From Paeniglutamicibacter kerguelensis (GTDB lineage: Bacteria > Actinomycetota > Actinomycetes > Actinomycetales > Micrococcaceae), in assembly GCF_017876535.1 (NCBI RefSeq), contig NZ_JAGIOF010000004.1, forward strand, positions 124,001 through 188,000: 64,000 bases of DNA. Reading direction: 5' to 3'. Shown here in pieces: positions 1 through 64,000 of the stretch. Every line of letters starts with the position of its first letter. The first letter of the stretch is position 1. The position numbers and the translations under genes were made by a program. The notes under the pieces were generated by a model. It was not told the origin of the DNA. It saw only the letters and a list, made by a program, of their open reading frames with translations, and did not search any database.

Positions 1-1178
1 ACCACCAGGGTTCCCAGCACCAGCGGTTGCCCGCCCTGCACGGCAAAGACGCCGGCCGCGGGAATGCCCCAGCCCGCCAGCATTCCCCGCCACACCTTCG
101 GTGCGCGCAACAAAACCAAGGCCTCGGCCCGAATGAGCGCCGAATAGGGGCCGCGCACCAGGGAAACCGGAAGCATGCGTGAAAACGCGCCTCCCCCGCG
201 CAGGCGCATGCGCTCCAGGCAGGCAAGACTTCGGCGGGTTTCACCGGCACCCGCCTGGCCTATCGCGGCCGACAGGGATTTGTCGTCCAACAGTGCCAGC
301 GCGGCACCGGCATGGGCGCTGGCGGCGCCGCGGGAAATCAATTCCCGGCCGGGAATGCGTTGCAGGTGCCGTCGCAACCCCTTGGACACCGCGACGACAA
401 GGGCCAGCAGGAACACCGGGATCCACCACGCGCCGTCCTGCGCAGCCGCGGGAATGGTGGATGGCAGCACCGCCCAGAAACCCGCCAGGGAGCCGGTTCC
501 CGTGAGACGCAACAGGACATCGGCCCCGTAGGCGATGACAACCGCCAGGTAGGCGGCATGCACCGCGGCGCGGAAATGTCGTGCCCAACCACGGCTTTGC
601 GCCAAGGCCGCCAGCAATGAAAGCAGCACAAAGAGCAGGCCCAGGCTGAACGCGCCCAGCAGAACCCCCGCAAAGCTTCCGTGCGAAAGGCCGCCCAGCA
701 CCGTGCCGTATCCGACCGGAAGCCACAAGAGCATGCCGTAAAGGCAGGTGGTGACCAGGCGTTGGCGCAGCAGCCGGGACAGGAACGGCGTCCGGTCCAC
801 CGGCAGGCTTAGCCACCAAAACCCCTGGGCCCGGTCCACAGCGACCGGCCCCAGCCTGGAAATCAGCGAAAGCGCGGCGAGCAGCCCCAACAGCACGAGC
901 GCGGAGGCGGCGGATTCACCGGGAACCACACCGATTCCGCTGCGGACCACCCCGCTTTGGGCATCTTCCCTCAGCGAGGCGGAAAATGCGTGTGCAATGC
1001 CCGCCGCGTAGGCGAAGGCAATGGCGGCGGCGAGCAGGGAGATATAGGCGTCCCCCATGCGTTCCCAGAAGTTCTCCCGGCGGACCTTCCTTTCCGCGAC
1101 GCGGTTGCGTTTCCACGGGTCGAAGTCGACCGGCGAGTTGCCGGGAACGGCAAGCGGCCGGCCACCGGGCGCGGCCAT
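1..1178 (-). CDS. ABC transporter membrane protein (3' end outside window)
   Basis: The minus-strand frame is open from the ATG at 1178 to the window edge (392 codons, no stop), so the C-terminus is missing. The first ~45 residues are polar; they are followed by several long hydrophobic stretches separated by short basic loops, as in multi-spanning ABC-2 type permeases. It begins 4 nt after the stop of the ATPase gene upstream, which makes the two a transcriptional and probably functional unit: ATPase plus membrane partner of an exporter of unknown substrate. An in-frame ATG at 1190 overlaps the ATPase stop and is an alternative, translationally coupled start. I recognise no catalytic or substrate motif; the permease role is inferred from topology and neighbourhood. 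Confidence 0.7.
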   Translation of the reverse strand, partial: MAAPGGRPLAVPGNSPVDFDPWKRNRVAERKVRRENFWERMGDAYISLLAAAIAFAYAAGIAHAFSASLREDAQSGVVRSGIGVVPGESAASALVLLGLLAALSLISRLGPVAVDRAQGFWWLSLPVDRTPFLSRLLRQRLVTTCLYGMLLWLPVGYGTVLGGLSHGSFAGVLLGAFSLGLLFVLLSLLAALAQSRGWARHFRAAVHAAYLAVVIAYGADVLLRLTGTGSLAGFWAVLPSTIPAAAQDGAWWIPVFLLALVVAVSKGLRRHLQRIPGRELISRGAASAHAGAALALLDDKSLSAAIGQAGAGETRRSLACLERMRLRGGGAFSRMLPVSLVRGPYSALIRAEALVLLRAPKVWRGMLAGWGIPAAGVFAVQGGQPLVLGTLV

Positions 1179-1182
1179 GAGC

Positions 1183-1875
1183 TCAGGCATGGGCGATTGC
1201 CGCCACGCCTTCGGCAACGGTGGAGGGAATGACGCGCCCGCCGGAAATCACCAGGACGGAGTCGGCCACCTTCGAGAGGAATTCCGCGTCGTGGGTGACC
1301 ACCAGCAGGGCGGTCCCCGCGTCCACCCGCCGGCGCAGGCGTGCTGCCAGCGCGGCACGCATTGTCGGGTCCAGGCGCTGTTCCGGTTCATCGAGCACCA
1401 GAAGCCTGCAGGGGCGCAACAAGGCGGCGGCCAGCAGCAATCGCCGGCGCTGGCCCGAGGACAGACGTTGCGGAAGTTCGGTCCTGGCGGCGGCAAGGTC
1501 GAAGAACTCGAGTTCCCTGTCCACGGCGGCCTGCGGGTCTGCCACTGCGTGCCCGCCGGCGATGAGCTGCAGGTGCTCCTCGACGCTGAGCGACGGGAAG
1601 AAGGCGTCCTCGTCGAGGACCACCGAGACCGCCTTGCGGTAGATGAAGCTGGAGTCGTCGGAAAACGAACCCAGGATGACCGATTCCCCGCTCACCGGTT
1701 CCTGGTAGCCGACCAGGGTCCGCAGCAGCGTTGACTTGCCGGCGGCGTTGAAGCCGACGATGCCCCATGACTGTCCGGGCTCGACCAGCAAGTCGATGGG
1801 CCCGCACACGTCCTGATGGCCGTATCCGGCCACGAGGCCGGTGGCCTTGAGCAAGTCCCGCGTGGTGCTGTCCAT
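1183..1875 (-). CDS. ABC transporter ATP-binding protein
   Basis: A 230-residue nucleotide-binding domain. Visible motifs are Walker A (GFNAAGKST, around residues 39-47), a signature of the form LSSGQ, Walker B followed by the catalytic Glu (LLVLDEPEQ) and the switch His in VVTHD. The length is normal for a stand-alone ATPase. The gene sits 4 nt upstream of the membrane-protein gene on the same strand, so it very likely powers that permease. The reading frame continues upstream, but the region before the ATG at 1875 has no sensible protein character, so this ATG was chosen. The substrate is unknown. Confidence 0.9.
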   Translation of the reverse strand: MDSTTRDLLKATGLVAGYGHQDVCGPIDLLVEPGQSWGIVGFNAAGKSTLLRTLVGYQEPVSGESVILGSFSDDSSFIYRKAVSVVLDEDAFFPSLSVEEHLQLIAGGHAVADPQAAVDRELEFFDLAAARTELPQRLSSGQRRRLLLAAALLRPCRLLVLDEPEQRLDPTMRAALAARLRRRVDAGTALLVVTHDAEFLSKVADSVLVISGGRVIPSTVAEGVAAIAHA

Positions 1876-2030
1876 AGGACGACGGTACCCGCAGGTGGCG
1901 AGCGACCCGTTCAGCACTGCGGATGATTTTTGTTCGTTGCCGCTCCTGTTCCACGGCGGCAACGCAAAGGGCGGCAGCCCGCCCACCAGTGCTGTGGGTG
2001 TGCCGCCGCCCGGAAGGGGCGCCTGCTGCC

Positions 2031-2753
2031 TTAGGCGGCTGCGGGCGAGGCATCCGCCAGCAAATAGCTTGGCTCGCGGCGCTTGAACCAGCGGATGACG
2101 AACGCGGTCACGGGAACAAACGCGAATTCCACTGCCGTCTTGTAGAGGAATCCGACCAGCACGTAGTTGATGAACGTGGGTGCGTCGGCGATCCCGATGA
2201 CGGATGCCGCGATGGAGCAGAAGATCAGGGTGTCGGCGAACTCGCCCACGCCCGTGGACCCCATCAACCGGCCAACGAGGCCGCGTTCGCCGAAACGCTC
2301 TTTCATCTTGACCAGTACCAAGGAATTCAGCGTCTGGCCCACCAGGAAGCCGAGCAGCGAGGCAAGGACGATCAGCCAGACGGGGCCGAGGGTACGTTCG
2401 AGGGCTTCCTGGCCGTCGTACCACTCTGCCGCGGGCAGGGCGATCATGATCCAGAAGCAGAGCGTGGAGAATGCGGCCAGCGCAAAGGTCGTGATGATGG
2501 CCCGGCGCGCGACCTTGAATCCGTAGACCTCGGAGATGACGTCACCCAGGATGTAGGCCAGCGGGAAGAGGAAGAATCCGCCGTCGGTGACGATCGGGCC
2601 AAAGGTGACTCCCTTGGCCGCACCGATGTTGGAAAGAATGACAACCACGGCCATCAAGGCCAGGACGGTGGAGAAGTAGGGGCTTCCCGCTGCCGCGAAA
2701 ACCGCGCGCGAAGCCTTTGGACGTTGTGAAGTTGAGGCGGAGATTTCGCCCAT
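2031..2753 (-). CDS. yhhQ: Queuosine precursor transporter, YhhQ family
   Basis: A 240-residue inner-membrane protein with about six hydrophobic helices and the YhhQ/VUT pattern: FxLAYILGDVISEVYG around residue 65, a long WY-containing loop, then GQTLNS and a terminal FVIRWFKRRE. Family members import queuosine precursors such as preQ0 or preQ1 for tRNA modification. The ATG at 2753 was preferred to an in-frame TTG at 2765; neither has a strong ribosome-binding site. It is transcribed divergently from the TetR gene at 3015 across a 260-nt gap. I looked for a preQ1 riboswitch in the leader and could not make a convincing one. Confidence 0.88.
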   Translation of the reverse strand: MGEISASTSQRPKASRAVFAAAGSPYFSTVLALMAVVVILSNIGAAKGVTFGPIVTDGGFFLFPLAYILGDVISEVYGFKVARRAIITTFALAAFSTLCFWIMIALPAAEWYDGQEALERTLGPVWLIVLASLLGFLVGQTLNSLVLVKMKERFGERGLVGRLMGSTGVGEFADTLIFCSIAASVIGIADAPTFINYVLVGFLYKTAVEFAFVPVTAFVIRWFKRREPSYLLADASPAAA

Positions 2754-2992
2754 GGTTATACCCAATCGAAGAAGTGGTTCGCCAAGTCACTCCCGGGCAG
2801 CATTCTTCCCCGCGATTCGAGCATCTTTCGGCGGGTGGATTGCGGGCTGTTGGGAGCACTCGCTGTATTAGCACTTGAGGTTCAAGTATCCCACGGCATT
2901 TTTCGGGATCAACTGCGCTTTTCCGACCGTTGCACGCAATTTTGGTCACGCTTACCCCGCCCTAGTGTGACCTGTGCCACGAAATCCGCATA

Positions 2993-3006
2993 TTGAACAT
3001 GTTCAA
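2993..3006. promoter_or_regulatory. 14-bp perfect palindrome, probable TetR operator
   Basis: TTGAACATGTTCAA is a perfect inverted repeat ending 8 nt before the first ATG of the TetR gene. Its position and symmetry fit autoregulation by that repressor. It also faces the divergent yhhQ promoter region, though 240 nt away. Confidence 0.55.
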
Positions 3007-3014
3007 AAAGTACT

Positions 3015-3698
3015 ATGATGGTCAACATGCCTAATGAATCAAGGGGCCACGTGGCGCAGCAAACCGCAAAGGGTGCCGAAACCCGCCATTTGCTGCTAAA
3101 CACCGCCCTGCGGCTCTTCGCCGAAGACGGCTTTTCCGGAACCACGATGCGCGCCATTGCAAGGGAATCTGGCCTTTCGCTGGGAAACGCTTACTACTAC
3201 TTTGATTCCAAGGACGCGATCGTCCACGAGCTCTATCGAGGCCTGTCCGAACAGCATCGTGCGGCCACATGGCCGCTGTTGGTCGAGGGAAACAACCTTG
3301 AGACAAATGTGCGCCTGGCCCTCGATAAGAACCTCGAAATCCTGGAGCCGTTTCACGAGTTTGGACCTGCGTTTATTCGCACCGCGTTCTCCGGCCCGCA
3401 GGGGGATCCCGGTGATGCCCACCGGGCACAGGAGTTCGGGCTGTGGCGCCAGGTTGTCACGGCTTCCAGGCCGATTCCTCCGCTGGCCATCAGGCAGGAC
3501 CTTCCCCAATTGCTGTGGCTCATCCAGCGCGGCGTTTTCCTCTTCTGGGCCTACGACTCGTCCCCCGGAGCGAAACGAAGCCGCAGGCTCGTGAAAAACA
3601 TTGCGCCGGTGGTTGCGCGCCTGGTGGTTCTTTCCCGCATGCCGGTGGTCCGGACGATCCTGGACGACGTGCTCTCCCTGGTGCGCACTGCATCCTGA
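3015..3698 (+). CDS. TetR/AcrR family transcriptional regulator
   Basis: A 227-residue one-component repressor. The N-terminal helix-turn-helix spans roughly residues 22-68 with the family pattern TALRLFAEDGFSGTTMRAIA and GLSLGNAYYYFDSKDAI. The rest is an all-helical ligand/dimer domain with no recognisable effector pocket. Three in-frame ATGs (3015, 3018, 3027) are possible; none has a good ribosome-binding site, and a TTGAACATGTTCAA palindrome lies just upstream. The target genes are not evident: yhhQ is divergent, and the next gene on the same strand begins about 200 nt downstream. Confidence 0.9.
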   Translation: MMVNMPNESRGHVAQQTAKGAETRHLLLNTALRLFAEDGFSGTTMRAIARESGLSLGNAYYYFDSKDAIVHELYRGLSEQHRAATWPLLVEGNNLETNVRLALDKNLEILEPFHEFGPAFIRTAFSGPQGDPGDAHRAQEFGLWRQVVTASRPIPPLAIRQDLPQLLWLIQRGVFLFWAYDSSPGAKRSRRLVKNIAPVVARLVVLSRMPVVRTILDDVLSLVRTAS

Positions 3699-3894
3699 CT
3701 TCGGCGTACCCACTCGCAGCAACAAGGTTGCGACCTCGACCCGCGGTGACCTCGATCCACGCATTCCGGACAGGAGCGTAGAGTCGATCCTGAAGTCAGG
3801 CGAGGGGAAACCACAATCCGGCTCAACGCGCTGCGGTTCGTTTCAACGCCTTCACTGGCTTTCTCGTTTCAGCAGATACATGAGGAGACAACGA

Positions 3895-4551
3895 ATGCCA
3901 TCCGAACCCAAGAATCTTCCAGGCTGGGTCCGCGAACTTGCGCCGCTCAAGGATCGCACCATCACCAACGACGATTCCTCCGAGCTGCACAGCATCGGCA
4001 CCGCGAACGGCGACTTCGAGCTGCTGCGCTGGTGGCCGGCCCTCGACGAGGTACATTCTCTCCACAACCTGGTGTCGGAACGCGCCCAGGGACGCTCCGC
4101 ACGGCTGACTTTGCTGGGTACGCCGGATGAAGGCGTCATCAGCGAGCTGGCAACGCACGGCTGGAGCGTCAATGGAAACCATGTCCTGTTGGCGGCAACC
4201 ACAGATGACGTGGAGCAGGTGGCCGGCCTTCCGGAGACGGCGACACTCTTTGAGGCGCCCATGGACGATTACGACGTCGTGGAAATCGCGGATTTCGATG
4301 CACCGGCAGGACGGGGCCGCATCCGCTTTGCCGATGGCTTTGCCTTGTTGAGCGAACCCGAGATCATGTCCAGCAGCAACGCCGAACAATTCCGTTCCGC
4401 GATAATCGCCAATCTGGCAGCATCGGCATCGCGGCAGGGCCTGCCATGGTTGTTCATGGTCGCGGCAGCCGACAATTCCGCGGGAACCCGCACCCTTCGC
4501 GGCACTGGCTGGTCAAACGCAACCTTGATTACCACCTTCACGCGCAGCTAA
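3895..4551 (+). CDS. GNAT-like acetyltransferase family protein
   Basis: A 218-residue cytosolic protein. The start at 3895 is fixed by AGGAG at 3883-3887 with a 7-nt spacer. The C-terminal half has the strand-helix pattern of a GNAT fold (GRIRFADGFALLSEPEIM, then a helix, then GLPWLFMVAA and a terminal RGTGW), but the canonical acetyl-CoA loop (Q/R-x-x-G-x-G/A) is not clear. Such two-half proteins with a weak N-terminal GNAT domain are common in actinobacteria and mostly uncharacterised. A substrate cannot be assigned. It is monocistronic here: about 200 nt separate it from the TetR gene and 290 nt from pdxK. Confidence 0.6.
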   Translation: MPSEPKNLPGWVRELAPLKDRTITNDDSSELHSIGTANGDFELLRWWPALDEVHSLHNLVSERAQGRSARLTLLGTPDEGVISELATHGWSVNGNHVLLAATTDDVEQVAGLPETATLFEAPMDDYDVVEIADFDAPAGRGRIRFADGFALLSEPEIMSSSNAEQFRSAIIANLAASASRQGLPWLFMVAAADNSAGTRTLRGTGWSNATLITTFTRS

Positions 4552-4840
4552 ACCCGCTGTCCATCCTGGAAGCCCCGGCCCGGGCGTCGATGAATCCCTC
4601 CGGGTCCTGCGGCATGCCCCGGCAAGGGGCGGCAGCTCACCGGGCCCGTCGTCCCGCGACTCTCGACAGGCGCTGTGGGCATCGCCGTCCTGGTCCTCGA
4701 CGCCCGCCGATGCATCCGGGTGGCCGCGGGTCGTTTCCGCCGGTCTGCGTCCTGATTGGCGCAGTCTCCCCGATTTCGCGAGTGCGCCGTCGGCTTCGCG
4801 GATGAAAACGGCGCCCGCCAATCGCTCTAAACTAGAAAAC

Positions 4841-5665
4841 ATGACTTCTGCCACCAACGGGATTCGTCCCGCCATTACTTTGACCATTGCAGGCTCCGAG
4901 GCCACCGGCGGCGCCGGTGCGCAGGCCGACCTCAAGACCTTCCAGGAACTGGGCACCTACGGCATCACGGCACTGACGTGCATCGTGTCGTTCGACCCGA
5001 AGGACAACTGGAACCACCGCTTTGTTCCGGTAGAAACCCAGGTCATCGCCGACCAGCTCGAGGCAATCCAGACCTGCTACGCAGAGGACCTCAAGACCGT
5101 CAAGCTCGGCATGATGGGCTCCCCCGCCACCATCAACACCGTTGCCACCGCCCTGCGCAACCAGAAATGGGACAACATCGTTCTGGACCCCGTCTTGATC
5201 TGCAAGGGCCAGGAACCGGGCCACGCCCTGGACACCGACGAAGCGCTCAAGGCCAACCTCTTGCCGCTGGCAACCTTCGTCACCCCCAACCACTTCGAGG
5301 CGGAATCCCTGTCGGGCATCACCATCAACAACGTTGATGACCTGACCGCCGCGGCAAAGAAGATCCACGAGCTCTCGGGTGCAGCCGTATTGGCCAAGGG
5401 CGGGGTCCGCCTGGCCGGCAGCGAAGCAGTGGACGTTTACTACGACGGCGAAACCCTGGAGGTGCTCTCCGCACCCAAGGTCGGCGAAGTTGCCGTATCG
5501 GGCGCCGGATGCTCGCTTGCAGCGGCAATCACCGCAGAACTGGCCAAGGGCGCAACCCCGCTTGAAGCCGCACGCAACGCCAAGGCGTTTGTCACCGAAG
5601 GCATCAAGAACCGCGTTTCCTCGGCGGCGCCGTTCGACGCCCTGTGGCAGGGTGGCGCGCGCTAA
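4841..5665 (+). CDS. pdxK: Pyridoxal/pyridoxine kinase, ThiD-like dual-cysteine type
   Basis: A 274-residue ribokinase-fold enzyme. ITLTIAGSEATGGAGAQADL near the N-terminus, the KDNWNH segment and GAGCSLAAAITAELAKGA near residue 220 match the Bacillus PdxK group more closely than true ThiD. Two cysteines are present: one in the lid region (VLICKGQEP) and one in the anion-hole motif GAGC. These are the pair used by the dual-cysteine pyridoxal kinases that hold pyridoxal as a hemithioacetal. Predicted role: phosphorylation of B6 vitamers in salvage. HMP kinase activity cannot be excluded. A TAAACT -10 box 7 nt upstream of the ATG suggests a leaderless mRNA; an upstream in-frame ATG at 4802 is less likely. 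Confidence 0.85.
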   Translation: MTSATNGIRPAITLTIAGSEATGGAGAQADLKTFQELGTYGITALTCIVSFDPKDNWNHRFVPVETQVIADQLEAIQTCYAEDLKTVKLGMMGSPATINTVATALRNQKWDNIVLDPVLICKGQEPGHALDTDEALKANLLPLATFVTPNHFEAESLSGITINNVDDLTAAAKKIHELSGAAVLAKGGVRLAGSEAVDVYYDGETLEVLSAPKVGEVAVSGAGCSLAAAITAELAKGATPLEAARNAKAFVTEGIKNRVSSAAPFDALWQGGAR

Positions 5666-5715
5666 AGACCAGGCGCGACCCGAAGCCCCACCCCGCGGGC
5701 CGGAGGGCGGAATCC

Positions 5716-5752
5716 AAACGGTGGCCTCATTCAACGAATGAGGCCACCGTTT
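5716..5752. terminator. Hairpin terminator after pdxK
   Basis: A perfect 17-bp stem (5716-5732 pairs with 5736-5752) with a 3-nt loop. The right arm ends in TTT, and the left arm starts with AAA. Its GTGGCCTCAT core recurs in the hairpin at 38764-38814. Confidence 0.85.
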
Positions 5753-5986
5753 TGCGTTCCCCCAGCGCATGGTGACGCCTGCGGAACCGCCCTCGCGTCC
5801 GGCGCCCTTGCCCGGTACCGCACGCGCGGCAGCTCCGCGCAGAAGGCCCGTCCCCCCAAGGAACGCGTCTCCGCAGCAGACACTACTCATCAGGCCCGAC
5901 GTTTTGATCGCCCGTTGTGGCCGGCGAAAAGCTGAAGGTTGAAGGTATACAAAAGTACACAATTAGACACGCTCTCAAACAACTCC

Positions 5987-6014
5987 TTGAGATATGGGCT
6001 GGCTCACATAGTAT
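5987..6014 (+). promoter_or_regulatory. Sigma70-type promoter of the subtilase gene
   Basis: TTGAGA (5987-5992), 16-bp spacer, TAGTAT (6009-6014); the leader to the ATG would be about 65 nt. The 419-nt gap 5666-6084 also holds the pdxK terminator and, at 5947-5958, an ATACAAAAGTAC element also found between the peptide gene and response-regulator gene near 41.48 kb. No gene is seen in the gap. Confidence 0.5.
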
Positions 6015-6084
6015 TTCGCTTGTGACTTGCAGGCTCTTTGGCCACACGTCCCACTCATCACTCCCACTGGATTCAAGGAGAACT

Positions 6085-9000
6085 ATGATCAACCCGCGTC
6101 GCCCAAAACTCGCGCGGACGATCTTGGCTTCGGCCACCGGGCTAGCCCTGGCCGTCACCATGTCCGTCCCATCATTTGCGACACCACCCGACATCGACCC
6201 GTCCCCGGGGGGTGATGCCACATCACTTGGCGGCCTTGCCACCAAGGAGTTGAAATCCCTCAAGGTCGCAGGATCCCTGAAGAAGGCCCAGGGAGAGGTT
6301 TCGGTCTTCGTCCAGTTCGAAGGCGAAGGAGCCTTCGAAGCAACCCAGCCCGCGGCAGCTGCGGAATCCGCCGGCGCGCTGGTCAAGGACACCGCAAAGG
6401 TCAAAACGATCCGCGACGGCATCAAGGCCAAGGGCAAGGGCATGGCCAAGGAGGCCGACGCAAAGGTCATCTACACGACCACCAACGCGATTCCGGGCGT
6501 GGCGCTGCACGGCGACGCCGATGCCTTGCGCGCATTGTCCGCACGCAGCGACGTCAAGAAGATCACCGCCATCGTCCCCAAGACCCCGGACAACAAGAAC
6601 TCGGACATTGACACCAAGTCCATCGAAGCATGGAGTGCCCTGAAGCAGACGGGCAAGGGCGTCACCATTGCCGTGCTCGACACGGGCATCGACTATACCC
6701 ACGCAGGGTTCGGAGGTCCGGGCACGCTGGAGGACTACAAGAAGGCGCAGTCCTCCACCGAGCTGCCGGCCAAGGACTCGGGTCTTTACGACCCCGAGAA
6801 GTTCATTGGCGGATGGGACCTGGTCGGCGACGACTACAACTCCGACCCGCGTTCCCCGGGCTACCAGCCGGTTCCCAAGCCAGACTCCAACCCGTTGGAC
6901 TGCTCCTCCGCGGGACACGGTTCCCACGTGGCCGGTTCGGCCGCCGGATACGGCGTCGACGCCGATGGCGGCACCTACAACGGGGACTTCACCAAGCTCA
7001 CCAGCGAGGATGTCTCGGAAATGCGCATCGGCCCGGGCAGCGCCCCGGAGGCAGCCTTGGTCGGCATCCGCGTCTTCGGCTGCGAAGGCTCCTCCTCGGT
7101 GGTCGGCCAGGCACTCGACTACGTGCTTGACCCCAACAACGACGGCAACTTCGACGACCGGGCACAGATCATCAACATGTCCCTGGGCTCCGACCAGTCC
7201 CCCGCGGACGACCCTGAAACGGACATCGTCAACGCCCTGGCCAAGCTCGGAATCCTTTCGGTGGTCTCCTCCGGAAACGCCGGAGACGTGACCGACATCG
7301 GCGGGGCGCCGGGCAATGCCCGCTCCGCGCTCACCGTCGCCAACTCGGTGGGCTCCAAGGCCACCCTCGATGGCATCAAGGTCAACGAACCGGACAGCCA
7401 TGCCGGGGTTTCGGCAGGACAATACTCCTCGAACTTCAACTACGCCGCGGCCGATCCGTCCGCGTTGACCGGGCGGGTTGTCATGGGCCCGGCGGGCAAC
7501 GCCTTCGGCTGCAACGCGTTCGCACCCGGCTCACTGAAGGGCAAATGGGTCTGGCTGAAGTGGAGCGAAGACCTGGCCTTCCCGTGCGGATCCGGCGTGA
7601 GGTTCAACAACGCGCAGGCCGCAGGGGCCACCGGAGTGATCCTCGACTCCGAGGTTTCGGTCTTCGAGGCCGGCATCGGAGGCAACGCAACGATCCCCGG
7701 CGCGCAGTTCACCAAGGCCAACTCGGAGGCCATGCGTCCGGCCGCCGAAGCCGGCACCCTCAGCATCACCCTCGACCCGGCCATGGTGGGCACGGCATCG
7801 GTCGATTCGGGCCTCGGCAACACGCTGAACTCGTCCTCCTCCCGAGGCGTCCACGGTTCCGAGGGAATCGTCAAGCCAGATGTCGCGGCACCGGGCACCT
7901 TGATTGGCTCCGTCGGCGTGGGCACGGGCAGCGGCGCGGCCGTGAAGTCCGGAACCTCGATGGCAGCCCCGCATGCCGCGGGCATCGCCGCCTTGGTTGC
8001 AGCCAGCGGCAATTACACCCCGAACCAGATCAAGTCGATCGTGATGAACACCGCTTCGGTGGACGTTTTGGCGCCCAACGGCAAGGCCTATGGCCCCAAC
8101 CGCGTGGGTTCCGGCCGGGTCATCGCCTCGGCGGCCCTGGAAACCCCCGCCTATGCCTTTGCTACCGATGCCCCCGACCTGACCAGCGTGGTCTTCGGTG
8201 TCATCGAACTGGACAAGGAGAAGTTCAAGGATTCCAAGTCAATCACCGTGGTCAACAAGTCCTCCAAGACCCAGACCTACAACGTGAAGTACGTTCCTTC
8301 CACCGAGATCCCGGGTGCCACCTACTCGTTGAGCGACCGAAGCGTGACGCTCAGGGCGGGCAAGAGCACCAAGATCAAGGTCACCCTGGAAATCGACACC
8401 ACGAAGTTCGCGAAGACCATGGACCCGACCATGGACCGCACCCAGCTGGGCCTGCCGCGCGCCTGGGTCAGCGACGTTTCCGGCCGTGTGGAGCTAAGCG
8501 GTTCCAAGGTACCGACCTTGCGCGTTCCGGTTCATGCGGCGCCCAAGCCGGTCTCCGACATGGAGGTCGATGACGAGATCGAGTTCAAGAAGGGCGCCAC
8601 CACCGCCAAGGTGGAACTCGAGGGCGACGACATCCGTGCGGGCCAGGGTGACACCCAGGTCGTTTCGTTGGTCTCCGCCTTCGAATTCGGGGCTTCATCC
8701 CCGCGCCAGGGCAAGACGCTTGACTCGACCCCGGGTGCCCGGGAAATGGACCTGCAGTACGTCGGAGCGGCTTCCACCGCCCCGACCACCGGTGCCGCAA
8801 AAGGATTGTTGAACTTCGGCGTCAGCACCTGGGGCAACTGGGCGCACCTTGCCGGCGGCACCGAGATCGACATCGAAATCGACACCAACGGCGACGGTGT
8901 GGCCGACTTCCTGACGTTCAACACCACCGCCGAGGGCCTGGACCTTGACGTCGTTGCGACGTACGACATGCGCACACTCAAGCAGGTCGACATGCAGTTC

Positions 9001-9414
9001 TTCAACGGCCTGCCCGGAAGCGTCGACAGCAACACGTTCGACACCAACACCGCAACCTTCCCGGTATCGCTTGCGGCACTGGGGCTGAAGGGCACCAGCG
9101 CACCGATCAAGTACCGCGTGCTCACGTACTCGCAGTACAACACCGACGAGACCGGCCAGAACGTGCCGGTGGACGGGACCAAATGGATCGGCTTCGACGC
9201 CATTGCCCCGGCCCTGTCCTTCGCCGGAGAAGGCACCGTGTTCGCGGACCTGGACAACACCAAGTTGACCGCACAGCTGAAGGCCGGCACCAAGGAGGCC
9301 CAGGCACTGTTCCTGCACCTCCACAATGCCACCGGTGACCTGAGCGGCAAGAACAAGAACGCCACGGGAGACCGTGCCGAGGTTGTGAAGGTGGAAATCA
9401 GCAACAAGAAGTAG
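6085..9414 (+). CDS. Secreted subtilisin-like serine protease (S8) with PA domain
   Basis: A 1109-residue exported protease. The start at 6085 follows AAGGAG at 6075-6080. A Sec signal peptide covers about residues 1-33 (basic N-terminus, then a hydrophobic core, AFA-like cut near PSFATPP). A propeptide of about 150 residues follows. The catalytic triad is Asp199 (AVLDTGID), His278 (GHGSHVAG) and Ser625 (SGTSMAAPHAAG), with the oxyanion Asn398 (SSGNAG). A PA-type insert lies between His and Ser (around 440-580). The ~450-residue C-terminal region is beta-rich with fibronectin-like segments, as in large S8A/lactocepin-like proteases. No LPXTG or other anchor is seen, so it is probably released. 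It stands alone behind its own promoter. Confidence 0.95.
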   Translation: MINPRRPKLARTILASATGLALAVTMSVPSFATPPDIDPSPGGDATSLGGLATKELKSLKVAGSLKKAQGEVSVFVQFEGEGAFEATQPAAAAESAGALVKDTAKVKTIRDGIKAKGKGMAKEADAKVIYTTTNAIPGVALHGDADALRALSARSDVKKITAIVPKTPDNKNSDIDTKSIEAWSALKQTGKGVTIAVLDTGIDYTHAGFGGPGTLEDYKKAQSSTELPAKDSGLYDPEKFIGGWDLVGDDYNSDPRSPGYQPVPKPDSNPLDCSSAGHGSHVAGSAAGYGVDADGGTYNGDFTKLTSEDVSEMRIGPGSAPEAALVGIRVFGCEGSSSVVGQALDYVLDPNNDGNFDDRAQIINMSLGSDQSPADDPETDIVNALAKLGILSVVSSGNAGDVTDIGGAPGNARSALTVANSVGSKATLDGIKVNEPDSHAGVSAGQYSSNFNYAAADPSALTGRVVMGPAGNAFGCNAFAPGSLKGKWVWLKWSEDLAFPCGSGVRFNNAQAAGATGVILDSEVSVFEAGIGGNATIPGAQFTKANSEAMRPAAEAGTLSITLDPAMVGTASVDSGLGNTLNSSSSRGVHGSEGIVKPDVAAPGTLIGSVGVGTGSGAAVKSGTSMAAPHAAGIAALVAASGNYTPNQIKSIVMNTASVDVLAPNGKAYGPNRVGSGRVIASAALETPAYAFATDAPDLTSVVFGVIELDKEKFKDSKSITVVNKSSKTQTYNVKYVPSTEIPGATYSLSDRSVTLRAGKSTKIKVTLEIDTTKFAKTMDPTMDRTQLGLPRAWVSDVSGRVELSGSKVPTLRVPVHAAPKPVSDMEVDDEIEFKKGATTAKVELEGDDIRAGQGDTQVVSLVSAFEFGASSPRQGKTLDSTPGAREMDLQYVGAASTAPTTGAAKGLLNFGVSTWGNWAHLAGGTEIDIEIDTNGDGVADFLTFNTTAEGLDLDVVATYDMRTLKQVDMQFFNGLPGSVDSNTFDTNTATFPVSLAALGLKGTSAPIKYRVLTYSQYNTDETGQNVPVDGTKWIGFDAIAPALSFAGEGTVFADLDNTKLTAQLKAGTKEAQALFLHLHNATGDLSGKNKNATGDRAEVVKVEISNKK

Positions 9415-9576
9415 GTCCCCCGGGACCTGTCCATGCCGGGCTGCAGCCCGGAGGCAACCTGAATGCGGCGCGGCCGGATTCGCGGCGGAGTGGTTTTCCG
9501 TGGCGGAACCAGCCGCGCCGTTCGCGTGTCCCGGGACGGTATCCGGAAGCCGCGGCGCACCCGTAGGCTGGGGCAC

Positions 9577-10776
9577 ATGGAAGAATCACGCGTGCTGGAG
9601 GATCTTCTCGCCCTGCTGCCCAGCGGGTCGGTTGCCGCCTACCGCGGCCCCGAGGAACCGTTCGGGAACATCAGCCACAGCGGGTCCACCGAGCCGCTTC
9701 CGGTGTACAGCGTGACAAAGATGTTCATCTCCGCGGGCGTCCTGCGGGCCATGGATGCCGGGGTCCTGAAACTTTCCGATTCGTTGGCCTCGCGCCTTGA
9801 GGGGGCGCCTGCCGGGTGCACCGTCCGCGAGGTCCTGCACCACACCGCGGGGCTGGGCAACTACACGGCCGAGCCCGAGTATGTCCGGGCCGTCGCGGCG
9901 CGGCCGGGCGAACCCTGGGGGCTGGACCTGATCGCTGAAGCCAGTGCACCCGGGACCCGGGGCCGCTTCGAGTACAGCAATACCGGGTTCTGGTATTTGG
10001 GTGCCATGCTGGAGCAGGTCTCGGGCATGGCCCTGGGCCAGTACCTGCACCGGGAGGTGTTCGAACCGGCAAACATGATGGACACGCGATATCCGGAACT
10101 TGAAACCTCGATCACACCCAGCGGCTATTCCACGTTGTGGGCGGGTCCCGCGGGGGCCGCATTCTCCACGCCCACCGACCTCTTGCGCTTCCAGCAGTTC
10201 ATGCTCGGTGTCGAATCCTCTTGGTCGCCGCCGTTAAGCGCCGCGGCAACCAAGGAATTCTTCGCGTCGGTTCCGGTGCCGGCCCAGGATCCCTGGCGGG
10301 TGCCGCGTTACGGTGCCGGGGTCATGACGGATCCAGCCCTGGGCATCTGGGGGCACGGCGGCTCGGGACCCGGGTATCGCGGTGCGGTGTTCAGCAGCTT
10401 CGGCAACCGGGCCGCGGCGGCAATAATCTGTCCGGGCGCCGGTTCGTTCGAGGCTGAGGAAACCCTCGTGCGTTTGCTGGGTCGGGAGGGGAAGCGCATC
10501 CTGAAGTTCGCTCCGGACTACGGAATGACGTGGCCCTTCTGCGGCGAGAACGTGGTGTTGGAACTCGAGCCCTGTGAGCTGGGGATCAGCGACGAGTTGA
10601 CCCGGAGGATCCGTGCCTGGATGGATGACTGGGACAAGAATTACCACCACGAACGCGGGTGGGTGGATGAACAAACGCGTATTGCCTCACGCGTCGAACG
10701 GCTCAGCATCCAGGACGCCCTCCGGGCCGAGGCGGGCGGCTACCTGGATGTTGTCGACGATGTCTTTTTCGACTAG
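9577..10776 (+). CDS. Beta-lactamase-fold serine hydrolase with C-terminal extension
   Basis: A 399-residue protein. The class C beta-lactamase/DD-peptidase motifs are present: SVTK (Ser45, Lys48), a YSNTGFWYLG Tyr motif near residue 132 and HGGSG near residue 266. There is no signal peptide, so it appears cytosolic and is more likely an esterase or peptidase than a secreted resistance enzyme. After about residue 305 the sequence changes to a Trp- and acid-rich segment (FAPDYGMTWPF, LEPCELGIS, WMDDWDKNYHHERGW) not belonging to the fold; it resembles small stand-alone actinobacterial hypothetical proteins. A TAGGCT box at 9564-9569, 7 nt before the ATG, suggests leaderless transcription. The stop overlaps that of the convergent GH3 gene. 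Confidence 0.8.
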   Translation: MEESRVLEDLLALLPSGSVAAYRGPEEPFGNISHSGSTEPLPVYSVTKMFISAGVLRAMDAGVLKLSDSLASRLEGAPAGCTVREVLHHTAGLGNYTAEPEYVRAVAARPGEPWGLDLIAEASAPGTRGRFEYSNTGFWYLGAMLEQVSGMALGQYLHREVFEPANMMDTRYPELETSITPSGYSTLWAGPAGAAFSTPTDLLRFQQFMLGVESSWSPPLSAAATKEFFASVPVPAQDPWRVPRYGAGVMTDPALGIWGHGGSGPGYRGAVFSSFGNRAAAAIICPGAGSFEAEETLVRLLGREGKRILKFAPDYGMTWPFCGENVVLELEPCELGISDELTRRIRAWMDDWDKNYHHERGWVDEQTRIASRVERLSIQDALRAEAGGYLDVVDDVFFD

Positions 10777-12035
10777 CCGGCTTTCTTGGTTTCCAGAACT
10801 ATCAGTGCCGCCTGGTCGATTAGCCTGGCGAATTCAGGGTCCTTCGAGGCCTTCTTGACCAAGGCGTCGGCCATTGTCGCGGTCTTTCCGGAATCCACGC
10901 ACAGCAACATGGTTCCTCCCGCTTCAAAGAAGCGCAGTGCCCGGTCGCCCAGTCCCCAGGGCGAAAGCTGGTTTGCCTCGCACACGTCGTCGGACACGAT
11001 GATGCCCTCGAACCCCAGGTCACTTCGAAGCATGTCCCTCATGATGGTTCCGGAAAACGGTGCGATGTTCTCGGCATCGATTTTGGAATAGTACGCGTTC
11101 GAGACCATGACCCACTGGTTCCCTGCCTCGATTGCGTCCCGGAACGGCTGCAGGTAGTCATCGTTGCGCGTCGTATTCGTGTCGGTCACATCGGATGCGA
11201 CATCGGTGTTTTTCGTGACTCTTCCCAGTCCAGGGAAGTGCTTGACGACCGGTTCCACGCCGGCCGCCAGCATGCCTTCGGAGAACGCCATGGATGAGGT
11301 TGAAACCGCTTGCGGGGTGAACCCGAATTGCCTGCCGAAATGTCCGATGGGAGCATTCGAGGGGGCGAATGCTGCGCTCGGCACCGTGTCGGCGACCGGC
11401 GCCAGGTTGACGTTGATCCCCGCGCCGGCCAATTCATTGCCCCACGTGGTTGCCTTGGCCTTCAACTCAGCCGGGTCCCAGGTTCCTTGGACCTTGGCCG
11501 AGGGCATTGATTCAAACCCACTGCCCTTAAGAACCTGGACAAGTCCGCCTTCTTGGTCCGTGGCAACGTACGGGCTAACTTCCGCAGCTTGGGACTTGGC
11601 AATTGTCTTTTTCACGCGGTCGACGGCGGTCTTGGTGGCCTCGAGCCCCTCGGTGCTCCGACCTTTCAGGAAGACGTTTCCGAGGGAGTGTTCTGCGATG
11701 TTTTCTCGGTCTTGCGCGCTGCTTCCGGTGGCGGGAAACCCCGTCATCAAGACCTGGCCGACTTTTTCCTCGAGGTTCATCCGTGCCAACAGCGCCTGCG
11801 CGTTGCTGGGCTCCTTCGTTTCTCCGGTGCCGGAATCCGACGCGGATTCACTGGCTCCTGTTGATGCGGGAGGCTGGCTTCCTGGCCCGGGAACTTGGGT
11901 TTGTCCGGGCGTCGAAGCCGGGCTCGAAACCTCCTGCGAGGCCGGACTGGAACTGCAACCCGATATCAAGAGACACGGGATGGCCAACCACAGCATCACT
12001 CCGTGTTTTTTTGAAACCGCCTTGCTCATTCTCAT
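10773..12035 (-). CDS. Glycoside hydrolase family 3 lipoprotein, NagZ-like
   Basis: A 420-residue lipoprotein. A lipobox LISGC places the acylated Cys at residue 27, followed by a Ser/Pro/Gly-rich linker to about residue 80. The GH3 N-terminal TIM barrel follows: NLEEKVGQVLMTG, ATDQEGGLVQ, VVKHFPGLG and the nucleophile Asp in GIIVSDDV. The KHFPG loop lacks the D-S-H acid/base dyad of canonical NagZ, so activity on muropeptides is plausible but not assured. The ATG at 12035 was chosen because the frame upstream has no protein character; an ATG at 12029 is also possible. The gene ends head-on with the hydrolase gene, sharing CTAG. Confidence 0.88.
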   Translation of the reverse strand: MRMSKAVSKKHGVMLWLAIPCLLISGCSSSPASQEVSSPASTPGQTQVPGPGSQPPASTGASESASDSGTGETKEPSNAQALLARMNLEEKVGQVLMTGFPATGSSAQDRENIAEHSLGNVFLKGRSTEGLEATKTAVDRVKKTIAKSQAAEVSPYVATDQEGGLVQVLKGSGFESMPSAKVQGTWDPAELKAKATTWGNELAGAGINVNLAPVADTVPSAAFAPSNAPIGHFGRQFGFTPQAVSTSSMAFSEGMLAAGVEPVVKHFPGLGRVTKNTDVASDVTDTNTTRNDDYLQPFRDAIEAGNQWVMVSNAYYSKIDAENIAPFSGTIMRDMLRSDLGFEGIIVSDDVCEANQLSPWGLGDRALRFFEAGGTMLLCVDSGKTATMADALVKKASKDPEFARLIDQAALIVLETKKAG

Positions 12036-12637
12036 CACTGCCCGTCTTCCGCCTGCATCCGTCCTATCCCAGCGTGCCAGATATTTACTTGGGGCATTGC
12101 CCCTTGGATCTGGAAAGAAGCCATGAATTCCGCTCAATAGGCGTCGCATTCGAAAAAGTCGGTGAGTGTTCCTAGCCTTGGCACAGCAAGAGCTGAAGGA
12201 ATGACATCGGTTGCAAATTCCTTGGATTCCTTGGCGATAGGCCTTCGTTCGCCCAGCCTGACTGCCCAGCCGCAGACCCCTGTCATTCCTTTCAGACCCG
12301 CTGCGGCCCCCGCTCCTTGGACCATGCCCTCGCATGGCAGCGAGTGGTGCGATTGCGGGGAACATCACGACTTGGACAGGGAAACCGTCTCGTCCTTTGC
12401 CGGGGACCTTGTGAATGACCCGAGTGGATGGCACCCGAGGAATTCGTCGACACGGCCATGGACCTACATTGAGATGTGCGAGTTTTTCCTGATGGGCATT
12501 CGCGTCTCTGCGGGATCCGTCAACGGCACGTCGGTGCCCAAGTATCACTTCGAATGTGGCCTTGAAATCGTCGCCCATTTCTCAAGGAACAGGCGGGTAC
12601 CCGGATAAAATCCACCCCGGGTGCGGAACCGCGAAAA
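12036..12637. other. 602-nt gap between GH3 lipoprotein and umuC
   Basis: Both long open frames here (one continuing the GH3 frame upstream, one on the plus strand from 12162) have compositions unlike proteins, and neither is recognised. The segment must hold the GH3 promoter. No clear terminator or repeat is seen. Confidence 0.5.
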
Positions 12638-13915
12638 CTAGGCCCGGACCACGGGCAGTTCGGCCCATTCTGTGGTGAACTTCGGCGAAGAATACTCTCG
12701 CTTCATCGACCATTTTGGTTCGACGGCGAGCCCTCCCGAACCCAAGCCAATGGCCTTGTCACCGAATTTTGCCTTGACGGCACCCAGCACATCGCCAACG
12801 TGTTTTTCGGAAACCTCGTCTTCGAAAATGCCGAAGGCTTCTTGGCCCGGGTCCGGTTGGAGACCGGAGAGCACGACCCCGCCGCGCACATAGGAAGCAC
12901 CGGGACGCATGATGTCGCGCATTGCCGCGCTTGCCAGCCGGGTGAGCAGGATGGGATCTTGGGTTGGCCGGGGTAGTTTAAGTGTCACAGAAGGGAACGA
13001 GGCCTCGCCCGAGGCGAATCGGCTGGTTCCTGCCGTCACCGTGAGAAGCGTCGCCCACAGCCCGTCGCCCATAAGCCTGGACGCGCCGCGTTGGGCATAA
13101 ATGGACATGACTTCCTGCATGGCGTCCAAGGTTGTCACCGGGCTCGAAAAGGACCGCGAATACATGATCTGTTGTTTGTCCGCGCGTTCCTCATGGTGGG
13201 CGATGCAGGGAGTGCCGTTGAGCTCAAGCACCGTGCGTTGCAAGACCACGGAGAACTTCTTGCGGATCTCCGTGACGTCGGCGCACTTCAAATCGGCGAT
13301 GGTGGAGATCCCCATGCCGGCCAGCTTGGTGCCAGTTTTTCCGCCCACTCCCCACAGATCCGTAACCGGCACCCTGGACTGGATCCGCTCGATCAGGTCC
13401 GGGTCCATGGAATCCATCGAACAAACCCCGTTCAAGTGGGCGTTGTGTTTTGCCACGTGATTGGCGAACTTGGCCAAGGTCTTGGTCGGGGCGACGCCTA
13501 CGCACACCGGCACACCAACGCTGCGGCCCACTGTGGCCCGGATGCGTGTGGCCAGTTCCCCGAGTTGGTCCGGAGTGCCTTGCACCCCGAGGAAGGACTC
13601 ATCGATGGAGTAGACCTCTTGCCAGGTGCCGAAACGCGAGAGCACCTCCATGACGCGGGCGCTCATGTCGCCATAGAGTTCGTAGTTGCTGGACCGAGCG
13701 ACCATGCCGTGGCTGCGCATGAACTGCTTGACCTGGAAAAACGGGGCCCCGGTGGTGATGCCCAGGTCCTTGGCTTCCTGCGAGCGCGCCACCACGCAGC
13801 CGTCGTTGTTGGAGAGGACGACAACCGGACGTCCCACGAGTTTGGGGTCGAAGACGCGTTCGCAGGACACGTAGAAGTTGTTGACATCGATCAGGGCGAT
13901 GCGTTCGTTGCTCAT
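12638..13915 (-). CDS. umuC: Y-family translesion DNA polymerase, UmuC-like
   Basis: A 425-residue Y-family polymerase, the usual UmuC length. Metal-binding residues are visible at Asp10 ([13 protein letters not shown]) and Asp105-Glu106 (YSIDESFLG). The helix-hairpin-helix segment reads [12 protein letters not shown], and the C-terminal little-finger domain runs from about residue 240. It would extend primers past lesions when activated by UmuD' and RecA. Unusually, no umuD lies upstream; a UmuD-like gene is found 12 kb away at 26201. Its ATG overlaps by 4 nt (ATGA) the end of a 16-codon mini-ORF. No canonical actinobacterial SOS box (GAAC-N4-GTTC) was found. Confidence 0.93.
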
Positions 13916-13962
13916 GGTTGTGGCGAACCGGCGCCGGCCGCGGGCTTGAACGGGTTCTTCAT
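13912..13962 (-). CDS. 16-codon mini-ORF coupled to umuC
   Basis: ATG at 13962 preceded by AAAGG with a short spacer; the peptide is [16 protein letters not shown], and its TGA overlaps the umuC ATG by 4 nt. This is the arrangement that umuD normally has relative to umuC, so it may be a translational coupler or what is left after umuD moved away. Protein function is doubtful. Confidence 0.3.
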
Positions 13963-14050
13963 CGGGGTGCCTTTGATCGCTTGCGGGTATGCCTCCAGAT
14001 TAGTTGACCGGCACCATGCTTTAGCGGCCTGATCCGCCGCCGCGGCTCCC

Positions 14051-16021
14051 CTAGATGTTTTCGGCCACGGGCACGGCGAACTGCGCGTTGTAGAGCTCGA
14101 AGTACGCGCCGCGGGCCGCGAGCAGCTCGGTGTGGTTTCCCTGTTCGACGATCTGCCCGGCATCCATCACCAGGATCAGGTCGGCGTCGCGGATCGTCGA
14201 GAGCCGGTGGGCGATCACAAAGCTGGTGCGGTCGCTGCGCAACGCCGCCATGGCCTTTTGCACCAGAACCTCCGTGCGGGTGTCGACCGAGCTTGTCGCC
14301 TCGTCCAGGATGAGCACACTCGGCTTGGCCAGGAAGGCCCGGGCGATGGTGATCAGCTGCTTCTCGCCGGCGCTCACGTTCTCGGCCGCGTCCGTCAGCA
14401 CCGTGTCATAACCGTCGGGCAGCGAGCGGACGAACCTGTCCACGTAGGTGGCGGTTGCCGCGTCGATGATCTCCTCCTCAGTGGCATCCGGGCGCCCGTA
14501 GGCGATGTTCTCGCGGATCGTGCCGCTGAACAGCCAGGTGTCCTGCAGGACCATGCCCATCCTGCCGCGCAGGTCGTCCCTGGTCATCATGGCGATATCC
14601 ACACCGTCCAGGGTGATGCACCCTGAATCGAGCTCGTAGAACCTCATGATCAAGTTGACCAGCGTCGTCTTGCCCGCACCGGTGGGGCCCACGATCGCGA
14701 TGGTGTGCCCGGGACGCGCCGTGAGGGACACGTTCTCGATCAGCGGCTTGTCCGGGGTGTAGCGGAAGCAGACGTCCTCGAAGACCAGCTTGCCGTCCGC
14801 GGCCGCCGGGCTCTGTGCCGGGCTGCTGTCCCGGGACTGCTCGTCGGCCTCGAGGAGCTCGAAGACGCGCTCGGCGGACGCGACGCCCGACTGGATCAGG
14901 TTTGCCATGCTGCCCAGTTGCGCCAGGGGTTGGGTGAACTGGCGGGAGTACTGCAGGAACGCCTGCACGTCGCCCAGGCGCATCGCCCCGGCCGCCACCT
15001 GCATGCCGCCGACCACGGCAATGGCGACGTAGATGAGGTTCCCGACGAACATCATCGCGGGTTGGATGATGCCGGAGACGAACTGGGCGCCGAAGCTCGC
15101 GCGGTACAGCTCCTTGTTCTTGGCGTCGAAGACGGCCCGGACCTCCCGCTGGCGGCCGAAGACCTTCACCAGCGAGTGCCCGGTGTAGTTTTCTTCGACG
15201 TCCGCGTTCAGCTCGCCGGTGTGCTTCCATTGGGCGACGAAGAGCTTCTGCGAGCGCTTGGCTACGACGGCCGTGATGAGGATTGTCAGCGGGATCGTCA
15301 CCACCGCGATCACCGTCATCAGCGGCGAGACGATAAGCATCATGGTGACCACCCCGACCACGGTGAGCAGCGAGGTCACCATCTGGCTGAAGGTCTGTTG
15401 CAGGCTTTGCGAGACGTTGTCGATGTCGTTGGTGACGCGGCTGAGCAGCTCCCCGCGCTGCATCTTGTCGTAGTAGCCAAGCGGCAGCCGGTTGATCTTC
15501 CCCTCGACGTCCTGGCGCAGGCTGTACATGGTGCGCTGGACAACCTCGTTGAGCACGTAGGCCTGCAGCCAGCCGAAGATCGAGGAGAGCATGTAGAGCG
15601 CCAGCACCACCAGCAGGATCCGGCTCAGGGCCTGCAGGTCGATGCCCGTCCCCGGTGTCAGGTGCATGCCGCTGAGCAGGTCCGCCTCCGAGTTCCGCCC
15701 CGCCGCGCGCAGCCCCTCGATGACCTGCTCCTGGGTCACGCCGGCCGGCAGCCGCTGGGACATGGCCCCCTCGAAGATCAGGTTGGTTCCCTGGCCCAGA
15801 AGCTTGGGCCCCAGCACGCTGAACCCGACGCTGGCCATGCTCAGCAGGAGCATGCCGAGCAGGCCGAGCCGGTGCGGCTTCAGCCGCCGTGCCAGCTTCC
15901 TGGCCGAGGGCATGAAGTTCAGCGCCTTCTCCGCCGGAAGGGATGGCCCGAACCGGGGGCCGCGTCCGCCGGGGCCCGGCATGGGCCGGGGCGGGACGTT
16001 GCGGGTCCGTTGGTCACTCAT
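14051..16021 (-). CDS. ABC exporter half-transporter, subunit B (catalytic Walker B, altered signature)
   Basis: A 656-residue fused permease-ATPase. About 50 polar residues precede a six-helix type I exporter membrane domain (to about residue 390), then a nucleotide-binding domain with Walker A GPTGAGKTT, Walker B LILDEAT with catalytic Glu, and switch IAHR. The signature is VSAGEKQ instead of LSGGQ. The partner at 16018 has the reverse pattern (good signature, Asp for the catalytic Glu), so together they form one consensus and one degenerate ATP site as in LmrCD/BmrCD/TM287-288. Its ATG overlaps the partner stop by 4 nt (ATGA). It is the last gene of a tetR-subunit A-subunit B operon; multidrug or lipid-like substrates are likely. 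Confidence 0.92.
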   Translation of the reverse strand: MSDQRTRNVPPRPMPGPGGRGPRFGPSLPAEKALNFMPSARKLARRLKPHRLGLLGMLLLSMASVGFSVLGPKLLGQGTNLIFEGAMSQRLPAGVTQEQVIEGLRAAGRNSEADLLSGMHLTPGTGIDLQALSRILLVVLALYMLSSIFGWLQAYVLNEVVQRTMYSLRQDVEGKINRLPLGYYDKMQRGELLSRVTNDIDNVSQSLQQTFSQMVTSLLTVVGVVTMMLIVSPLMTVIAVVTIPLTILITAVVAKRSQKLFVAQWKHTGELNADVEENYTGHSLVKVFGRQREVRAVFDAKNKELYRASFGAQFVSGIIQPAMMFVGNLIYVAIAVVGGMQVAAGAMRLGDVQAFLQYSRQFTQPLAQLGSMANLIQSGVASAERVFELLEADEQSRDSSPAQSPAAADGKLVFEDVCFRYTPDKPLIENVSLTARPGHTIAIVGPTGAGKTTLVNLIMRFYELDSGCITLDGVDIAMMTRDDLRGRMGMVLQDTWLFSGTIRENIAYGRPDATEEEIIDAATATYVDRFVRSLPDGYDTVLTDAAENVSAGEKQLITIARAFLAKPSVLILDEATSSVDTRTEVLVQKAMAALRSDRTSFVIAHRLSTIRDADLILVMDAGQIVEQGNHTELLAARGAYFELYNAQFAVPVAENI

Positions 16022-17751
16022 GCCGCTTCCTCCGCCGTGAGCTGGGATTCGACGATCTCCGCGTAGGTCTCCGAGGTCTTGAGCAGTTCGTCGTGGGTTC
16101 CGCGGCCCACGATCCTGCCGCGATCGAGCACGATGATCTGGTCCGCGTCGATGATGGTGGCCACCCGCTGGGCCACGATGATCTTGGTGGCCCGGTTCCT
16201 GTGCTTCTTCAGGGCGATGCGCAGCCGGGCATCGGTTGCGCTGTCGAGCGCCGAGAACGAGTCGTCGAAGATGTAGATCTCTGGCTGCTTCACCAGGGCC
16301 CTGGCGATGGCGAGCCGCTGCCGCTGGCCGCCGGAGACGTTGGTGCCACCCTGGGAAATTTCGGCCTCCAGCCCGCCCTCCATCTCCTGCACGAAGTCCT
16401 TGCCCTGGGCGATCCCCAGGGCCTCCCACAGCTCCTCGTCGGTGGCGTCGGGCTTGCCGTAGCGCAGGTTGCTGGCCACCGTCCCGGCGAACAGGTACGG
16501 CTTTTGCGGGACCAGCCCGATCCGGCTCCACAGCAGGTCCGGATCCAGCTGCGCGACGTCGACCCCGTCCACCAGGACAGCTCCGCCGGTCGCGTCAAAG
16601 AGCCGGGGCAGCAGGTTCACCAGCGTGGTCTTTCCCGCGCCGGTGCTGCCGATGATCGCGGTGGTCTGCCCCTCGCGCACGGTGAATTCGAGGTCCCGCA
16701 GCACCGGCTGCTCGGCCCCGGGATAGCAGAAGGTGACGTCGGCGAATTCGACGCTGCCCGCGCCCTCCAGCGTTGCCACCCCGTGCTCGGGCATCTTGAC
16801 CGAGGACTCGGTCTCCAGCACCTCGCCGATGCGGTCCGCGCTCACCGCGGCGCGCGGCAGCATCACGCCCATGAAGGTCGCCATCATGACGGCCATCAGG
16901 ATCTGGAGCAGGTAGCTGAGGTAGGCGACCAGCGCGCCGACCTCCATCTCACCGGATTCCACGCGCAGACCGCCGAACCAGATCACCGCGACGCTTGAAA
17001 CGTTCAGCACCATCATGACGATCGGGAACATGAGCGCAAACAGCCGCCCGGCGCTGATCGACACATCCGTCAGTTCCGCGTTGGCCCGGGCGAACCGCTC
17101 GGTCTCGAGGTCCTCGCGCACAAAGGCGCGGATCACCCGGATGCCCGTCAGCTGCTCGCGCAGCACCTTGTTGACCACGTCGATGCGCTTTTGCATGAGG
17201 CGGAACAGCGGGACCATGCGCGAGATGATCAGGCCGATCGAGAGCAGCAGCACCGGGATGCTCACGGCCATCAGCCAGGAGAGCCCCGCGTCCTGCCGCA
17301 TGGCCATGACGACCCCGCCGACGGCGAGGATGGGCGCGGCAACGAAGAGCGTACAGGTCATCAGGACCACCATCTGGACCTGCTGCACGTCGTTGGTGGT
17401 GCGCGTGATCAGCGACGGTGCGCCGAACCTGGAGACCTCGTGCTCGGAGAAGTCGCCGACTTTGTGGAAGATCGCGCCGCGCAGGTCCCTGCCCAGCGAC
17501 ATGGCGGTCTTGGCGCCGAAGTAGACGGCGGCGACCGCGCAGGCGATCTGCACCAGCGTGATGGCCAGCATCGTCCCGCCGACGGAGGCGATATGGCCCA
17601 CGTCGCCCTTGGCCACCCCGTTGTCGATGATGTCCGCCACGAGGCTGGGCAGGTAGAGCGAGGCGATGGATTGCGCGCCCTGGAACAACCCGACGGCGAC
17701 CAGCCATTTCCAGTACGGCTTCAGGTGGCGGCGGAGAATTCGCAGCAGCAT
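16018..17751 (-). CDS. ABC exporter half-transporter, subunit A (degenerate ATPase site)
   Basis: A 577-residue fused permease-ATPase. Six transmembrane helices occupy about residues 15-320, followed by the nucleotide-binding domain: Walker A GSTGAGKTT, canonical signature VSGGQRQR, but Walker B IYIFDDSFSALD with Asp where the catalytic Glu should be, and VAQR in place of the switch IAHR. This is the non-catalytic member of a heterodimeric exporter whose partner overlaps it by 4 nt. AGGA 6 nt before the ATG at 17751 fixes the start. It lies 7 nt downstream of the TetR gene, so all three are co-transcribed from the operator-controlled promoter at 18377-18405. Confidence 0.92.
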   Translation of the reverse strand: MLLRILRRHLKPYWKWLVAVGLFQGAQSIASLYLPSLVADIIDNGVAKGDVGHIASVGGTMLAITLVQIACAVAAVYFGAKTAMSLGRDLRGAIFHKVGDFSEHEVSRFGAPSLITRTTNDVQQVQMVVLMTCTLFVAAPILAVGGVVMAMRQDAGLSWLMAVSIPVLLLSIGLIISRMVPLFRLMQKRIDVVNKVLREQLTGIRVIRAFVREDLETERFARANAELTDVSISAGRLFALMFPIVMMVLNVSSVAVIWFGGLRVESGEMEVGALVAYLSYLLQILMAVMMATFMGVMLPRAAVSADRIGEVLETESSVKMPEHGVATLEGAGSVEFADVTFCYPGAEQPVLRDLEFTVREGQTTAIIGSTGAGKTTLVNLLPRLFDATGGAVLVDGVDVAQLDPDLLWSRIGLVPQKPYLFAGTVASNLRYGKPDATDEELWEALGIAQGKDFVQEMEGGLEAEISQGGTNVSGGQRQRLAIARALVKQPEIYIFDDSFSALDSATDARLRIALKKHRNRATKIIVAQRVATIIDADQIIVLDRGRIVGRGTHDELLKTSETYAEIVESQLTAEEAA

Positions 17752-17758
17752 GATTTTC

Positions 17759-18370
17759 CTAGTTCTCGGTTTCGGTGGGGGGCTTGGCTCCGGCGATCCC
17801 GTAGAGGATGATGCCGGTGAGCTCTTCGGCGCCGTAGGTCTCGCCCCCGTTGAGGCGGGGCAGCGACGAGGAGAAAGCAAGCAGCCGCAGGATCTGCCAC
17901 ACGCGGTCGGGGTCGCAATTGAGCCGGCCGAGGTCGGGTTCCAGGAACTCGCGAAAGACCCGGGCGAAACCCTCCTGGGATTTGCCCGACGAGGGTTTCT
18001 GGTATTTGTCGAACATCGCCATGAACCGGAAGGCCTCGCGGAACCGTTCCTGCAGCAGCCCGAGGGCCCGCAGCACCTTGTCCTCAAGCGGCAGCGCGGG
18101 GTCGATTCCGCCCAGCTCGCGCAGCAACGGTGCCGGGTCCATCTGCTTGTCGACGGCGGCCTGGATCAGCGAGGCCTTGTCCCCGAAGGCCTTGTAGACG
18201 GTCCCCTCGGAGATCCCGGCCGCCTCGGCAATCTGGCGGGAGGTCACGGCCGGGCCGAATTCCAGCAGCAGCGGCATGACCGCATCGACGATCATCGCCT
18301 TCCGTTCCCCGGGGGCCAGTGCCGTTGCCCGGGGAGGCTTCGCTTCGTGGGTGGTTCCTGGATCCGACAT
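17759..18370 (-). CDS. TetR family repressor of the ABC exporter operon
   Basis: A 203-residue regulator. A helix-turn-helix at about residues 22-65 reads VMPLLLEFGPAVTSRQIAEA and GISEGTVYKAFGDKASLI. The C-terminal domain is helical with several Phe/Met residues, suited to binding hydrophobic ligands. It is the first gene of an operon with the two exporter subunits and almost certainly represses it, since an 18-bp perfect palindrome occupies its promoter spacer. The ATG at 18370 is 6 nt downstream of a TAAGTT -10 box, which suggests a leaderless transcript. Confidence 0.92.
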   Translation of the reverse strand: MSDPGTTHEAKPPRATALAPGERKAMIVDAVMPLLLEFGPAVTSRQIAEAAGISEGTVYKAFGDKASLIQAAVDKQMDPAPLLRELGGIDPALPLEDKVLRALGLLQERFREAFRFMAMFDKYQKPSSGKSQEGFARVFREFLEPDLGRLNCDPDRVWQILRLLAFSSSLPRLNGGETYGAEELTGIILYGIAGAKPPTETEN

Positions 18371-18376
18371 ACCCAA

Positions 18377-18405
18377 AACTTAACTGAGTGAGCGCTCACT
18401 CACAA
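18377..18405 (-). promoter_or_regulatory. Promoter with embedded TetR operator
   Basis: On the minus strand: -35 TTGTGA (18405-18400), 17-bp spacer, -10 TAAGTT (18382-18377). The palindrome TGAGTGAGCGCTCACTCA at 18385-18402 (18 bp, perfect) fills the spacer and overlaps the -35 box, so a bound repressor would block RNA polymerase directly. Confidence 0.8.
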
Positions 18406-18466
18406 GGGTCGGCAACGGGGAATTTCGGCGCGGTCCGGGTGTGTGGCCTCGGACCGCGCCGCCGGC

Positions 18467-21163
18467 TCAGTTCCCCGCGTCCCGGTGATCCCCGAGGGCC
18501 ACGGTTCCGGCGTCCCCGTCCACGGTGACCATGTCCCCGGTGCGGATCCGGCGGGTCGCCACCCCGGTGCCCAGCACGGCGGGAATCCCGTATTCCCGGG
18601 CCACGATCGAACTGTGGCTCAACGGGCCGCCGACATCGGTGACCACCGCCGCGGCCATGGCAAAGAGCGGGGTCCAGGCCGGGGTGGTCATCCGGGCCAC
18701 CAACACCTCCCCGTATTGCATCGAGGCGAAGTCGTCAGGCCCGGCCAGCACCCGGGCCGGGGCGCGCACGGTCCCCAGGCTGGCGCCCACCCCCTTGATC
18801 ACGTCCCCGGTCTGGGTCTGCAAACCGGCGGGCATCATCCCGGACAGGGCCTTGTCCGCCCAGCGGGCGACCGGAAGCATCTGCGGGGCGTCGGCCCGGC
18901 GCCGGGCCTTCCACAGGGCTTTGCGCTCGGCCACGGCCCCGGCCCGCACCGGTTCGGGAGCGCCGGTGATCCGGACAGGGCCCGGCCCGCCGTCGCCCGC
19001 CGCCGGGGCGGGATCCGCCAGGCCGAAGCCGTTGGCGGCCTGCAGCTCGGCGAGCCGCAGCCAAAATACGTCCTCGGCCGCTCCCACGACCCCGGCCGTC
19101 TTCAGCCGCTCCCCCAGTTCCAGCAGCATGGACCGCAGCAGCGGCCAGGCCAGTCCGATGTCGGAGAGCGCATCCTCGCGCATCGGCGCCGCCTTTTGCG
19201 TCCAGGCCAGCAAGCGCCCGAAGTTCCGGGCCTTGCGCCCTTCAAGGTGCGCCATGATCCGTGCGGTGTTTTCCTCGCGGCGTTGCGCCGAATTGCGCTG
19301 GCGTTCGTGGGGGTTTCCGCCCTCGCCGCGCAGGTTGAATTTCAGCGTGTCCAGCAGCTGCGCGGGGGCATCGGCCGGCACCGGGGTGGCGAAGTCCAGG
19401 TTGTAGACCGCATGCCCGAACCTTTGCAGGTGGGTCCGGAAGCGTTCCAGGAACTCGATGCGGTCGGGATCGGGGGCGGAACCGGGCGCCGGCCAGTCCC
19501 CGCGGGCGCCTGGATCCAACACCTCGGCGGCGAGGGCAGAGGTGTCCGTGGCCAGCAGCCGGGCGGAGAGCCCCGGGCGCTCGCGGGCCCAGGCGGCGAG
19601 GTCGTACAGCGAGTACTCGGCCCGGATCGGTTCGCTGTCGAATCCCAGCAGGAAGGTGTCGGCGACCGGGTCCCCCGGGGCCTTGACCAGCTTGTCGTAG
19701 AACGCCCGGAACGCGATCTCGCTGGTCGCCGCCATCGGCACCACGGACTGCACGGCGGTGTAGTACCGGGTTCCGGCGTCCAGCAGCTCGACCGCAGCCG
19801 CCAGCAGCTCGTCCCCGGGCAGCGGCTTCCAGTCCCGTTGTTCCCAAGCCTCGATGGCCGCGCGGTACGCGGGGTGGGATTCGTTTTTCCAGCCGTCCAA
19901 TCCCATCCCCGCCTGCGAGCGGCCCAGCCGGGCCACGGCGATCGGGGACAGTGCGAACACGCGCATGAATCCGGAGGCCCGGTAATAGTAGTAGGCGTAG
20001 CCGTTGACGGTGGGCAACCCCAGGTCGCCCTTGTGCATGACGTTGCGCCCGAAGGCCTTGGACATCAGGGATCCCAGGGATGCGGTCACCGAGGGGTCGA
20101 TGAGGTCCGCGAAGAGCGGGGTCAGCGGGTCGGGCAGCTGTTCCACGATGCTGGCGCGGAAATACAGGCCGTGCCTGTAGGGAAGCTGCCAGGTCTCGGG
20201 CGCAGCGGCCTCCGGGTCCGGCAGTGCGGTGATCGGCCGGGCCTGGAGAATGCGGAACACACCGCCGGACCTGGCCCATTCAATGTCCTGCGGGACACCG
20301 AAGTGCCTTGCGATCCTGAGTCCCAGGCTGGCCAGGCGTTGCGCCTCCCCGGTGCCGAGCACGGCCTTGTTGCGCAGGTCTTCGGGCACCGGGGTTTGGC
20401 CGGTCCGATTCCCGGCATTAACGGTCATGGTGTCCTTGGAGGCGACGCTGCTGGAGAGCACCTTCAGGGTCCCGGCGTCGACCACGAGGTCGTCGGTGCT
20501 CACCAGTCCTCCGACCACCGATTCGCCGAGCCCCCAGGCCGCCCCGATCACGATCTCGCCCCGGTTGCCGGAGGCGGGGTTGGCCGTGAACATGACCCCG
20601 GCGGCATCGGCATCGACCATTACCTGGATGACCACGGCCAGGGCGACGTCCTGCGGCGCGATGCCGGCCCGGGTCCGGTAGGACATGGCCCGTTCGGTCC
20701 ACAGCGAGGCCCAGCATTCGCGGACGGCGTCGAGCAGGTCGTCGGCCCCGATGACATTCAGGTACGTTTCCTGCTGCCCGGCGAAGCTGGCCTCGGCCAG
20801 GTCCTCTGCAGTGGCGGACGAACGGACCGCGACCGGCACGCCTTCCCCGTTTCCGGTGCCCAGCCCCTTGTAGGCCTCACGCAGTTCCCGGGCCATCTCC
20901 CCGGGAATCAGCCCGGCCGCGAACAGCGCGGCAATGGATCCGGCGGCCTCTGCGCTTTCCTCCGGCGGGGCGGCGGCCAGCTTCAGGATCCGTTCCTCCA
21001 GCCGGTTGGCGGCAACGAACGCCCGGTAGGCGTCGGTGGTGAGCACGCACCCGGACGGCACCGGGAAACCGGCGGTGACCAGTTCTCCGAGGTTCGCGGC
21101 TTTTCCTCCGGCAAAGTCGATGTCCGTTGCCCCGATGGTGTCCAGGTCCCTGATGTAGCGCAT
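18467..21163 (-). CDS. Rifampin phosphotransferase-like / PEP-synthase-family protein
   Basis: An 898-residue phosphotransferase. The N-terminal ATP-binding domain (GGKAANLGEL at ~19-28, RSSATAEDLAEASFAGQQET at ~114-133, ILQARPIT near 330) is followed by a ~400-residue central domain and a C-terminal swivelling His domain with catalytic His850 in GGPLSHSSIVAREYG. The domain order ATP-linker-His matches rifampin phosphotransferase (Rph, about 867 residues) rather than PEP synthase, whose His domain is central. Rph transfers phosphate to the ansa hydroxyl of rifamycins; here that activity is inferred. A RAE-like 20-mer lies 80 nt upstream. The ATG at 21163 has AGG close by; no partner gene is required. 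Confidence 0.8.
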   Translation of the reverse strand: MRYIRDLDTIGATDIDFAGGKAANLGELVTAGFPVPSGCVLTTDAYRAFVAANRLEERILKLAAAPPEESAEAAGSIAALFAAGLIPGEMARELREAYKGLGTGNGEGVPVAVRSSATAEDLAEASFAGQQETYLNVIGADDLLDAVRECWASLWTERAMSYRTRAGIAPQDVALAVVIQVMVDADAAGVMFTANPASGNRGEIVIGAAWGLGESVVGGLVSTDDLVVDAGTLKVLSSSVASKDTMTVNAGNRTGQTPVPEDLRNKAVLGTGEAQRLASLGLRIARHFGVPQDIEWARSGGVFRILQARPITALPDPEAAAPETWQLPYRHGLYFRASIVEQLPDPLTPLFADLIDPSVTASLGSLMSKAFGRNVMHKGDLGLPTVNGYAYYYYRASGFMRVFALSPIAVARLGRSQAGMGLDGWKNESHPAYRAAIEAWEQRDWKPLPGDELLAAAVELLDAGTRYYTAVQSVVPMAATSEIAFRAFYDKLVKAPGDPVADTFLLGFDSEPIRAEYSLYDLAAWARERPGLSARLLATDTSALAAEVLDPGARGDWPAPGSAPDPDRIEFLERFRTHLQRFGHAVYNLDFATPVPADAPAQLLDTLKFNLRGEGGNPHERQRNSAQRREENTARIMAHLEGRKARNFGRLLAWTQKAAPMREDALSDIGLAWPLLRSMLLELGERLKTAGVVGAAEDVFWLRLAELQAANGFGLADPAPAAGDGGPGPVRITGAPEPVRAGAVAERKALWKARRRADAPQMLPVARWADKALSGMMPAGLQTQTGDVIKGVGASLGTVRAPARVLAGPDDFASMQYGEVLVARMTTPAWTPLFAMAAAVVTDVGGPLSHSSIVAREYGIPAVLGTGVATRRIRTGDMVTVDGDAGTVALGDHRDAGN

Positions 21164-21243
21164 CCTGCATGCCCCTTTCGCTTTCTCCGGCGTGCCGCGG
21201 CCATCCCGTCCGGCTGTTTGTAGTCTTGCACCGGCCGTGCACC

Positions 21244-21263
21244 GGGGCTAGGCGCAAGGTACC
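21244..21263. promoter_or_regulatory. Possible rifamycin-associated element (RAE)
   Basis: GGGGCTAGGCGCAAGGTACC agrees at 15 of 20 positions with the RAE palindrome as I remember it (GGGGCTTGCGGCAAGGCCCC). RAEs occur upstream of actinobacterial rph, rgt and helR genes. The motif lies about 80 nt before the Rph-like start. The consensus is from memory, so this is tentative. Confidence 0.35.
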
Positions 21264-21405
21264 GGCGCAGGGAATTTCTTGGGTCTCCGTGGGTATCCGG
21301 CAAACCCGGATTCAGCCGGCGCGGCAGCCGCACCGGCCATGTTGTTCCGGGTGCCTCGACGGTTCCCGGAACGAAGTCCCCGTGGGGTTCGGGGCTGGCG
21401 TCGAG

Positions 21406-21717
21406 CTACGTCGGAAGACCCGGAACGGCAACGATTTGTTCGTAGTGCTCCACGGTCGGGAACGGCGAGTAGAAATGGTGCAGCAGCCCGCGCCATTCTT
21501 GGTACTCCGAGGAGCCCCGGAATCCCTCTGTGTGGTCTTCCAGGGTTCGCCATTCAACCAGCAGCAGGTACGTGGACGGGCTTTCGAGGGAGCGTGAGAG
21601 TGTGAGGCCCTGAAAACCCGTCATGGACGAAATGATTGATTTTGCCTTGCCGAAGGCAACCTCGAATTCGCCCTCCATACCGGGCCTGACTGCGAGCAAT
21701 GCATGTTCAGTGGCCAT
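21406..21717 (-). CDS. Antibiotic biosynthesis monooxygenase (ABM) family protein
   Basis: A 103-residue single ABM domain (ferredoxin-like dimeric alpha-beta barrel): VRPGMEGEFEVAFGKAKSII, GFQGLTLSRSLESPSTYLLL, VEWRTLEDHTEGFRGSSEYQ. The length is typical of the family. Members include quinone monooxygenases and haem-degrading enzymes; the Asn/His haem ligands of IsdG type are not evident, so a small-molecule or quinone role is more likely. The ATG at 21717 was chosen over an upstream start with poor composition. It lies between the Rph-like gene and a short-chain reductase on the same strand, with gaps of 242 and 92 nt. Confidence 0.85.
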   Translation of the reverse strand: MATEHALLAVRPGMEGEFEVAFGKAKSIISSMTGFQGLTLSRSLESPSTYLLLVEWRTLEDHTEGFRGSSEYQEWRGLLHHFYSPFPTVEHYEQIVAVPGLPT

Positions 21718-21809
21718 TCGGCAATTCTGCCCCAGCTTCGCGGGTTGCGGGAACAAAAGCGGAATCGCGCCAGCGTGGCAGGCTGTTGGTGCGGTCTTGG
21801 GTGCACCAC

Positions 21810-22604
21810 TCAGTATGCGCGATTCCGGATCGCCTCAAGTTGCTCGAGAACCCGGACCGGTTCGTCGGCGAGGGGGAAGTTTTCAGGATCGAGAACGCCA
21901 TCAAGGTTCCCCCGCGGATCGGCTTGCAGTGCCGCAAACACCTGCCCAAGGTCGGACTGGGCCGGTCCTTTCCCGGCAACAAGTTCGAAGGTCTTGCGTG
22001 CTGCCGCCGGCGAGGTGAGGCTCGCAACCAGAACCTCTGCGATCTGCCGGCGGGCGATGGCCCCATCGCTGGCATCGCCGGCGCGTCTCCGATCACCTTG
22101 GAGCATGACGATTCGATGTTGGTCGGCATCGTTGTAGTCGAACCATCCCGGCCGGACGATGGTGAAAACGTTGCCGCTGGCACGTACGACCCGCTCCGCA
22201 CGCCGTTTCCAGTCGTGCGCACCCGAGGCCCTGTTGTAGCTGCCGTCGTGGACGGTGACGCCGATGGCCGTCATCAGGACAATGCGCACCGGGCGCCCGG
22301 ACAGGGCTCGAAGAATGTTGTGCACACCGCCATAATCAACGGCTTCCGTGGCGGTTGGCCCTCCGCCGCGGGATCCGTGGGTAAAGATGACCGCATCGAT
22401 TCCCTCGACGACCCCGGCGAGGGCTTCCCCGTCTGTCAGATCGCCCGGGGCCACATCGGTGCCTGCCGGAAGCGACGCGGCCTTCGCTTGGTCTCGCACG
22501 AGTGCGCGAACCTTGAACCCCTTGGCCAGCGCTTCCGCGACGACCGGTCGCCCAATGCTCCCAGTCGCGCCGACAACGAGCACGGTCCGGATGGATTCTG
22601 ACAT
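21810..22604 (-). CDS. NAD(P)-binding atypical SDR family protein
   Basis: A 264-residue Rossmann protein of the NmrA/atypical SDR type. The dinucleotide motif VVGATGSIGRPVV is at ~10-22, followed by ALVRDQAKA, and VLMTAIGVT at the end of strand 5. Family members are NAD(P)H-dependent reductases or NADP-binding regulators. AAGGA precedes the ATG at 22604 with a good spacer. It is preceded by an aldo/keto reductase gene on the same strand (114-nt gap), probably one transcription unit. Substrate unknown. Confidence 0.85.
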   Translation of the reverse strand: MSESIRTVLVVGATGSIGRPVVAEALAKGFKVRALVRDQAKAASLPAGTDVAPGDLTDGEALAGVVEGIDAVIFTHGSRGGGPTATEAVDYGGVHNILRALSGRPVRIVLMTAIGVTVHDGSYNRASGAHDWKRRAERVVRASGNVFTIVRPGWFDYNDADQHRIVMLQGDRRRAGDASDGAIARRQIAEVLVASLTSPAAARKTFELVAGKGPAQSDLGQVFAALQADPRGNLDGVLDPENFPLADEPVRVLEQLEAIRNRAY

Positions 22605-22718
22605 GTTGTTTCCTTTCACTACGATCGATATCGCAAGCCGAAGCGGACGGGCTGCCCGCGGTTGGTTCCAGCCTCAGTTCAGGGAGAAAGCGGTCCGTGC
22701 GGAATCATCCGCCGCGGG

Positions 22719-23600
22719 TCAGGCCTCGGGAATGACGCGCCCGAACCCCTCGGACGTGATCAGCTCGGGTTCCGGCCCGCCGCGCACGCCCGTGTCGAGT
22801 GCATCAATGGCGTCGAGCTCCTCGGGCGCCAGCTCGAAGTCGAAAACGTTGAAATTCTCGGCAATCCGCTCCGGGCGCGTGGATTTCGGGATGGCCGATC
22901 GCCCCTGTTGCAGGTGCCACCGGAGCATCACCTGCGCGGCCGACTTGCCGTGCTTCTTCGCGATCGTGAGCAGGGTTTCGTCCTTGAGGGTGCGCTTCCC
23001 TCCATCCCGGTAAAACGTGATGCCGCCGATGGGTGACCACGCCTGGGTGAGGATGCCGTGGGCGGCGTCGAGGGCAACGACGTCGCGTTGCTGGAAGTAG
23101 GGGTGCATCTCGATCTGGTTGACCGCGGGGACCACTTCCGTGGCAGCAAGCAACCGTGAGAGGTGCTCGACCATGAAGTTGCTGACCCCGATGGCGCGGA
23201 CCTTGCCGTCCGAGTACAGCTTCTCCAGCGCCTTGTACGCGGCGATCGATCGTTCGAAGGACGTGGGTACGGCCTGGTGCAGGATCAATAGGTCGATCTG
23301 TTCGAGGCCCAGTTTCGCGGAGGACTTCTCGAAGGCATGAAGGGTTTCGTCGAACCCGTAGTCGGTGACCCAAATTTTCGTCTCGACAAAGACTTCGTTG
23401 CGGGGCAGGCCAGAATCCCGGACCCCCTGGCCCACCTCGCGTTCGTTGAGGTATGCGGCGGCCGTATCGATGTGTCGATAGCCGACACGCATCGCTTCGG
23501 CGACGGCGGCCGTGGTTTCGTCGGGAGGTGTTTGAAAGACCCCCAGGCCCACTGCGGGCATGGTGACACCGTTGTTCAGGACTAGGTTCGTAGCTGTCAT
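22719..23600 (-). CDS. Aldo/keto reductase
   Basis: A 293-residue TIM-barrel oxidoreductase of the 2,5-diketo-D-gluconate reductase-like group. The catalytic tetrad is visible: Asp and Tyr in YRHIDTAAAYLNE (~45-57), Lys in VETKIW (~80) and His in LLILHQAVP (~113). The NADPH-binding C-terminal segment IPKSTRPERIAENFNVFDFE is typical. It reduces aldehydes or ketones with NADPH; the actual substrate is unknown. The start is the ATG at 23600. Likely co-transcribed with the SDR gene downstream. Confidence 0.92.
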   Translation of the reverse strand: MTATNLVLNNGVTMPAVGLGVFQTPPDETTAAVAEAMRVGYRHIDTAAAYLNEREVGQGVRDSGLPRNEVFVETKIWVTDYGFDETLHAFEKSSAKLGLEQIDLLILHQAVPTSFERSIAAYKALEKLYSDGKVRAIGVSNFMVEHLSRLLAATEVVPAVNQIEMHPYFQQRDVVALDAAHGILTQAWSPIGGITFYRDGGKRTLKDETLLTIAKKHGKSAAQVMLRWHLQQGRSAIPKSTRPERIAENFNVFDFELAPEELDAIDALDTGVRGGPEPELITSEGFGRVIPEA

Positions 23601-23733
23601 GTCGGCAACGCTACGCCCCTGTCGGCAGAGGTGGGAGGCACTGTCATTACCTGTTGTTCCAGGCCCTCCCACGCAAAAACTGCGCGATCCGGTGTAACCG
23701 GCAGCTAGGCCGAGGCAATTTCAAGACCGTAGC

Positions 23734-24231
23734 CTAATTTTGGCCAGTCGACCGAGGTTCTAAAGAGGCGTTAACTCCCTTCAGCCAGCGGCGTCGATGG
23801 ATTCGTTCTGCCAAGACGGGGTAGCTATCCGACTTTCCCGGTATGTCCACGGGACCGCCTGGACCCCCTCCGTCGAAACTTAGGTAGACCATCAGTGCTA
23901 TCGCGGGAATTGACGCGAAGCTGATCATGGTCAGTACCAGCCCATAGGCTTTCCCCGGCGGCTGCTTCTTTCGAGTTCGCAGTCGGAACCCTGCAAGGAA
24001 TGTCCCAAACGACATTCCCCTGGAGTAAAGCCAAAAATTGATTGCCATGACTGACAGCAACATCCCCAGAGCCAACTCGATTTGGTACTCCGGCGCGAAA
24101 AAGAACAAAGCAACGGTGGGCGCCCACACCAGGAGCGTATCGACAACGAGCGCGAAGAGAAGCGACGGCCAGTTCACGATCGATTGCTCGGGGATTTCCA
24201 CAAGCTGATTCTTCCACGCGATAGGTGGCAT
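23734..24231 (-). CDS. RDD-like integral membrane protein
   Basis: A 165-residue membrane protein with three to four hydrophobic helices (about 22-43, 50-68, 95-115). The FALVVDTLLVWAP and SFGTFLAGFRLRTRKKQPPGK segments follow the RDD-domain layout (charged residue in TM1, G-x-R-x-R before the third helix), although the first Arg of the R-D-D signature is absent. RDD proteins have been linked to ion and osmolyte transport; no specific role can be given. The start is the ATG at 24231. Single gene, facing away from trpS. Confidence 0.6.
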   Translation of the reverse strand: MPPIAWKNQLVEIPEQSIVNWPSLLFALVVDTLLVWAPTVALFFFAPEYQIELALGMLLSVMAINFWLYSRGMSFGTFLAGFRLRTRKKQPPGKAYGLVLTMISFASIPAIALMVYLSFDGGGPGGPVDIPGKSDSYPVLAERIHRRRWLKGVNASLEPRSTGQN

Positions 24232-24464
24232 ACGGATGGAAGCCTTGTCTACCCGCGCCGGATGAAGTTCCGGTCATATCGGAAACCGGTGACAATCGTT
24301 TTGGCACCAATCCCTCTCGCACACGACTTGGCAGCTGACCAGGTCAAGAAGTTGTCGTCGTGCGCAGGCACTTCTGTTCGCCCCAGTCACTATATATATT
24401 CAGGGCAATGCGACCCACGATGAGAATCCAAACAATCCAGGGCCTTGGGTCGTAGTATTGGGCC

Positions 24465-24503
24465 ATGAACCTTAACCGCATGTCTTGGTGGTGGCTGTCC
24501 TAG
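24465..24503 (+). CDS. Trp-rich attenuator leader peptide
   Basis: The 12-residue peptide MNLNRMSWWWLS has three consecutive Trp codons (24486-24494) followed by Leu, Ser and TAG. A TAGTAT -10 box at 24453-24458 sits 6 nt before the ATG, so the transcript probably begins at or near the start codon. The peptide itself is expected to have no function; ribosome stalling on the Trp codons senses charged tRNA-Trp and controls the downstream trpS gene. Similar ribosome-mediated attenuation has been described for auxiliary trpS genes of Streptomyces. Confidence 0.85.
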   Translation: MNLNRMSWWWLS

Positions 24504-24554
24504 CAGCCGGTTCAATCATGTCCGCGGGCTGTACAGCAGCCCGCGAAGCCTTTT
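24504..24554 (+). terminator. Transcription attenuator of auxiliary trpS
   Basis: The terminator hairpin is a 9-bp perfect stem CGCGGGCTG (24523-24531) / CAGCCCGCG (24537-24545) with loop TACAG and TTTT at 24551-24554. CAGCC at 24504-24508, directly after the leader stop, can pair either with GGCTG in the leader (24493-24497) or with GGCTG of the terminator arm (24527-24531). A ribosome stalled on the Trp codons frees it for the second pairing (antiterminator); a ribosome at the stop codon covers it and lets the terminator form. Confidence 0.82.
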
Positions 24555-24608
24555 ACTCCGCTATCCGCAGCACTGTGCAGCCTCACACGCTCAGATAGAG
24601 GAATAGCC

Positions 24609-25649
24609 ATGAATTCATTTGCCACTGCGGAACTGCGCTCAACCCATCTAGTGCGGGCCATCGCGGAAACACCCCGGAATTACCGGGTCTTGACCGGCGA
24701 ACGGCCGACAGGCCCTTTGCACCTCGGACACTTCTTCGGGAGCATCGTGGAGCGCCTACGGCTCCAAAACGCCGGGGTCGAGTCATTCTTGATCCTTGCC
24801 GACTACCAAGTGATCACCGATCGGGATTCGATGCCCCGCGTGCGCGAATACGTCCACGGAGCCGTCTTGGACTACCTGGCCGCCGGCATGGATCCGGAGC
24901 AAACGACGATCTTCACCCATTCATCGGTACCCGCCCTGAACCAGCTCCTGCTCCCATTTCTCAGCCTCGTCACGGAGGCAGAGTTACACCGCAACCCCAC
25001 AGTGAAAGCGGAATTGGCGGCGTCGGGACGGGCCCTCAGCGGGCTTTTGCTTACCTACCCGGTGCACCAGGCAGCGGATATCCTCTTCTGCAAGGGAAAC
25101 CTGGTCCCGATCGGGAAGGACAACCTGCCCCATGTCGAGATGACCCGTGTCATCGCCCGTCGCTTCAACGAACGCTATGGCAAGGTCTTTCCGGAGCCCG
25201 ACGCGTTGCTGACCGCCACGCCCGAGGTGCCCGGCCTTGACGGACGCAAGATGTCCAAGAGCTACGGAAACGCAATCTCGTTGGGGATGTCACCGGATGA
25301 AACTACCCAGGTCATCCGTCGCACCACCACCGACTCCGAGCGCCGGATCACCTTCGATCCACGGTCGCGCCCCGGTATCTCGGCGCTGCTTTCCACCGCT
25401 GCGCTGTGTCTGGGCGAGGCACCTGAATCGATCGCGGATGGGCTTGGGGACGCGGGCAGCGGGGCACTCAAGAAATTGACGTCGGACGCCGTAAACGACT
25501 TCCTTGCCGGTCACCGGGAACGCCGGGCCGATTTGTCCAAGGACCCTGCCTTGGTCAGGGAAATCCTCAAACGAGGCAACGAACGAGCCAACCATGAAGC
25601 CAACCAAACACTCGATGAGGTGCGCATGGCCATGGGCACGCACTACTGA
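24609..25649 (+). CDS. trpS: Auxiliary tryptophanyl-tRNA synthetase (type II)
   Basis: A 346-residue class I synthetase. The HIGH-equivalent is HLGH at 38-41 in ERPTGPLHLGHFFGS, and KMSKS is at 214-218. The GERPTGPLHLGH wording, LILADYQVITD and the C-terminal RAELSKDPALVREIL-like tail resemble Deinococcus TrpRS II and the indolmycin-resistant Streptomyces TrpRS1 rather than the housekeeping enzyme. It charges tRNA-Trp and probably confers tolerance to Trp analogues or acts under Trp limitation, consistent with the attenuator in front. AGAGGA 6 nt before the ATG is a good ribosome-binding site. A hairpin terminator follows at 25701. Confidence 0.93.
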   Translation: MNSFATAELRSTHLVRAIAETPRNYRVLTGERPTGPLHLGHFFGSIVERLRLQNAGVESFLILADYQVITDRDSMPRVREYVHGAVLDYLAAGMDPEQTTIFTHSSVPALNQLLLPFLSLVTEAELHRNPTVKAELAASGRALSGLLLTYPVHQAADILFCKGNLVPIGKDNLPHVEMTRVIARRFNERYGKVFPEPDALLTATPEVPGLDGRKMSKSYGNAISLGMSPDETTQVIRRTTTDSERRITFDPRSRPGISALLSTAALCLGEAPESIADGLGDAGSGALKKLTSDAVNDFLAGHRERRADLSKDPALVREILKRGNERANHEANQTLDEVRMAMGTHY

Positions 25650-25700
25650 TCGATGACTTCCAGCGTGTGTCCCTTGCGGTTGCCAGGAGGGGCTGGTTCC

Positions 25701-25749
25701 ACGGTGTTCGCGCCTGACATGGAAATCATGCATCAGGCGCGAACACCGT
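25701..25749 (+). terminator. Hairpin terminator downstream of trpS
   Basis: A perfect 17-bp stem: 25701-25717 (ACGGTGTTCGCGCCTGA) pairs with 25733-25749, loop 15 nt. There is no long T tract after it. It lies 51 nt after the trpS stop. Confidence 0.7.
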
Positions 25750-26200
25750 TGACGGCAAGCGGCGTTACTCATATTGGCGCTAGACCCCGCTAAACGGCTT
25801 GCCCCAGGGGTAGTCCACCCATGGACCGACGCCCACTTCAGGGCAAGCATTCTCCGCGCCTTCTCGTACGACATGCGCGTCCGCAGGACAGCGTCCGCCT
25901 TGGAGAACAGCGTCCGCGTGGACGTGAAATTCTTCGGTCCCGTGGGCGAATCGTGCATCATATCGGCAGCTACGGATACGGCGCTTGAACCAGTATGACG
26001 GTCCCCAATATGCTGTGGCTCAAAACGCAACCGGCAGTTGTGAACTCATGCTTCCATCTTCGCACGCAACGACCAGCTCACACCCAGCCCGCAAGTGGCC
26101 ACGGATTCGTTGTGGCCCATGGAATCACTGCCATGTATTGGCACCTAGCCAGTCCGGCAACGGGTGGCTTTGGCGCTGGAAGGAGCCGGAAAAGCTCCAT
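25750..26200. other. 451-nt gap between trpS terminator and umuD
   Basis: No convincing gene. Open frames on both strands (for example minus 25290-26030) start with rare codons and lack protein character, and I recognise none. The segment lies directly downstream of umuD, where umuC would be expected; I could not recognise a umuC remnant in it. Confidence 0.45.
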
Positions 26201-26623
26201 TTAGACATGATGCAGGCAGCGGGTGACAACGCCCCAAATGCTCGTTTCCTCAAGGATGGCACCGGCTTCGGCGGCCGTTTGTTCGTCGCTGCAAAGAACC
26301 ATGGAGCCTTTGTGAAGGAGCAAACGGCGGATGACGAGTTCGCCCTCATGCACCGCGATGACAACCGACCCGTCCTTGGGAGTCAATGAACGGTCAACGA
26401 TGACTTCATCCCCGTGGGCGATTCCTGCCGAGGCCATGGAGTTCCCGGAAACCCGCATCAGGAATGTCGAGGTTCGGTCGCGAATCAGCAACCGGTTCAG
26501 ATCGATTCCGCCGTTGTAGTAGTCGCGTGCCGGGGATGGAAATCCCATTGCTTCGACGGCACCAACGGGCCCTTGTGATTCGGGACCGGGCGCGGGAAGT
26601 TGCGGCAAATTCATCCCGAACAA
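26201..26623 (-). CDS. umuD: UmuD-like S24 protein with altered self-cleavage residues
   Basis: A 140-residue LexA/UmuD-fold protein. GFPSPARDY, IDLNRLLI and GNSMASAGI match UmuD; Ser62 (GNSM) is the nucleophile. Two key positions differ from E. coli UmuD: the scissile Cys-Gly is Met26-Gly27, and the general-base Lys97 is Arg99 (ELVIRRL for EFTVKKL). Self-cleavage to UmuD' is therefore doubtful. The TTG at 26623 is preferred because AGGAGG stands 8 nt upstream; a GTG at 26632 abuts that motif, and an ATG at 26614 is far from it. It is isolated from umuC (12638), and no SOS box was seen. Confidence 0.82.
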   Translation of the reverse strand: MFGMNLPQLPAPGPESQGPVGAVEAMGFPSPARDYYNGGIDLNRLLIRDRTSTFLMRVSGNSMASAGIAHGDEVIVDRSLTPKDGSVVIAVHEGELVIRRLLLHKGSMVLCSDEQTAAEAGAILEETSIWGVVTRCLHHV

Positions 26624-26695
26624 CGCACACACCTCCTAGACCAAAGATTCGGCCATCAGCCTAGCAGTGCGGAGCCGACGGCGTTGCCCTCTGAC

Positions 26696-27571
26696 CTAGC
26701 GCTGGGCGCTGTCCGTTGAGACCAGAAGCGTCTCATCGTCCGTGGCACCGGTGCCGTTGGTCCTGCGAATGGCGGCCCGCAACCACCAGGCCATGAGCAG
26801 GATGCCAACCAGGAGCGTCCACGCCCAAGACGGCACAACCGAATCAAGCCATCGTCCCGAGTTTTCCAGGAAGGAAATCCAGCTGGAGGGAAGCAGCTCG
26901 GGGACCGATGCCATGCCGTTGGTGAAGATCATGAGCCAGCCGACCAAGACCGTCACGGCACCAATGAGCAGCGAGGTGGTGTGGAATTTCAATCGCCCGA
27001 CGGAGAACCTGCGGCCGCGCATCCAGCGCACGGATCCGTGCCCGGTCTTGCGAATCAGCAAGGCGATGAGCAGGATCGGGATGACCATTCCCACCCCGAA
27101 GAGCCCCAGCAGCAGGCCGCCGCGGGCCGGGCTTGCCGAAGTCAGCGCGAGGGTGAAGATGGCTCCCAGCACCGGCCCGGTGCAGAACCCCGCCACACCT
27201 GAAACGGCACCCAGCGCAAAGGTTCCAACCAACGATCCGGCCGCCGGCGCGGGCCTGCCACCCGGGATGAACCGGGAAAAATCGAGCCCGCCGCCCAGCG
27301 CCGTGACCAGGCCGAGGATGATCAGCACCCATCCGGCTCCGATCAGTAGGACACCGCGATCGATGCTCAGCGTTCCGCCCAGCCAGCCCAGTCCCAGGCC
27401 AAGCGGCACCAGGGTGATGAGCAACCCGGCCAGGAAGACCGCACCGAGGCTTAGCAGCTTGGCACGGGACGCGGCGATGTTGGCAAAGAAAGCCGGCAGC
27501 AGCAGTGCATTGCAGGGGCTGAACACCCCGAGCATTCCGCCGATTACGGCGTAGGCGAATCCAACTTCCAT
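26696..27571 (-). CDS. CcdA/DsbD-like transmembrane thiol-disulfide carrier
   Basis: A 291-residue membrane protein with about seven helices. Conserved Cys residues sit in FSPCNALLLPAF (~18) and GFCTGPVLG (~128), the pair that shuttles electrons across the membrane in CcdA/DsbD proteins. A basic loop (RKTGHGSVRWMRGRR) separates helices 5 and 6, and the C-terminus is a short cytosolic tail. It is 18 nt downstream of the DsbA-like gene on the same strand, so the two form an extracytoplasmic redox unit, probably reducing or recycling the partner thioredoxin-fold protein. It resembles the CcdA-like proteins of actinobacterial cytochrome c biogenesis, but no ccs genes are adjacent. Confidence 0.85.
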   Translation of the reverse strand: MEVGFAYAVIGGMLGVFSPCNALLLPAFFANIAASRAKLLSLGAVFLAGLLITLVPLGLGLGWLGGTLSIDRGVLLIGAGWVLIILGLVTALGGGLDFSRFIPGGRPAPAAGSLVGTFALGAVSGVAGFCTGPVLGAIFTLALTSASPARGGLLLGLFGVGMVIPILLIALLIRKTGHGSVRWMRGRRFSVGRLKFHTTSLLIGAVTVLVGWLMIFTNGMASVPELLPSSWISFLENSGRWLDSVVPSWAWTLLVGILLMAWWLRAAIRRTNGTGATDDETLLVSTDSAQR

Positions 27572-27589
27572 GCGTGTTGGGCCTTCCTC

Positions 27590-28327
27590 TTAGCCGGCGA
27601 GCTCGACGTCGATGGCCTGGACGAAGACCTCGAGCGGCTGCGCTCCCACCACCGGGGAGCCGTTGATGATGAACGTCGGGGTCCCGGTGACGCCAAGGTC
27701 CTTGGCTTCGTCGTGGTTTTTCTGGACCAACGCGGAGGTTTCTTCGGATGCGGCATCGGCCACCAGCTGTTTGTGGTCCACACCGATCGTTTTGGCGAGC
27801 TCCTTGATGCCTTCGGCGGAGAAGTCTGCGTTCTTGGCGGTGGCCCCGTCGGCAAAGATTGCGTCGTGGAATTCCTGGTACTTGCCCTGCTTGCCCGCGG
27901 CAACGGCCAGTTCGGCGCTCTGGCGTGAGTTTTCGCCGAAGAACATGATGTCGCGGTACTCGATGCGCAGCTTGCCGGCGTCGACATACTGCTGCACGAT
28001 CGTGGGCAGGGACTCGGCGGCCCACTTGGCGCAGTAGCCGCACTGGAAATCCGAATAGGTGACCATGGTGACCGGTGCGTCAATGGCACCGACGGCGGTC
28101 GGGTCGTTGGCATCGCGGCGTTCGACGTTGATCTTCTGTTGCGTTGCATCGGCGTTCTGCGCGCCTTCGGCGGCCTGTTCGGTGGGTGCCGGCGCGGCGG
28201 CCACGGAGTCCCCCGGAGTGGGGATCTGCATCCCGATGATGATGCCGATCAGCAATGCCACGGGGATCGGCATGATCCAGAACCAGGGCAGCTTTGGCTT
28301 GGCCGGTGTTTGGGTTGCTTCTGACAT
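27590..28327 (-). CDS. Membrane-anchored DsbA/thioredoxin-fold protein
   Basis: A 245-residue extracytoplasmic protein. One transmembrane anchor at about 17-35 (FWIMPIPVALLIGIIIG) is followed by an Ala/Pro-rich linker and the DSBA-like thioredoxin domain. The active site is CGYC in YSDFQCGYCAKW (~95), and the cis-Pro loop is GVTGTPTFIING (~218). It probably forms or isomerises disulfides in secreted proteins. The ATG at 28327 gives the classic N-in anchor topology; upstream in-frame codons look non-coding. Operon with the CcdA-like gene (18-nt gap). Confidence 0.9.
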   Translation of the reverse strand: MSEATQTPAKPKLPWFWIMPIPVALLIGIIIGMQIPTPGDSVAAAPAPTEQAAEGAQNADATQQKINVERRDANDPTAVGAIDAPVTMVTYSDFQCGYCAKWAAESLPTIVQQYVDAGKLRIEYRDIMFFGENSRQSAELAVAAGKQGKYQEFHDAIFADGATAKNADFSAEGIKELAKTIGVDHKQLVADAASEETSALVQKNHDEAKDLGVTGTPTFIINGSPVVGAQPLEVFVQAIDVELAG

Positions 28328-28686
28328 GAGAGAGACGCAGGGTCCTTCCATCGGGGGCGGCAATCCTCACCGCGGCGTCGGGCTACGCAAGTATCCGGGC
28401 GCTCCGACGGCCGCGACGAGGGGTCTACCAAGAAACGTATCGGAGCCATGGACGCAAGGTGAAATCGCGGCCCGCGCATGTTCGTCGGAAACCCAGGCCT
28501 CCCGGGCATTAGGCCGTTGGCGTGGACGTCGAATTCGGGTCCCTACTGGTCGACCCCGGTTTTGCGGATCGAGCTCACGCCTCCAACTGGCACTGCGTCA
28601 AGGCCAGCCCGGTCGCTTCGGTCCGCCGGACCCGCGAGAGCGCGCCTCGCATTGTGGCATTTGGGGCAGCTCGGCAGATTGGACCT
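28328..28686. other. 359-nt gap upstream of the redox operon
   Basis: No gene supported on either strand. It holds the dsbA-like promoter region and the 3' flank of the deaminase gene. No strong hairpin or repeat noticed. Confidence 0.45.
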
Positions 28687-29196
28687 TCAGGCGTTTTCCC
28701 TGGCGGCTCCCGCCGGGGTGCCCGACGAATGATGGGAGCGGAAGTGCAGTGCCCGGATCTGTTCAACAAGTTCCTCCGCCGGGCCGTCGACCTCGATGCC
28801 CGGAACAACGGCGGCCACGGGCAACGGCGCCACCGGCGCGGGATCCACGCCCCATTCCCGCAGCCAGCCATCGAGCATGGCACCGGAAGCAACAAACACG
28901 ATCCTGCCCAGGCCCGCCCAGCCATGCGCCCCGGCACACATGGGGCAATGCTCCCCCGAGGTGTAGACGGTGCAGGCGGCACGCTGCGCGGCGGTGAGGT
29001 TCCTGAACGCCCATTGCGCAATGGCCAGCTCCGGGTGGGCGGTGCCGTCCCCGGACGCCACTTGGTTGTGGCCCTCAAAACGCACCGTCCCGGCCTCGTC
29101 GACGAGGACCGATCCAAACGGCTCGTCCCCCGCCTCCAGTGCCTGCCCGGCCAGCTCGATGCAGCGCCGCAGGTAATCCAGATCGTTCCGGTTCAT
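28687..29196 (-). CDS. Nucleoside deaminase (CMP/dCMP deaminase family)
   Basis: A 169-residue zinc enzyme. The zinc/catalytic motif is HPE (TAHPELAIAQWA, ~55) with the second half EHCPMCAGA (~82-90), and EPFGSVLVDEAG precedes them. This matches guanine/cytosine-type nucleoside deaminases, including TadA-like and GuaD-like enzymes. The C-terminal extension is longer than in TadA, so a free nucleobase or nucleoside is the more likely substrate. In-frame ATGs at 29217, 29202 and 29196 are possible; 29196 best matches the family N-terminus and has AGGT 9 nt upstream. Divergent from the UDG-like operon. Confidence 0.85.
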   Translation of the reverse strand: MNRNDLDYLRRCIELAGQALEAGDEPFGSVLVDEAGTVRFEGHNQVASGDGTAHPELAIAQWAFRNLTAAQRAACTVYTSGEHCPMCAGAHGWAGLGRIVFVASGAMLDGWLREWGVDPAPVAPLPVAAVVPGIEVDGPAEELVEQIRALHFRSHHSSGTPAGAARENA

Positions 29197-29353
29197 TCCC
29201 ATCGACCTATCATCCATCGGTAACTATCGGTTGACCAAGGGCTTCCTGCGCTGGAATCCGCCCGGGGGATGCGCCGGAAATGCTCGCCCGTCGGGCGGTG
29301 AATGCGCGGGCGGCACAATCGGCGTAGGCTCAGTGTTAGGCGAAAGGTTAATA

Positions 29354-29983
29354 ATGAGCCAATCCGAGTACTTTGAAGAACAGCTGAGCAAGGTGGAGGA
29401 CGATTCCATCGCCGAGCTCACTGCACTATGTCGCAAGTTGCAGGAACAGCAGCCCGGTTCGCGGGTTCCGCTGATCGATCCGATACACGACGTGGATGAG
29501 GCCCGGGTTATTTCCCTGCAAATCGCGCCGGGTCCCGGAACGTCCTCGGGTTTCCTCTCACTGCGCAACGACGATCCGACGGCCGCCAGACTAGCGGCAG
29601 TCTACGATGCGGCCGGGCTGGAACCGCGCTACGGCATTCCTTGGAATGTATTCCCGTGGGAACTGCCCGACGGTGGCACCAAGCTCACCCCGGACCAGGT
29701 CAAGGCCGGGATTCGCCCGCTCAAGGAACTGATGCGCATTGCGTACCGGACCTCCGCGATCGTGGCGCACGGCACCGAGGCCAAGCGCCTGGTGCAGGCC
29801 TGGATCAAGGCGGGCGGCCAGCAGGTCATCAACCAACGCGGCATCAAGATCTATGAGGTGCGCTCCACAGCGGACCGCGCATTCTTGGGATCGGCCGAAA
29901 AGCAGCAGGTCTGGTTCGACGAAATGGTTGCCGCCTACACCGACGCCATGGCGCGCGCCGGAGTGCGACCCACCAAGAAGTGA
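29354..29983 (+). CDS. Uracil-DNA glycosylase superfamily protein
   Basis: A 209-residue protein. ISLQIAPGPGTSSGFLS followed by RNDDPTA, IPWNVFPWEL and IVAHGTEAKRLVQ correspond in order to the water-activating, Asn/aromatic and His-containing motifs of UDG-fold proteins. The motifs diverge from family 1 UDG (no GQDPYH), so this belongs to an atypical UDG-like branch and its base specificity is unknown. AAAGG precedes the ATG at 29354; the frame continues upstream without protein character. Its stop overlaps the GTG of the next gene by 4 nt, so the two are translationally coupled. Confidence 0.7.
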   Translation: MSQSEYFEEQLSKVEDDSIAELTALCRKLQEQQPGSRVPLIDPIHDVDEARVISLQIAPGPGTSSGFLSLRNDDPTAARLAAVYDAAGLEPRYGIPWNVFPWELPDGGTKLTPDQVKAGIRPLKELMRIAYRTSAIVAHGTEAKRLVQAWIKAGGQQVINQRGIKIYEVRSTADRAFLGSAEKQQVWFDEMVAAYTDAMARAGVRPTKK

Positions 29984-30834
29984 AGGTCCTGATCCTCGGT
30001 GCCGGGGACCTCGGCACCGAGACAGGGCTTCGCTTGGTCGCCGCCGGGCATAAGGTAACCGCTTGGCGCCGACGCGCCGAATTGCTGCCCGGCTCCTTCA
30101 TGGCGGTATCCGTCGATCTGGGTGATTCCGAACGCGAGCTTCCGGCCATCGACCCGGACACCGAGCTGGTCATCTTCACCCCCGCCGCGCCCGAACGCAG
30201 TGCCCAGGCCTACCGGCGCACCTACCTCTGGGCTGCGCAACGCGTTGTTTCGGCGCTGGAGCGGGACAATGTACACCCCCGGCGCTTCATCATGGTCTCG
30301 TCCACCGCCGTCTATGGCGACGCCGCCGGCGGCCTGGTCGACGAGAAAACCCCCATCGATCCGCACACCGAGACCGCGCAGGTCCTTGCCGCAACGGAGG
30401 ACCTGGTGCGCGGGCAGGACGGAACGCCGATCATCCTGCGCCTCGCCGGAATCTACGGGCCCGGCCGCAACCACCTGATCAACCAGGTCAGGGACGGCAA
30501 GGCACGCAAGGCCGGGCGGGTGGTGTGGACCAACCGGATCCACCGCGATGACGCCGCGGCCGCGATCGTGCACTTGGGAACCATGTCCCAATCGCCCGAG
30601 CCGCTCTACCTGGGAGTGGACCGCGAACCCGTTGACCTTGCACGGGTCCAGGAATTCCTGGCCGAGCGCCTGGGCGTTGTGTCTCCCCCGGCGGGCGAAG
30701 CCGTGGTGAACCGGGGCGGGGACCGGCGGTTGTCCAGCGACAGGCTGCTGGCCAGCGGTTTCGGATTCACGTTCCCGACCTACCGCGAGGGCTATGCCAG
30801 CGTGTTGGCGGGCGAAGGCGTGCGGCACCCTTAG
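29980..30834 (+). CDS. NAD(P)-dependent epimerase/dehydratase family protein
   Basis: A 284-residue Rossmann protein. The N-terminal nucleotide motif LILGAGDLGTETGLRL has G-x-G-x-x-G spacing; VSSTAVYGDAAG holds the SDR Ser, and the Tyr-x3-Lys position is weak. RLAGIYGPGRN is the extended-SDR substrate-loop motif. It resembles the YeeZ-like group of NAD-dependent sugar-nucleotide epimerase relatives whose substrates are unknown. The GTG start overlaps the stop of the UDG-like gene (GTGA), so they are made together; no functional link is obvious. Confidence 0.82.
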   Translation: MKVLILGAGDLGTETGLRLVAAGHKVTAWRRRAELLPGSFMAVSVDLGDSERELPAIDPDTELVIFTPAAPERSAQAYRRTYLWAAQRVVSALERDNVHPRRFIMVSSTAVYGDAAGGLVDEKTPIDPHTETAQVLAATEDLVRGQDGTPIILRLAGIYGPGRNHLINQVRDGKARKAGRVVWTNRIHRDDAAAAIVHLGTMSQSPEPLYLGVDREPVDLARVQEFLAERLGVVSPPAGEAVVNRGGDRRLSSDRLLASGFGFTFPTYREGYASVLAGEGVRHP

Positions 30835-30946
30835 CCTCCGGCGGCCAAAGCATCCCGGCTTTCGGGCGAACACCCGTGGGGAACGCACCGAGGTGCACCC
30901 CGACCGGGCACCGGCCCGGCTGGAATGCACCTCGGATGGAGCGCGG

Positions 30947-32167
30947 CTAGTTGTTGACGTAGCCGTTCGGGTTCAGCACGTACTTCGTTGCGGCTCCGGC
31001 ATCGAACTCCGCGTAGCCGCGCGGCGCGTCAAGCAACGAGATCGCCTTGGCGTTCACTGCCTTGGCGATCTGGATCTTGTCGTGCAAGATCGCCATCATC
31101 AGCTGGCGGTTGTACTTCATGACCGGACACTGGCCCGTGGTGAAGGACAGCGACTTGGCCCAACCCGTGCCGAGGCTCAGCGACAGGCTGCCGTGCTTTG
31201 CGGCATCGTCGACGGCCCCCGGGTCGCCCGTGACATAAAGCCCCGGGATGCCCAGCGCGCCACCCGCGGCGGTGACGTCCATCAGCGAGTTCAGCACCGT
31301 GGCCGGCGCTTCCTGGGCCCCCGCGCCATGGCCGTGGCCTCGCGCCTCGAACCCGACGGCGTCGATGCCGCAGTCGACTTCCCGCACGCCGAGGATCTGC
31401 TCGATCTGGTCCGCCGGATCGCCGTTGCCCACGTTGATGGTCTCGCAACCGAAGCTGCGGGCTTGGGCGAGGCGTTCCTCGTTCAGGTCGCCCACGATGA
31501 CCACTGCGGCACCCAACAGCTGGGCACCCGCTGCCGCGGCCAAACCAACCGGACCCGCACCTGCGACGTAGACCGTGGAACCCACGGTCACGCCGGCGCT
31601 CACGGCCCCGTGGAACCCGGTGGGCAGGATGTCGGAAAGCATGGTCAGGTCCATGATCTTTTCCAACGCCTGGTCCCTGTCCGGGAATTTCAATAGGTTC
31701 CAGTCGGCGTAGGGAACCAAAACGTACTCGGCCTGGCCGCCGACCCAGCCACCCATGTCCACGTACCCGTAGGCACTGCCGGGGCGATCCGGGTTGACGT
31801 TCAGGCAGATGCCCGTCTTTCTTTCCTTGCAGTTCCGGCAGCGGCCACAGGAAATGTTGAAGGGAACCGAACAGATGTCACCGACCTTGATGAACTCGAC
31901 GTCCGGGCCGACCTCGATGACCTCGCCGGTGATTTCGTGCCCGAGCACCAGGTTCTCTGGCGCCGTGGTCCGGCCACGGACCATGTGTTGGTCGGAGCCG
32001 CAGATATTGGTGGTGACAGTTCGCAGGATGACCCCGTGCGGGACCTTCCTGCCGACGTTGGCCGGGTTTACCCCGGGTCCGTCTTGTAGTTCGAAGGTGG
32101 GAAACGGCGTATCGATGACCTCGACGATTCCAGGCCCCTTGTACGCAACAGCTTTGTTACCTGACAT
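30947..32167 (-). CDS. fdhA: Glutathione-independent formaldehyde dehydrogenase
   Basis: A 406-residue zinc-dependent medium-chain dehydrogenase. The catalytic-zinc region ICGSDQHMVRGRT and LGHEITGEV, the structural zinc cysteines CGRCRNCKERKTGIC (~100-114), and the cofactor motif VAGAGPVGLAAAAGA are all visible. The insertions and GFEARGHGHG segment are those of Pseudomonas-type FdhA, which oxidises formaldehyde with tightly bound NAD. Formaldehyde would arise from N-demethylation of betaine/sarcosine-type compounds, fitting the DadA-like oxidase upstream. AAGGA precedes the ATG at 32167. Confidence 0.93.
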   Translation of the reverse strand: MSGNKAVAYKGPGIVEVIDTPFPTFELQDGPGVNPANVGRKVPHGVILRTVTTNICGSDQHMVRGRTTAPENLVLGHEITGEVIEVGPDVEFIKVGDICSVPFNISCGRCRNCKERKTGICLNVNPDRPGSAYGYVDMGGWVGGQAEYVLVPYADWNLLKFPDRDQALEKIMDLTMLSDILPTGFHGAVSAGVTVGSTVYVAGAGPVGLAAAAGAQLLGAAVVIVGDLNEERLAQARSFGCETINVGNGDPADQIEQILGVREVDCGIDAVGFEARGHGHGAGAQEAPATVLNSLMDVTAAGGALGIPGLYVTGDPGAVDDAAKHGSLSLSLGTGWAKSLSFTTGQCPVMKYNRQLMMAILHDKIQIAKAVNAKAISLLDAPRGYAEFDAGAATKYVLNPNGYVNN

Positions 32168-32309
32168 GAGTTTTCCTTCCTGTGACCAAAAGGCCGGGGC
32201 AGATGCCTCGACCTCCGGACAGGCTATCGACGAAAATCCCGATTTGCCATAGTTATTCGCTCCCATTTGTTGGCTATAGCAACTTTTTGTGGAAATCTTC
32301 GTGAACAGG

Positions 32310-32360
32310 AAAACCCCGGCATCGGGTGCGGGATGATTCCGCGCCGGATGCCGGGGTTTT
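32310..32360. terminator. Terminator between DadA-like gene and fdhA
   Basis: A 14-bp stem (32310-32323 with 32347-32360) flanked by A-rich and T-rich runs on either side. On the minus strand it follows the DadA-like stop by about 20 nt and ends in TTTT, isolating fdhA. Confidence 0.85.
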
Positions 32361-32380
32361 TCAGGAAATTCTGCGTGAGG

Positions 32381-33658
32381 CTAGAAACCCTTGCGCAGCG
32401 GGTTGAAATGGCGAGCCACTGCAGGCTTGTCCTTGCCCACGATGCCCGCGGCAAGCATCTTGCCGGTCAGCGGGCCAAGGGCCACGCCCCACATGCCGTG
32501 TCCGCCACCGACGTGCACGCGCGGGGACTTGGTGGCACCGATCAGCGGCAGGCCGTCGGCGGTGCAGGGGCGTCCGCCAACCCACTCTTCCTTGCGGTTT
32601 TCCCAGTTGATTCCCTTGTAGACCGGCGTCGCCGCGGCCACGATGGCCTCGATGCGCTTGGGCTCCAACTGGTGGTTCGCATCGCGGAACTCCATGGTGC
32701 CGGCAATCCGGAAACGGTCCCCGAGCGGGGTGCAGGCCACACGCTGGGTCGGGAAGTAGATCGGGTGGGTCGGCATGACCTCGGGCTGCACGGTGAAGGA
32801 GTAGCCACGGCCCGCCTGGACCACGACGTTCACGCCGAACTTCTTGGTCAGGTCGTTCAACCAGGCGCCGGTGGCCATCACCACGTGGTCGGCGGTGATC
32901 GAACGGCCCTCGGAACCAATGACGGTGACGGAGCTGCCGTTGTCGCGGATGTCGGTGACGTTGAACGCGCCAACGATGTCGCCGCCGCGGGCAATAACCG
33001 ACTCCGCAAGGGAATCCATGTACTTCGGCGGGTTCAGGAAACGCTGGTTCTTGATCGCCACGCCGGCTGCCACGGTGTCGGCCAGGGTCGGTTCGATCGC
33101 ACGCAGCTCGTCGCCGGTGAGCAGGTCGAACTCGACGTTGCCGCCGGTCTTGTGGATCATGTCGAATTCGTGGAGCAGTCCGTCGCGGTCCTTCAGCGAC
33201 TTGAAGCCGGTGAGGAACGGGTTGGCGGGCATGGTCTTCTCAACCACGCCGGGACCGGCATTGGTGCCTTCGGCGATCTCATCGAAGGCGTCCAGGCCGG
33301 TGGTGCCGATCTCCGAGTAGATCCGCATGGCCGCCTGCCACTTCTTCGGGGTGCTGTGCCAAGCGAAGCCCACCAGGAAGCGAAGCAGCTTCGCATCGGC
33401 CTTCAACGGAATGTACAACGGGGAAGCCGGGTCGAACATCATCTTCAGGCCGTTGGTGAAGACCGCCGGTTCCGCGATTGGAAGGGTCAACGCAGGGGTC
33501 AACCAACCGGCATTGCCCCACGAGGCGCCCGAGGCCACGCCGCCGCGGTCAACGACGGTGACCTTGACGCCCTCTTCTTGCAAGTACCAGGCAGCGGACA
33601 GGCCCACGAACCCGGCGCCTACGATTACAACATGCTCAGGCGTCGTTGCGCTGGCCAT
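32381..33658 (-). CDS. FAD-dependent D-amino-acid dehydrogenase-like oxidoreductase
   Basis: A 425-residue DAO-family flavoenzyme. The FAD motif VVIVGAGFVGLSAAWYLQE is at the N-terminus, SWGNAGWLTPALTLP follows the second strand, and the C-terminal FAD-contact segment reads GRPCTADGLPLIGATKSPRV then GGGHGMWG. This is the DadA type: oxidative deamination of D-amino acids or N-methylated amino acids, electrons passing to the respiratory chain. GGAG with a 7-nt spacer selects the ATG at 33658 over one at 33664. No Dad racemase is adjacent. Confidence 0.88.
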   Translation of the reverse strand: MASATTPEHVVIVGAGFVGLSAAWYLQEEGVKVTVVDRGGVASGASWGNAGWLTPALTLPIAEPAVFTNGLKMMFDPASPLYIPLKADAKLLRFLVGFAWHSTPKKWQAAMRIYSEIGTTGLDAFDEIAEGTNAGPGVVEKTMPANPFLTGFKSLKDRDGLLHEFDMIHKTGGNVEFDLLTGDELRAIEPTLADTVAAGVAIKNQRFLNPPKYMDSLAESVIARGGDIVGAFNVTDIRDNGSSVTVIGSEGRSITADHVVMATGAWLNDLTKKFGVNVVVQAGRGYSFTVQPEVMPTHPIYFPTQRVACTPLGDRFRIAGTMEFRDANHQLEPKRIEAIVAAATPVYKGINWENRKEEWVGGRPCTADGLPLIGATKSPRVHVGGGHGMWGVALGPLTGKMLAAGIVGKDKPAVARHFNPLRKGF

Positions 33659-34099
33659 GGTCATACTCCATTCAAGAAAATTGCTAACACTTTGACTCAA
33701 CTTTGACGGTGAAACCGGCGCGAAGCAACGCCATTTCGCATTTCATCGGTGACGCAAGCCACAAGGAATCACGGGTTGCATTAAGTGCGGAAATTTGTAG
33801 GATATTCAGCATTTTCTACAGTGGGGCTTCGGGTCGGCCACACTTCAAGCCGCCGTGCCCGCCGTGGATATTTTTCGCCGTCGGTTGCACCGGTCATTTC
33901 CGCTGTTGGCAGGGACGCTTCGGGATCGTCGGCGGCAACGCACCCCGGGAGAAGAGGCAGGTCGTCGCGAGCCCAGCATCCTGCGGGCACGGACGGACCA
34001 ACCGAAACCAGCCGGTACCGACAAACGCGGTTTCAGCTTTGAGGTGTGATCCTGCTTGTTTTGACGCTTCGCGTGGGCGAACCCACCTAGACTGATTTC
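33659..34099. other. 441-nt divergent intergenic region
   Basis: It separates the DadA-like gene (minus) from the SNF2 gene (plus). Open frames on both strands look random. A TAGACT -10 box at 34088-34093, 6 nt before the SNF2 ATG, indicates a leaderless SNF2 transcript. A moderately AT-rich stretch near 33780-33830 may hold the minus-strand promoter. Confidence 0.5.
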
Positions 34100-37000
34100 A
34101 TGACTTCCGCTTTCCCGACGCTTGCTTCGAGCACCCTTATTGCCGAACTTGTAGGCGTGACGAGCATGGAACGGGGATCGGAATACGCCAGCACCGGGCG
34201 GGTCCTTGACACCACGTGGATACCGCCGATGAGCATCGTGCGCGGCAGCGTGGTCGGGTCCGGAAACAAGATCTACCGCACGGCGATCCATTCCCAGGTA
34301 CGCAACGGATACCTCTACCCGCAACACGGCATCTGCACCTGCCCGGTCGGCAACAACTGCAAGCATGCCGCGGCCGTCTTGTTGGCCTTCATGTGGGAAG
34401 AGTCCAACTTCGAAGAGGCCGACACCCGGGCGCCGTGGGAACGCTCGCTATTGGCGCTGATGGGTGCCGAGGAACCCGGCAGCGAAAGGAAGCAAACACG
34501 TTCCCTGGGCGTGCAGCTTGAGCTGCGCCCCAAGGCCAGCCCCCGTTACTACTCCAGCGCCGTCGAGAAGATCAATTCCGGGGAAATCCCGCACACCTCA
34601 AAGCTTGAACTCACGATGCGCCCGGTCCAGCTGAACGAAAAGGGCCGTTGGGTCTCCGGAAATCTCACGTGGCAACACTTCAGGTACACCAGAAGCGGCG
34701 AAGTCCCGACGCTGCCGTTCGACAACGAGTACGACGCCCTCCAGGTCGAGTGGTTCTGCATGCTGCTGCAGCTCAATTCCTTCGCCGCATGGAACGGCTC
34801 GCACCTGCTCACCAGTGACTTCCTGAGCCCGATGGTTTGGAACCACCTGGCCCAGGCTCCCGCGCTGGGCATCGAATTCCGCGCTTTGTCGGCCAAGTCC
34901 CTCGTCACGGTGCACGACGCGGTGAGTGTCCGTGCCGACGTCGCCTCCGAAGGAAAGAAACTGCGGCTTCGGCCCCATATCGACGAAACTCCTGCCGGCT
35001 TCGACACCGACTTCGCCGGGACGATTTCGGACCACGGGGTCTATTGGTGGGACAGCTCCAGCACCCTCAAGAACGCCAACATCCACTTGGCGCCCTCCAA
35101 GGAACGGTTGACCCCGCTCATCACCGGCCTGCTGCGTTCGGACAAGAAGATCATGATTCCCGCCAACGGGCGGGAAAACTTCGAGCGGGAGTACCTGCCC
35201 AAAATTGCCAAGGCCACTCCCCTGGTCTCCTCGGACCACTCGATATCGGTTCCGGCCTCCGTGCTTCCCACGATGCTCCTGAAGCTCACGCACCTTGCCG
35301 GAGAAAGGGACCAACCCCGGAAGCCGAAGAAAGAGAAGGCCGGCGCGCCAGGCGTGAAGTTGTTCTGGGGGTACGACTACGCGGGCACGTTCGTGCCCAT
35401 GGGACATTCGCCCGCGAGCTCCGTCGAACCGGACCACAGGGCAGAGACGTCACTGCACCGCGGGATCGCCGCAGCCTTGGTCGACTTCCCGGAGGCGTTT
35501 GCCGCGCTGTTCCCCGGTTCGAAACCCTCCGGGGAATCCGAGGCGAACACCACCATCTTGACCGGCGTCCCGGCCGCCCGGTTTGTTTCGCTGGCCTTGC
35601 CGCTCCTCGAACGGCTTCCCTCCCTGGACATCATTGCGGAGGGCACCGCCACCGAGTTCGAGGAACTCACCGCCGACCCGCTGATCACCGTTTCGGCCCA
35701 AAACACCGAAACCAACGACTGGTTCGATCTGGGCGTCGAGGTACAGATCGACGGGAACAAGGTTCCCTTCACCGAGCTTTTCCAGGCGCTGGCACACAAC
35801 GAGAAGCACCTCATGCTGCCCAACGGGAAGTACTTCGAGCTCGACCGGCCGGAATACGAACAGCTTCGCAGGCTCATCGAGGAGGCCCGTTCGCTGTCCG
35901 ATTCGCACGGTGACGACACCGTCCGCATTTCCAAGCACCAGGCGTCCCTGTGGGAAGACCTGAAGGAACTGGCGACGAATGCCGAAGCCACGGCGGAATG
36001 GAAAACCTCCGCCGGGAGCCTGGTCAACATCTCCTCCGTCGAGCACGCCCCGGTGCCCGCGGGCATCAACGCCACCCTCCGCCCGTACCAACGCGAGGGG
36101 TTTGAATGGCTCTCGTTCCTCTTCGACCATTCGCTCGGCGGCGTGCTGGCCGATGACATGGGCCTGGGAAAAACCCTGCAGACCCTGGCACTGATCCAGC
36201 ACGCCAAGGACCGACACGATCCTTCGGCCGGCAAGATGCCCCCGTTCCTGGTTGTTGCGCCCACCTCTGTCGTTTCCAACTGGGTCGCCGAGACCCGGCG
36301 TTTCGCCCCCGGGCTCAAGGCCGTCTACCTCACTGAAACCATCAAGCGCGGCGGAGTTCCGGTCCAGGAAATCGCGGACGAGGTCGACATCGTCGTCACC
36401 TCCTACGGCCTGTTCCGCATCGACCAGGACGAATACCGCCACGCCAAGTTCTCCGGACTGGTCCTGGACGAAGCCCAGTTCGTTAAAAACCCGGCCACGC
36501 AGGCCGCCAAGCAGGCCCGCGATTTCCCCACCGGGTTCAAGCTGGCCATCACCGGCACTCCCATGGAAAACAACCTTTCCGAGCTGTGGTCGATGTTCGC
36601 CATCGCCGCTCCGGGGCTTTTCGCAACGCTCAAGCGCTTCGACGAGACCTACCGCAAACCCATCGAGAAGGACGGCGATTCCGAAGCCCTGACCCGCCTG
36701 CGCAGGCGCATCCGCCCGCTGATGCTTCGCCGGACCAAGGAACTGGTCGCCACCGATCTGCCCGAAAAACAAGAGCAGATCCTGGAGCTGGAGCTCAGCC
36801 CGAAACACCGGACCATCTACCAGCGCCATTTGCAGCGCGAACGGCAGAAGGTGCTGGGCATGCTCGAAGACATGGACAAGAACCGTTTTGCCGTGTTCTC
36901 ATCCCTCACCAAGCTGCGCCAGCTGTCGCTCGATGCGTCGCTGATCGACGACCAGTACCATTCGGTGCCCAGCAGCAAGCTCGAGGCCCTGCTGGAACAG

Positions 37001-37477
37001 CTCGAGGACCTCACTTCCGAGGGCCACAACGCGCTGGTCTTCAGCCAGTTCACCTCGTTCCTGGGCAAGGCGAGCACAATGCTCACCGAAGCCGGGATCG
37101 AACATGCCTACCTGGATGGTTCAACTACCAACCGTGGCAAGGTCATTGAGTCCTTCACCTCCGGCAAGGTCCAGGTGTTCCTGATTTCCCTGAAGGCCGG
37201 CGGTTTCGGACTGAACCTCACGCAGGCCGATTATTGTTTCCTCATGGATCCATGGTGGAACCCCGCCTCGGAAAACCAGGCTGTCGACCGCGCCCACCGC
37301 ATCGGGCAGAAACGCAATGTCATGGTCTATCGCATGGTCTCCAAGAACACCATCGAGGAAAAGGTCATGGCGTTGAAGGAAAAGAAGGCCAAGCTCTTCA
37401 CCGCGGTGCTGGACGACGACGCGGCGTTTGCCTCGGCGATCAGTGCCGATGACGTGCGCTCGCTCTTTGAGGAGTAA
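34100..37477 (+). CDS. SWIM zinc finger SNF2-family helicase/ATPase
   Basis: A 1125-residue Swi2/Snf2 ATPase, as in the bacterial RapA/HepA-like group. The SWIM finger is C79-x-C81-x5-C87-x-H89 (CTCPVGNNCKH). A ~500-residue middle region precedes the helicase core: Walker A MGLGKT at 687-692, DEAQ at 790-793, TGTPMEN soon after, and motif VI HRIGQKRNV near 1070. These proteins remodel protein-DNA or RNA-polymerase complexes; the SWIM finger probably binds DNA or protein. A leaderless start is supported by TAGACT 6 nt upstream. The gene of unknown family at 37577 follows by 100 nt on the same strand. Confidence 0.95.
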   Translation: MTSAFPTLASSTLIAELVGVTSMERGSEYASTGRVLDTTWIPPMSIVRGSVVGSGNKIYRTAIHSQVRNGYLYPQHGICTCPVGNNCKHAAAVLLAFMWEESNFEEADTRAPWERSLLALMGAEEPGSERKQTRSLGVQLELRPKASPRYYSSAVEKINSGEIPHTSKLELTMRPVQLNEKGRWVSGNLTWQHFRYTRSGEVPTLPFDNEYDALQVEWFCMLLQLNSFAAWNGSHLLTSDFLSPMVWNHLAQAPALGIEFRALSAKSLVTVHDAVSVRADVASEGKKLRLRPHIDETPAGFDTDFAGTISDHGVYWWDSSSTLKNANIHLAPSKERLTPLITGLLRSDKKIMIPANGRENFEREYLPKIAKATPLVSSDHSISVPASVLPTMLLKLTHLAGERDQPRKPKKEKAGAPGVKLFWGYDYAGTFVPMGHSPASSVEPDHRAETSLHRGIAAALVDFPEAFAALFPGSKPSGESEANTTILTGVPAARFVSLALPLLERLPSLDIIAEGTATEFEELTADPLITVSAQNTETNDWFDLGVEVQIDGNKVPFTELFQALAHNEKHLMLPNGKYFELDRPEYEQLRRLIEEARSLSDSHGDDTVRISKHQASLWEDLKELATNAEATAEWKTSAGSLVNISSVEHAPVPAGINATLRPYQREGFEWLSFLFDHSLGGVLADDMGLGKTLQTLALIQHAKDRHDPSAGKMPPFLVVAPTSVVSNWVAETRRFAPGLKAVYLTETIKRGGVPVQEIADEVDIVVTSYGLFRIDQDEYRHAKFSGLVLDEAQFVKNPATQAAKQARDFPTGFKLAITGTPMENNLSELWSMFAIAAPGLFATLKRFDETYRKPIEKDGDSEALTRLRRRIRPLMLRRTKELVATDLPEKQEQILELELSPKHRTIYQRHLQRERQKVLGMLEDMDKNRFAVFSSLTKLRQLSLDASLIDDQYHSVPSSKLEALLEQLEDLTSEGHNALVFSQFTSFLGKASTMLTEAGIEHAYLDGSTTNRGKVIESFTSGKVQVFLISLKAGGFGLNLTQADYCFLMDPWWNPASENQAVDRAHRIGQKRNVMVYRMVSKNTIEEKVMALKEKKAKLFTAVLDDDAAFASAISADDVRSLFEE

Positions 37478-37576
37478 CGCCACGCCAGCAGCCCGCCCAG
37501 GCGCAACGATGCGGCCACCGGTCGCCACAATAGTCATTAGTATCCAGCACCCTGCCGATCCCTAGGAAGTCACGTC

Positions 37577-38752
37577 ATGTCGAAATCCAAGTCCAAGTCC
37601 CCCGCTGCGAAGTCACGTAGCGGACACCCGGCACGTCGCACCAGCGACGGGGCTTCCGTCTTCGAGCAGCCGGTCCGCAATGCGATGGCGCGCTACGCCG
37701 CGCAATTGCGTGCGTTCTTCAACGAACGGCACACCGCTGCCGACACCGAAGCCGGCATCGAAGGCTTGGTTACCCTGCTGACGGTGCACTCGCGACTTCG
37801 CAACCAGATTTCCGTGACGGAGCTGGAACACGACGCCCTGGCCATTCAATTTGGCGACCTGCGCGCCATCGGCGAGGACGTGGCCATTGCATGCGCCAGC
37901 ATCCTCAAGGAGTTTGTCTTGTTCCTGGCCGAGACCGGCCTGTGGAGCGGAACGGTTGAAGAGTTCAAGGCCGTTTTCGAATTGATTTCCGCCCAGAGCG
38001 GTGAGTCACCCATCGTGGTTCCCGAACTCGACGAGGCGACTGCAGATGAAAAATGGTCGAAGCTGCCCATGGTCGCAACGGCGCGGCAGCTCCTTGCCTG
38101 GGTCGGCGAAGGCCGTGCGGTGCAGCCAAACGGCCTACTCCTGGAATCGGAGTTGGTTTCGGCGGCAGCCGCCATCGGCATAGATGCAGTTTTTGACGCC
38201 GATGCCCGGCCGGAATCCTTCCGCTGGGTCCCCGAGGCCGGGACGGCCGTGGGCTCGCTGGCCCATATTCCCAAGCTCGGCGCCTACTGGGACGCGTTGC
38301 TGCGCGCAGGCATGCTCACCAAGCAGGACGACAAGGCAGTGCCCACCCCTGTGGTGGCGGAAGCGCTCGCGGCCGACTCCGGGTTCAGCGCCCGCGGCAT
38401 CAAGGACATTATCGCTGAGGGCATCTACGCCCACGTGTTGCTCAACGCCATCGGCCCGGAGAACGACCACACCATCACCCAGATGGCGGCGGCCCTGCTG
38501 AGCAAGGCAGGTTCAAACAACCCACCCCGCACCGACGTTGCCTTCCAGGTTCCAACCGTTGACGATCTTGAACCCGAGCAGGCCCATCTGCAGCCTCTCT
38601 TTGAAAAAACCATCCCCGGCGCCGAAGCGATCCTGCGCGCCCTGGAGTCCGAGGGCATGGTCCGGATCGGCAAGCACTTGCGTGTGCCGCGCGTGCTGCG
38701 CGCACCGCTTGAACGTGCGCTGACGCGAGTTGCAGAAGAGGTCCTCGGCTAG
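37577..38752 (+). CDS. Protein of unknown family, paralogue A
   Basis: A 391-residue cytosolic protein with a Lys/Ser/Arg-rich start (SKSKSKSPAAKSRSG) and an otherwise helical composition; no transmembrane segment. It shares ordered patterns with the protein at 53365: G-x-WSGT-x-EEF (residue ~115), LLAWVG versus FLTWFG, KLGAYWDALLRAGML versus RLKLYWDALVDAELI, and a C-terminal LESEGMVRIGKHLRVPRVL versus LRDEGLVAIGNMLSIPPVL. The end resembles a winged-helix-like or SEC-C-linked region but I recognise no named domain. AGGAAG before the ATG is a good ribosome-binding site. It may work with the SNF2 ATPase just upstream, or be independent. Confidence 0.8.
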   Translation: MSKSKSKSPAAKSRSGHPARRTSDGASVFEQPVRNAMARYAAQLRAFFNERHTAADTEAGIEGLVTLLTVHSRLRNQISVTELEHDALAIQFGDLRAIGEDVAIACASILKEFVLFLAETGLWSGTVEEFKAVFELISAQSGESPIVVPELDEATADEKWSKLPMVATARQLLAWVGEGRAVQPNGLLLESELVSAAAAIGIDAVFDADARPESFRWVPEAGTAVGSLAHIPKLGAYWDALLRAGMLTKQDDKAVPTPVVAEALAADSGFSARGIKDIIAEGIYAHVLLNAIGPENDHTITQMAAALLSKAGSNNPPRTDVAFQVPTVDDLEPEQAHLQPLFEKTIPGAEAILRALESEGMVRIGKHLRVPRVLRAPLERALTRVAEEVLG

Positions 38753-38763
38753 GTACCGCTCGA

Positions 38764-38814
38764 GTATGCCATGAGGCCACGATCGCTATACGCGATCGTG
38801 GCCTCATGGCATAC
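38764..38814. terminator. 23-bp perfect hairpin between convergent genes
   Basis: 38764-38786 pairs perfectly with 38792-38814 around a TATAC loop. Its central ATGAGGCCAC / GTGGCCTCAT recurs in the pdxK terminator. It sits between the stops of the unknown-family gene and the nitroreductase, so it should serve both directions although T tracts are short. Confidence 0.8.
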
Positions 38815-38843
38815 CGGGCTTCTTATACGAAGCCGTAAGGAAC

Positions 38844-39467
38844 TTAGATGCTGCTGGTTGCGATGCCTGCGTCGAGACGCGGCAGGCGGTCGAACCAAGG
38901 GTTTTCGCCCGGGGTGCCGACGTTGACGATCAGGAACGAGTGGTGTGCCTTGCCGGCGTTTACCACGGTGTCCACACCGGCAGGGTTGAAGCCGCCCATG
39001 GGACCAGCGTGCAGGCCTGCAGCGCGAACGGCCATGATGAAGTATCCGGCCTGCATCCAGGCGTTGTTCTTGGCGATTTCGGCGCGCATGACGGCGTCCT
39101 CATCGAACATCGCCTTGCGTTCGGGTGCGTGCGGGAAGAACTCCGAGAACTGCTCGTGCCAGTCGGCGTCGTAGCTCAAGACGGCCAGTGAGGGTGCGGC
39201 CAGCGACTTGGCGCGGTTGCCTTCCATCATGTGTGCGACAACTGCCTCGCGGGCTTCCTGGCTCTTGACCCAGGTGATGCGCAGCGGCTGGTTGTTCATC
39301 ATGGTCGGGCCCATCTTGGTGAGCTCGTAGATGGTGTCCAGTGCTTCATCCGAAACGGCTTCGTCGGAGAAGGTGTTTGCCGTGCGCGCCTCGAGGAAAA
39401 GCTTGTCGGCGGTTTCGCTGTCAATCGCCAGGTTCGAGTAAATGGATTCGGTGGTTTCCAGGCTCAC
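38844..39467 (-). CDS. Nitroreductase family protein, RutE/HadB-like
   Basis: A 207-residue FMN-dependent oxidoreductase. ARTANTFSDEAVSDEAL, GPTMMNNQPLRITWV, YDADWHEQF and GPMGGFNPAGVD match the malonic-semialdehyde-reductase/nitroreductase (RutE, HadB) subgroup. It would reduce a small aldehyde, quinone or nitro compound with NAD(P)H. AAGGAG with a 7-nt spacer fixes the GTG start at 39467. Its leader region holds the unusual four-way structure at 39606-39764, about 140 nt upstream, raising the possibility that the structure is in its 5' UTR. Confidence 0.88.
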   Translation of the reverse strand: MSLETTESIYSNLAIDSETADKLFLEARTANTFSDEAVSDEALDTIYELTKMGPTMMNNQPLRITWVKSQEAREAVVAHMMEGNRAKSLAAPSLAVLSYDADWHEQFSEFFPHAPERKAMFDEDAVMRAEIAKNNAWMQAGYFIMAVRAAGLHAGPMGGFNPAGVDTVVNAGKAHHSFLIVNVGTPGENPWFDRLPRLDAGIATSSI

Positions 39468-39605
39468 GGAAAATCTCCTTGTGATTCGTTTGGGGTTGCC
39501 CTTATGTGAACCGGTGCAACCGCCTGAATCATTCCCATTGGCCTGTGTGATACCGAACACTGCGGCCCGCCGCGGCAGCCGGCGGAGCCTACTCGTTAAA
39601 GTCAT

Positions 39606-39764
39606 CAGCACGCCTGACGACGCCGTGGGTTGCTGCACTTGGGGTTGCAGCAACCCGAGGAATGTTTCGTAAAAGTACTGCTTGGGGGAAAGTACTTTTA
39701 CTTATTCCTGGGTGCGAACCAGCTTGGGGGAATGGTTCGCAGTTTGGCGTCGTCTGGCGTGCTG
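39606..39764 (-). ncRNA. Four-way hairpin element with identical C-rich loops (candidate sRNA or leader RNA)
   Basis: An outer stem (39606-39624 with 39746-39764, 18 of 19 paired) encloses three hairpins: 39627-39656 (11-bp stem), 39669-39701 (11-bp stem, extended by AGGAAT 39658-39663 with ATTCCT 39704-39709) and 39713-39741 (9-bp stem). Stem sequences differ, but the last two loops are the identical 11-mer GCTTGGGGGAA, and the first is CTTGGGGT. On the minus strand the loops read TTCCCCCAAGC, a form able to pair with ribosome-binding sites. Minus strand is favoured by a TTGCGA-N17-TTTATC promoter-like pair ending just before 39764. The rest of the gap 39468-39902 holds no convincing gene. 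Confidence 0.5.
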
Positions 39765-39902
39765 GATAAAAAGTCTTTGAACGCCACTCGCAAAACGTTC
39801 TTCAGACTTTCTGTGACCAACCGTTCCGTCGATCTACATATAACTTTATAGGCCTCCCCAATGTTGCACATTGGACTTTTGACCATAGTTACTGAGGTTG
39901 CC

Positions 39903-41168
39903 TCAGCTGTTTTCCGTGTTCGGGGTCACTTCCCCGAGCCGGGTACGTTCGAAATCGATGATATCGGCCGGCAGCTCGGCACGAACGACCCAGTCACCGC
40001 GCTGACGCCTGGCCGTGAGCGTTCCGCCAAAGGCGGCCATTCTGTCCGTCATTCCAACGATTCCCGAGCTGTGTTCGCTCCGCGCGAGGCTTTCATAGTC
40101 CATATTTCTCGGAAGCTTATTGGCCACCTCGAGCCATACGCGGCCGTCGTCAATCAGTGCTTCAATCCGGCACACCGAATCGCGATCCGCGTGCTTGACG
40201 ATATTGGTCGTTGATTCCTGAAGGATCCGGTAAAGAGCGGCCTGCGCCGACTGCGGCAGCCCTGAAAGCCGCGGGTCTGCCGCCGTTTTCGTCGGATGCC
40301 CGAGATCCACAAGACGTTCCGCGAAAATTTCGACGCCAATAAGGATTTCAAGGCTGCTAGCCGCATTGCCGGCAGAATCGACAAGGGAACCGTCCACCCG
40401 CGTCGCAGAACCGTCGCTGCGCAAAACATTGAGCATGACGCGGAGATCTTGGAGCGCTTCCTTGGAAGTAGCTCCGATGACTTTCAGTGCGGCCTGGGCC
40501 ACCGCTGGGTCCCCGGAGAATTCAGCCGCCTTGGCCTGCATGGAGATGACAGTAATGTCATGCGCGACGATATCGTGAAGATCCCGCGCGATCGCTTTGC
40601 GTTCAGCCTCCACGGCTTCTTGTTGCTTGCGGCGGAGTTCAGCCATGCGCGCCCTATCGGCTTCGCGTTGGGCTTGAATCTTCCGGGAAAAGTAAGCAAT
40701 CGCGTAGGCAAGAGCGAGCAAAGGCAGAATCAGGGCCAAAAAACCTATGTCCAGTGGGCGAACGACGGCGATCGACCCGACCCACACCACGGTCACACCG
40801 AAGAAACGCATAGAGTACTTGCGGTCTTCGGCAAGCGTAATCATGCCGACCAGGAATGGCACGACAAAGAGCGCAAAAAGATACTGGCCCGCCCAAACAC
40901 TTGCGACCATGGCAATCATGGAGACGATCACAGCATAAGTGGTTCGAGTCCAGAGCAAACCCAGAGCGGCAACAAACAAAGCACTCACCAACACGGAGAG
41001 GCCAGCGCGTTGCGCCACCACAGGATCGGTTGCGCCCAAGAAAGTTAGAACATCGGTGCCCAAAAGGAGCACGGCAATGCCGCTCGCGACCAAGAGGATC
41101 TTTCGTCCAATCGGATACGACGAAGCGGCTTCTGCAGGACCAGATAAGAAGGGCAACGAAAGTTTCAC
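39903..41168 (-). CDS. Six-TM sensor histidine kinase (NarL/LuxR-type partner)
   Basis: A 421-residue membrane kinase. Six hydrophobic helices (about 22-42, 57-75, 79-95, 98-113, 124-138, 141-160) have short loops, so no large extracellular domain exists; this layout is common in kinases sensing peptides or membrane state. The HisKA_3 box ARDLHDIVAH puts the phosphorylated His at 198; the N-box is ESTTNIVKHAD, and the C-terminal G-box is GIVGMTDRM. The GTG at 41168 was chosen with AGAGGGG adjacent. It lies 57 nt downstream of the secreted-peptide gene on the same strand and opposite the response regulator at 41552, its obvious partner. Confidence 0.88.
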   Translation of the reverse strand: MKLSLPFLSGPAEAASSYPIGRKILLVASGIAVLLLGTDVLTFLGATDPVVAQRAGLSVLVSALFVAALGLLWTRTTYAVIVSMIAMVASVWAGQYLFALFVVPFLVGMITLAEDRKYSMRFFGVTVVWVGSIAVVRPLDIGFLALILPLLALAYAIAYFSRKIQAQREADRARMAELRRKQQEAVEAERKAIARDLHDIVAHDITVISMQAKAAEFSGDPAVAQAALKVIGATSKEALQDLRVMLNVLRSDGSATRVDGSLVDSAGNAASSLEILIGVEIFAERLVDLGHPTKTAADPRLSGLPQSAQAALYRILQESTTNIVKHADRDSVCRIEALIDDGRVWLEVANKLPRNMDYESLARSEHSSGIVGMTDRMAAFGGTLTARRQRGDWVVRAELPADIIDFERTRLGEVTPNTENS

Positions 41169-41225
41169 CCCTCTATTGTCTATGGGTTGGAGGCCCAAGT
41201 CAGCGGGCCCCCAACCCAAGGAGAT

Positions 41226-41438
41226 TTAGCGGCACAAGGCCCCAAGATTGCGGCAAACCCAGTCATTGAATGCATCAGACATTCCGAGAGTGCTAACACC
41301 TGGATTGTTGGCGCCCTGCGAGATCGGGCCGGAAACCACCAAATTGGAGGTCGGAGCGGCCTGGGCAGGGATAGCTGCTGGGATCAGCAGGGCAGCGGAC
41401 ATGGCGACAGTGGCGAATATGCGAGTTTTATGCGTCAT
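41226..41438 (-). CDS. Small secreted peptide precursor next to a two-component system
   Basis: A 70-residue precursor. Basic N-terminus (MTHKTR), hydrophobic core and an AIPAQA-A cut predict Sec export with a mature form of about 43 residues. The tail has Cys62 and Cys69 eight residues apart in VCRNLGALCR at the very C-terminus, suited to a small disulfide ring. I recognise no family. Position between kinase and regulator, in an apparent operon with the kinase, suggests a signal or ligand for it. ATGs at 41447 and 41438 are both possible. It could also be a structural or antimicrobial peptide. Confidence 0.6.
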   Translation of the reverse strand: MTHKTRIFATVAMSAALLIPAAIPAQAAPTSNLVVSGPISQGANNPGVSTLGMSDAFNDWVCRNLGALCR

Positions 41439-41475
41439 AGACCTCATTGTTGCATCTAACACCCGAAGTCAATAG

Positions 41476-41487
41476 GTACTTTTGTAC
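41476..41487. promoter_or_regulatory. GTACTTTTGTAC site in divergent promoter
   Basis: Perfect GTAC-N4-GTAC repeat between the peptide/kinase operon and the response-regulator gene. Its reverse GTACAAAAGTAC matches ATACAAAAGTAC at 5947-5958 upstream of the secreted subtilase in 11 of 12 positions. A response-regulator binding site is a plausible reading. Confidence 0.35.
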
Positions 41488-41551
41488 ACATTTTGATGTC
41501 ATTTTCGCGCCCACGCGGATGAAGCTTCCATTCGTCACTAGACTCAAAAAT

Positions 41552-42223
41552 GTGACGGATATTCAAGTTCTAGTTGTCGACAACGAACCATTGATGCGCC
41601 AAGCCTTCAAGATCATTCTCGACGCAGCACCGGGATTCCACTGGATGGGCGAAGCCACCAATGGAATCGAAGCCGTGAATTTCTGTGCTGGGAATACGCC
41701 GGATGTCATCCTCATGGATATGCAAATGCCGCGAATGAACGGTGTCGAAGCAACGGAAATCATCACCACGAATTACCCCGGTATCGGCGTATTGGCGGTT
41801 ACTGCGTTCTCCTCCGAGGAATACCTCGTCCCCGCCCTGCGCGCCGGCGCCGCCGGTTACATGGTCAAAGACTCAGAACCCGCCGAACTTCTTGCCGCCG
41901 TCAAGGCAGTCTTTGATGGCAGTGCGGCCATTTCCCCCTCCGTCTCACAAGACCTCATCAAGGCCATCCGCGCAGCGCACGAGGTAAAGACCTCCGCTCC
42001 GGGAGGAATGCCGCCCATCGCCTTATCCGAACGCGAGCTTGAGGTACTCCGCCTTCTGGCCCGAGGACGAAACAATCCGGAAATCGCGGCAGAACTGCAC
42101 GTTGCTGAAACCACTGTCAAGGCACACCTCAGTCGCATCATGGCCAAGTTCGGGGTTCGTGACAGAGTGCAAACGCTGATTCGGGCAACTCAATTCGGCC
42201 TTGTTGAACTGAGCATGGATTAA
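41552..42223 (+). CDS. LuxR/NarL-family response regulator
   Basis: A 223-residue regulator. The receiver domain has VVDNEP at the acidic pocket and Asp56 (ILMDMQMP) as phosphoacceptor, with GYMVKDSE holding the conserved Lys. The C-terminal LuxR helix-turn-helix reads LSERELEVLRLLARGRNNPE then AELHVAETTVKAHLSRIMAK. A TAGACT -10 box at 41539-41544 lies 7 nt upstream of the GTG at 41552, supporting a leaderless start; an ATG at 41519 in frame is less likely. It is divergent from the peptide-kinase operon. Confidence 0.92.
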   Translation: MTDIQVLVVDNEPLMRQAFKIILDAAPGFHWMGEATNGIEAVNFCAGNTPDVILMDMQMPRMNGVEATEIITTNYPGIGVLAVTAFSSEEYLVPALRAGAAGYMVKDSEPAELLAAVKAVFDGSAAISPSVSQDLIKAIRAAHEVKTSAPGGMPPIALSERELEVLRLLARGRNNPEIAAELHVAETTVKAHLSRIMAKFGVRDRVQTLIRATQFGLVELSMD

Positions 42224-42737
42224 TTTCCGGCAATTCCCGTTCTATTGGCTCTGCGCCCTGGCGCCAAGGGCTGCTCGTCCATGGATCGTGGTTTTCACTT
42301 TTCATCCGCGAACCTACTCACTCTGGCACCAACGCGCATCAATCAGCCGCCCGGGACTTCCCCGCTGCTGCCAACATCAGGGCAGGTTTTTAGTCATGCC
42401 ACTGCGACTCGCCGGATGACACCTGCGCGACGGCATCCGGCAAAAGCGCTTCTGGCCGTAGCGACCTATTGGACAACACATCTTCACCCGCAGCACGCCA
42501 CCATTTTCCTAGGGCACCTGAAGTCCTTTTCACAACAGCTTCCAAGCCCCTTCGCATTGCCGATGTTTGCAAGCTTGATAGCCCGTCGGCTTGCACCAGA
42601 CCTTACGTCGAAGTCTTTGGCGGAGTATCTTCAAACCGAAACATACCGAAAAACACATTCCATATCTTTTTTGCAAATTTGGTGGGCAAAACCACTTTAC
42701 TTGGAGGTTGCCCCCTATGATCCCTTAGGCTCGGCAA
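42224..42737. other. 514-nt gap of lower GC before the BCCT gene
   Basis: A long plus-strand open frame (42245-42859) overlaps the BCCT start and has no protein character, so it is not called. A TAGGCT -10 box at 42726-42731, 6 nt before the BCCT ATG, is visible. The stretch is visibly richer in A and T than most of the window. Confidence 0.45.
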
Positions 42738-44483
42738 ATGACAACGGAACAGAAAACGGCAGGTTCATCGCTCCGCGTCCATCGGTGGGTATTTTGGCCC
42801 GCTGCCCTGATCATCATCATTTTTGTCGCATTCGCCATGATCGCCCCGGATATCGCTGAGGCTCTTTTCGCTTCGATTCAATCCAAGATCATTGGTTATT
42901 TCAATTGGTATTATGTACTCATAGCCACGGCCTTTGTTGGATTCAGCCTCTGGTTGGGTTTCGGAAAATTCGGTGACATCAAGCTCGGCAAGGATGAGGA
43001 CGAACCAGAGTTTTCACTGGGTTCATGGTTTGCCCTGCTTTTCGCCGCAGGAATGGGCATCGGTTTGGTTTTTTACGGCGTAAGTGAACCGCTGAGCCAC
43101 TTTGCATCACCGAAACCAGGCGTTTCGGGAACCCCCGCGGAGCTTGCCCAGATAGCGCAATCGCAAACAATCCTTCACTGGGGTGTTCATGCATGGTCGA
43201 TCTATGTAGTGATCGGTTTGGCCTTGGCCTACGCGATCCACCGCAGAGGGCGCCCGATCTCCATTCGTTGGACCTTGGAACCGTTGCTTGGCCGCAGGGT
43301 CCATGGAGGACTCGGCAATCTCATCGACGTCATCGCTCTTGTTGGCACCATTTTCGGTGTTGCCACCTCGCTTGGCTTTGGTGTCCTACAGATCAGCGCC
43401 GGACTCCAAAGCGTCGGGTTGATCGAGGAATCGAAGCTGCTCGACCTCATTATTATCGCCGTCGTCACCGCCATGGTGCTCTTTTCCGTGCTCTCCGGTG
43501 TCGGCAAGGGCATGAAGTGGCTGTCGAATACCAACCTCATCCTGGCCGGGGTTTTCGTCATGTTCCTGCTCGTCGTCGGGCCAAGCCAATTCCTGTTGCG
43601 CAACGTCGTCCAGTCAACCGGCAACTACCTGCAGACGTTCTTCGCCATGTCTTTCAACGTCAGCGCGTTCACGGGGGAAGCGGGAGAGGCTTGGCAAGGC
43701 ACCTGGACAACCTTCTATTGGGGTTGGTGGATGTCGTGGGCTCCATTCGTCGGCATCTTCATTGCCCGTATTTCACGTGGACGCACAGTCCGCCAATTCG
43801 TTGCAGGTGTCATCCTTGTTCCAACTGCGGTGACGATTCTGTGGTTCTCGGTTTTGGGCGGCACCGCCATTTACGGCCAGCTGCAGGGCACCGGAAACCT
43901 CGTCGGGCCGGACGGGACGGTGGATACCGCAGGCGCCCTCTTTGCCATGCTTGATCAGCTGCCTGCAGGCTCGGTGCTGACTGTCGGTGCAATCCTCATG
44001 ATCGTGATCTTCTTTGTCACCTCTGCAGACTCCGGCGCGTTGGTCATGGGCATGATCGCTACCGGCGGCGAGGTCGAGCCAAAGAACTGGATCCGGATCT
44101 TCTTTACGCTCAGCACATCTTTGTTGGCGGCTTCGCTATTGCTATCCGGAGGACTGGAGGCGCTGAAGACCGCAGCAATCATCATCGCGTTGCCCTTCAG
44201 CGTTGTCCTGATCCTGATTTGTTGGGCCACCTATCGGGCGTTCTCCCGCGAGGTTCGCGTCTACGAAAAGGCGCGGAGGATGGCTTTTGTCGATCACATC
44301 GGCGACTTCTATGGGCTGGAGGTGGAAGCGGCCAACCAGGATTCACAATTGCTGGATCTGCGAAGGTTCACCGCCAGGTTGCGCCGGGCGGTCCCGTCGG
44401 CTCAACGGCTGCATGGGCCGCAGACCCGCTTGAAGTCCAATCCCCCGCCCGAATCGCACGTGGAGGAAAGCAAAACCGAGTAG
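42738..44483 (+). CDS. BCCT family betaine/choline/carnitine transporter
   Basis: A 581-residue secondary transporter with 12 hydrophobic helices. Family marks: FSLGSWFALLFAAGMGIGLV near residue 100, and the Trp-rich substrate region TFYWGWWMSWAPFVGIFIAR around residue 330. The Gly-rich unwound helix MGIGLVF fits sodium-coupled members such as BetP and OpuD. The charged C-terminal tail (~80 residues) could serve osmosensing as in BetP. It imports compatible solutes such as glycine betaine. A leaderless transcript is likely (TAGGCT 6 nt upstream of ATG). A strong terminator follows. Confidence 0.95.
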   Translation: MTTEQKTAGSSLRVHRWVFWPAALIIIIFVAFAMIAPDIAEALFASIQSKIIGYFNWYYVLIATAFVGFSLWLGFGKFGDIKLGKDEDEPEFSLGSWFALLFAAGMGIGLVFYGVSEPLSHFASPKPGVSGTPAELAQIAQSQTILHWGVHAWSIYVVIGLALAYAIHRRGRPISIRWTLEPLLGRRVHGGLGNLIDVIALVGTIFGVATSLGFGVLQISAGLQSVGLIEESKLLDLIIIAVVTAMVLFSVLSGVGKGMKWLSNTNLILAGVFVMFLLVVGPSQFLLRNVVQSTGNYLQTFFAMSFNVSAFTGEAGEAWQGTWTTFYWGWWMSWAPFVGIFIARISRGRTVRQFVAGVILVPTAVTILWFSVLGGTAIYGQLQGTGNLVGPDGTVDTAGALFAMLDQLPAGSVLTVGAILMIVIFFVTSADSGALVMGMIATGGEVEPKNWIRIFFTLSTSLLAASLLLSGGLEALKTAAIIIALPFSVVLILICWATYRAFSREVRVYEKARRMAFVDHIGDFYGLEVEAANQDSQLLDLRRFTARLRRAVPSAQRLHGPQTRLKSNPPPESHVEESKTE

Positions 44484-44508
44484 CCCCTGGCTTCCGGACC
44501 GGGGAAGC

Positions 44509-44552
44509 GCGGGTTGAGGGGCGCCGTGAAGCGATGGCGTCCCTCAACCCGC
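44509..44552. terminator. Bidirectional terminator after BCCT gene
   Basis: 17-bp stem (44509-44525 with 44536-44552, one G-T pair) and a 10-nt loop, between the convergent BCCT and phosphatase genes. Confidence 0.8.
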
Positions 44553-44559
44553 AGAACGG

Positions 44560-46104
44560 CTACTTCTTCAGGCTCACCTGGTCCACGGTCCAGAAGGCAC
44601 TGTTGGTCCCGGTGTAGCGGAAGGAGACCTTGGCCTTCTTGGCCTTCTTCGGAACGTCGATGCTGATGGTCTCAACGCCATTGAAGTTCTTGTCGTAGGA
44701 CTTCAGCAGGCGGGGCTCGCCACCGTCGAAGCTGACGAAGACCTCGCCGCTCTGCGGTCCGTCAATCCGGTAGTTCGAGGCGAAGGACAGGGTTGCCGTC
44801 TTGCCGCCGCGAACCTTGTAGCTCGGGCTGATGAGGGTCGAATCGAACTGGCCGGCGGCGTGCGCCTTGTCGTCCCATTCGTCGGAGTCGGCAACGGCAA
44901 AGACATTGCGGTTGTGCACGCTGGTTTCGCGGCCTTGGTTCAAATCGACGTTGGTCCAGAACTCGTCGGTCGCAAAGGACCAGCCCTGCCATTCGGTCAC
45001 GCCGCCGGCGGGCATGGCCGAATTGTCGATGCTCCAGCCGCTCGGGGCCGTTGTGGTCCACCCCGTGGTGGTCGTGCCCGGCTTGGTCTCATCAACGCCC
45101 GTCTTGAGATGCGGGCGCAATGAATCGAAGTCGTCGGCCTTGATGGTGCCGGCTGCCTGTCCATCCAGCTGCCATTCGTCTTCGATGCGAACGCCCTGGT
45201 GCTTCAAGACCGTGGGGGCGATATCGGAGATCTTGACGTCGTGGCGCACGGAGCCGGCCTCGATGCCCTTGCCCTGGGCGATCACAAAGGTCGCGCGTTC
45301 CCCGGTGCTGCTGCCGCCATGGCCGCCGCCGGGAGTGTGTCCGTGGTCGGCGGTGATGACAACCATCCAGTCCTCGCTCTTCTTGGCCTTGCGCTCATCA
45401 ACTGCCGCAAGGATCTGCCCGATCTGCGCATCGGCCGTGGCATGGGCCTTGGCGTAGGCGGCCGAGGAGCTTCCGCTGCTGTGTCCGGCACCGTCGATCT
45501 CGTCGAGGTGCACGAAGGTGCTGTCCGGGTTGCCGTTCTTCAGGTAGTCGACGGTCTTGGCGGTGGTGCCCGCATCGTTCCCGCCGGCAAGGCGCAGGTC
45601 GGTCTTCTCCCCGAAGACCTTCTGCGGGATCGGGGACCAGGTGCCGACGACCAGGGTTGAGCTTTGGGCGCGCGCGATTTCCAGGCGGGTGAGGTAGTCC
45701 GGGTACTGCGCGTAGTTCGGATTGGCGAACGAGTTATCCGGAACCTTGTGCTTGTCCGGCCAGACACCCGTGGCAATCGTCGACCAGCCGGCACCGGAGA
45801 CCGTGGGGGCCATGGGGTTGGCGTACAGGTTCGACTTCGCAAGCATGCCGTTCTTGACCAATGCGGCCAGGTTCGGGGTGTTCTTCTCGTTGATCTGTGC
45901 TGCCGCCGCGCCGTCCAGACCTATGACGAGCGTCTTTTTCTTGCTTACTCCGGATGGAAGTCCCTTGTAATTCTGTGTGGATTTCTTGGCTTCAACGGGT
46001 GCCTTGGGCGCGGTTGGCATCGCCATGGCAGCGGTGGGAGCAACAACAGCCAGTGCCAGGACGGTTGCTGCAACGGAGGTACGGATTCGTGGCGAAGAAT
46101 GCAC
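44560..46104 (-). CDS. Secreted alkaline-phosphatase-superfamily phosphatase/phosphodiesterase
   Basis: A 514-residue exported enzyme. Signal peptide with cleavage near AAMA-MPT (~29). The metallo-phosphatase domain of the nucleotide pyrophosphatase/type I phosphodiesterase kind follows: LVIGLDGAAAAQI (first metal Asp), TVSGAGWSTIATG with the Thr/Ser nucleophile region, HLDEIDGAGHSSG, and VVITADHGHTPGGGHGG carrying the metal-binding Asp-His pair. The last ~170 residues are a beta-rich module, perhaps carbohydrate- or surface-binding. It probably releases phosphate from extracellular esters. AAGGAAA precedes the GTG at 46104. A possible Pho box lies about 110 nt upstream. Confidence 0.9.
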   Translation of the reverse strand: MHSSPRIRTSVAATVLALAVVAPTAAMAMPTAPKAPVEAKKSTQNYKGLPSGVSKKKTLVIGLDGAAAAQINEKNTPNLAALVKNGMLAKSNLYANPMAPTVSGAGWSTIATGVWPDKHKVPDNSFANPNYAQYPDYLTRLEIARAQSSTLVVGTWSPIPQKVFGEKTDLRLAGGNDAGTTAKTVDYLKNGNPDSTFVHLDEIDGAGHSSGSSSAAYAKAHATADAQIGQILAAVDERKAKKSEDWMVVITADHGHTPGGGHGGSSTGERATFVIAQGKGIEAGSVRHDVKISDIAPTVLKHQGVRIEDEWQLDGQAAGTIKADDFDSLRPHLKTGVDETKPGTTTTGWTTTAPSGWSIDNSAMPAGGVTEWQGWSFATDEFWTNVDLNQGRETSVHNRNVFAVADSDEWDDKAHAAGQFDSTLISPSYKVRGGKTATLSFASNYRIDGPQSGEVFVSFDGGEPRLLKSYDKNFNGVETISIDVPKKAKKAKVSFRYTGTNSAFWTVDQVSLKK

Positions 46105-46212
46105 GGTATTTTCCTTGGGTGATCAGTATGGGGCGGTCATCTCGGGTTTTCCCGAACGAACGCGACCATCTTCTCTGCCCATTCGGGCACGCTTCAATGC
46201 CAACATGCGCTT

Positions 46213-46234
46213 GTTCAGACAACGTTCACACTTG
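46213..46234. promoter_or_regulatory. Possible Pho box (GTTCA direct repeats)
   Basis: GTTCAGACAAC and GTTCACACTTG are adjacent 11-mers each beginning GTTCA, the unit size and wording of actinobacterial PhoP-binding direct repeats. They sit about 110 nt upstream of the phosphatase start, on the opposite strand to the gene. Confidence 0.4.
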
Positions 46235-46341
46235 ATCGTGGTCCAACCGTTTTGGTCATCGGAAATACATGAAAAATTTGGCTAATTTGGTCGGGAGCAC
46301 CACTTCAACTTGTGTATATATGCAGGAACTCCCGGATCGAG

Positions 46342-47589
46342 CTAGAGCCGGGTGAAACCCTGCCGCTGTATGGACAGCCGCAGGAACCTGTAGCAAATGC
46401 CAGCGGCAAACATGATCAGGCCGCCGATGACGGCGGTGGCAGGAAGCATGGCCACCAGCACCGCGCAACCGATGGCACCGGCGATACCCACCCACCGCGG
46501 GCTCCGTCTTTCGCTGGCCGGCTGCCTGACGGCCGAAATATTCGCAATCAGGTAGTAGACCAGCACCCCGAAGGATGAGAATCCGATCGCCGTGGTCAGA
46601 TCGGAAAACACGATGAGCACCAGGACGGCCGCACCCACTGTCAGTTCGGCTCGGTGCGGCGTCGAAAAACGCGGATGGATGGCAGACAGCGCATGCGGCA
46701 GGTCATGTTCCCGAGCCATGGCCATGGCCGTCCGCCCAATCCCGGCAATGAGTGCGAGCAAAGCCCCAAGTGAAGCCAGCGCCGCCGCAATCTGCACCAG
46801 CGGCAGCGCCCACGATTGGCCCAACGCCGCAGCCAGCGGTTTGTTGGTCCCAGCGATTCCGCCGGCGCCCAGGCTATGAAGCAACACCAGCGCCACAACG
46901 GCGTAGAGACCCACCACGATCCCGAGGCTCAACCCGATGGCTCGAGGTATTGTCCTCGCGGGGTCTCGAACCTCTTCGCCCAAAGTTGCGATGCGGGCGT
47001 ATCCTGCGAAGGCAAAAAAGAGGAGGCCAGCGCCCTGAAGTATCCCCGCCAAGCCCGGATTTCCGCCCGAGACGGCCGTCGAACCATCTTGGATTCCGCC
47101 AAGGATCGCGATCAACACGATCGCCAGGAGTGCGAGCACCGACATCACGATGACTCGTGCGGCTGCCGCCGTCCGGGTGACCCCTAGATAATTGACTCCG
47201 ACGAGCAGCGCAACGGCCCCCGCTGCGACTGGTTTGACCCATGATTCGGGCACCGCATAGGTGGCAAAAGTCAGCGCCATGGCAGCCGCCGAGGCAGTCT
47301 TGCCCACCACGAACCCCCAACCGGCGATGAATCCGGGCCAGGGGCCCAGCACTTCTCTGCCGTAGGCGTAGGTGCCCCCGGAGGTGGGATACCGTGCCGC
47401 CAATTGGGCGCTGGAACGGGCATTCGCGTAGGCCAGTGCCGCAGCCAGGAACAGGGACACCAACAGGGCAGACCCTGCAGAGGCAGCCGCCGGCGTGAAG
47501 GCGGAAAAGAGGCCGGCGCCGATCATGGATCCCAGACCGATCATGACTGCGTCCTGGGTCCCCAGCCTTCGCTGCAGCCCGGAACTCAC
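46342..47589 (-). CDS. APC family amino acid permease
   Basis: A 415-residue transporter with 11-12 hydrophobic helices. TM1 reads MIGLGSMIGAGLFSAFTPAA, the unwound GSxIGAG-type helix of APC carriers, and GYARIATLGEEVRDPARTIPRA is the TM6-loop signature with conserved Glu. It most likely imports an amino acid or amine by proton coupling. The GTG at 47589 has GGAGG just upstream and gives the usual short N-terminus; an ATG at 47622 is the alternative. It lies alone, about 110 nt downstream of the amidase gene on the same strand, so it may end a nitrogen-compound utilisation block. Confidence 0.9.
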   Translation of the reverse strand: MSSGLQRRLGTQDAVMIGLGSMIGAGLFSAFTPAAASAGSALLVSLFLAAALAYANARSSAQLAARYPTSGGTYAYGREVLGPWPGFIAGWGFVVGKTASAAAMALTFATYAVPESWVKPVAAGAVALLVGVNYLGVTRTAAAARVIVMSVLALLAIVLIAILGGIQDGSTAVSGGNPGLAGILQGAGLLFFAFAGYARIATLGEEVRDPARTIPRAIGLSLGIVVGLYAVVALVLLHSLGAGGIAGTNKPLAAALGQSWALPLVQIAAALASLGALLALIAGIGRTAMAMAREHDLPHALSAIHPRFSTPHRAELTVGAAVLVLIVFSDLTTAIGFSSFGVLVYYLIANISAVRQPASERRSPRWVGIAGAIGCAVLVAMLPATAVIGGLIMFAAGICYRFLRLSIQRQGFTRL

Positions 47590-47701
47590 TTTTCCTCCAC
47601 CAGATTTTGCATCCACAATCATAACCACCGGGAGGTTAACGGCCGGTGGATTCTGCCGCTGCGGTGCCGCTGCATGAACGGCAATCCACATAAGGCGGTA
47701 C

Positions 47702-49162
47702 CTAGGCGAGCACCGGGCTACCCAGGGACGGAACCAGCGACTCGACGGCCGCCGCCACCCGGAAGGCCATGGTTTCGGCAAACGGGTGCCCGACGACCTG
47801 CACCCCCGTGGGCACCCCGTCGGCGGACATGCCGCTGGGAACGGAGAGCACGGGGCAGCGGTTGGCCACGTTGAAGGGGCTGGTCATGTGTGCTTCCCAG
47901 TAGTGGCCCAGGTGGCGCTCGGCAGTGTCGATCCCGTTGAGGTAGTCCCCGTCCGCGGCGAGCGACGCCACGGCGGAGGTCGGGCAGAGCAGGGCATCGA
48001 GGCCCGCCATGGCGGCGGCCAGTTCGCCTTGCAGTGCCGCATCCATGCCGAGGGACTCCACCAGCGTGTTCCGCCTTGCGGCGGCAGCGGCATCCGCAAT
48101 GAAGCGCGCAGTGTAGGCGGCCAGCCGGTCCTCGGTCCCGGCGGTCTCCACGGCCATGGCCGGGCCCAGGATGTGCCCGAAGTGGGCGAAGATCGTCTCC
48201 GTGATCCGGCCCGTGGTCCAGGGCAGGTCGACGGGGACGACGGTCGCCCCGGCCGCTTCAAGCGCGCGGGCCACGGCCAGGGTGTTCTCACGGATCTCGG
48301 GGGCCACCGGGTAATCGCCCAGGGTGAGCGACAGCCCGATGCGCAGCCCCTCGACGGATCCGCCGGCCAACGGGTTTATCCCGTTCCCTCCCCAGGAGCC
48401 GTGGTCCGCGGCGTGGCGGCCAGACATGACCGAGGCCAGCAGCGCGGTGTCGGCAACGGTTCGGCCCATCGGCCCGTCCCCGCGGTACCAGTCCGCGGCA
48501 AGCGCCGAGAATCCGGGGATCCGGCCGTAGGGCGCCTTGTAGCCCACGGTCCCGGTGAATCCCGCGGGGATGCGGGTGGAACCGGCAATGTCGGAGGCGG
48601 TGGCCAGGGTGGTGAATCCGGCGACCAGCGCGGCACCGGCCCCGCCGGAGGAGCCGCCCGGAGAGGCCTGCAGGTTCCACGGGTTTCGGGTGGTCCCCCA
48701 CATGGGCGAATGCGTGGTGGTGGCGCAGCTGAATTCGGGGCTGGTGGTGCGGGCGTGGATGATCCCGCCTGCCATATTCAGCCTTTCCACCACCGGGTGG
48801 TCGGCCGCCGCAATGCGTCCGCGGTGGGCCGCAAGCCCCTGTTCGAGCCTTAGCCCGGCAATGCCGTGTTTTTCCTTGGTGGCCACGGTGAGGCCCAGCA
48901 GCGCGGGAACCGGCCCACCGTCCCTGGCCAGGCGCACGTACTCGTCGGCCGCCACGGCCGCCCGGTGGCGAGCGGTGTCGAAGAGCGTCTCGGTGAAGGC
49001 GTTGATCCCGGTGTCCCGGTCCCCGTTGTGGGCCTCGATGCGTTCGATCTGGGCTTCCAGGACCTCCACCGGAGAGATCTCCAGGGAGCGGAATCCCCCC
49101 AATGCCTCGGTCGCGGACAGGTGGGCCAGCGAGTCCACCGCCGTGGTTGCGCCCGGGCTCAT
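47702..49162 (-). CDS. Amidase signature family amidohydrolase
   Basis: A 486-residue hydrolase with the Ser-cisSer-Lys triad: Lys in VATKEKHG (~96), Ser in SPGGSSGGAGAALVAG (~168) and nucleophile Ser in SDIAGSTRIPAGFTGTVGYK (~192). It cleaves amide bonds; with the carbamoylase directly upstream (ATGA overlap) and an MFS importer in the same operon, an N-carbamoyl, ureide or amide substrate is likely. No signal peptide. Start: ATG at 49162. Confidence 0.92.
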   Translation of the reverse strand: MSPGATTAVDSLAHLSATEALGGFRSLEISPVEVLEAQIERIEAHNGDRDTGINAFTETLFDTARHRAAVAADEYVRLARDGGPVPALLGLTVATKEKHGIAGLRLEQGLAAHRGRIAAADHPVVERLNMAGGIIHARTTSPEFSCATTTHSPMWGTTRNPWNLQASPGGSSGGAGAALVAGFTTLATASDIAGSTRIPAGFTGTVGYKAPYGRIPGFSALAADWYRGDGPMGRTVADTALLASVMSGRHAADHGSWGGNGINPLAGGSVEGLRIGLSLTLGDYPVAPEIRENTLAVARALEAAGATVVPVDLPWTTGRITETIFAHFGHILGPAMAVETAGTEDRLAAYTARFIADAAAAARRNTLVESLGMDAALQGELAAAMAGLDALLCPTSAVASLAADGDYLNGIDTAERHLGHYWEAHMTSPFNVANRCPVLSVPSGMSADGVPTGVQVVGHPFAETMAFRVAAAVESLVPSLGSPVLA

Positions 49163-50436
49163 GCCGCGCCCGCCTTTGCAGGTTCCTGCCCGTCGACAGG
49201 TGCGGCGGCCAGTGCCCCGTTGACCATCTCCCAGGCCACCTCGCCCAGCGCCCGGACGCCCGCCAACATGTCCTCATCGGTCGTGAATTCGCGTTCGCAG
49301 TGGCTGACCCCGTCCACCGACGGGATGAACATCATGACGGTGGGTACAATCCTGTTCATCGCCACCGAGTCGTGTCCCGCCATGGTGCGGATCCGGCGCA
49401 CGCCCAGGCCCAGGTTGGCCGCGACCTTTTCGGTCAGCTCCAGCCCCTCTTCCGGGTAGTACTGGATCCCGCGGACGTCGAAATCGTTGACGTTGATGCG
49501 GATGTCGTGGTCCTTGGCGATCTGCGCGATGTCGGCCAGCAGCGAGGCCCTCGCCTCGGCGACGATCTGCGGCGATGCCGCGCGCAGGTCGGCCACCAGG
49601 TGCACGCGGCGGGCCACCACGATCGGCGAGTTGGGTTCCAGGGTCAGCTGGCCCACCGAGGAAACCAGTGCCTCGTCGTCGAACTTCGCCGTGACGCCGT
49701 GGACCAGCAGAACCACCTTGGAGGCCGCCACCAGTGCATCGTGGCGGTCGGCCATGGCCGTGGCCCCGGTGTGGGACTGTTCGCCCAGGACTTCGATGTC
49801 CAGCTTCTGGGTGTACCAGGAGTAGTCGACGGCCCCGAGCGTGATGCCCTCGCGTTCCAGGATCCGGCCCTGCTCGATGTGGATCTCGGCGTAGCCGGCG
49901 AGTTCCGGGCGTTCGTCGGTGCCCAGGTAGCCGATGGCACCCAGCGCCTCGGCGACGGTGGTGCCGGCCAGGTCCTTGACCGCGAGCATCTTGTCCTGGT
50001 CCATGAGCCCGGCGAAGACCGAGGAGCCCATGATGGAGGGGGCGAAGCGCCCGCCTTCCTCGTTGAACCAGTTCACCACCGCAAGGTTGAACTCCGGTAC
50101 GGCGCCTTCGGCGGCCAAGCGTTCGGCCACGCGTTCGGCAGCGTGCAGCCCCGCCAGCACCCCGTAGGCCCCGTCGAAGCGCCCGCCCAGCGGCTGGGAA
50201 TCCAGGTGGGAGCCCAGCAGGATGTAGGGGGCGCCGGGGACCAGGTCGATCAGCGCGAACATGTTCCCGATCCCGTCGACGCGCACCTCCCAGCCGCGTT
50301 CCGCGGCGAATCCGGCGAACCAGTCGCGGCTGAGTTTGTCCTCGGGGGTGGCGGCCTGGCGCTCTACGCCGTTGTTGCCGGTGGCCCCGAAGGTGGCTAC
50401 GTGGTGGAAGTCGGCGAGGAATGTTGTGTCACTCAT
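49159..50436 (-). CDS. M20 family N-carbamoyl-L-amino acid hydrolase / allantoate-type amidohydrolase
   Basis: A 425-residue M20D-like metalloenzyme. GSHLDSQPLGGRFDGAYGV carries the first metal His and bridging Asp, NWFNEEGGRF holds the catalytic Glu pair, IEQGRILE and EQSHTGATAM follow, and MAGHDSVAMNRIVPTVMMF supplies the last metal His. This order is typical of HyuC/AllC-type enzymes that hydrolyse carbamoylated amino acids or ureides. It precedes the amidase by a 4-nt overlap and follows the MFS gene by 56 nt. Cytosolic. Confidence 0.92.
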   Translation of the reverse strand: MSDTTFLADFHHVATFGATGNNGVERQAATPEDKLSRDWFAGFAAERGWEVRVDGIGNMFALIDLVPGAPYILLGSHLDSQPLGGRFDGAYGVLAGLHAAERVAERLAAEGAVPEFNLAVVNWFNEEGGRFAPSIMGSSVFAGLMDQDKMLAVKDLAGTTVAEALGAIGYLGTDERPELAGYAEIHIEQGRILEREGITLGAVDYSWYTQKLDIEVLGEQSHTGATAMADRHDALVAASKVVLLVHGVTAKFDDEALVSSVGQLTLEPNSPIVVARRVHLVADLRAASPQIVAEARASLLADIAQIAKDHDIRINVNDFDVRGIQYYPEEGLELTEKVAANLGLGVRRIRTMAGHDSVAMNRIVPTVMMFIPSVDGVSHCEREFTTDEDMLAGVRALGEVAWEMVNGALAAAPVDGQEPAKAGAA

Positions 50437-50492
50437 GGGGGTGGTGCTCCTAGCGGTGGTTCAGGGGGATTGTGCGGGTGGGGCGGGTTTGG

Positions 50493-51824
50493 CTAGCCGA
50501 CGCGGCGGCGGGTTTCGGGGACCTTGGTGAGGGTCAGCAGCAGGAAGACAATCACCGCGGCGGCCGCCATGTAGTATCCGGGAGCCGCGCTCAGGCCGGT
50601 TTGCGACACCAGGAAGGTGCCGATGAACGGGGCGGATCCGCCGAAGATCGCATAGGCGACGTTGTAGCTGATGGCGGCGGAGGTGAATCGTGTGCGGGTG
50701 GTGAAGATTTCCACGAAGAACGTGTACGCGCCGCCGCCGTAGATGCACATCGGGATGACAAAGAGCAGCTGGCCGGCGATCGCCAGCGGCAGCGACCCGC
50801 TGGTGACGAGCATGAAGCAGGGTATGGCAAGCAGGGCAAGGGCCGCGGAACCGGCGACGAGCATCGGCTTGCGCCCGACCTTGTCGCCGATCATTCCGCC
50901 GATGGGCAGCAGCAACGCGTAGAGCAGCATGGCGGCCGCGTTGGCGAGCAGCGAGTGCTCGCGGCTGAGCTTGCCGGTGGTCTGGACATAGGAGACGAAG
51001 TATCCGGAGAGGAAGTAGAAGCCCATGGCGGTCAGCCCCATCACGAAGATGACCTGCAGCATGCGGACCTTGTTCTCGGCGAACGCTTCGCGGATCGGGC
51101 TGTATTCCTTGGCCTGTTCCTTGGCCAGCACCGCCTTGAAGGCATCGGATTCCTCGGTCTTGGCGCGGATCCAGAGCCCGAAGAGGGCCATGGGCAGCGC
51201 GATGAGGAACGGGATGCGCCAGCCCCAGGACATGAACGCCTCGGAGGACATTGAGCTCGAGAGCACCAGGATCAGCGCACCGCCGAAGACCGAGGGCAGC
51301 GCGGTTGCCGCCAGGGTGATGTTCAGCCAGAAGCCGCGCTTGTTGATCGGCGCGTGCTCAAAGACAAATGCCGGGGCACCGACGGATTCCCCGCCGGCGG
51401 AGAATCCCTGGACCATGCGGCAGAGCACCAGCAGCACCGGCGCCATCGCACCGATGGTCGCATGGGTGGGCAGCAACCCGATCGTCGCGGTGGCGGCACC
51501 GATGGAAAGCAGGGTGATGAACAGGACCTTGCGGCGCCCGATCTTGTCGCCCAAGGCGCCGAAGAACAGTCCGCCCAGCGGGCGAACCAGGAACGCCACG
51601 CCGAACGTGGCGAACGTGGCCAGCAGGCCGGCGAGGGCGCTGGTGCCGGGGAAGAAAAGCTGGGACAAGACGACCGCGGAGAGCCCGTACAGGGTGAAGT
51701 CGTAAAATTCGATGAACTGGCCGATGCTGCCGCCGGCCAGGACCCGCTTCTGCATGCCCGAGGCGGGCTTGTGGACTTCAATCGTCGTTGGTTGCGCGCC
51801 TTGCTGTTCGGTCGTGGTTTGCAT
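50493..51824 (-). CDS. MFS transporter, metabolite:H+ symporter (MHS) type
   Basis: A 443-residue carrier with 12 hydrophobic helices. GQFIEFYDFTLYGLSAVVLS in TM1, RPLGGLFFGALGDKIGRRKV between TM2 and TM3 and RMVQGFSAGGESVGA in TM4 are the MHS/ShiA-ProP subgroup marks. It probably imports the substrate handled by the carbamoylase and amidase, since it is the first gene of that operon. AGGAG with 5-nt spacer supports the ATG at 51824. The LysR regulator is 165 nt upstream on the same strand. Confidence 0.92.
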   Translation of the reverse strand: MQTTTEQQGAQPTTIEVHKPASGMQKRVLAGGSIGQFIEFYDFTLYGLSAVVLSQLFFPGTSALAGLLATFATFGVAFLVRPLGGLFFGALGDKIGRRKVLFITLLSIGAATATIGLLPTHATIGAMAPVLLVLCRMVQGFSAGGESVGAPAFVFEHAPINKRGFWLNITLAATALPSVFGGALILVLSSSMSSEAFMSWGWRIPFLIALPMALFGLWIRAKTEESDAFKAVLAKEQAKEYSPIREAFAENKVRMLQVIFVMGLTAMGFYFLSGYFVSYVQTTGKLSREHSLLANAAAMLLYALLLPIGGMIGDKVGRKPMLVAGSAALALLAIPCFMLVTSGSLPLAIAGQLLFVIPMCIYGGGAYTFFVEIFTTRTRFTSAAISYNVAYAIFGGSAPFIGTFLVSQTGLSAAPGYYMAAAAVIVFLLLTLTKVPETRRRVG

Positions 51825-51946
51825 CGTCGCTCCTGGATCTGCGGTACCGGAAGGGGTGGGTGACCTCCGGTGCGATATCTAAGGTTCCTGCATCAATCTT
51901 CGTGACCGCAGTCACATTGTTCCAACGGAGAATTTCGGTTACCCCA

Positions 51947-51961
51947 ATCGATAAAATCGAT
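51947..51961. promoter_or_regulatory. ATCGAT-AAA-ATCGAT repeat, possible LysR site
   Basis: Two ATCGAT palindromes separated by AAA, 123-137 nt upstream of the MFS start and just after the LysR stop. The dyad length fits a LysR recognition site controlling the transport/hydrolase operon. Confidence 0.4.
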
Positions 51962-51989
51962 CGGAAATGGATGCGGCGCCCGGCCCGGC

Positions 51990-52904
51990 TCAGCTTTCGT
52001 GCCCGTAGAGCTTTTCGCAGATTTGTTCAAAGGCCATTGATTTTTTGGTGGGCTTGGCCCCCAGCGGACGAACCAGCGACACCTCGATCGGCGGAAGGTC
52101 CTCAATGATGCGCAACGGCACCACCGCACCGCCGGCATACGTGGAATCGTGGAGCAACCGCTGGTTCAGCAGCGAAAACCCTTGGCCGCGGGCCACATAC
52201 GAACGAACCGTCTCATAGCCGGAAACCTTGTGCCGGACCAACGGGCTGATGCCGACACGTTTGAACATGTCGAGGTAATACTCCCGCGTGTGCTTCATGT
52301 CCAGCAGGATGAACGGCTCGCTGGCAAAATCCAGCAGGCTGACAGGCTCCTCGGGCGCGGCCGCCCGAGGGTGCTCCGCCGACACCAGTACGTGAGGAGG
52401 GATCCGTTCCAGAACGCGACGCTCGAACTCGGGACCCACCCCGAGGTCATACATCAGGGCCAGCTCGCAGACGCCGTCCAGCAGTGCCTGGCGCAGCGAC
52501 TCCTGGTCCCCCTCGTGGAAGCTGACTTTCACATTCGGATAGGCGGTCTCGAATGCCTGCAGGATCACGGGGGCCTTGAAGGGAGCCAGCGGCAAGTAGA
52601 TGCCCACCACGAGCTCACCGGCCAGGGCTTCCCCTTCGTCCCGCACCGACTGGTAGAGCAGCTCGGCATCCTCAAGGAACGCCTGCGACCCCAGAAGCAA
52701 CCGCTTGCCAGCAGGCGTCAGCCGCAACCCCTTGCTGGAGAGACGGGTAAAGAGCGAGGCGCCCAACTCCTGTTCGAGTCGGCTCAGTGCCGAAGAGAGT
52801 GTGGACTGGGTGACATTAAGCTCGGCGGCGGCCGCCGTCATGTTCTCCAACTTGGCCACGGCCCCGAAATACCTCAGCTGCACCAGCGTGAACGATTTGG
52901 TCAT
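51990..52904 (-). CDS. LysR family transcriptional regulator
   Basis: A 304-residue regulator. The N-terminal winged helix covers ~1-62: LVQLRYFGAVAKLENMTAAA, LNVTQSTLSSALSRLEQELG. The rest is a periplasmic-binding-like effector domain (GELVVGIYLPLAPFKAPVIL; SGYETVRSYVARGQGFSLLN). The MFS-carbamoylase-amidase operon follows on the same strand and is the probable target, with a dyad between them. Start: ATG at 52904. Confidence 0.93.
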   Translation of the reverse strand: MTKSFTLVQLRYFGAVAKLENMTAAAAELNVTQSTLSSALSRLEQELGASLFTRLSSKGLRLTPAGKRLLLGSQAFLEDAELLYQSVRDEGEALAGELVVGIYLPLAPFKAPVILQAFETAYPNVKVSFHEGDQESLRQALLDGVCELALMYDLGVGPEFERRVLERIPPHVLVSAEHPRAAAPEEPVSLLDFASEPFILLDMKHTREYYLDMFKRVGISPLVRHKVSGYETVRSYVARGQGFSLLNQRLLHDSTYAGGAVVPLRIIEDLPPIEVSLVRPLGAKPTKKSMAFEQICEKLYGHES

Positions 52905-53364
52905 GAGTGCATTATTGCCTGTCCCGCGCTACTCGCCGTTTGCTCCGGGGCATCGGAGCATCGGCCTTGCCACGGCGGCAAATGGGTCACCACGCCATCC
53001 GCGGACCGGTAAATCCTGCACCGCGGCTGGTCAATCAGGCAATGGTCACGGGTTCCCAAGCCTCAGTCGGAAGTTCGCTCCCACCGCGCCCGATGGATTC
53101 CCGGCAGTCCCTTGCAGGTCGGAATCATGGCTGTCACGTTATCGGCCCCGGCACGGTTCGCTCCAGGCAATTGATGGACCGAGGTGGGGTCGATCGGATT
53201 CGAAGGGCGCCAAGGACAAAGCGCCAAGACGGCGTTCTCGGCAGTTTCGTCCAAAAGCGTGAAAGTCCACCTCCCTGTTCCATCTGCAACCTTGCACCAG
53301 TACGCTCTAGGCAACACCGGCCGCGCTTCAGCGACGGGCTGGCCCGCTACGTTCAACCCGTGGG
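52905..53364. other. 460-nt gap upstream of paralogue B
   Basis: Open frames on both strands are long but lack protein character. It must carry the LysR promoter (minus) and that of the plus-strand gene; TACGTT at 53348-53353 is a possible -10 box. No strong repeats noticed. Confidence 0.45.
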
Positions 53365-54603
53365 ATGCCAATGTCGGACAAAGATCCCGAATCCGCAAAA
53401 AACCAAAAAGCCCGAGAGCATTTGTCGAGCGGGCACCTATCCGATGTTGTCATTTCGATCGATGACATCCGCATCCGGCATGAGCTTCCCCGAGTTCTCG
53501 GTGCATTTGAGCAATGGTGCGCCCAAGAGCAGCTGGCTTTCCAGGGAGATCTACTCAGGTCATCGATAACGAACTTTCTTCGGCGCTATGCAGCCATCAA
53601 CGGCGATCGAAAGCTCACTGCACTGAGCCTGTACCCGTTTGCCACCGCCCTGGACGACTTCATGTTCTCGAAAAAATCCGGTGATTTTCGGGACATGGCC
53701 AGTGTCATCGGAGCCTATCTTCGTTTTCTCAGCACCACGGGCACATGGAGTGGAACGCGCGAAGAATTTCGCCGGATCAAGAGCTATTTCGACCGCCTTC
53801 TGATTCCCGAGCCTGGCCCGCGTTATTCCGACATCCCGGAACTCCAGGCTGCACTGATCAAGATTCCCAGGCTCAGCGGGCAAGAAGCCTTGTCAGCGGT
53901 CGAGGAACTCAATCTCACGTCGCGGATGAGGTCGTTCTTGACGTGGTTTGGCGACAAACGAGAGACAACCTCCACCAAGGTCCTACACCGCAAACTCGTT
54001 CACGAGGCCGCCGCGAGTCTGGATGTCGTTGCCGTGGACGATGCCGAGACACCGTTCATCTGGCCGCGCCCCCAAAATGGACCGGTCGTATTCAAGAACG
54101 CGAGCCATGTGTTGCGGCTCAAACTGTATTGGGATGCGCTGGTGGACGCAGAGCTCATCCGTTTGTCACCGACACGGGCCTATCTCGCTGGACGTGCTGA
54201 AAGGTTCCTTGCGGGAAACCCCGATGATGTCGTCTCCGCCGTACGGGCGGTGGCTCGGCACATGTACCGGTCAGTGGCGGAGGAAACCAGCGACCGCGAC
54301 ACCACCTTGGAGTTGGGTTACCTCACCCGCTATTTCCTGCTCGAGGCCAGCGTCGAACCCCTGAGCGTCGAGATACTCAGGCATCCGGTACGAGGCCTCG
54401 CCGACGCGGATCCGCGTGGAGACCCCCAGGTCATTGCCCAAGCTTGGCAGCGGCTGGAGAGCCTCCGCGACGAAGGTTTGGTTGCCATCGGGAACATGCT
54501 TTCGATTCCACCCGTCTTGCTCAAACCGCTGGTGCTCGAACTGGCCAAAGCATCGGCCGTGGCGTTCGAATTTGATGCTCCCGGCGACAAGGAAGACGAC
54601 TAA
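53365..54603 (+). CDS. Protein of unknown family, paralogue B
   Basis: A 412-residue cytosolic protein, largely helical, without signal or membrane segment. It aligns in order with the protein at 37577: STTGTWSGTREEFRRI, SFLTWFGDKRE, VLRLKLYWDALVDAELI, and a C-terminal winged-helix-like SLRDEGLVAIGNMLSIPPVL. Identity is clearly low but the motif order is kept, so the two are divergent paralogues. No domain name known to me. ATG at 53365 or 53371. The alpha/beta hydrolase gene follows after 235 nt. Confidence 0.8.
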   Translation: MPMSDKDPESAKNQKAREHLSSGHLSDVVISIDDIRIRHELPRVLGAFEQWCAQEQLAFQGDLLRSSITNFLRRYAAINGDRKLTALSLYPFATALDDFMFSKKSGDFRDMASVIGAYLRFLSTTGTWSGTREEFRRIKSYFDRLLIPEPGPRYSDIPELQAALIKIPRLSGQEALSAVEELNLTSRMRSFLTWFGDKRETTSTKVLHRKLVHEAAASLDVVAVDDAETPFIWPRPQNGPVVFKNASHVLRLKLYWDALVDAELIRLSPTRAYLAGRAERFLAGNPDDVVSAVRAVARHMYRSVAEETSDRDTTLELGYLTRYFLLEASVEPLSVEILRHPVRGLADADPRGDPQVIAQAWQRLESLRDEGLVAIGNMLSIPPVLLKPLVLELAKASAVAFEFDAPGDKEDD

Positions 54604-54838
54604 ATCTGGATTTTCAGGTGGTTTTCCGGCACATGTTCGGGGATTGCGCCGACCAGGTCTCGGAAGAAGAGACGTTGCGCAACCGTGCCATCCGGAGTGC
54701 GCCCATCCGGTGGCAGGGCCCGGCGCGCCGCGGGCTGTGGCATCCCCCGTCACGTTCCATCGAATAGGTCCATGTCATCGGTGCTATGGAAAAAAGGTTT
54801 TCGGGCAATGCGGCCAACAGTGCCATAGGGTAGGGAAC

Positions 54839-55858
54839 ATGGTTCAGTGGATAGCCGATGTGCTCGGCCCCGGGTTCGAACAGCACACACTGCTTCTGCC
54901 CGGCGGCGACGAGGCAACGTTGGTTCGTTGCACCGATGCCCCGACGGGGCCGGTTCCTCAATTCCAGAACATCGATGTGCTTTACATCCATGGTTGGTCG
55001 GACTATTTCTTCCAAAAAGACCTTGCCAGGTTCTGGACGTCACGCGGGGCCAGGTTCTTCGCGCTTGACCTGCGGCGCTATGGGCGCAGCCTGCGCCCCG
55101 GCCAGATCCCCGGATTCATCACCGACCTCGCCGACTACGGGGTGGAAATCGATGCGGCATTGCACCTCATGGGGCAGGGTGCCGGCCGCGGGGAAAGCAA
55201 CCGGGAGCTTGTCCTGCTGGGACATTCAACCGGCGGACTAACTGCAAGCCTTTGGGCGGGGAACAACCCGGGACGCGTCAGCGCCTTGGTACTGAACAGC
55301 CCCTGGCTCGAGTTCCAGGCCAGCGGGGTCGTGCGCTCCGCTGTAGCCCCGTGGCTGGCAGCCGGTTCCCGGATCAACCCGGCACGCCCGTTGCCGACCA
55401 TCGATCCGGGGATCTATACCCGTGCCGTCTCGACCGCATTCGACGGCGAATGGGACTATGACCTTTCCTGGCGCCCAGAACAGGGGTTCACGTTGACCCC
55501 GGGTTTCTTGCATGCCGTCTTCACCGCGCAGGCCCGCGTGGCACGGGGCCTGAACCTGGATTGCCCGGCGCTGGTGATGCTCTCGCAAAAGAGCTACCTC
55601 CAGCCGCGCTGGAGCGAGAACGCCAAGGCCGCCGACGTGGCGTTGAACGTTCAGGCGGTCGCGGCGCGCGCCGTGGACCTCGGCCCGGAAGTCTGCATCC
55701 GTCGCATTGACGGTGCCTTCCACGACATCTTCCTCTCCCCGCAGGGCATTCGCGACGTTGCCTACTCAACCATGGGCAGGTGGGCGCAAGACACGCTGGA
55801 TGCAACACGCCGCGATTTGTGGAGCGATTTGTCCATCTCCCAGAAAGCCGGGGGCTGA
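54839..55858 (+). CDS. Alpha/beta hydrolase (serine aminopeptidase S33-like)
   Basis: A 339-residue cytosolic hydrolase. Oxyanion region VLYIHGWSDYFFQKDLARFW (~46-65), nucleophile elbow LGHSTGG (Ser ~124) and catalytic His in DGAFHDIFLSP (~306) are visible; the acid is probably in the preceding strand. It resembles lysophospholipase/monoglyceride-lipase-type esterases. TAGGGT at 54826-54831, 7 nt before the ATG, suggests leaderless expression. The frame upstream to 54416 overlaps the previous gene and lacks hydrolase features, so it is excluded. Confidence 0.88.
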   Translation: MVQWIADVLGPGFEQHTLLLPGGDEATLVRCTDAPTGPVPQFQNIDVLYIHGWSDYFFQKDLARFWTSRGARFFALDLRRYGRSLRPGQIPGFITDLADYGVEIDAALHLMGQGAGRGESNRELVLLGHSTGGLTASLWAGNNPGRVSALVLNSPWLEFQASGVVRSAVAPWLAAGSRINPARPLPTIDPGIYTRAVSTAFDGEWDYDLSWRPEQGFTLTPGFLHAVFTAQARVARGLNLDCPALVMLSQKSYLQPRWSENAKAADVALNVQAVAARAVDLGPEVCIRRIDGAFHDIFLSPQGIRDVAYSTMGRWAQDTLDATRRDLWSDLSISQKAGG

Positions 55859-55867
55859 ACCGACAAC

Positions 55868-55885
55868 GGTGGGGTTAACCCCACC
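55868..55885. repeat. 18-bp perfect palindrome
   Basis: GGTGGGGTTAACCCCACC, 10 nt after the hydrolase stop and 112 nt before the kinase start. It could be a short terminator (7-bp stem, TTAA loop) or an operator for the two-component genes. Confidence 0.5.
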
Positions 55886-55996
55886 CGCCGCGTCGGGGAA
55901 TCCCTGCGGCAATCGATGGCGTGCCCGGCAGACGCCGGCGCTCCGGCCGCGAAAGAATTAGGGCAAGACAATGCGGTCCAGCGAAAGACACAAGCC

Positions 55997-57271
55997 ATGA
56001 CTCAACCAGCATCCGCCCCAGCCCGGAACGTACCCGGCCGTCGGCTCGGGCGCGATCTCGCCTACAACCTGTCGGCATTTTTCACCGGCACCATTGCCTT
56101 CACGCTGGCCGTCACCCTGTTCTCGCTGGGCATCGCCACCGTCATCATTTACATCGGCATATTCATCCTGCTCGGCGCGCTGTTCACCGCCACCTTCTTC
56201 GCCGGGGCCGAGCGGCGGATTGCCACGTGGGCGACGGGCCAGCTGCCGCCGACCTACTACAGGCGTTCCACCGCGGACTCGACCATGCGCCGCATGCTCG
56301 ACCCGCTGCGCGACGGCCAACGCTGGAAGGACCTGATCCATGCCGTGGTCTCCTTCCCCGTGCGGGTGCTTGCATTTTCGGTGACCATCAGCTGGATCGC
56401 CGCGGCCCTGGGCGGAATCACCCAATGGATTTGGGAACGCTATCTGCCCGAGTCGAACGTCAGCCTGTTGGACATCCTCCGCGTTGACCCCGCCTACCAC
56501 GTATGGATCCAGATCGGACTGGGCTTGGCCTTCCTGTTCACGCTGCCTCCGATCTCCCGCGGCTTGGCCCTGTTGCAGCGCGCCCTGGCCGTCGGTTTGT
56601 TGACCAACGAACGGCAGGCGATGCGCGAGGAAGCCGATCGCCTGACCAACTCCCGCAGTTCGGTGATTGCAGCCGAGGCCGACACGTTGCGCAAGATCGA
56701 ACGCGATATCCACGACGGCCCGCAGCAACGCATGGTCCGCATGAACATGGACCTCGAGGCCGCCAAGCGCCGGCTCGACCCGCAGGATTCCGCAACCAAG
56801 GAGTTGCTCGACTCCGCCCTCGAGCAATCCCGGGGCGCATTGGCCGAATTGCGGGCATTGTCCCGCGGCATCGCTCCCCCGGTGTTGGTTGACCGCGGGC
56901 TCGTGCCCGCCCTTGAGGCGTCGGCGGCCAGATCCCCGATCCCGGTGATCGTCGAGGCCACGGAGCCGGCTCACGGCAGGTTTGCGGTGGCCATCGAACA
57001 GGCAGCCTATTTTGCCGGCGTCGAATCCCTGACCAACGCCGCAAAGCACTCCAGGGCCACGGGGTGCCGGCTACTGCTGGACGTCGCCGACGGACATCTG
57101 GCCCTTCAGGTCCGCGACGACGGCGTCGGCGGAGCCCACCTCGGCAAGGGCACCGGTTTGGCGGGACTGGCCGATCGCTTGGCCGGTGTTGACGGTACGC
57201 TCACCGTGGATTCCCCCGAGAACGCGGGAACCGTCATCTCCGTTTCCATTCCCTTGGGAACAGATGGCTAA
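55997..57271 (+). CDS. Sensor histidine kinase with membrane sensor domain
   Basis: A 424-residue kinase. Four hydrophobic segments (about 27-50, 52-70, 112-140, 168-190) form a sensor domain of the actinobacterial DUF/PspC-like sensor kind. The HisKA_3 box IERDIHDGPQQRMVRM has the His at 239; the N-box is ESLTNAAKHS, and the G-box is GLAGLADRL. The partner regulator follows after 36 nt. The start at 55997 is preferred to the in-frame ATG at 55916 because the upstream segment is polar and low in quality. The signal sensed is unknown. Confidence 0.9.
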   Translation: MTQPASAPARNVPGRRLGRDLAYNLSAFFTGTIAFTLAVTLFSLGIATVIIYIGIFILLGALFTATFFAGAERRIATWATGQLPPTYYRRSTADSTMRRMLDPLRDGQRWKDLIHAVVSFPVRVLAFSVTISWIAAALGGITQWIWERYLPESNVSLLDILRVDPAYHVWIQIGLGLAFLFTLPPISRGLALLQRALAVGLLTNERQAMREEADRLTNSRSSVIAAEADTLRKIERDIHDGPQQRMVRMNMDLEAAKRRLDPQDSATKELLDSALEQSRGALAELRALSRGIAPPVLVDRGLVPALEASAARSPIPVIVEATEPAHGRFAVAIEQAAYFAGVESLTNAAKHSRATGCRLLLDVADGHLALQVRDDGVGGAHLGKGTGLAGLADRLAGVDGTLTVDSPENAGTVISVSIPLGTDG

Positions 57272-57307
57272 GCTGTCTTCGCGGGCAATGCCGATAAGCT
57301 GGATTCC

Positions 57308-57961
57308 GTGCGCATCGTCATAGCCGAAGATTCAGTCCTGCTCCGTGAAGGTTTGGTGCGATTGCTCCGCGAAGGCGGCGCCGAGGTCCTCGCCGCAGTC
57401 GCGAACAAGGACGAATTGCTTGATGCGGTCGAGGAGTTTTCCCCCGACGTGGTGCTGACCGACGTGCGCATGCCGCCCGGTTTCAGCGACGAGGGCCTGC
57501 GTGCCGCACAACAGATCCGCGGTAAATACCCGCACATCGGCATTCTGGTGCTCTCCCAATACGTCGAGCTCACCTACGCCACCGACTTGTTGGCCAGCGC
57601 CTCGGCGCCCGGAGCCGGCGGGCTTGGTTACCTGCTCAAGGACCGCATTGCCCGGCTCGAGGAAATGATGGATGCCTTGGAACGTATCCAGGCCGGCGGC
57701 GTCGTACTGGATCCGGAGGTTGTCTCTGCGGCCTTCAGCAAGCCACGAACCGACCCGATGGCCACGCTCACGCAGCGGGAACGCGAGGTCCTCGAACTCA
57801 TGGCCGAGGGACGCACGAATGCCGCCATCGCGGCCACCTTGTTCCTGTCAGCCGGTGCCGTGGAAAAGAACATATCCTCGATTTTCACCAAGATGGGTCT
57901 GGCGCCCAGCCAGGACGATCACCGTCGTGTACTGGTGGTTCTGGCCTGGATGAAGGTTTAA
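57308..57961 (+). CDS. LuxR/NarL-family response regulator
   Basis: A 217-residue regulator. Receiver: VIAEDSVLL and phosphoacceptor Asp52 in VVLTDVRMPP, with GYLLKDR carrying the conserved Lys. LuxR domain: LTQREREVLELMAEGRTNAA, LFLSAGAVEKNISSIFTKMG. It is 36 nt behind the kinase gene and surely its partner. GTG start. Followed by a strong terminator and the convergent small-peptide gene. Confidence 0.93.
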   Translation: MRIVIAEDSVLLREGLVRLLREGGAEVLAAVANKDELLDAVEEFSPDVVLTDVRMPPGFSDEGLRAAQQIRGKYPHIGILVLSQYVELTYATDLLASASAPGAGGLGYLLKDRIARLEEMMDALERIQAGGVVLDPEVVSAAFSKPRTDPMATLTQREREVLELMAEGRTNAAIAATLFLSAGAVEKNISSIFTKMGLAPSQDDHRRVLVVLAWMKV

Positions 57962-58038
57962 GCCACTGACCGCTGGGTCCTGATGGCAACCTGTAATCGT
58001 CGGCATTCACTCTGCAGCGCCCCTACGGTGCCGCAATA

Positions 58039-58073
58039 CGGGGCAGTGCCGTCCATTGAACGGCACTGCCCCG
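58039..58073. terminator. Hairpin terminator between regulator and peptide gene
   Basis: A perfect 14-bp stem (58039-58052 with 58060-58073), loop CCATTGA. It serves the convergent response-regulator and peptide genes. Confidence 0.8.
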
Positions 58074-58085
58074 ATGTATCCGGCT

Positions 58086-58250
58086 CTAGAAAGGCCAGTT
58101 GTTGTTTCCGGAGAGCTGGCTGATGCCGCCGGTCTGGCCGAAGCCACCGGCCTGGCTGGCGTCATCCTGCTGGTTGGCTGTTGCGCCGCCGAGGAACACG
58201 CCGCCTGCCAGAACCAACGTTGCAAGCGCTGCGCCTATGAGCTTCTTCAA
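58086..58250 (-). CDS. Small secreted peptide of unknown function
   Basis: A 54-residue exported peptide. TTG start at 58250 supported by GGAG with a 5-nt spacer. KKLIGAALATLVLAGGVFLG is a signal sequence; the mature part is Gln/Gly/Asn-rich (NQQDDASQAGGFGQTGG) and ends NNNWPF. No family recognised and no cysteines. It lies convergent to a two-component regulator and divergent from a TPR-like protein, so a signalling role is possible but unproven; a small surface or stress peptide is also possible. Confidence 0.55.
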   Translation of the reverse strand: MKKLIGAALATLVLAGGVFLGGATANQQDDASQAGGFGQTGGISQLSGNNNWPF

Positions 58251-58498
58251 GGGAACTCCATCTCTGTCGATATTGTGGGCACCTTCGAGGCTTCGCCCGT
58301 TCCACCGACACTTCATAAGGTCGGCCACCCCAAATTCAGATTCTAGCTCCGACCTGAGCGTATGGGGTGTTAATCGCAAAAATGAATCAAGATTTCTCTG
58401 AAGTTGCGCACACCCCTATCCCGCAGAAAGGGTCGAGGCTTGACGTAACCGTTCCACTTGCAGCACCGCAAGACCCTCACATGGACCATAATTGAACT

Positions 58499-59491
58499 AT
58501 GCATTCCCGCTCACTAGAAGCCGAAGCGTTCCGTTGTGAGGCGCTCCTCCGCAAGGCCCGGCTAGCCGAGGACCAGCACCTGATTTCCGATGCCGCCGAA
58601 GCCTGCGCCCGCGCCTATGCGGCGATGGGCGAGTCGTCAAAAGAATGGGATTTCATCCACATAATCGGTCAATCCGAGATTCTAACCGGGTCATACAGCG
58701 CGGCTTTGCGAACCTCCGAACTCCTCTTGGGTTCGCCCATTTCAGCATTGAACCCCGAGTTGACGGCCAAGGCGCTGCTCATTCGAGCATCCGCGCTGCG
58801 CAACAAATCCCAGCATGTTCCCGCGATCGCCGCCGCCCGTGAAGCGCTGACCGCGCTAAACACGCTCGACGGCCATCTTGGCCTCCGTGCGGAGGCTTAC
58901 CAGGGGCTCATCGCCAGCCTCGTGGAAGCCGGGATGATCGATGATGCGTGGAGCCTTAGGGAAGATCTGAAAGCGATCCTCGATCGCATCAGCAACTCCA
59001 AAGTCGCCAGCAGTGGATACTGGACGTTGGGCAATCTTGCTCTGGCCCACGGACAGCACGTAGAGGGACTGGACTACCACGACCGCGCCGGCGAACTCCT
59101 TGCACCGACCAACGATATGCATGCGTGGGCACGTTTCAACAAGGCGATCGCCGACGTGCAATTACAAGCCGGGATTGCCAACGATCAAACCCTCCACTGC
59201 ATTGACCGAGCCCAACTGGCCTATGGCATCATCGGGGGCAGCGAGTCTGAACTGGTTGGCTTGGCCACCACACGGGCACGCTGGAACATGGTCGTGGGCG
59301 AACTGCAGAAAGCCTCCGATATCTTGCAGGAAGCCCTGGGCTCGGCTTCTTACAGCGACGATTCCGAACATGTCTCGGTTCATCTGCTCTGGGCACAGAT
59401 CCTCACCGAACTGGGCCGAGATGACGAAGCGCAGCGCGAACGGGACAAGGTCATTCGACTTCAGACCCTGGCAGAGCAGGGCCGGAACTAG
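58499..59491 (+). CDS. TPR-like helical repeat protein
   Basis: A 330-residue all-helical cytosolic protein with tetratricopeptide-like repeats: ISDAAEACARAYAAMGESSK, SYSAALRTSELLLGSP, HVPAIAAAREALTALN, GLIASLVEAGMIDDAW, HVEGLDYHDRAGELLA, LQKASDILQEALGSAS. There is no helix-turn-helix or enzymatic domain. Such proteins act as scaffolds or peptide receptors (as in the Rap group); the latter is conceivable given the secreted-peptide gene divergent to it. CATAAT 6 nt before the ATG suggests a leaderless start. Convergent with the GH18 gene, 9 nt apart. Confidence 0.7.
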   Translation: MHSRSLEAEAFRCEALLRKARLAEDQHLISDAAEACARAYAAMGESSKEWDFIHIIGQSEILTGSYSAALRTSELLLGSPISALNPELTAKALLIRASALRNKSQHVPAIAAAREALTALNTLDGHLGLRAEAYQGLIASLVEAGMIDDAWSLREDLKAILDRISNSKVASSGYWTLGNLALAHGQHVEGLDYHDRAGELLAPTNDMHAWARFNKAIADVQLQAGIANDQTLHCIDRAQLAYGIIGGSESELVGLATTRARWNMVVGELQKASDILQEALGSASYSDDSEHVSVHLLWAQILTELGRDDEAQRERDKVIRLQTLAEQGRN

Positions 59492-59500
59492 TCAGGCCCC

Positions 59501-61066
59501 TTATGGGTACTTTGAGACAGGCGCGTCCAGCAGTTTCTTTAGCTGGGCGTTCGACAAGCGCAACCACGGCGAATTGACCGCTCCCTGCAGCGCAGCCTCA
59601 GGGCTTTCGCCCTGGTTCCACCACTTGGATTCGAAGACGCGCCCGTCAAAGATGATCCGATCCGATTTGTTGTACACCGTCGAGGCCGACCACTTCGGAT
59701 AAAGGCCCGTCGGCACAGTCGGCACCGGTGCCGGCTTGTCACCGGGCAACACGGGTCCGATCAGCAGCCACGGGGTGGCCACGACATCGGCCACTGGCTG
59801 GTCCGGGGTGTCGCCCTGCGTCCACCATTTGGCCTCGTAGACATTTCCACGCCAGACAACGCGCTCGGATTCCGGGTACGCGGCATCCGGATTCCAGACC
59901 GGGAAAGGGCTTTTTGCCGGGTCGTCGACGATCGCAGTCTCTTCCGGCACCGGCACCGCGGAGGGCCGGGGTTCCGTCGACCAGGAAGCAGATCCCACCC
60001 CGCTGGAGAGCAGCATCCCGAACTCCCCCTTGGCTTGATCGGTTCCGCTGCAGTTGTTTGAAACGCGCTCGCTTTCCGGCATGTTCGGTCCGCAGCCCGC
60101 ATCACGGTTGGCTGACCACATTGAAATCCGTCCCACCCCGTTGGCCATGGCAAAGGCGTGCAGCGAGACAGCATCCTCGACGGTGAAAATTTCTCCCCGC
60201 AGATCATTTTGTCCGATCATCGGGGTCAACCCTATTTTCGACCACATCGTTTGCTCGCCGGTTACCTTGCCCAAGCCCTTGTAGAGATCCAGCAATTGTC
60301 CGTGTGCGCTCTTGGCGGCCTGCTCGGATGCCGCAGCCATGGATTGGTTGGCTCCCCTGGTCTCTCCGAAGTTCATTGTCATCAAGTTGATTCCAGCCAG
60401 GTCGACCCCTCCGTCAAGCAACCTGTGCACTTCGCCAAGCCCGCTGGCCGTAAGCCCCCCAGTGTCCACCGGCAGCGTGACCCAAACTTCAACCCGGCGC
60501 CCATCGGCCGCGGCGCGTTGTTGCACTGCGGCCACGGCAGACGCACGTCGCAGGCCGGAAGCAATATCCTCGAGGTCGTTTCCCTCGACGTCCAAATCCA
60601 GCGTGGTGGATTGGTAGCGCTTCAACAGGCCCTCGTAGCCGGCAACCACTTTTTTCCTGTCCGTGCACGCTGTCGCCAATTCGTCGTTCAGCAATCCACC
60701 GGTGGAAATAACCACCTCGCCTCCCTGCTCACGCACGCGGGCGACCTGGCGATCCAGGTCGAAAGTCTCGTTGGCGGCATCCATGGAGTAGTAACCTCCC
60801 CAGGACGGCGCGCACGGGTGCTTGGGGTTGGCAACCGCGAAGCCAAGCACGACGCGTTCATGTTTCCCTACGTCCTCCGCGATCGGATAAAACGGGGTGG
60901 ACGTGGCGTCAATGTATGCCCCGAACCAATGCCCGGATTCCGCGGCCCGCGCCGCATCGCGGTTCGACGTCCAATAGTGCAGTCCGGCCCATATTGTTGC
61001 CCCAATAACCGCGGCAACAAACAACACGCGGCCCCAGGAAAGGCGTCGCCCATCGATACGACTCAA
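59501..61066 (-). CDS. Membrane-anchored GH18 chitinase-like protein with two chitin-binding-type modules
   Basis: A 521-residue protein. An N-terminal anchor (~14-30, VLFVAAVIGATIWAGLHYW) is followed by a GH18-type barrel with the D-x-D-x-E motif in STTLDLDVEGND, GINLMTMNFG and ISMWSANRD. Two C-terminal modules (about 390-445 and 458-515) with AYPESERVVWRGNVYEAKWW and VYNKSDRIIFDGRVFESKWW are CBM5/12 chitin-binding-type. The TTG at 61066 is chosen because GGAGG lies 5 nt upstream; longer in-frame starts are possible. It probably cleaves or binds GlcNAc polymers at the cell surface. Divergent from the GT2 gene. Confidence 0.82.
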   Translation of the reverse strand: MSRIDGRRLSWGRVLFVAAVIGATIWAGLHYWTSNRDAARAAESGHWFGAYIDATSTPFYPIAEDVGKHERVVLGFAVANPKHPCAPSWGGYYSMDAANETFDLDRQVARVREQGGEVVISTGGLLNDELATACTDRKKVVAGYEGLLKRYQSTTLDLDVEGNDLEDIASGLRRASAVAAVQQRAAADGRRVEVWVTLPVDTGGLTASGLGEVHRLLDGGVDLAGINLMTMNFGETRGANQSMAAASEQAAKSAHGQLLDLYKGLGKVTGEQTMWSKIGLTPMIGQNDLRGEIFTVEDAVSLHAFAMANGVGRISMWSANRDAGCGPNMPESERVSNNCSGTDQAKGEFGMLLSSGVGSASWSTEPRPSAVPVPEETAIVDDPAKSPFPVWNPDAAYPESERVVWRGNVYEAKWWTQGDTPDQPVADVVATPWLLIGPVLPGDKPAPVPTVPTGLYPKWSASTVYNKSDRIIFDGRVFESKWWNQGESPEAALQGAVNSPWLRLSNAQLKKLLDAPVSKYP

Positions 61067-61211
61067 CTGTGCCTCCAAAGCCGCAACAACGAACGGCGTC
61101 TCGAACGAATGGTGCCCACCGCCGGCCGCCAATGACCTTGCAAAGACATGGGAACGGCGGCCAAGAACTCGGCAGATACGCGCCACATGACGAGTCGAAA
61201 TGTGACCTGCC

Positions 61212-61239
61212 TTGCAAGCATAGGGCACTACTATAGAAT
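61212..61239 (+). promoter_or_regulatory. Promoter of the GT2 gene
   Basis: TTGCAA (61212-61217), 16-bp spacer, TAGAAT (61234-61239) in the divergent region between the GH18 and GT2 genes. A second TTGACT at 61265 is also possible. Confidence 0.4.
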
Positions 61240-61310
61240 CAATAAATTCGGCAAAAATGTGGCGTTGACTACACTTGGCCCATCATTCACTACCGGGGGG
61301 CAGGAAAATT

Positions 61311-63671
61311 TTGACGGTAAACGACGAGGATTTGGTTGTCGTCGCCACGGACGCGCCATGCCCCGCCCCTGAAGCCTTAGAGGTCCCCGAACCAATCCGG
61401 AAACGGCAATGGGGTTCGGAGAAACGATCCGAACCGCTGTCGATCGTCCATCCGGCACCGTCCCGACAAAAAATCGCATGGGGCCGTGTCGGCATCGTGG
61501 TGACCGTCCTGGCCTGGGTGACCTACGTGGTATCGACAATTTTCCGCCAATTGGCAAACAACCCGGAAGCCGGTTTCCGCTTTCAGTTCGAGGCCGTCAT
61601 GTACCTGACGGTGGTCTCGTTCCTGACGTTTTCCGCACTCATGTATCTCACCGCACGGCAAGCTGCGCTGCATCGCTTTGCCGCGCACCGCCGGGTGCCC
61701 CGCGGCGAGCTGGATCGCCATTTCCGGGTCTACGACCGCTCCATCACCACGCTGGTTCCCAGCTATGCCGAGGAACCCGGCGTCGTGAGACAGACCCTTT
61801 GGTCCGCCGCACTGCAGGAGTTCGCGGACCTGCGTGTGGTCCTACTGATCGACGACAACCCGAACCCGACCGACCCCGTTGTCCTGGCAAGGCTGGAAAC
61901 AACGCGGCGCCTCGTCGGAGAAATCGGCGACGCCCTGGAAACACCGCGTGCCGCAGCCGAAGCGGCCCAGCGTCTCTTCGAGGCGCATCTGGCCGACGGC
62001 GCAACACCGGCCGAACTGCTCCCGGGTACGGCCTCCGCCTATCGCGAGGCGGCTTTGTGGATTGAGGCCATGAGCGAGGCCGAACCCATCAATGACCACG
62101 TGGACGAGTTCTTCGTTGACTCTGTCCTCATGGGGCTGGCCCGCGAATTGCGTCTGACGTTGATCGCACTCAGCGCAGCGCAGGCGCAGAACGCGGAACT
62201 GGAACCCGAGCGACTCACGGAACTGCACGTGCGCCTGGTGCGGATTTTCACCACCCGGCTCAGCAATTTTGAACGCAAGCGCTATGCAAACCTCTCACAG
62301 GAGGCGAACAAGGCGATGAACCTCAACTCCTTCATCTCGCTCATGGGCACGAGCTGGATACCGGACCAACGCGGAGATGCAACTGTCCTGCGGCCGGTCG
62401 ACACCGGCGCGGACCCGTTGCAGGATGCCTCGGTCCTGTATATTCCGGACTCCGAGTACCTGCTGACCCTTGACGCGGATTCACTGCTCCTGAGGGACTA
62501 CTGCCTGCGGCTGGTCTATTTCCTCGAATCGGATGAGAACTCTCGCGTCGCGGTCACCCAAACGCCCTATTCCTCCTTCCGCGGAGCACCCACCCGCATC
62601 GAGCGCGTGGCCGGAGCCACCACCGACATCCAACACATCCTCCATCAGGGCATGACCCGATACGGCGCGACGTTCTGGGTCGGCGCCAACGCCATCATCC
62701 GCAAGCGTGCGCTGCTGGACATCCGTGAGACGCAGACAGTCGGTGGCTACGAAATCCACACATACATCCAGGACCGCACCGTCATCGAGGACACGGAATC
62801 CAGCATCGACCTCGGAGCACACGGATGGGGCCTGTCAAACTACCCCGAACGCCTGAGCTACAGCGCCACTCCCCCGGATTTCGGTTCATTGGTCGTCCAG
62901 CGCCGACGCTGGGCCAATGGCGGGCTGCTGATCCTGCCGAAGTTCTGGCACCAGCTCAGCGAACGCCGCCACCGCCGAGAACGGATCAGCCTGCGCGAGG
63001 TCCTCCTCCGGGTCAACTACATGGCGTCGATCTCCTGGGCAAGCCTTGGCCTGATCTTCCTTTTGGCTTACCCCTACGACGGGCGACTGCTCAGCCCGTT
63101 GATCTTCATCGCGGCCCTTCCCTACTTCTTGGCCATGGGAAGCGACCTTCGAGCGTGCGGTCACCGTTTCACCGACATCTTCCGCATCTACGGCTTCAAC
63201 CTGGTCCTGCTTCCGGTCAACGTTGCCGGGGTCCTGAAATCGGTGGAGCAGGCGTTCACCGGAGAAAAAATCCCCTTCGTCAGGACGCCGAAGGTCCGCG
63301 ACCGGACTGCGGCGCCCGGGCTCTACGTCGCCATCCCCTATTTCATCGTGGCCTTCGCCCTGATCACCCTGTGGCGTGATTTACAGGAACACAACTGGGG
63401 CAACGCCGCGTTCGCCGCTCTCAACGCGGTCCTGGCTGGTTTTGCTATCCGCGCCTACATCGGGGTCAAGAACTCGATCGTCGACATGGTGCTGGGCGTC
63501 GTCAACTGGCTGTATGTTGAACCGCGCAAGCCAAAAACCAAACCGGTGCCCTATCCCGTGGCAACCCCGGAAAACACCGACTGGTCAACCTTGCTGTACC
63601 AGGGCGACCGCCGGCTGGACCGCGACCTTCGCGGCAGTGATGACCGACGGAGGCGTATCGGTGTCAGGTAA
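61311..63671 (+). CDS. Family 2 processive glycosyltransferase (polysaccharide-synthase-like)
   Basis: A 786-residue membrane glycosyltransferase. Two N-terminal helices (~58-77, 94-115), then GT2 motifs: VVLLIDDNPNPTD (~177), TLDADSL as the D-x-D, an Asp in the VIEDTES segment, and Q-x-x-RW as QRRRWANGG (~533). Four to five C-terminal helices probably form the polymer channel. A ~170-residue helical insert separates the first and second Asp motifs, unusual for cellulose/hyaluronan-synthase types. AGGA 5 nt before the TTG at 61311 gives the start. With the GH18 gene opposite, synthesis of an amino-sugar or beta-glucan-type exopolysaccharide is likely. Confidence 0.85.
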   Translation: MTVNDEDLVVVATDAPCPAPEALEVPEPIRKRQWGSEKRSEPLSIVHPAPSRQKIAWGRVGIVVTVLAWVTYVVSTIFRQLANNPEAGFRFQFEAVMYLTVVSFLTFSALMYLTARQAALHRFAAHRRVPRGELDRHFRVYDRSITTLVPSYAEEPGVVRQTLWSAALQEFADLRVVLLIDDNPNPTDPVVLARLETTRRLVGEIGDALETPRAAAEAAQRLFEAHLADGATPAELLPGTASAYREAALWIEAMSEAEPINDHVDEFFVDSVLMGLARELRLTLIALSAAQAQNAELEPERLTELHVRLVRIFTTRLSNFERKRYANLSQEANKAMNLNSFISLMGTSWIPDQRGDATVLRPVDTGADPLQDASVLYIPDSEYLLTLDADSLLLRDYCLRLVYFLESDENSRVAVTQTPYSSFRGAPTRIERVAGATTDIQHILHQGMTRYGATFWVGANAIIRKRALLDIRETQTVGGYEIHTYIQDRTVIEDTESSIDLGAHGWGLSNYPERLSYSATPPDFGSLVVQRRRWANGGLLILPKFWHQLSERRHRRERISLREVLLRVNYMASISWASLGLIFLLAYPYDGRLLSPLIFIAALPYFLAMGSDLRACGHRFTDIFRIYGFNLVLLPVNVAGVLKSVEQAFTGEKIPFVRTPKVRDRTAAPGLYVAIPYFIVAFALITLWRDLQEHNWGNAAFAALNAVLAGFAIRAYIGVKNSIVDMVLGVVNWLYVEPRKPKTKPVPYPVATPENTDWSTLLYQGDRRLDRDLRGSDDRRRRIGVR

Positions 63672-64000
63672 TCTTTCAACGTGGGCGGTGGCCGACGAGC
63701 GTGTGGCCGACGAAACCAACGACCCGCAAGGCGTGGCGTTGTGTCTCTGGATCTGGTCTGGCGCACAGGCCAGGATGGCGTTCTTCGCGGACGACCTCCT
63801 CGAGATCCGTTTTAAGGCCGGAACCACCCTGAGCCTCTCAACCATGATGGAAATGCTCGACTACTTCGAAAGGCAGGCCAGTGGCTTGAGGGCGCACCTC
63901 GTCATCGACATCTCGGGCCTTGACGATGTCGAGGCAGACGTTCCACCACGCTTCAACCGCCTGATCCGAAACTTGCGGGCGGCAATGCTTGGATCCGGGC
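63661..64000 (+). CDS. Unknown protein, 3' end outside window
   Basis: Open to the edge (113 codons). GGAGG with a 7-nt spacer selects the GTG at 63661, which overlaps the glycosyltransferase stop by 11 nt, so the two genes are coupled. Visible sequence (VALCLWIWSGAQARMAFFAD, MMEMLDYFERQASG, LRAHLVIDISGLDDVE) suggests a soluble alpha/beta protein; I do not recognise it. It probably belongs to the polysaccharide operon. Confidence 0.65.
   Translation, partial: MSGNLSTWAVADERVADETNDPQGVALCLWIWSGAQARMAFFADDLLEIRFKAGTTLSLSTMMEMLDYFERQASGLRAHLVIDISGLDDVEADVPPRFNRLIRNLRAAMLGSG

Follow-up and report, generated by a model that had tools for sequence, protein, structure and literature searches.

The minus strand of a locus in Paeniglutamicibacter kerguelensis very probably encodes a real and conserved structured RNA, here called element A, whose core lies at positions 39606-39765 of the window, which is the whole stretch of 64,000 nucleotides that was analysed. 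The core is a closed four-way junction that presents three C-rich hairpin loops with the motif CCCC(C)AAG, and it is very probable that the minus strand is read as RNA, because the stems covary while these loops stay the same. Element A is rather probably a trans-acting sRNA that uses its C-rich loops, and it may be the output RNA of the peptide, kinase and regulator system encoded beside it.

Architecture and covariation of element A

The four-way junction can be read directly from the sequence and is borne out by folding and by the alignment of relatives. On the minus strand, the 5' arm of the outer stem (39746-39764) pairs with the 3' arm (39606-39624) through 18 pairs and one T-T mismatch, and a short conserved TTTAA-like tract follows the 3' arm in the alignment. 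Hairpin 1 (39713-39741) has a stem of 9 bp and the loop TTCCCCCAAGC at 39722-39732, which reads GCTTGGGGGAA on the plus strand. Hairpin 2 (39669-39701) has a stem of 11 bp and the same loop at 39680-39690 (GCTTGGGGGAA on the plus strand), and stands on a lower helix of 6 bp (39658-39663/39704-39709). Hairpin 3 (39627-39656) has a stem of 11 bp and the loop ACCCCAAG at 39638-39645, CTTGGGGT on the plus strand. Inside one outer stem, the three loops carry 5, 5 and 4 C. Over 39590-39780, the folding energy is -88.6 kcal/mol for the minus strand (z -11.4) and -93.2 kcal/mol for the plus strand (z -7.3), values that none of 200 shuffles reaches on either strand. The likely minus-strand transcript of 255 nt, which extends the core upstream and adds two hairpins, has a z of -13.0. 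The original prediction had described a 19-nt outer stem with one mismatch around three hairpins, and both the coordinates and the folding scores agree with it.

Element A was found by BLAST in 14 of the 15 genomes of the genus, with 74-83% identity in the 13 relatives. The genus sample consists of Paeniglutamicibacter genomes, among them P. antarcticus, P. gangotriensis and P. sulfureus, and some are titled Arthrobacter sp. When the 51-pair structure is laid over 12 distinct sequences, 94.3% of the cells are standard pairs, against 30-46% in slid controls, a comparison which favours the structure over its slid versions since it was partly derived from the same 12 sequences. Changes on both sides occur in 22 of the 51 pairs, and none of 500 shuffles reaches any of the pairing and covariation values. 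The loop cores, which are CCCCCAAG, CCCCCAAG and CCCCAAG, do not vary among the 12 sequences, and the third loop has a fifth C in two loci (L011 and L014). On the minus strand, 34 G-U cells stand against 17 A-C cells, an excess that favours this strand as the RNA. The idea that the stems change around fixed loops had been put forward from the window sequence, and the lack of homologues with compensatory stem changes had been named as what would speak against it; such homologues exist, and they keep the CCCC(C)AAG loops.

A covariance model of the core, run with Infernal's stricter filters over 395 family genomes, matches the own genus only, in 14 genomes. The own genome of 4.8 Mb holds a single copy, as do 13 of the 14 matching genomes in all, and the remaining one, G012, has a second and partly decayed copy. 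This second copy (L039 1501-1661) has no relative of the kinase or of the nitroreductase within 1.5 kb on either side.

Genomic setting and the upstream region

Element A lies between two genes of its own strand. Downstream is a nitroreductase-family gene (38844-39470, minus strand), and upstream is a gene for a HisKA_3 histidine kinase (39903-41219, minus strand). The same order on the same strand was found in all ten neighbourhoods fetched, so that the kinase and nitroreductase setting of the original prediction recurs in the relatives. The fifteenth genome of the genus, G002, has a diverged junction behind the kinase, in which the outer stem differs and two hairpins carry CCCCCAAG.

Upstream of the kinase, a secreted-type precursor peptide is encoded at 41226-41438 on the minus strand, which ends in the C-terminal tail AFNDWVCRNLGALCR with two Cys in the window. 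A relative of this peptide precedes the kinase in all 11 sequences examined, and the peptide is a candidate for the signal of the adjacent two-component system. A LuxR/NarL-type response regulator is divergent from the kinase and peptide genes (listed open reading frame 41447-42223, plus strand; its true start may be further in).

Two further hairpins stand between the kinase gene and the core, on the minus strand. The one next to the core (39769-39811) has a 12-nt loop, TTTTGCGAGTGG, at 39784-39795, which is invariant on a stem that varies with its pairing mostly kept. In a pattern search, TTTTGCGAGTGGC was found in 14 of 15 genomes of the own genus, in 18 of 18 genomes of genus g23 and in 4 of 362 others; the reversed control matches about 50 of 395 genomes, and at this rate the four matches outside the two genera are background. 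Conserved across two genera, the TTTTGCGAGTGG loop likely has a function of its own. The other hairpin (39815-39834), which would be the first of the transcript, reads GATCGAC..GGTTGGTC in the window and ATCGGC..GCCGAT in most relatives. Ahead of it, a -10-like element, TATAAAGT, was recognised by eye at 39843-39850 (minus strand; GATAGAGT and similar in relatives), and a conserved box, ATGGTCAAAAGTCCAATGTG, lies at 39867-39886 on the same strand, just past the kinase stop codon and 16 nt ahead of the -10-like element. The box is a putative promoter or activator site. It was also considered as the binding site of the regulator, a reading set aside since the similar stretch upstream of the response regulator may be the -10 of that gene.

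A consensus scan found no sigma-70-like promoter in 39450-39960, and promoter scans near element A and near RNA B of the own genome (see below) found none. The terminator scan gave one hit near each of the two, neither of which corresponds to the hairpins of the elements themselves. A promoter-like pair had been placed just before the outer stem in the original prediction; the scan did not recover it, and the conserved block at that place is the invariant loop TTTTGCGAGTGG of another hairpin.

Genus g23 is Glutamicibacter, as two of its loci (L386 and L387) are identical over 600 bases to the named Glutamicibacter loci L061 and L062. At its kinase-nitroreductase locus the loop of the upstream hairpin is kept, and the next long helix carries the loop CCCCCAT on changing stems in all ten loci read. 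At the locus of element A, the C-run is therefore conserved across two genera and the AAG is not.

Sister RNAs and the relation to 6C RNA

Second, weak hits of the core model in six genomes led to another RNA, called RNA B, whose three hairpins have stems unrelated to those of element A and the same CCCC(C)AAG loops. DNA similarity places it in 14 of the 15 genus genomes, with the own copy at G000:C1:2619404-2619515 and an example at L142 1510-1603 (minus strand). The gene rplJ lies 3' of RNA B in all 14 loci, and rplA lies 5' of it in 10 of the 14, those whose fetched stretch extends as far as rplA; in the own genome a longer stretch has rplA 1.7 kb before RNA B. The own RNA B has a fold z of -6.7 and a T-run after its last hairpin, which the terminator scan did not list. 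G002 carries at the rplA-rplJ locus a diverged form with two CCCCCAAG hairpins.

A hairpin model, R2, was built from A and B, and it scored 150 first-look candidates per genome in a first run and 19 in a later run, so hairpins may be missed. In the own genome, where 150 of 1,120 candidates were scored, R2 found the four hairpins with five C that A and B contain and one marginal match (E 1.25). In other genomes of the genus, it found further loci among the candidates scored. Inspection by eye of 20 fetched places revealed a third RNA, C, whose loops contain 5, 5 and 4 C, in genomes G003, G012 and G013 (L235 481-600, L243 502-640 and L242), and a similar array in G001 (L230). By eye, L235 and L243 have a GC-rich hairpin and a T-run after RNA C, which indicates that it is the C-rich strand that is transcribed at these loci. 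Single CCCCCAAG hairpins of one kind occur in four genus genomes (L231, L238, L239, L245) and of another kind likewise in four (L232, L233, L234, L237); they could be chance, coding sequence, terminators or binding sites.

Outside the genus, the triple-loop pattern as such is background, as it matches 32 of 380 genomes and its reversed control matches about 27 of 395, with 0 of 15 in the genus. By eye, most of the matches away from rplJ resemble coding repeats. It is the position upstream of rplJ alone that makes nine outside cases meaningful. Nine of 18 Glutamicibacter (g23) genomes match the pattern, eight of them upstream of rplJ and, in seven, with rplA on the far side; the match of the remaining one, G036, is elsewhere, yet this genome likewise has three C-rich loops ahead of rplJ. 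The ninth case is one genome of genus g30, which likewise matches upstream of rplJ. In 22 of 30 genera the upstream stretch has no rplA within 1.5 kb, which leaves the absence of RNA B there uncertain. Two Glutamicibacter loci also show a sub-threshold L10 leader upstream of rplJ (L280 1681-1840 and L300 2070-2220, with 35.4 and 34.8 bits for a cut-off of 44).

6C RNA, which is widespread in actinobacteria and whose choice of partners by its C-rich loops is still open, is the closest known type. Like element A it presents hairpins with C-rich loops, and the two have CCCCCAAG in common. Element A also resembles the C-rich-loop sRNAs at large, since its C-runs are exposed in loops on conserved and covarying stems. 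6C RNA is described with two stem-loops, each of about six or more C (PMC4046766, PMC8388888), whereas the closed junction of element A holds three loops with 4-5 C each. No family of Rfam 15 matches element A at its cut-off. The 6C model RF01066, whose gathering cut-off is 47 bits, matches nothing in the window, does not match element A up to E 10 in the four of 14 element A loci that were scanned, and matches none of the 15 genomes of the own genus (150 candidates scored in each). Among 295 family genomes the same model matches 25, of which 16 are above the cut-off and which belong to genera g6 (21), g11 (3) and g10 (1). The hairpin loop of seven of the eight 6C loci read contains CCCCCAAG; all seven are from g6, and six of them are nearly identical. 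The likeness of the minus-strand loops to 6C RNA, which had been noted at the outset, extends in this way to Rfam 6C loci of other genera.

The seven g6 loci are without rplA, rplJ and rplL in the fetched stretch. The eighth locus read, in G024 of g11, lies between rplA and rplJ, a position equivalent to that of RNA B, and element A itself is not at a known 6C locus. RF01066 matches one of 12 RNA B loci, below the cut-off (L135, 35.2 bits, E 0.53), and gives 34.3 bits (E 0.25) for the g30 form (L253). RNA B may be a drifted 6C RNA, judging by its position and its loop. Since element A fails the 6C model, it is called here a new variant of C-rich-loop sRNA and not a 6C member, and by its loop it looks like a relative or an analogue of 6C RNA. 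Among the papers listed in literature searches, none describes such an RNA in Paeniglutamicibacter or Glutamicibacter.

Possible modes of action

On the preferred reading, the minus strand would encode a structured sRNA of about 160 nt (the core) to 255 nt (with the two upstream hairpins), which would display CCCC(C)AAG in the loops of three hairpins and act in trans like the 6C and B11 RNAs. B11, which is a 6C RNA, is described as having two C-rich loops, either of which can repress a target, and which act on a G-tract in an mRNA leader (PMC10470900). The exposed loops of element A would in a comparable manner pair with G-rich stretches of other RNAs. We infer the transcription of element A, the pairing step and the control by the response regulator. 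An RNA output of a peptide-signal system is a natural hypothesis here because of the peptide tail, the divergent LuxR regulator, and the box and -10-like element that the RNA has of its own. RNAIII, the output RNA of agr in staphylococci, is a regulatory RNA with C-rich loops which also stands beside a peptide-signal two-component system, and element A may play such a part in peptide/histidine-kinase signalling.

The loop complement was sought near the starts of genes called by a simple script, based on length, GC at third positions and a Shine-Dalgarno-like choice of start, over 1.66 Mb of the 4.8 Mb genome. Among the 1,296 genes so called, a set which may miss real starts and is biased in its start choice, CTTGGGG occurs once in -30..+9 (99th of 105 permutations, permutation mean 4.98), and it also occurs once near the starts of a smaller set of 319 genes. 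The stretch from -100 to -30 is unremarkable. Loop duplexes at -12 kcal/mol or better number 37 regions, against 34-132 for 12 shuffled loops. No conserved target emerged. The peptide gene was considered as a local target and set aside, as CTTGGGG is present in two of 11 sequences (the window and L022), TTTGGGG in one (L023) and neither in eight. As the loop complements show no enrichment around start codons, nothing here supports a broad masking of ribosome-binding sites, and the original proposal of pairing with G-rich ribosome-binding sites finds no backing near called starts in this third of the genome. A few specific targets, or a protein that binds the loops, could stand in place of broad masking.

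Such a protein would recognise the CCCC(C)AAG loops and be titrated by RNAs A, B and C, much as CsrB-type RNAs titrate CsrA through a repeated GGA loop motif. Element A also repeats one motif over several hairpins as the CsrB/RsmZ-type sponges do, with CCCC(C)AAG in place of GGA. Several points suit a sponge: over 7-8 nt, the AAG included, the loop stays the same in RNAs whose stems are unrelated, each RNA has several loops, base-pairing targets are not enriched, and some genomes have lone hairpins with this loop at other places. We nevertheless hold it to be unlikely, as the frequency of CCCCAAG itself around called starts is only mildly raised (8 against a permutation mean of 4.24 in -30..+9, and 9 against 10.92 in -100..-30) and the Glutamicibacter loop at the element A locus is CCCCCAT.

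Element A could also act in cis, as a leader or attenuator of the nitroreductase gene or as a structure in the 3' UTR of the operon that encodes the kinase, and its constant place between both genes on their strand in the ten neighbourhoods speaks for such a role. This is improbable for several reasons: the closed junction ends 136 nt ahead of the nitroreductase gene, a promoter-like box follows the kinase stop codon, the second copy of G012 has no kinase or nitroreductase relative in the 1.5 kb to each side, and the three-loop design recurs between rplA and rplJ and beside other genes, which also weakens the leader option of the original prediction.

A mobile palindrome, which had likewise been proposed, or another DNA-level hairpin (REP-like or attC-like) would explain the long inverted repeats and the one extra, partly decayed copy in G012, but is very improbable given the single copies in the own genome and in 13 of the 14 matching genomes, the constant locus, covariation with more G-U than A-C, no match in plasmids, a 22-nt match at E 0.1 as the sole one in 16 mycobacteriophages, and no dispersed near-identical copies seen with target-site duplications. 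Pairing with the anticodon loop of tRNA-Pro(GGG), which was considered since CTTGGGG resembles proline anticodon loops, is scarcely credible, as the loop of the own tRNA reads CTGGGGG, one T short of a full-length match.

It is conceivable, as a tentative proposal, that in this clade of Micrococcaceae RNAs A, B and C, which bear the same loop three times on unrelated stems, form one regulatory network, either as sponges of a loop-binding protein or as RNAIII-like effectors, one of which would serve a two-component system with a peptide signal; in that case 6C RNA would form a single branch within a larger class that is defined by its loop and replaces its stems freely. The data suggest that RNAs at equivalent positions in sister genera escape the 6C covariance model. 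With stems replaced, the design present at new loci and one loop of 7-8 nt nearly fixed, the motif is precise and testable. Several natural sister RNAs of soil bacteria share the design, and element A is a candidate for connecting a peptide signal with a C-rich RNA.
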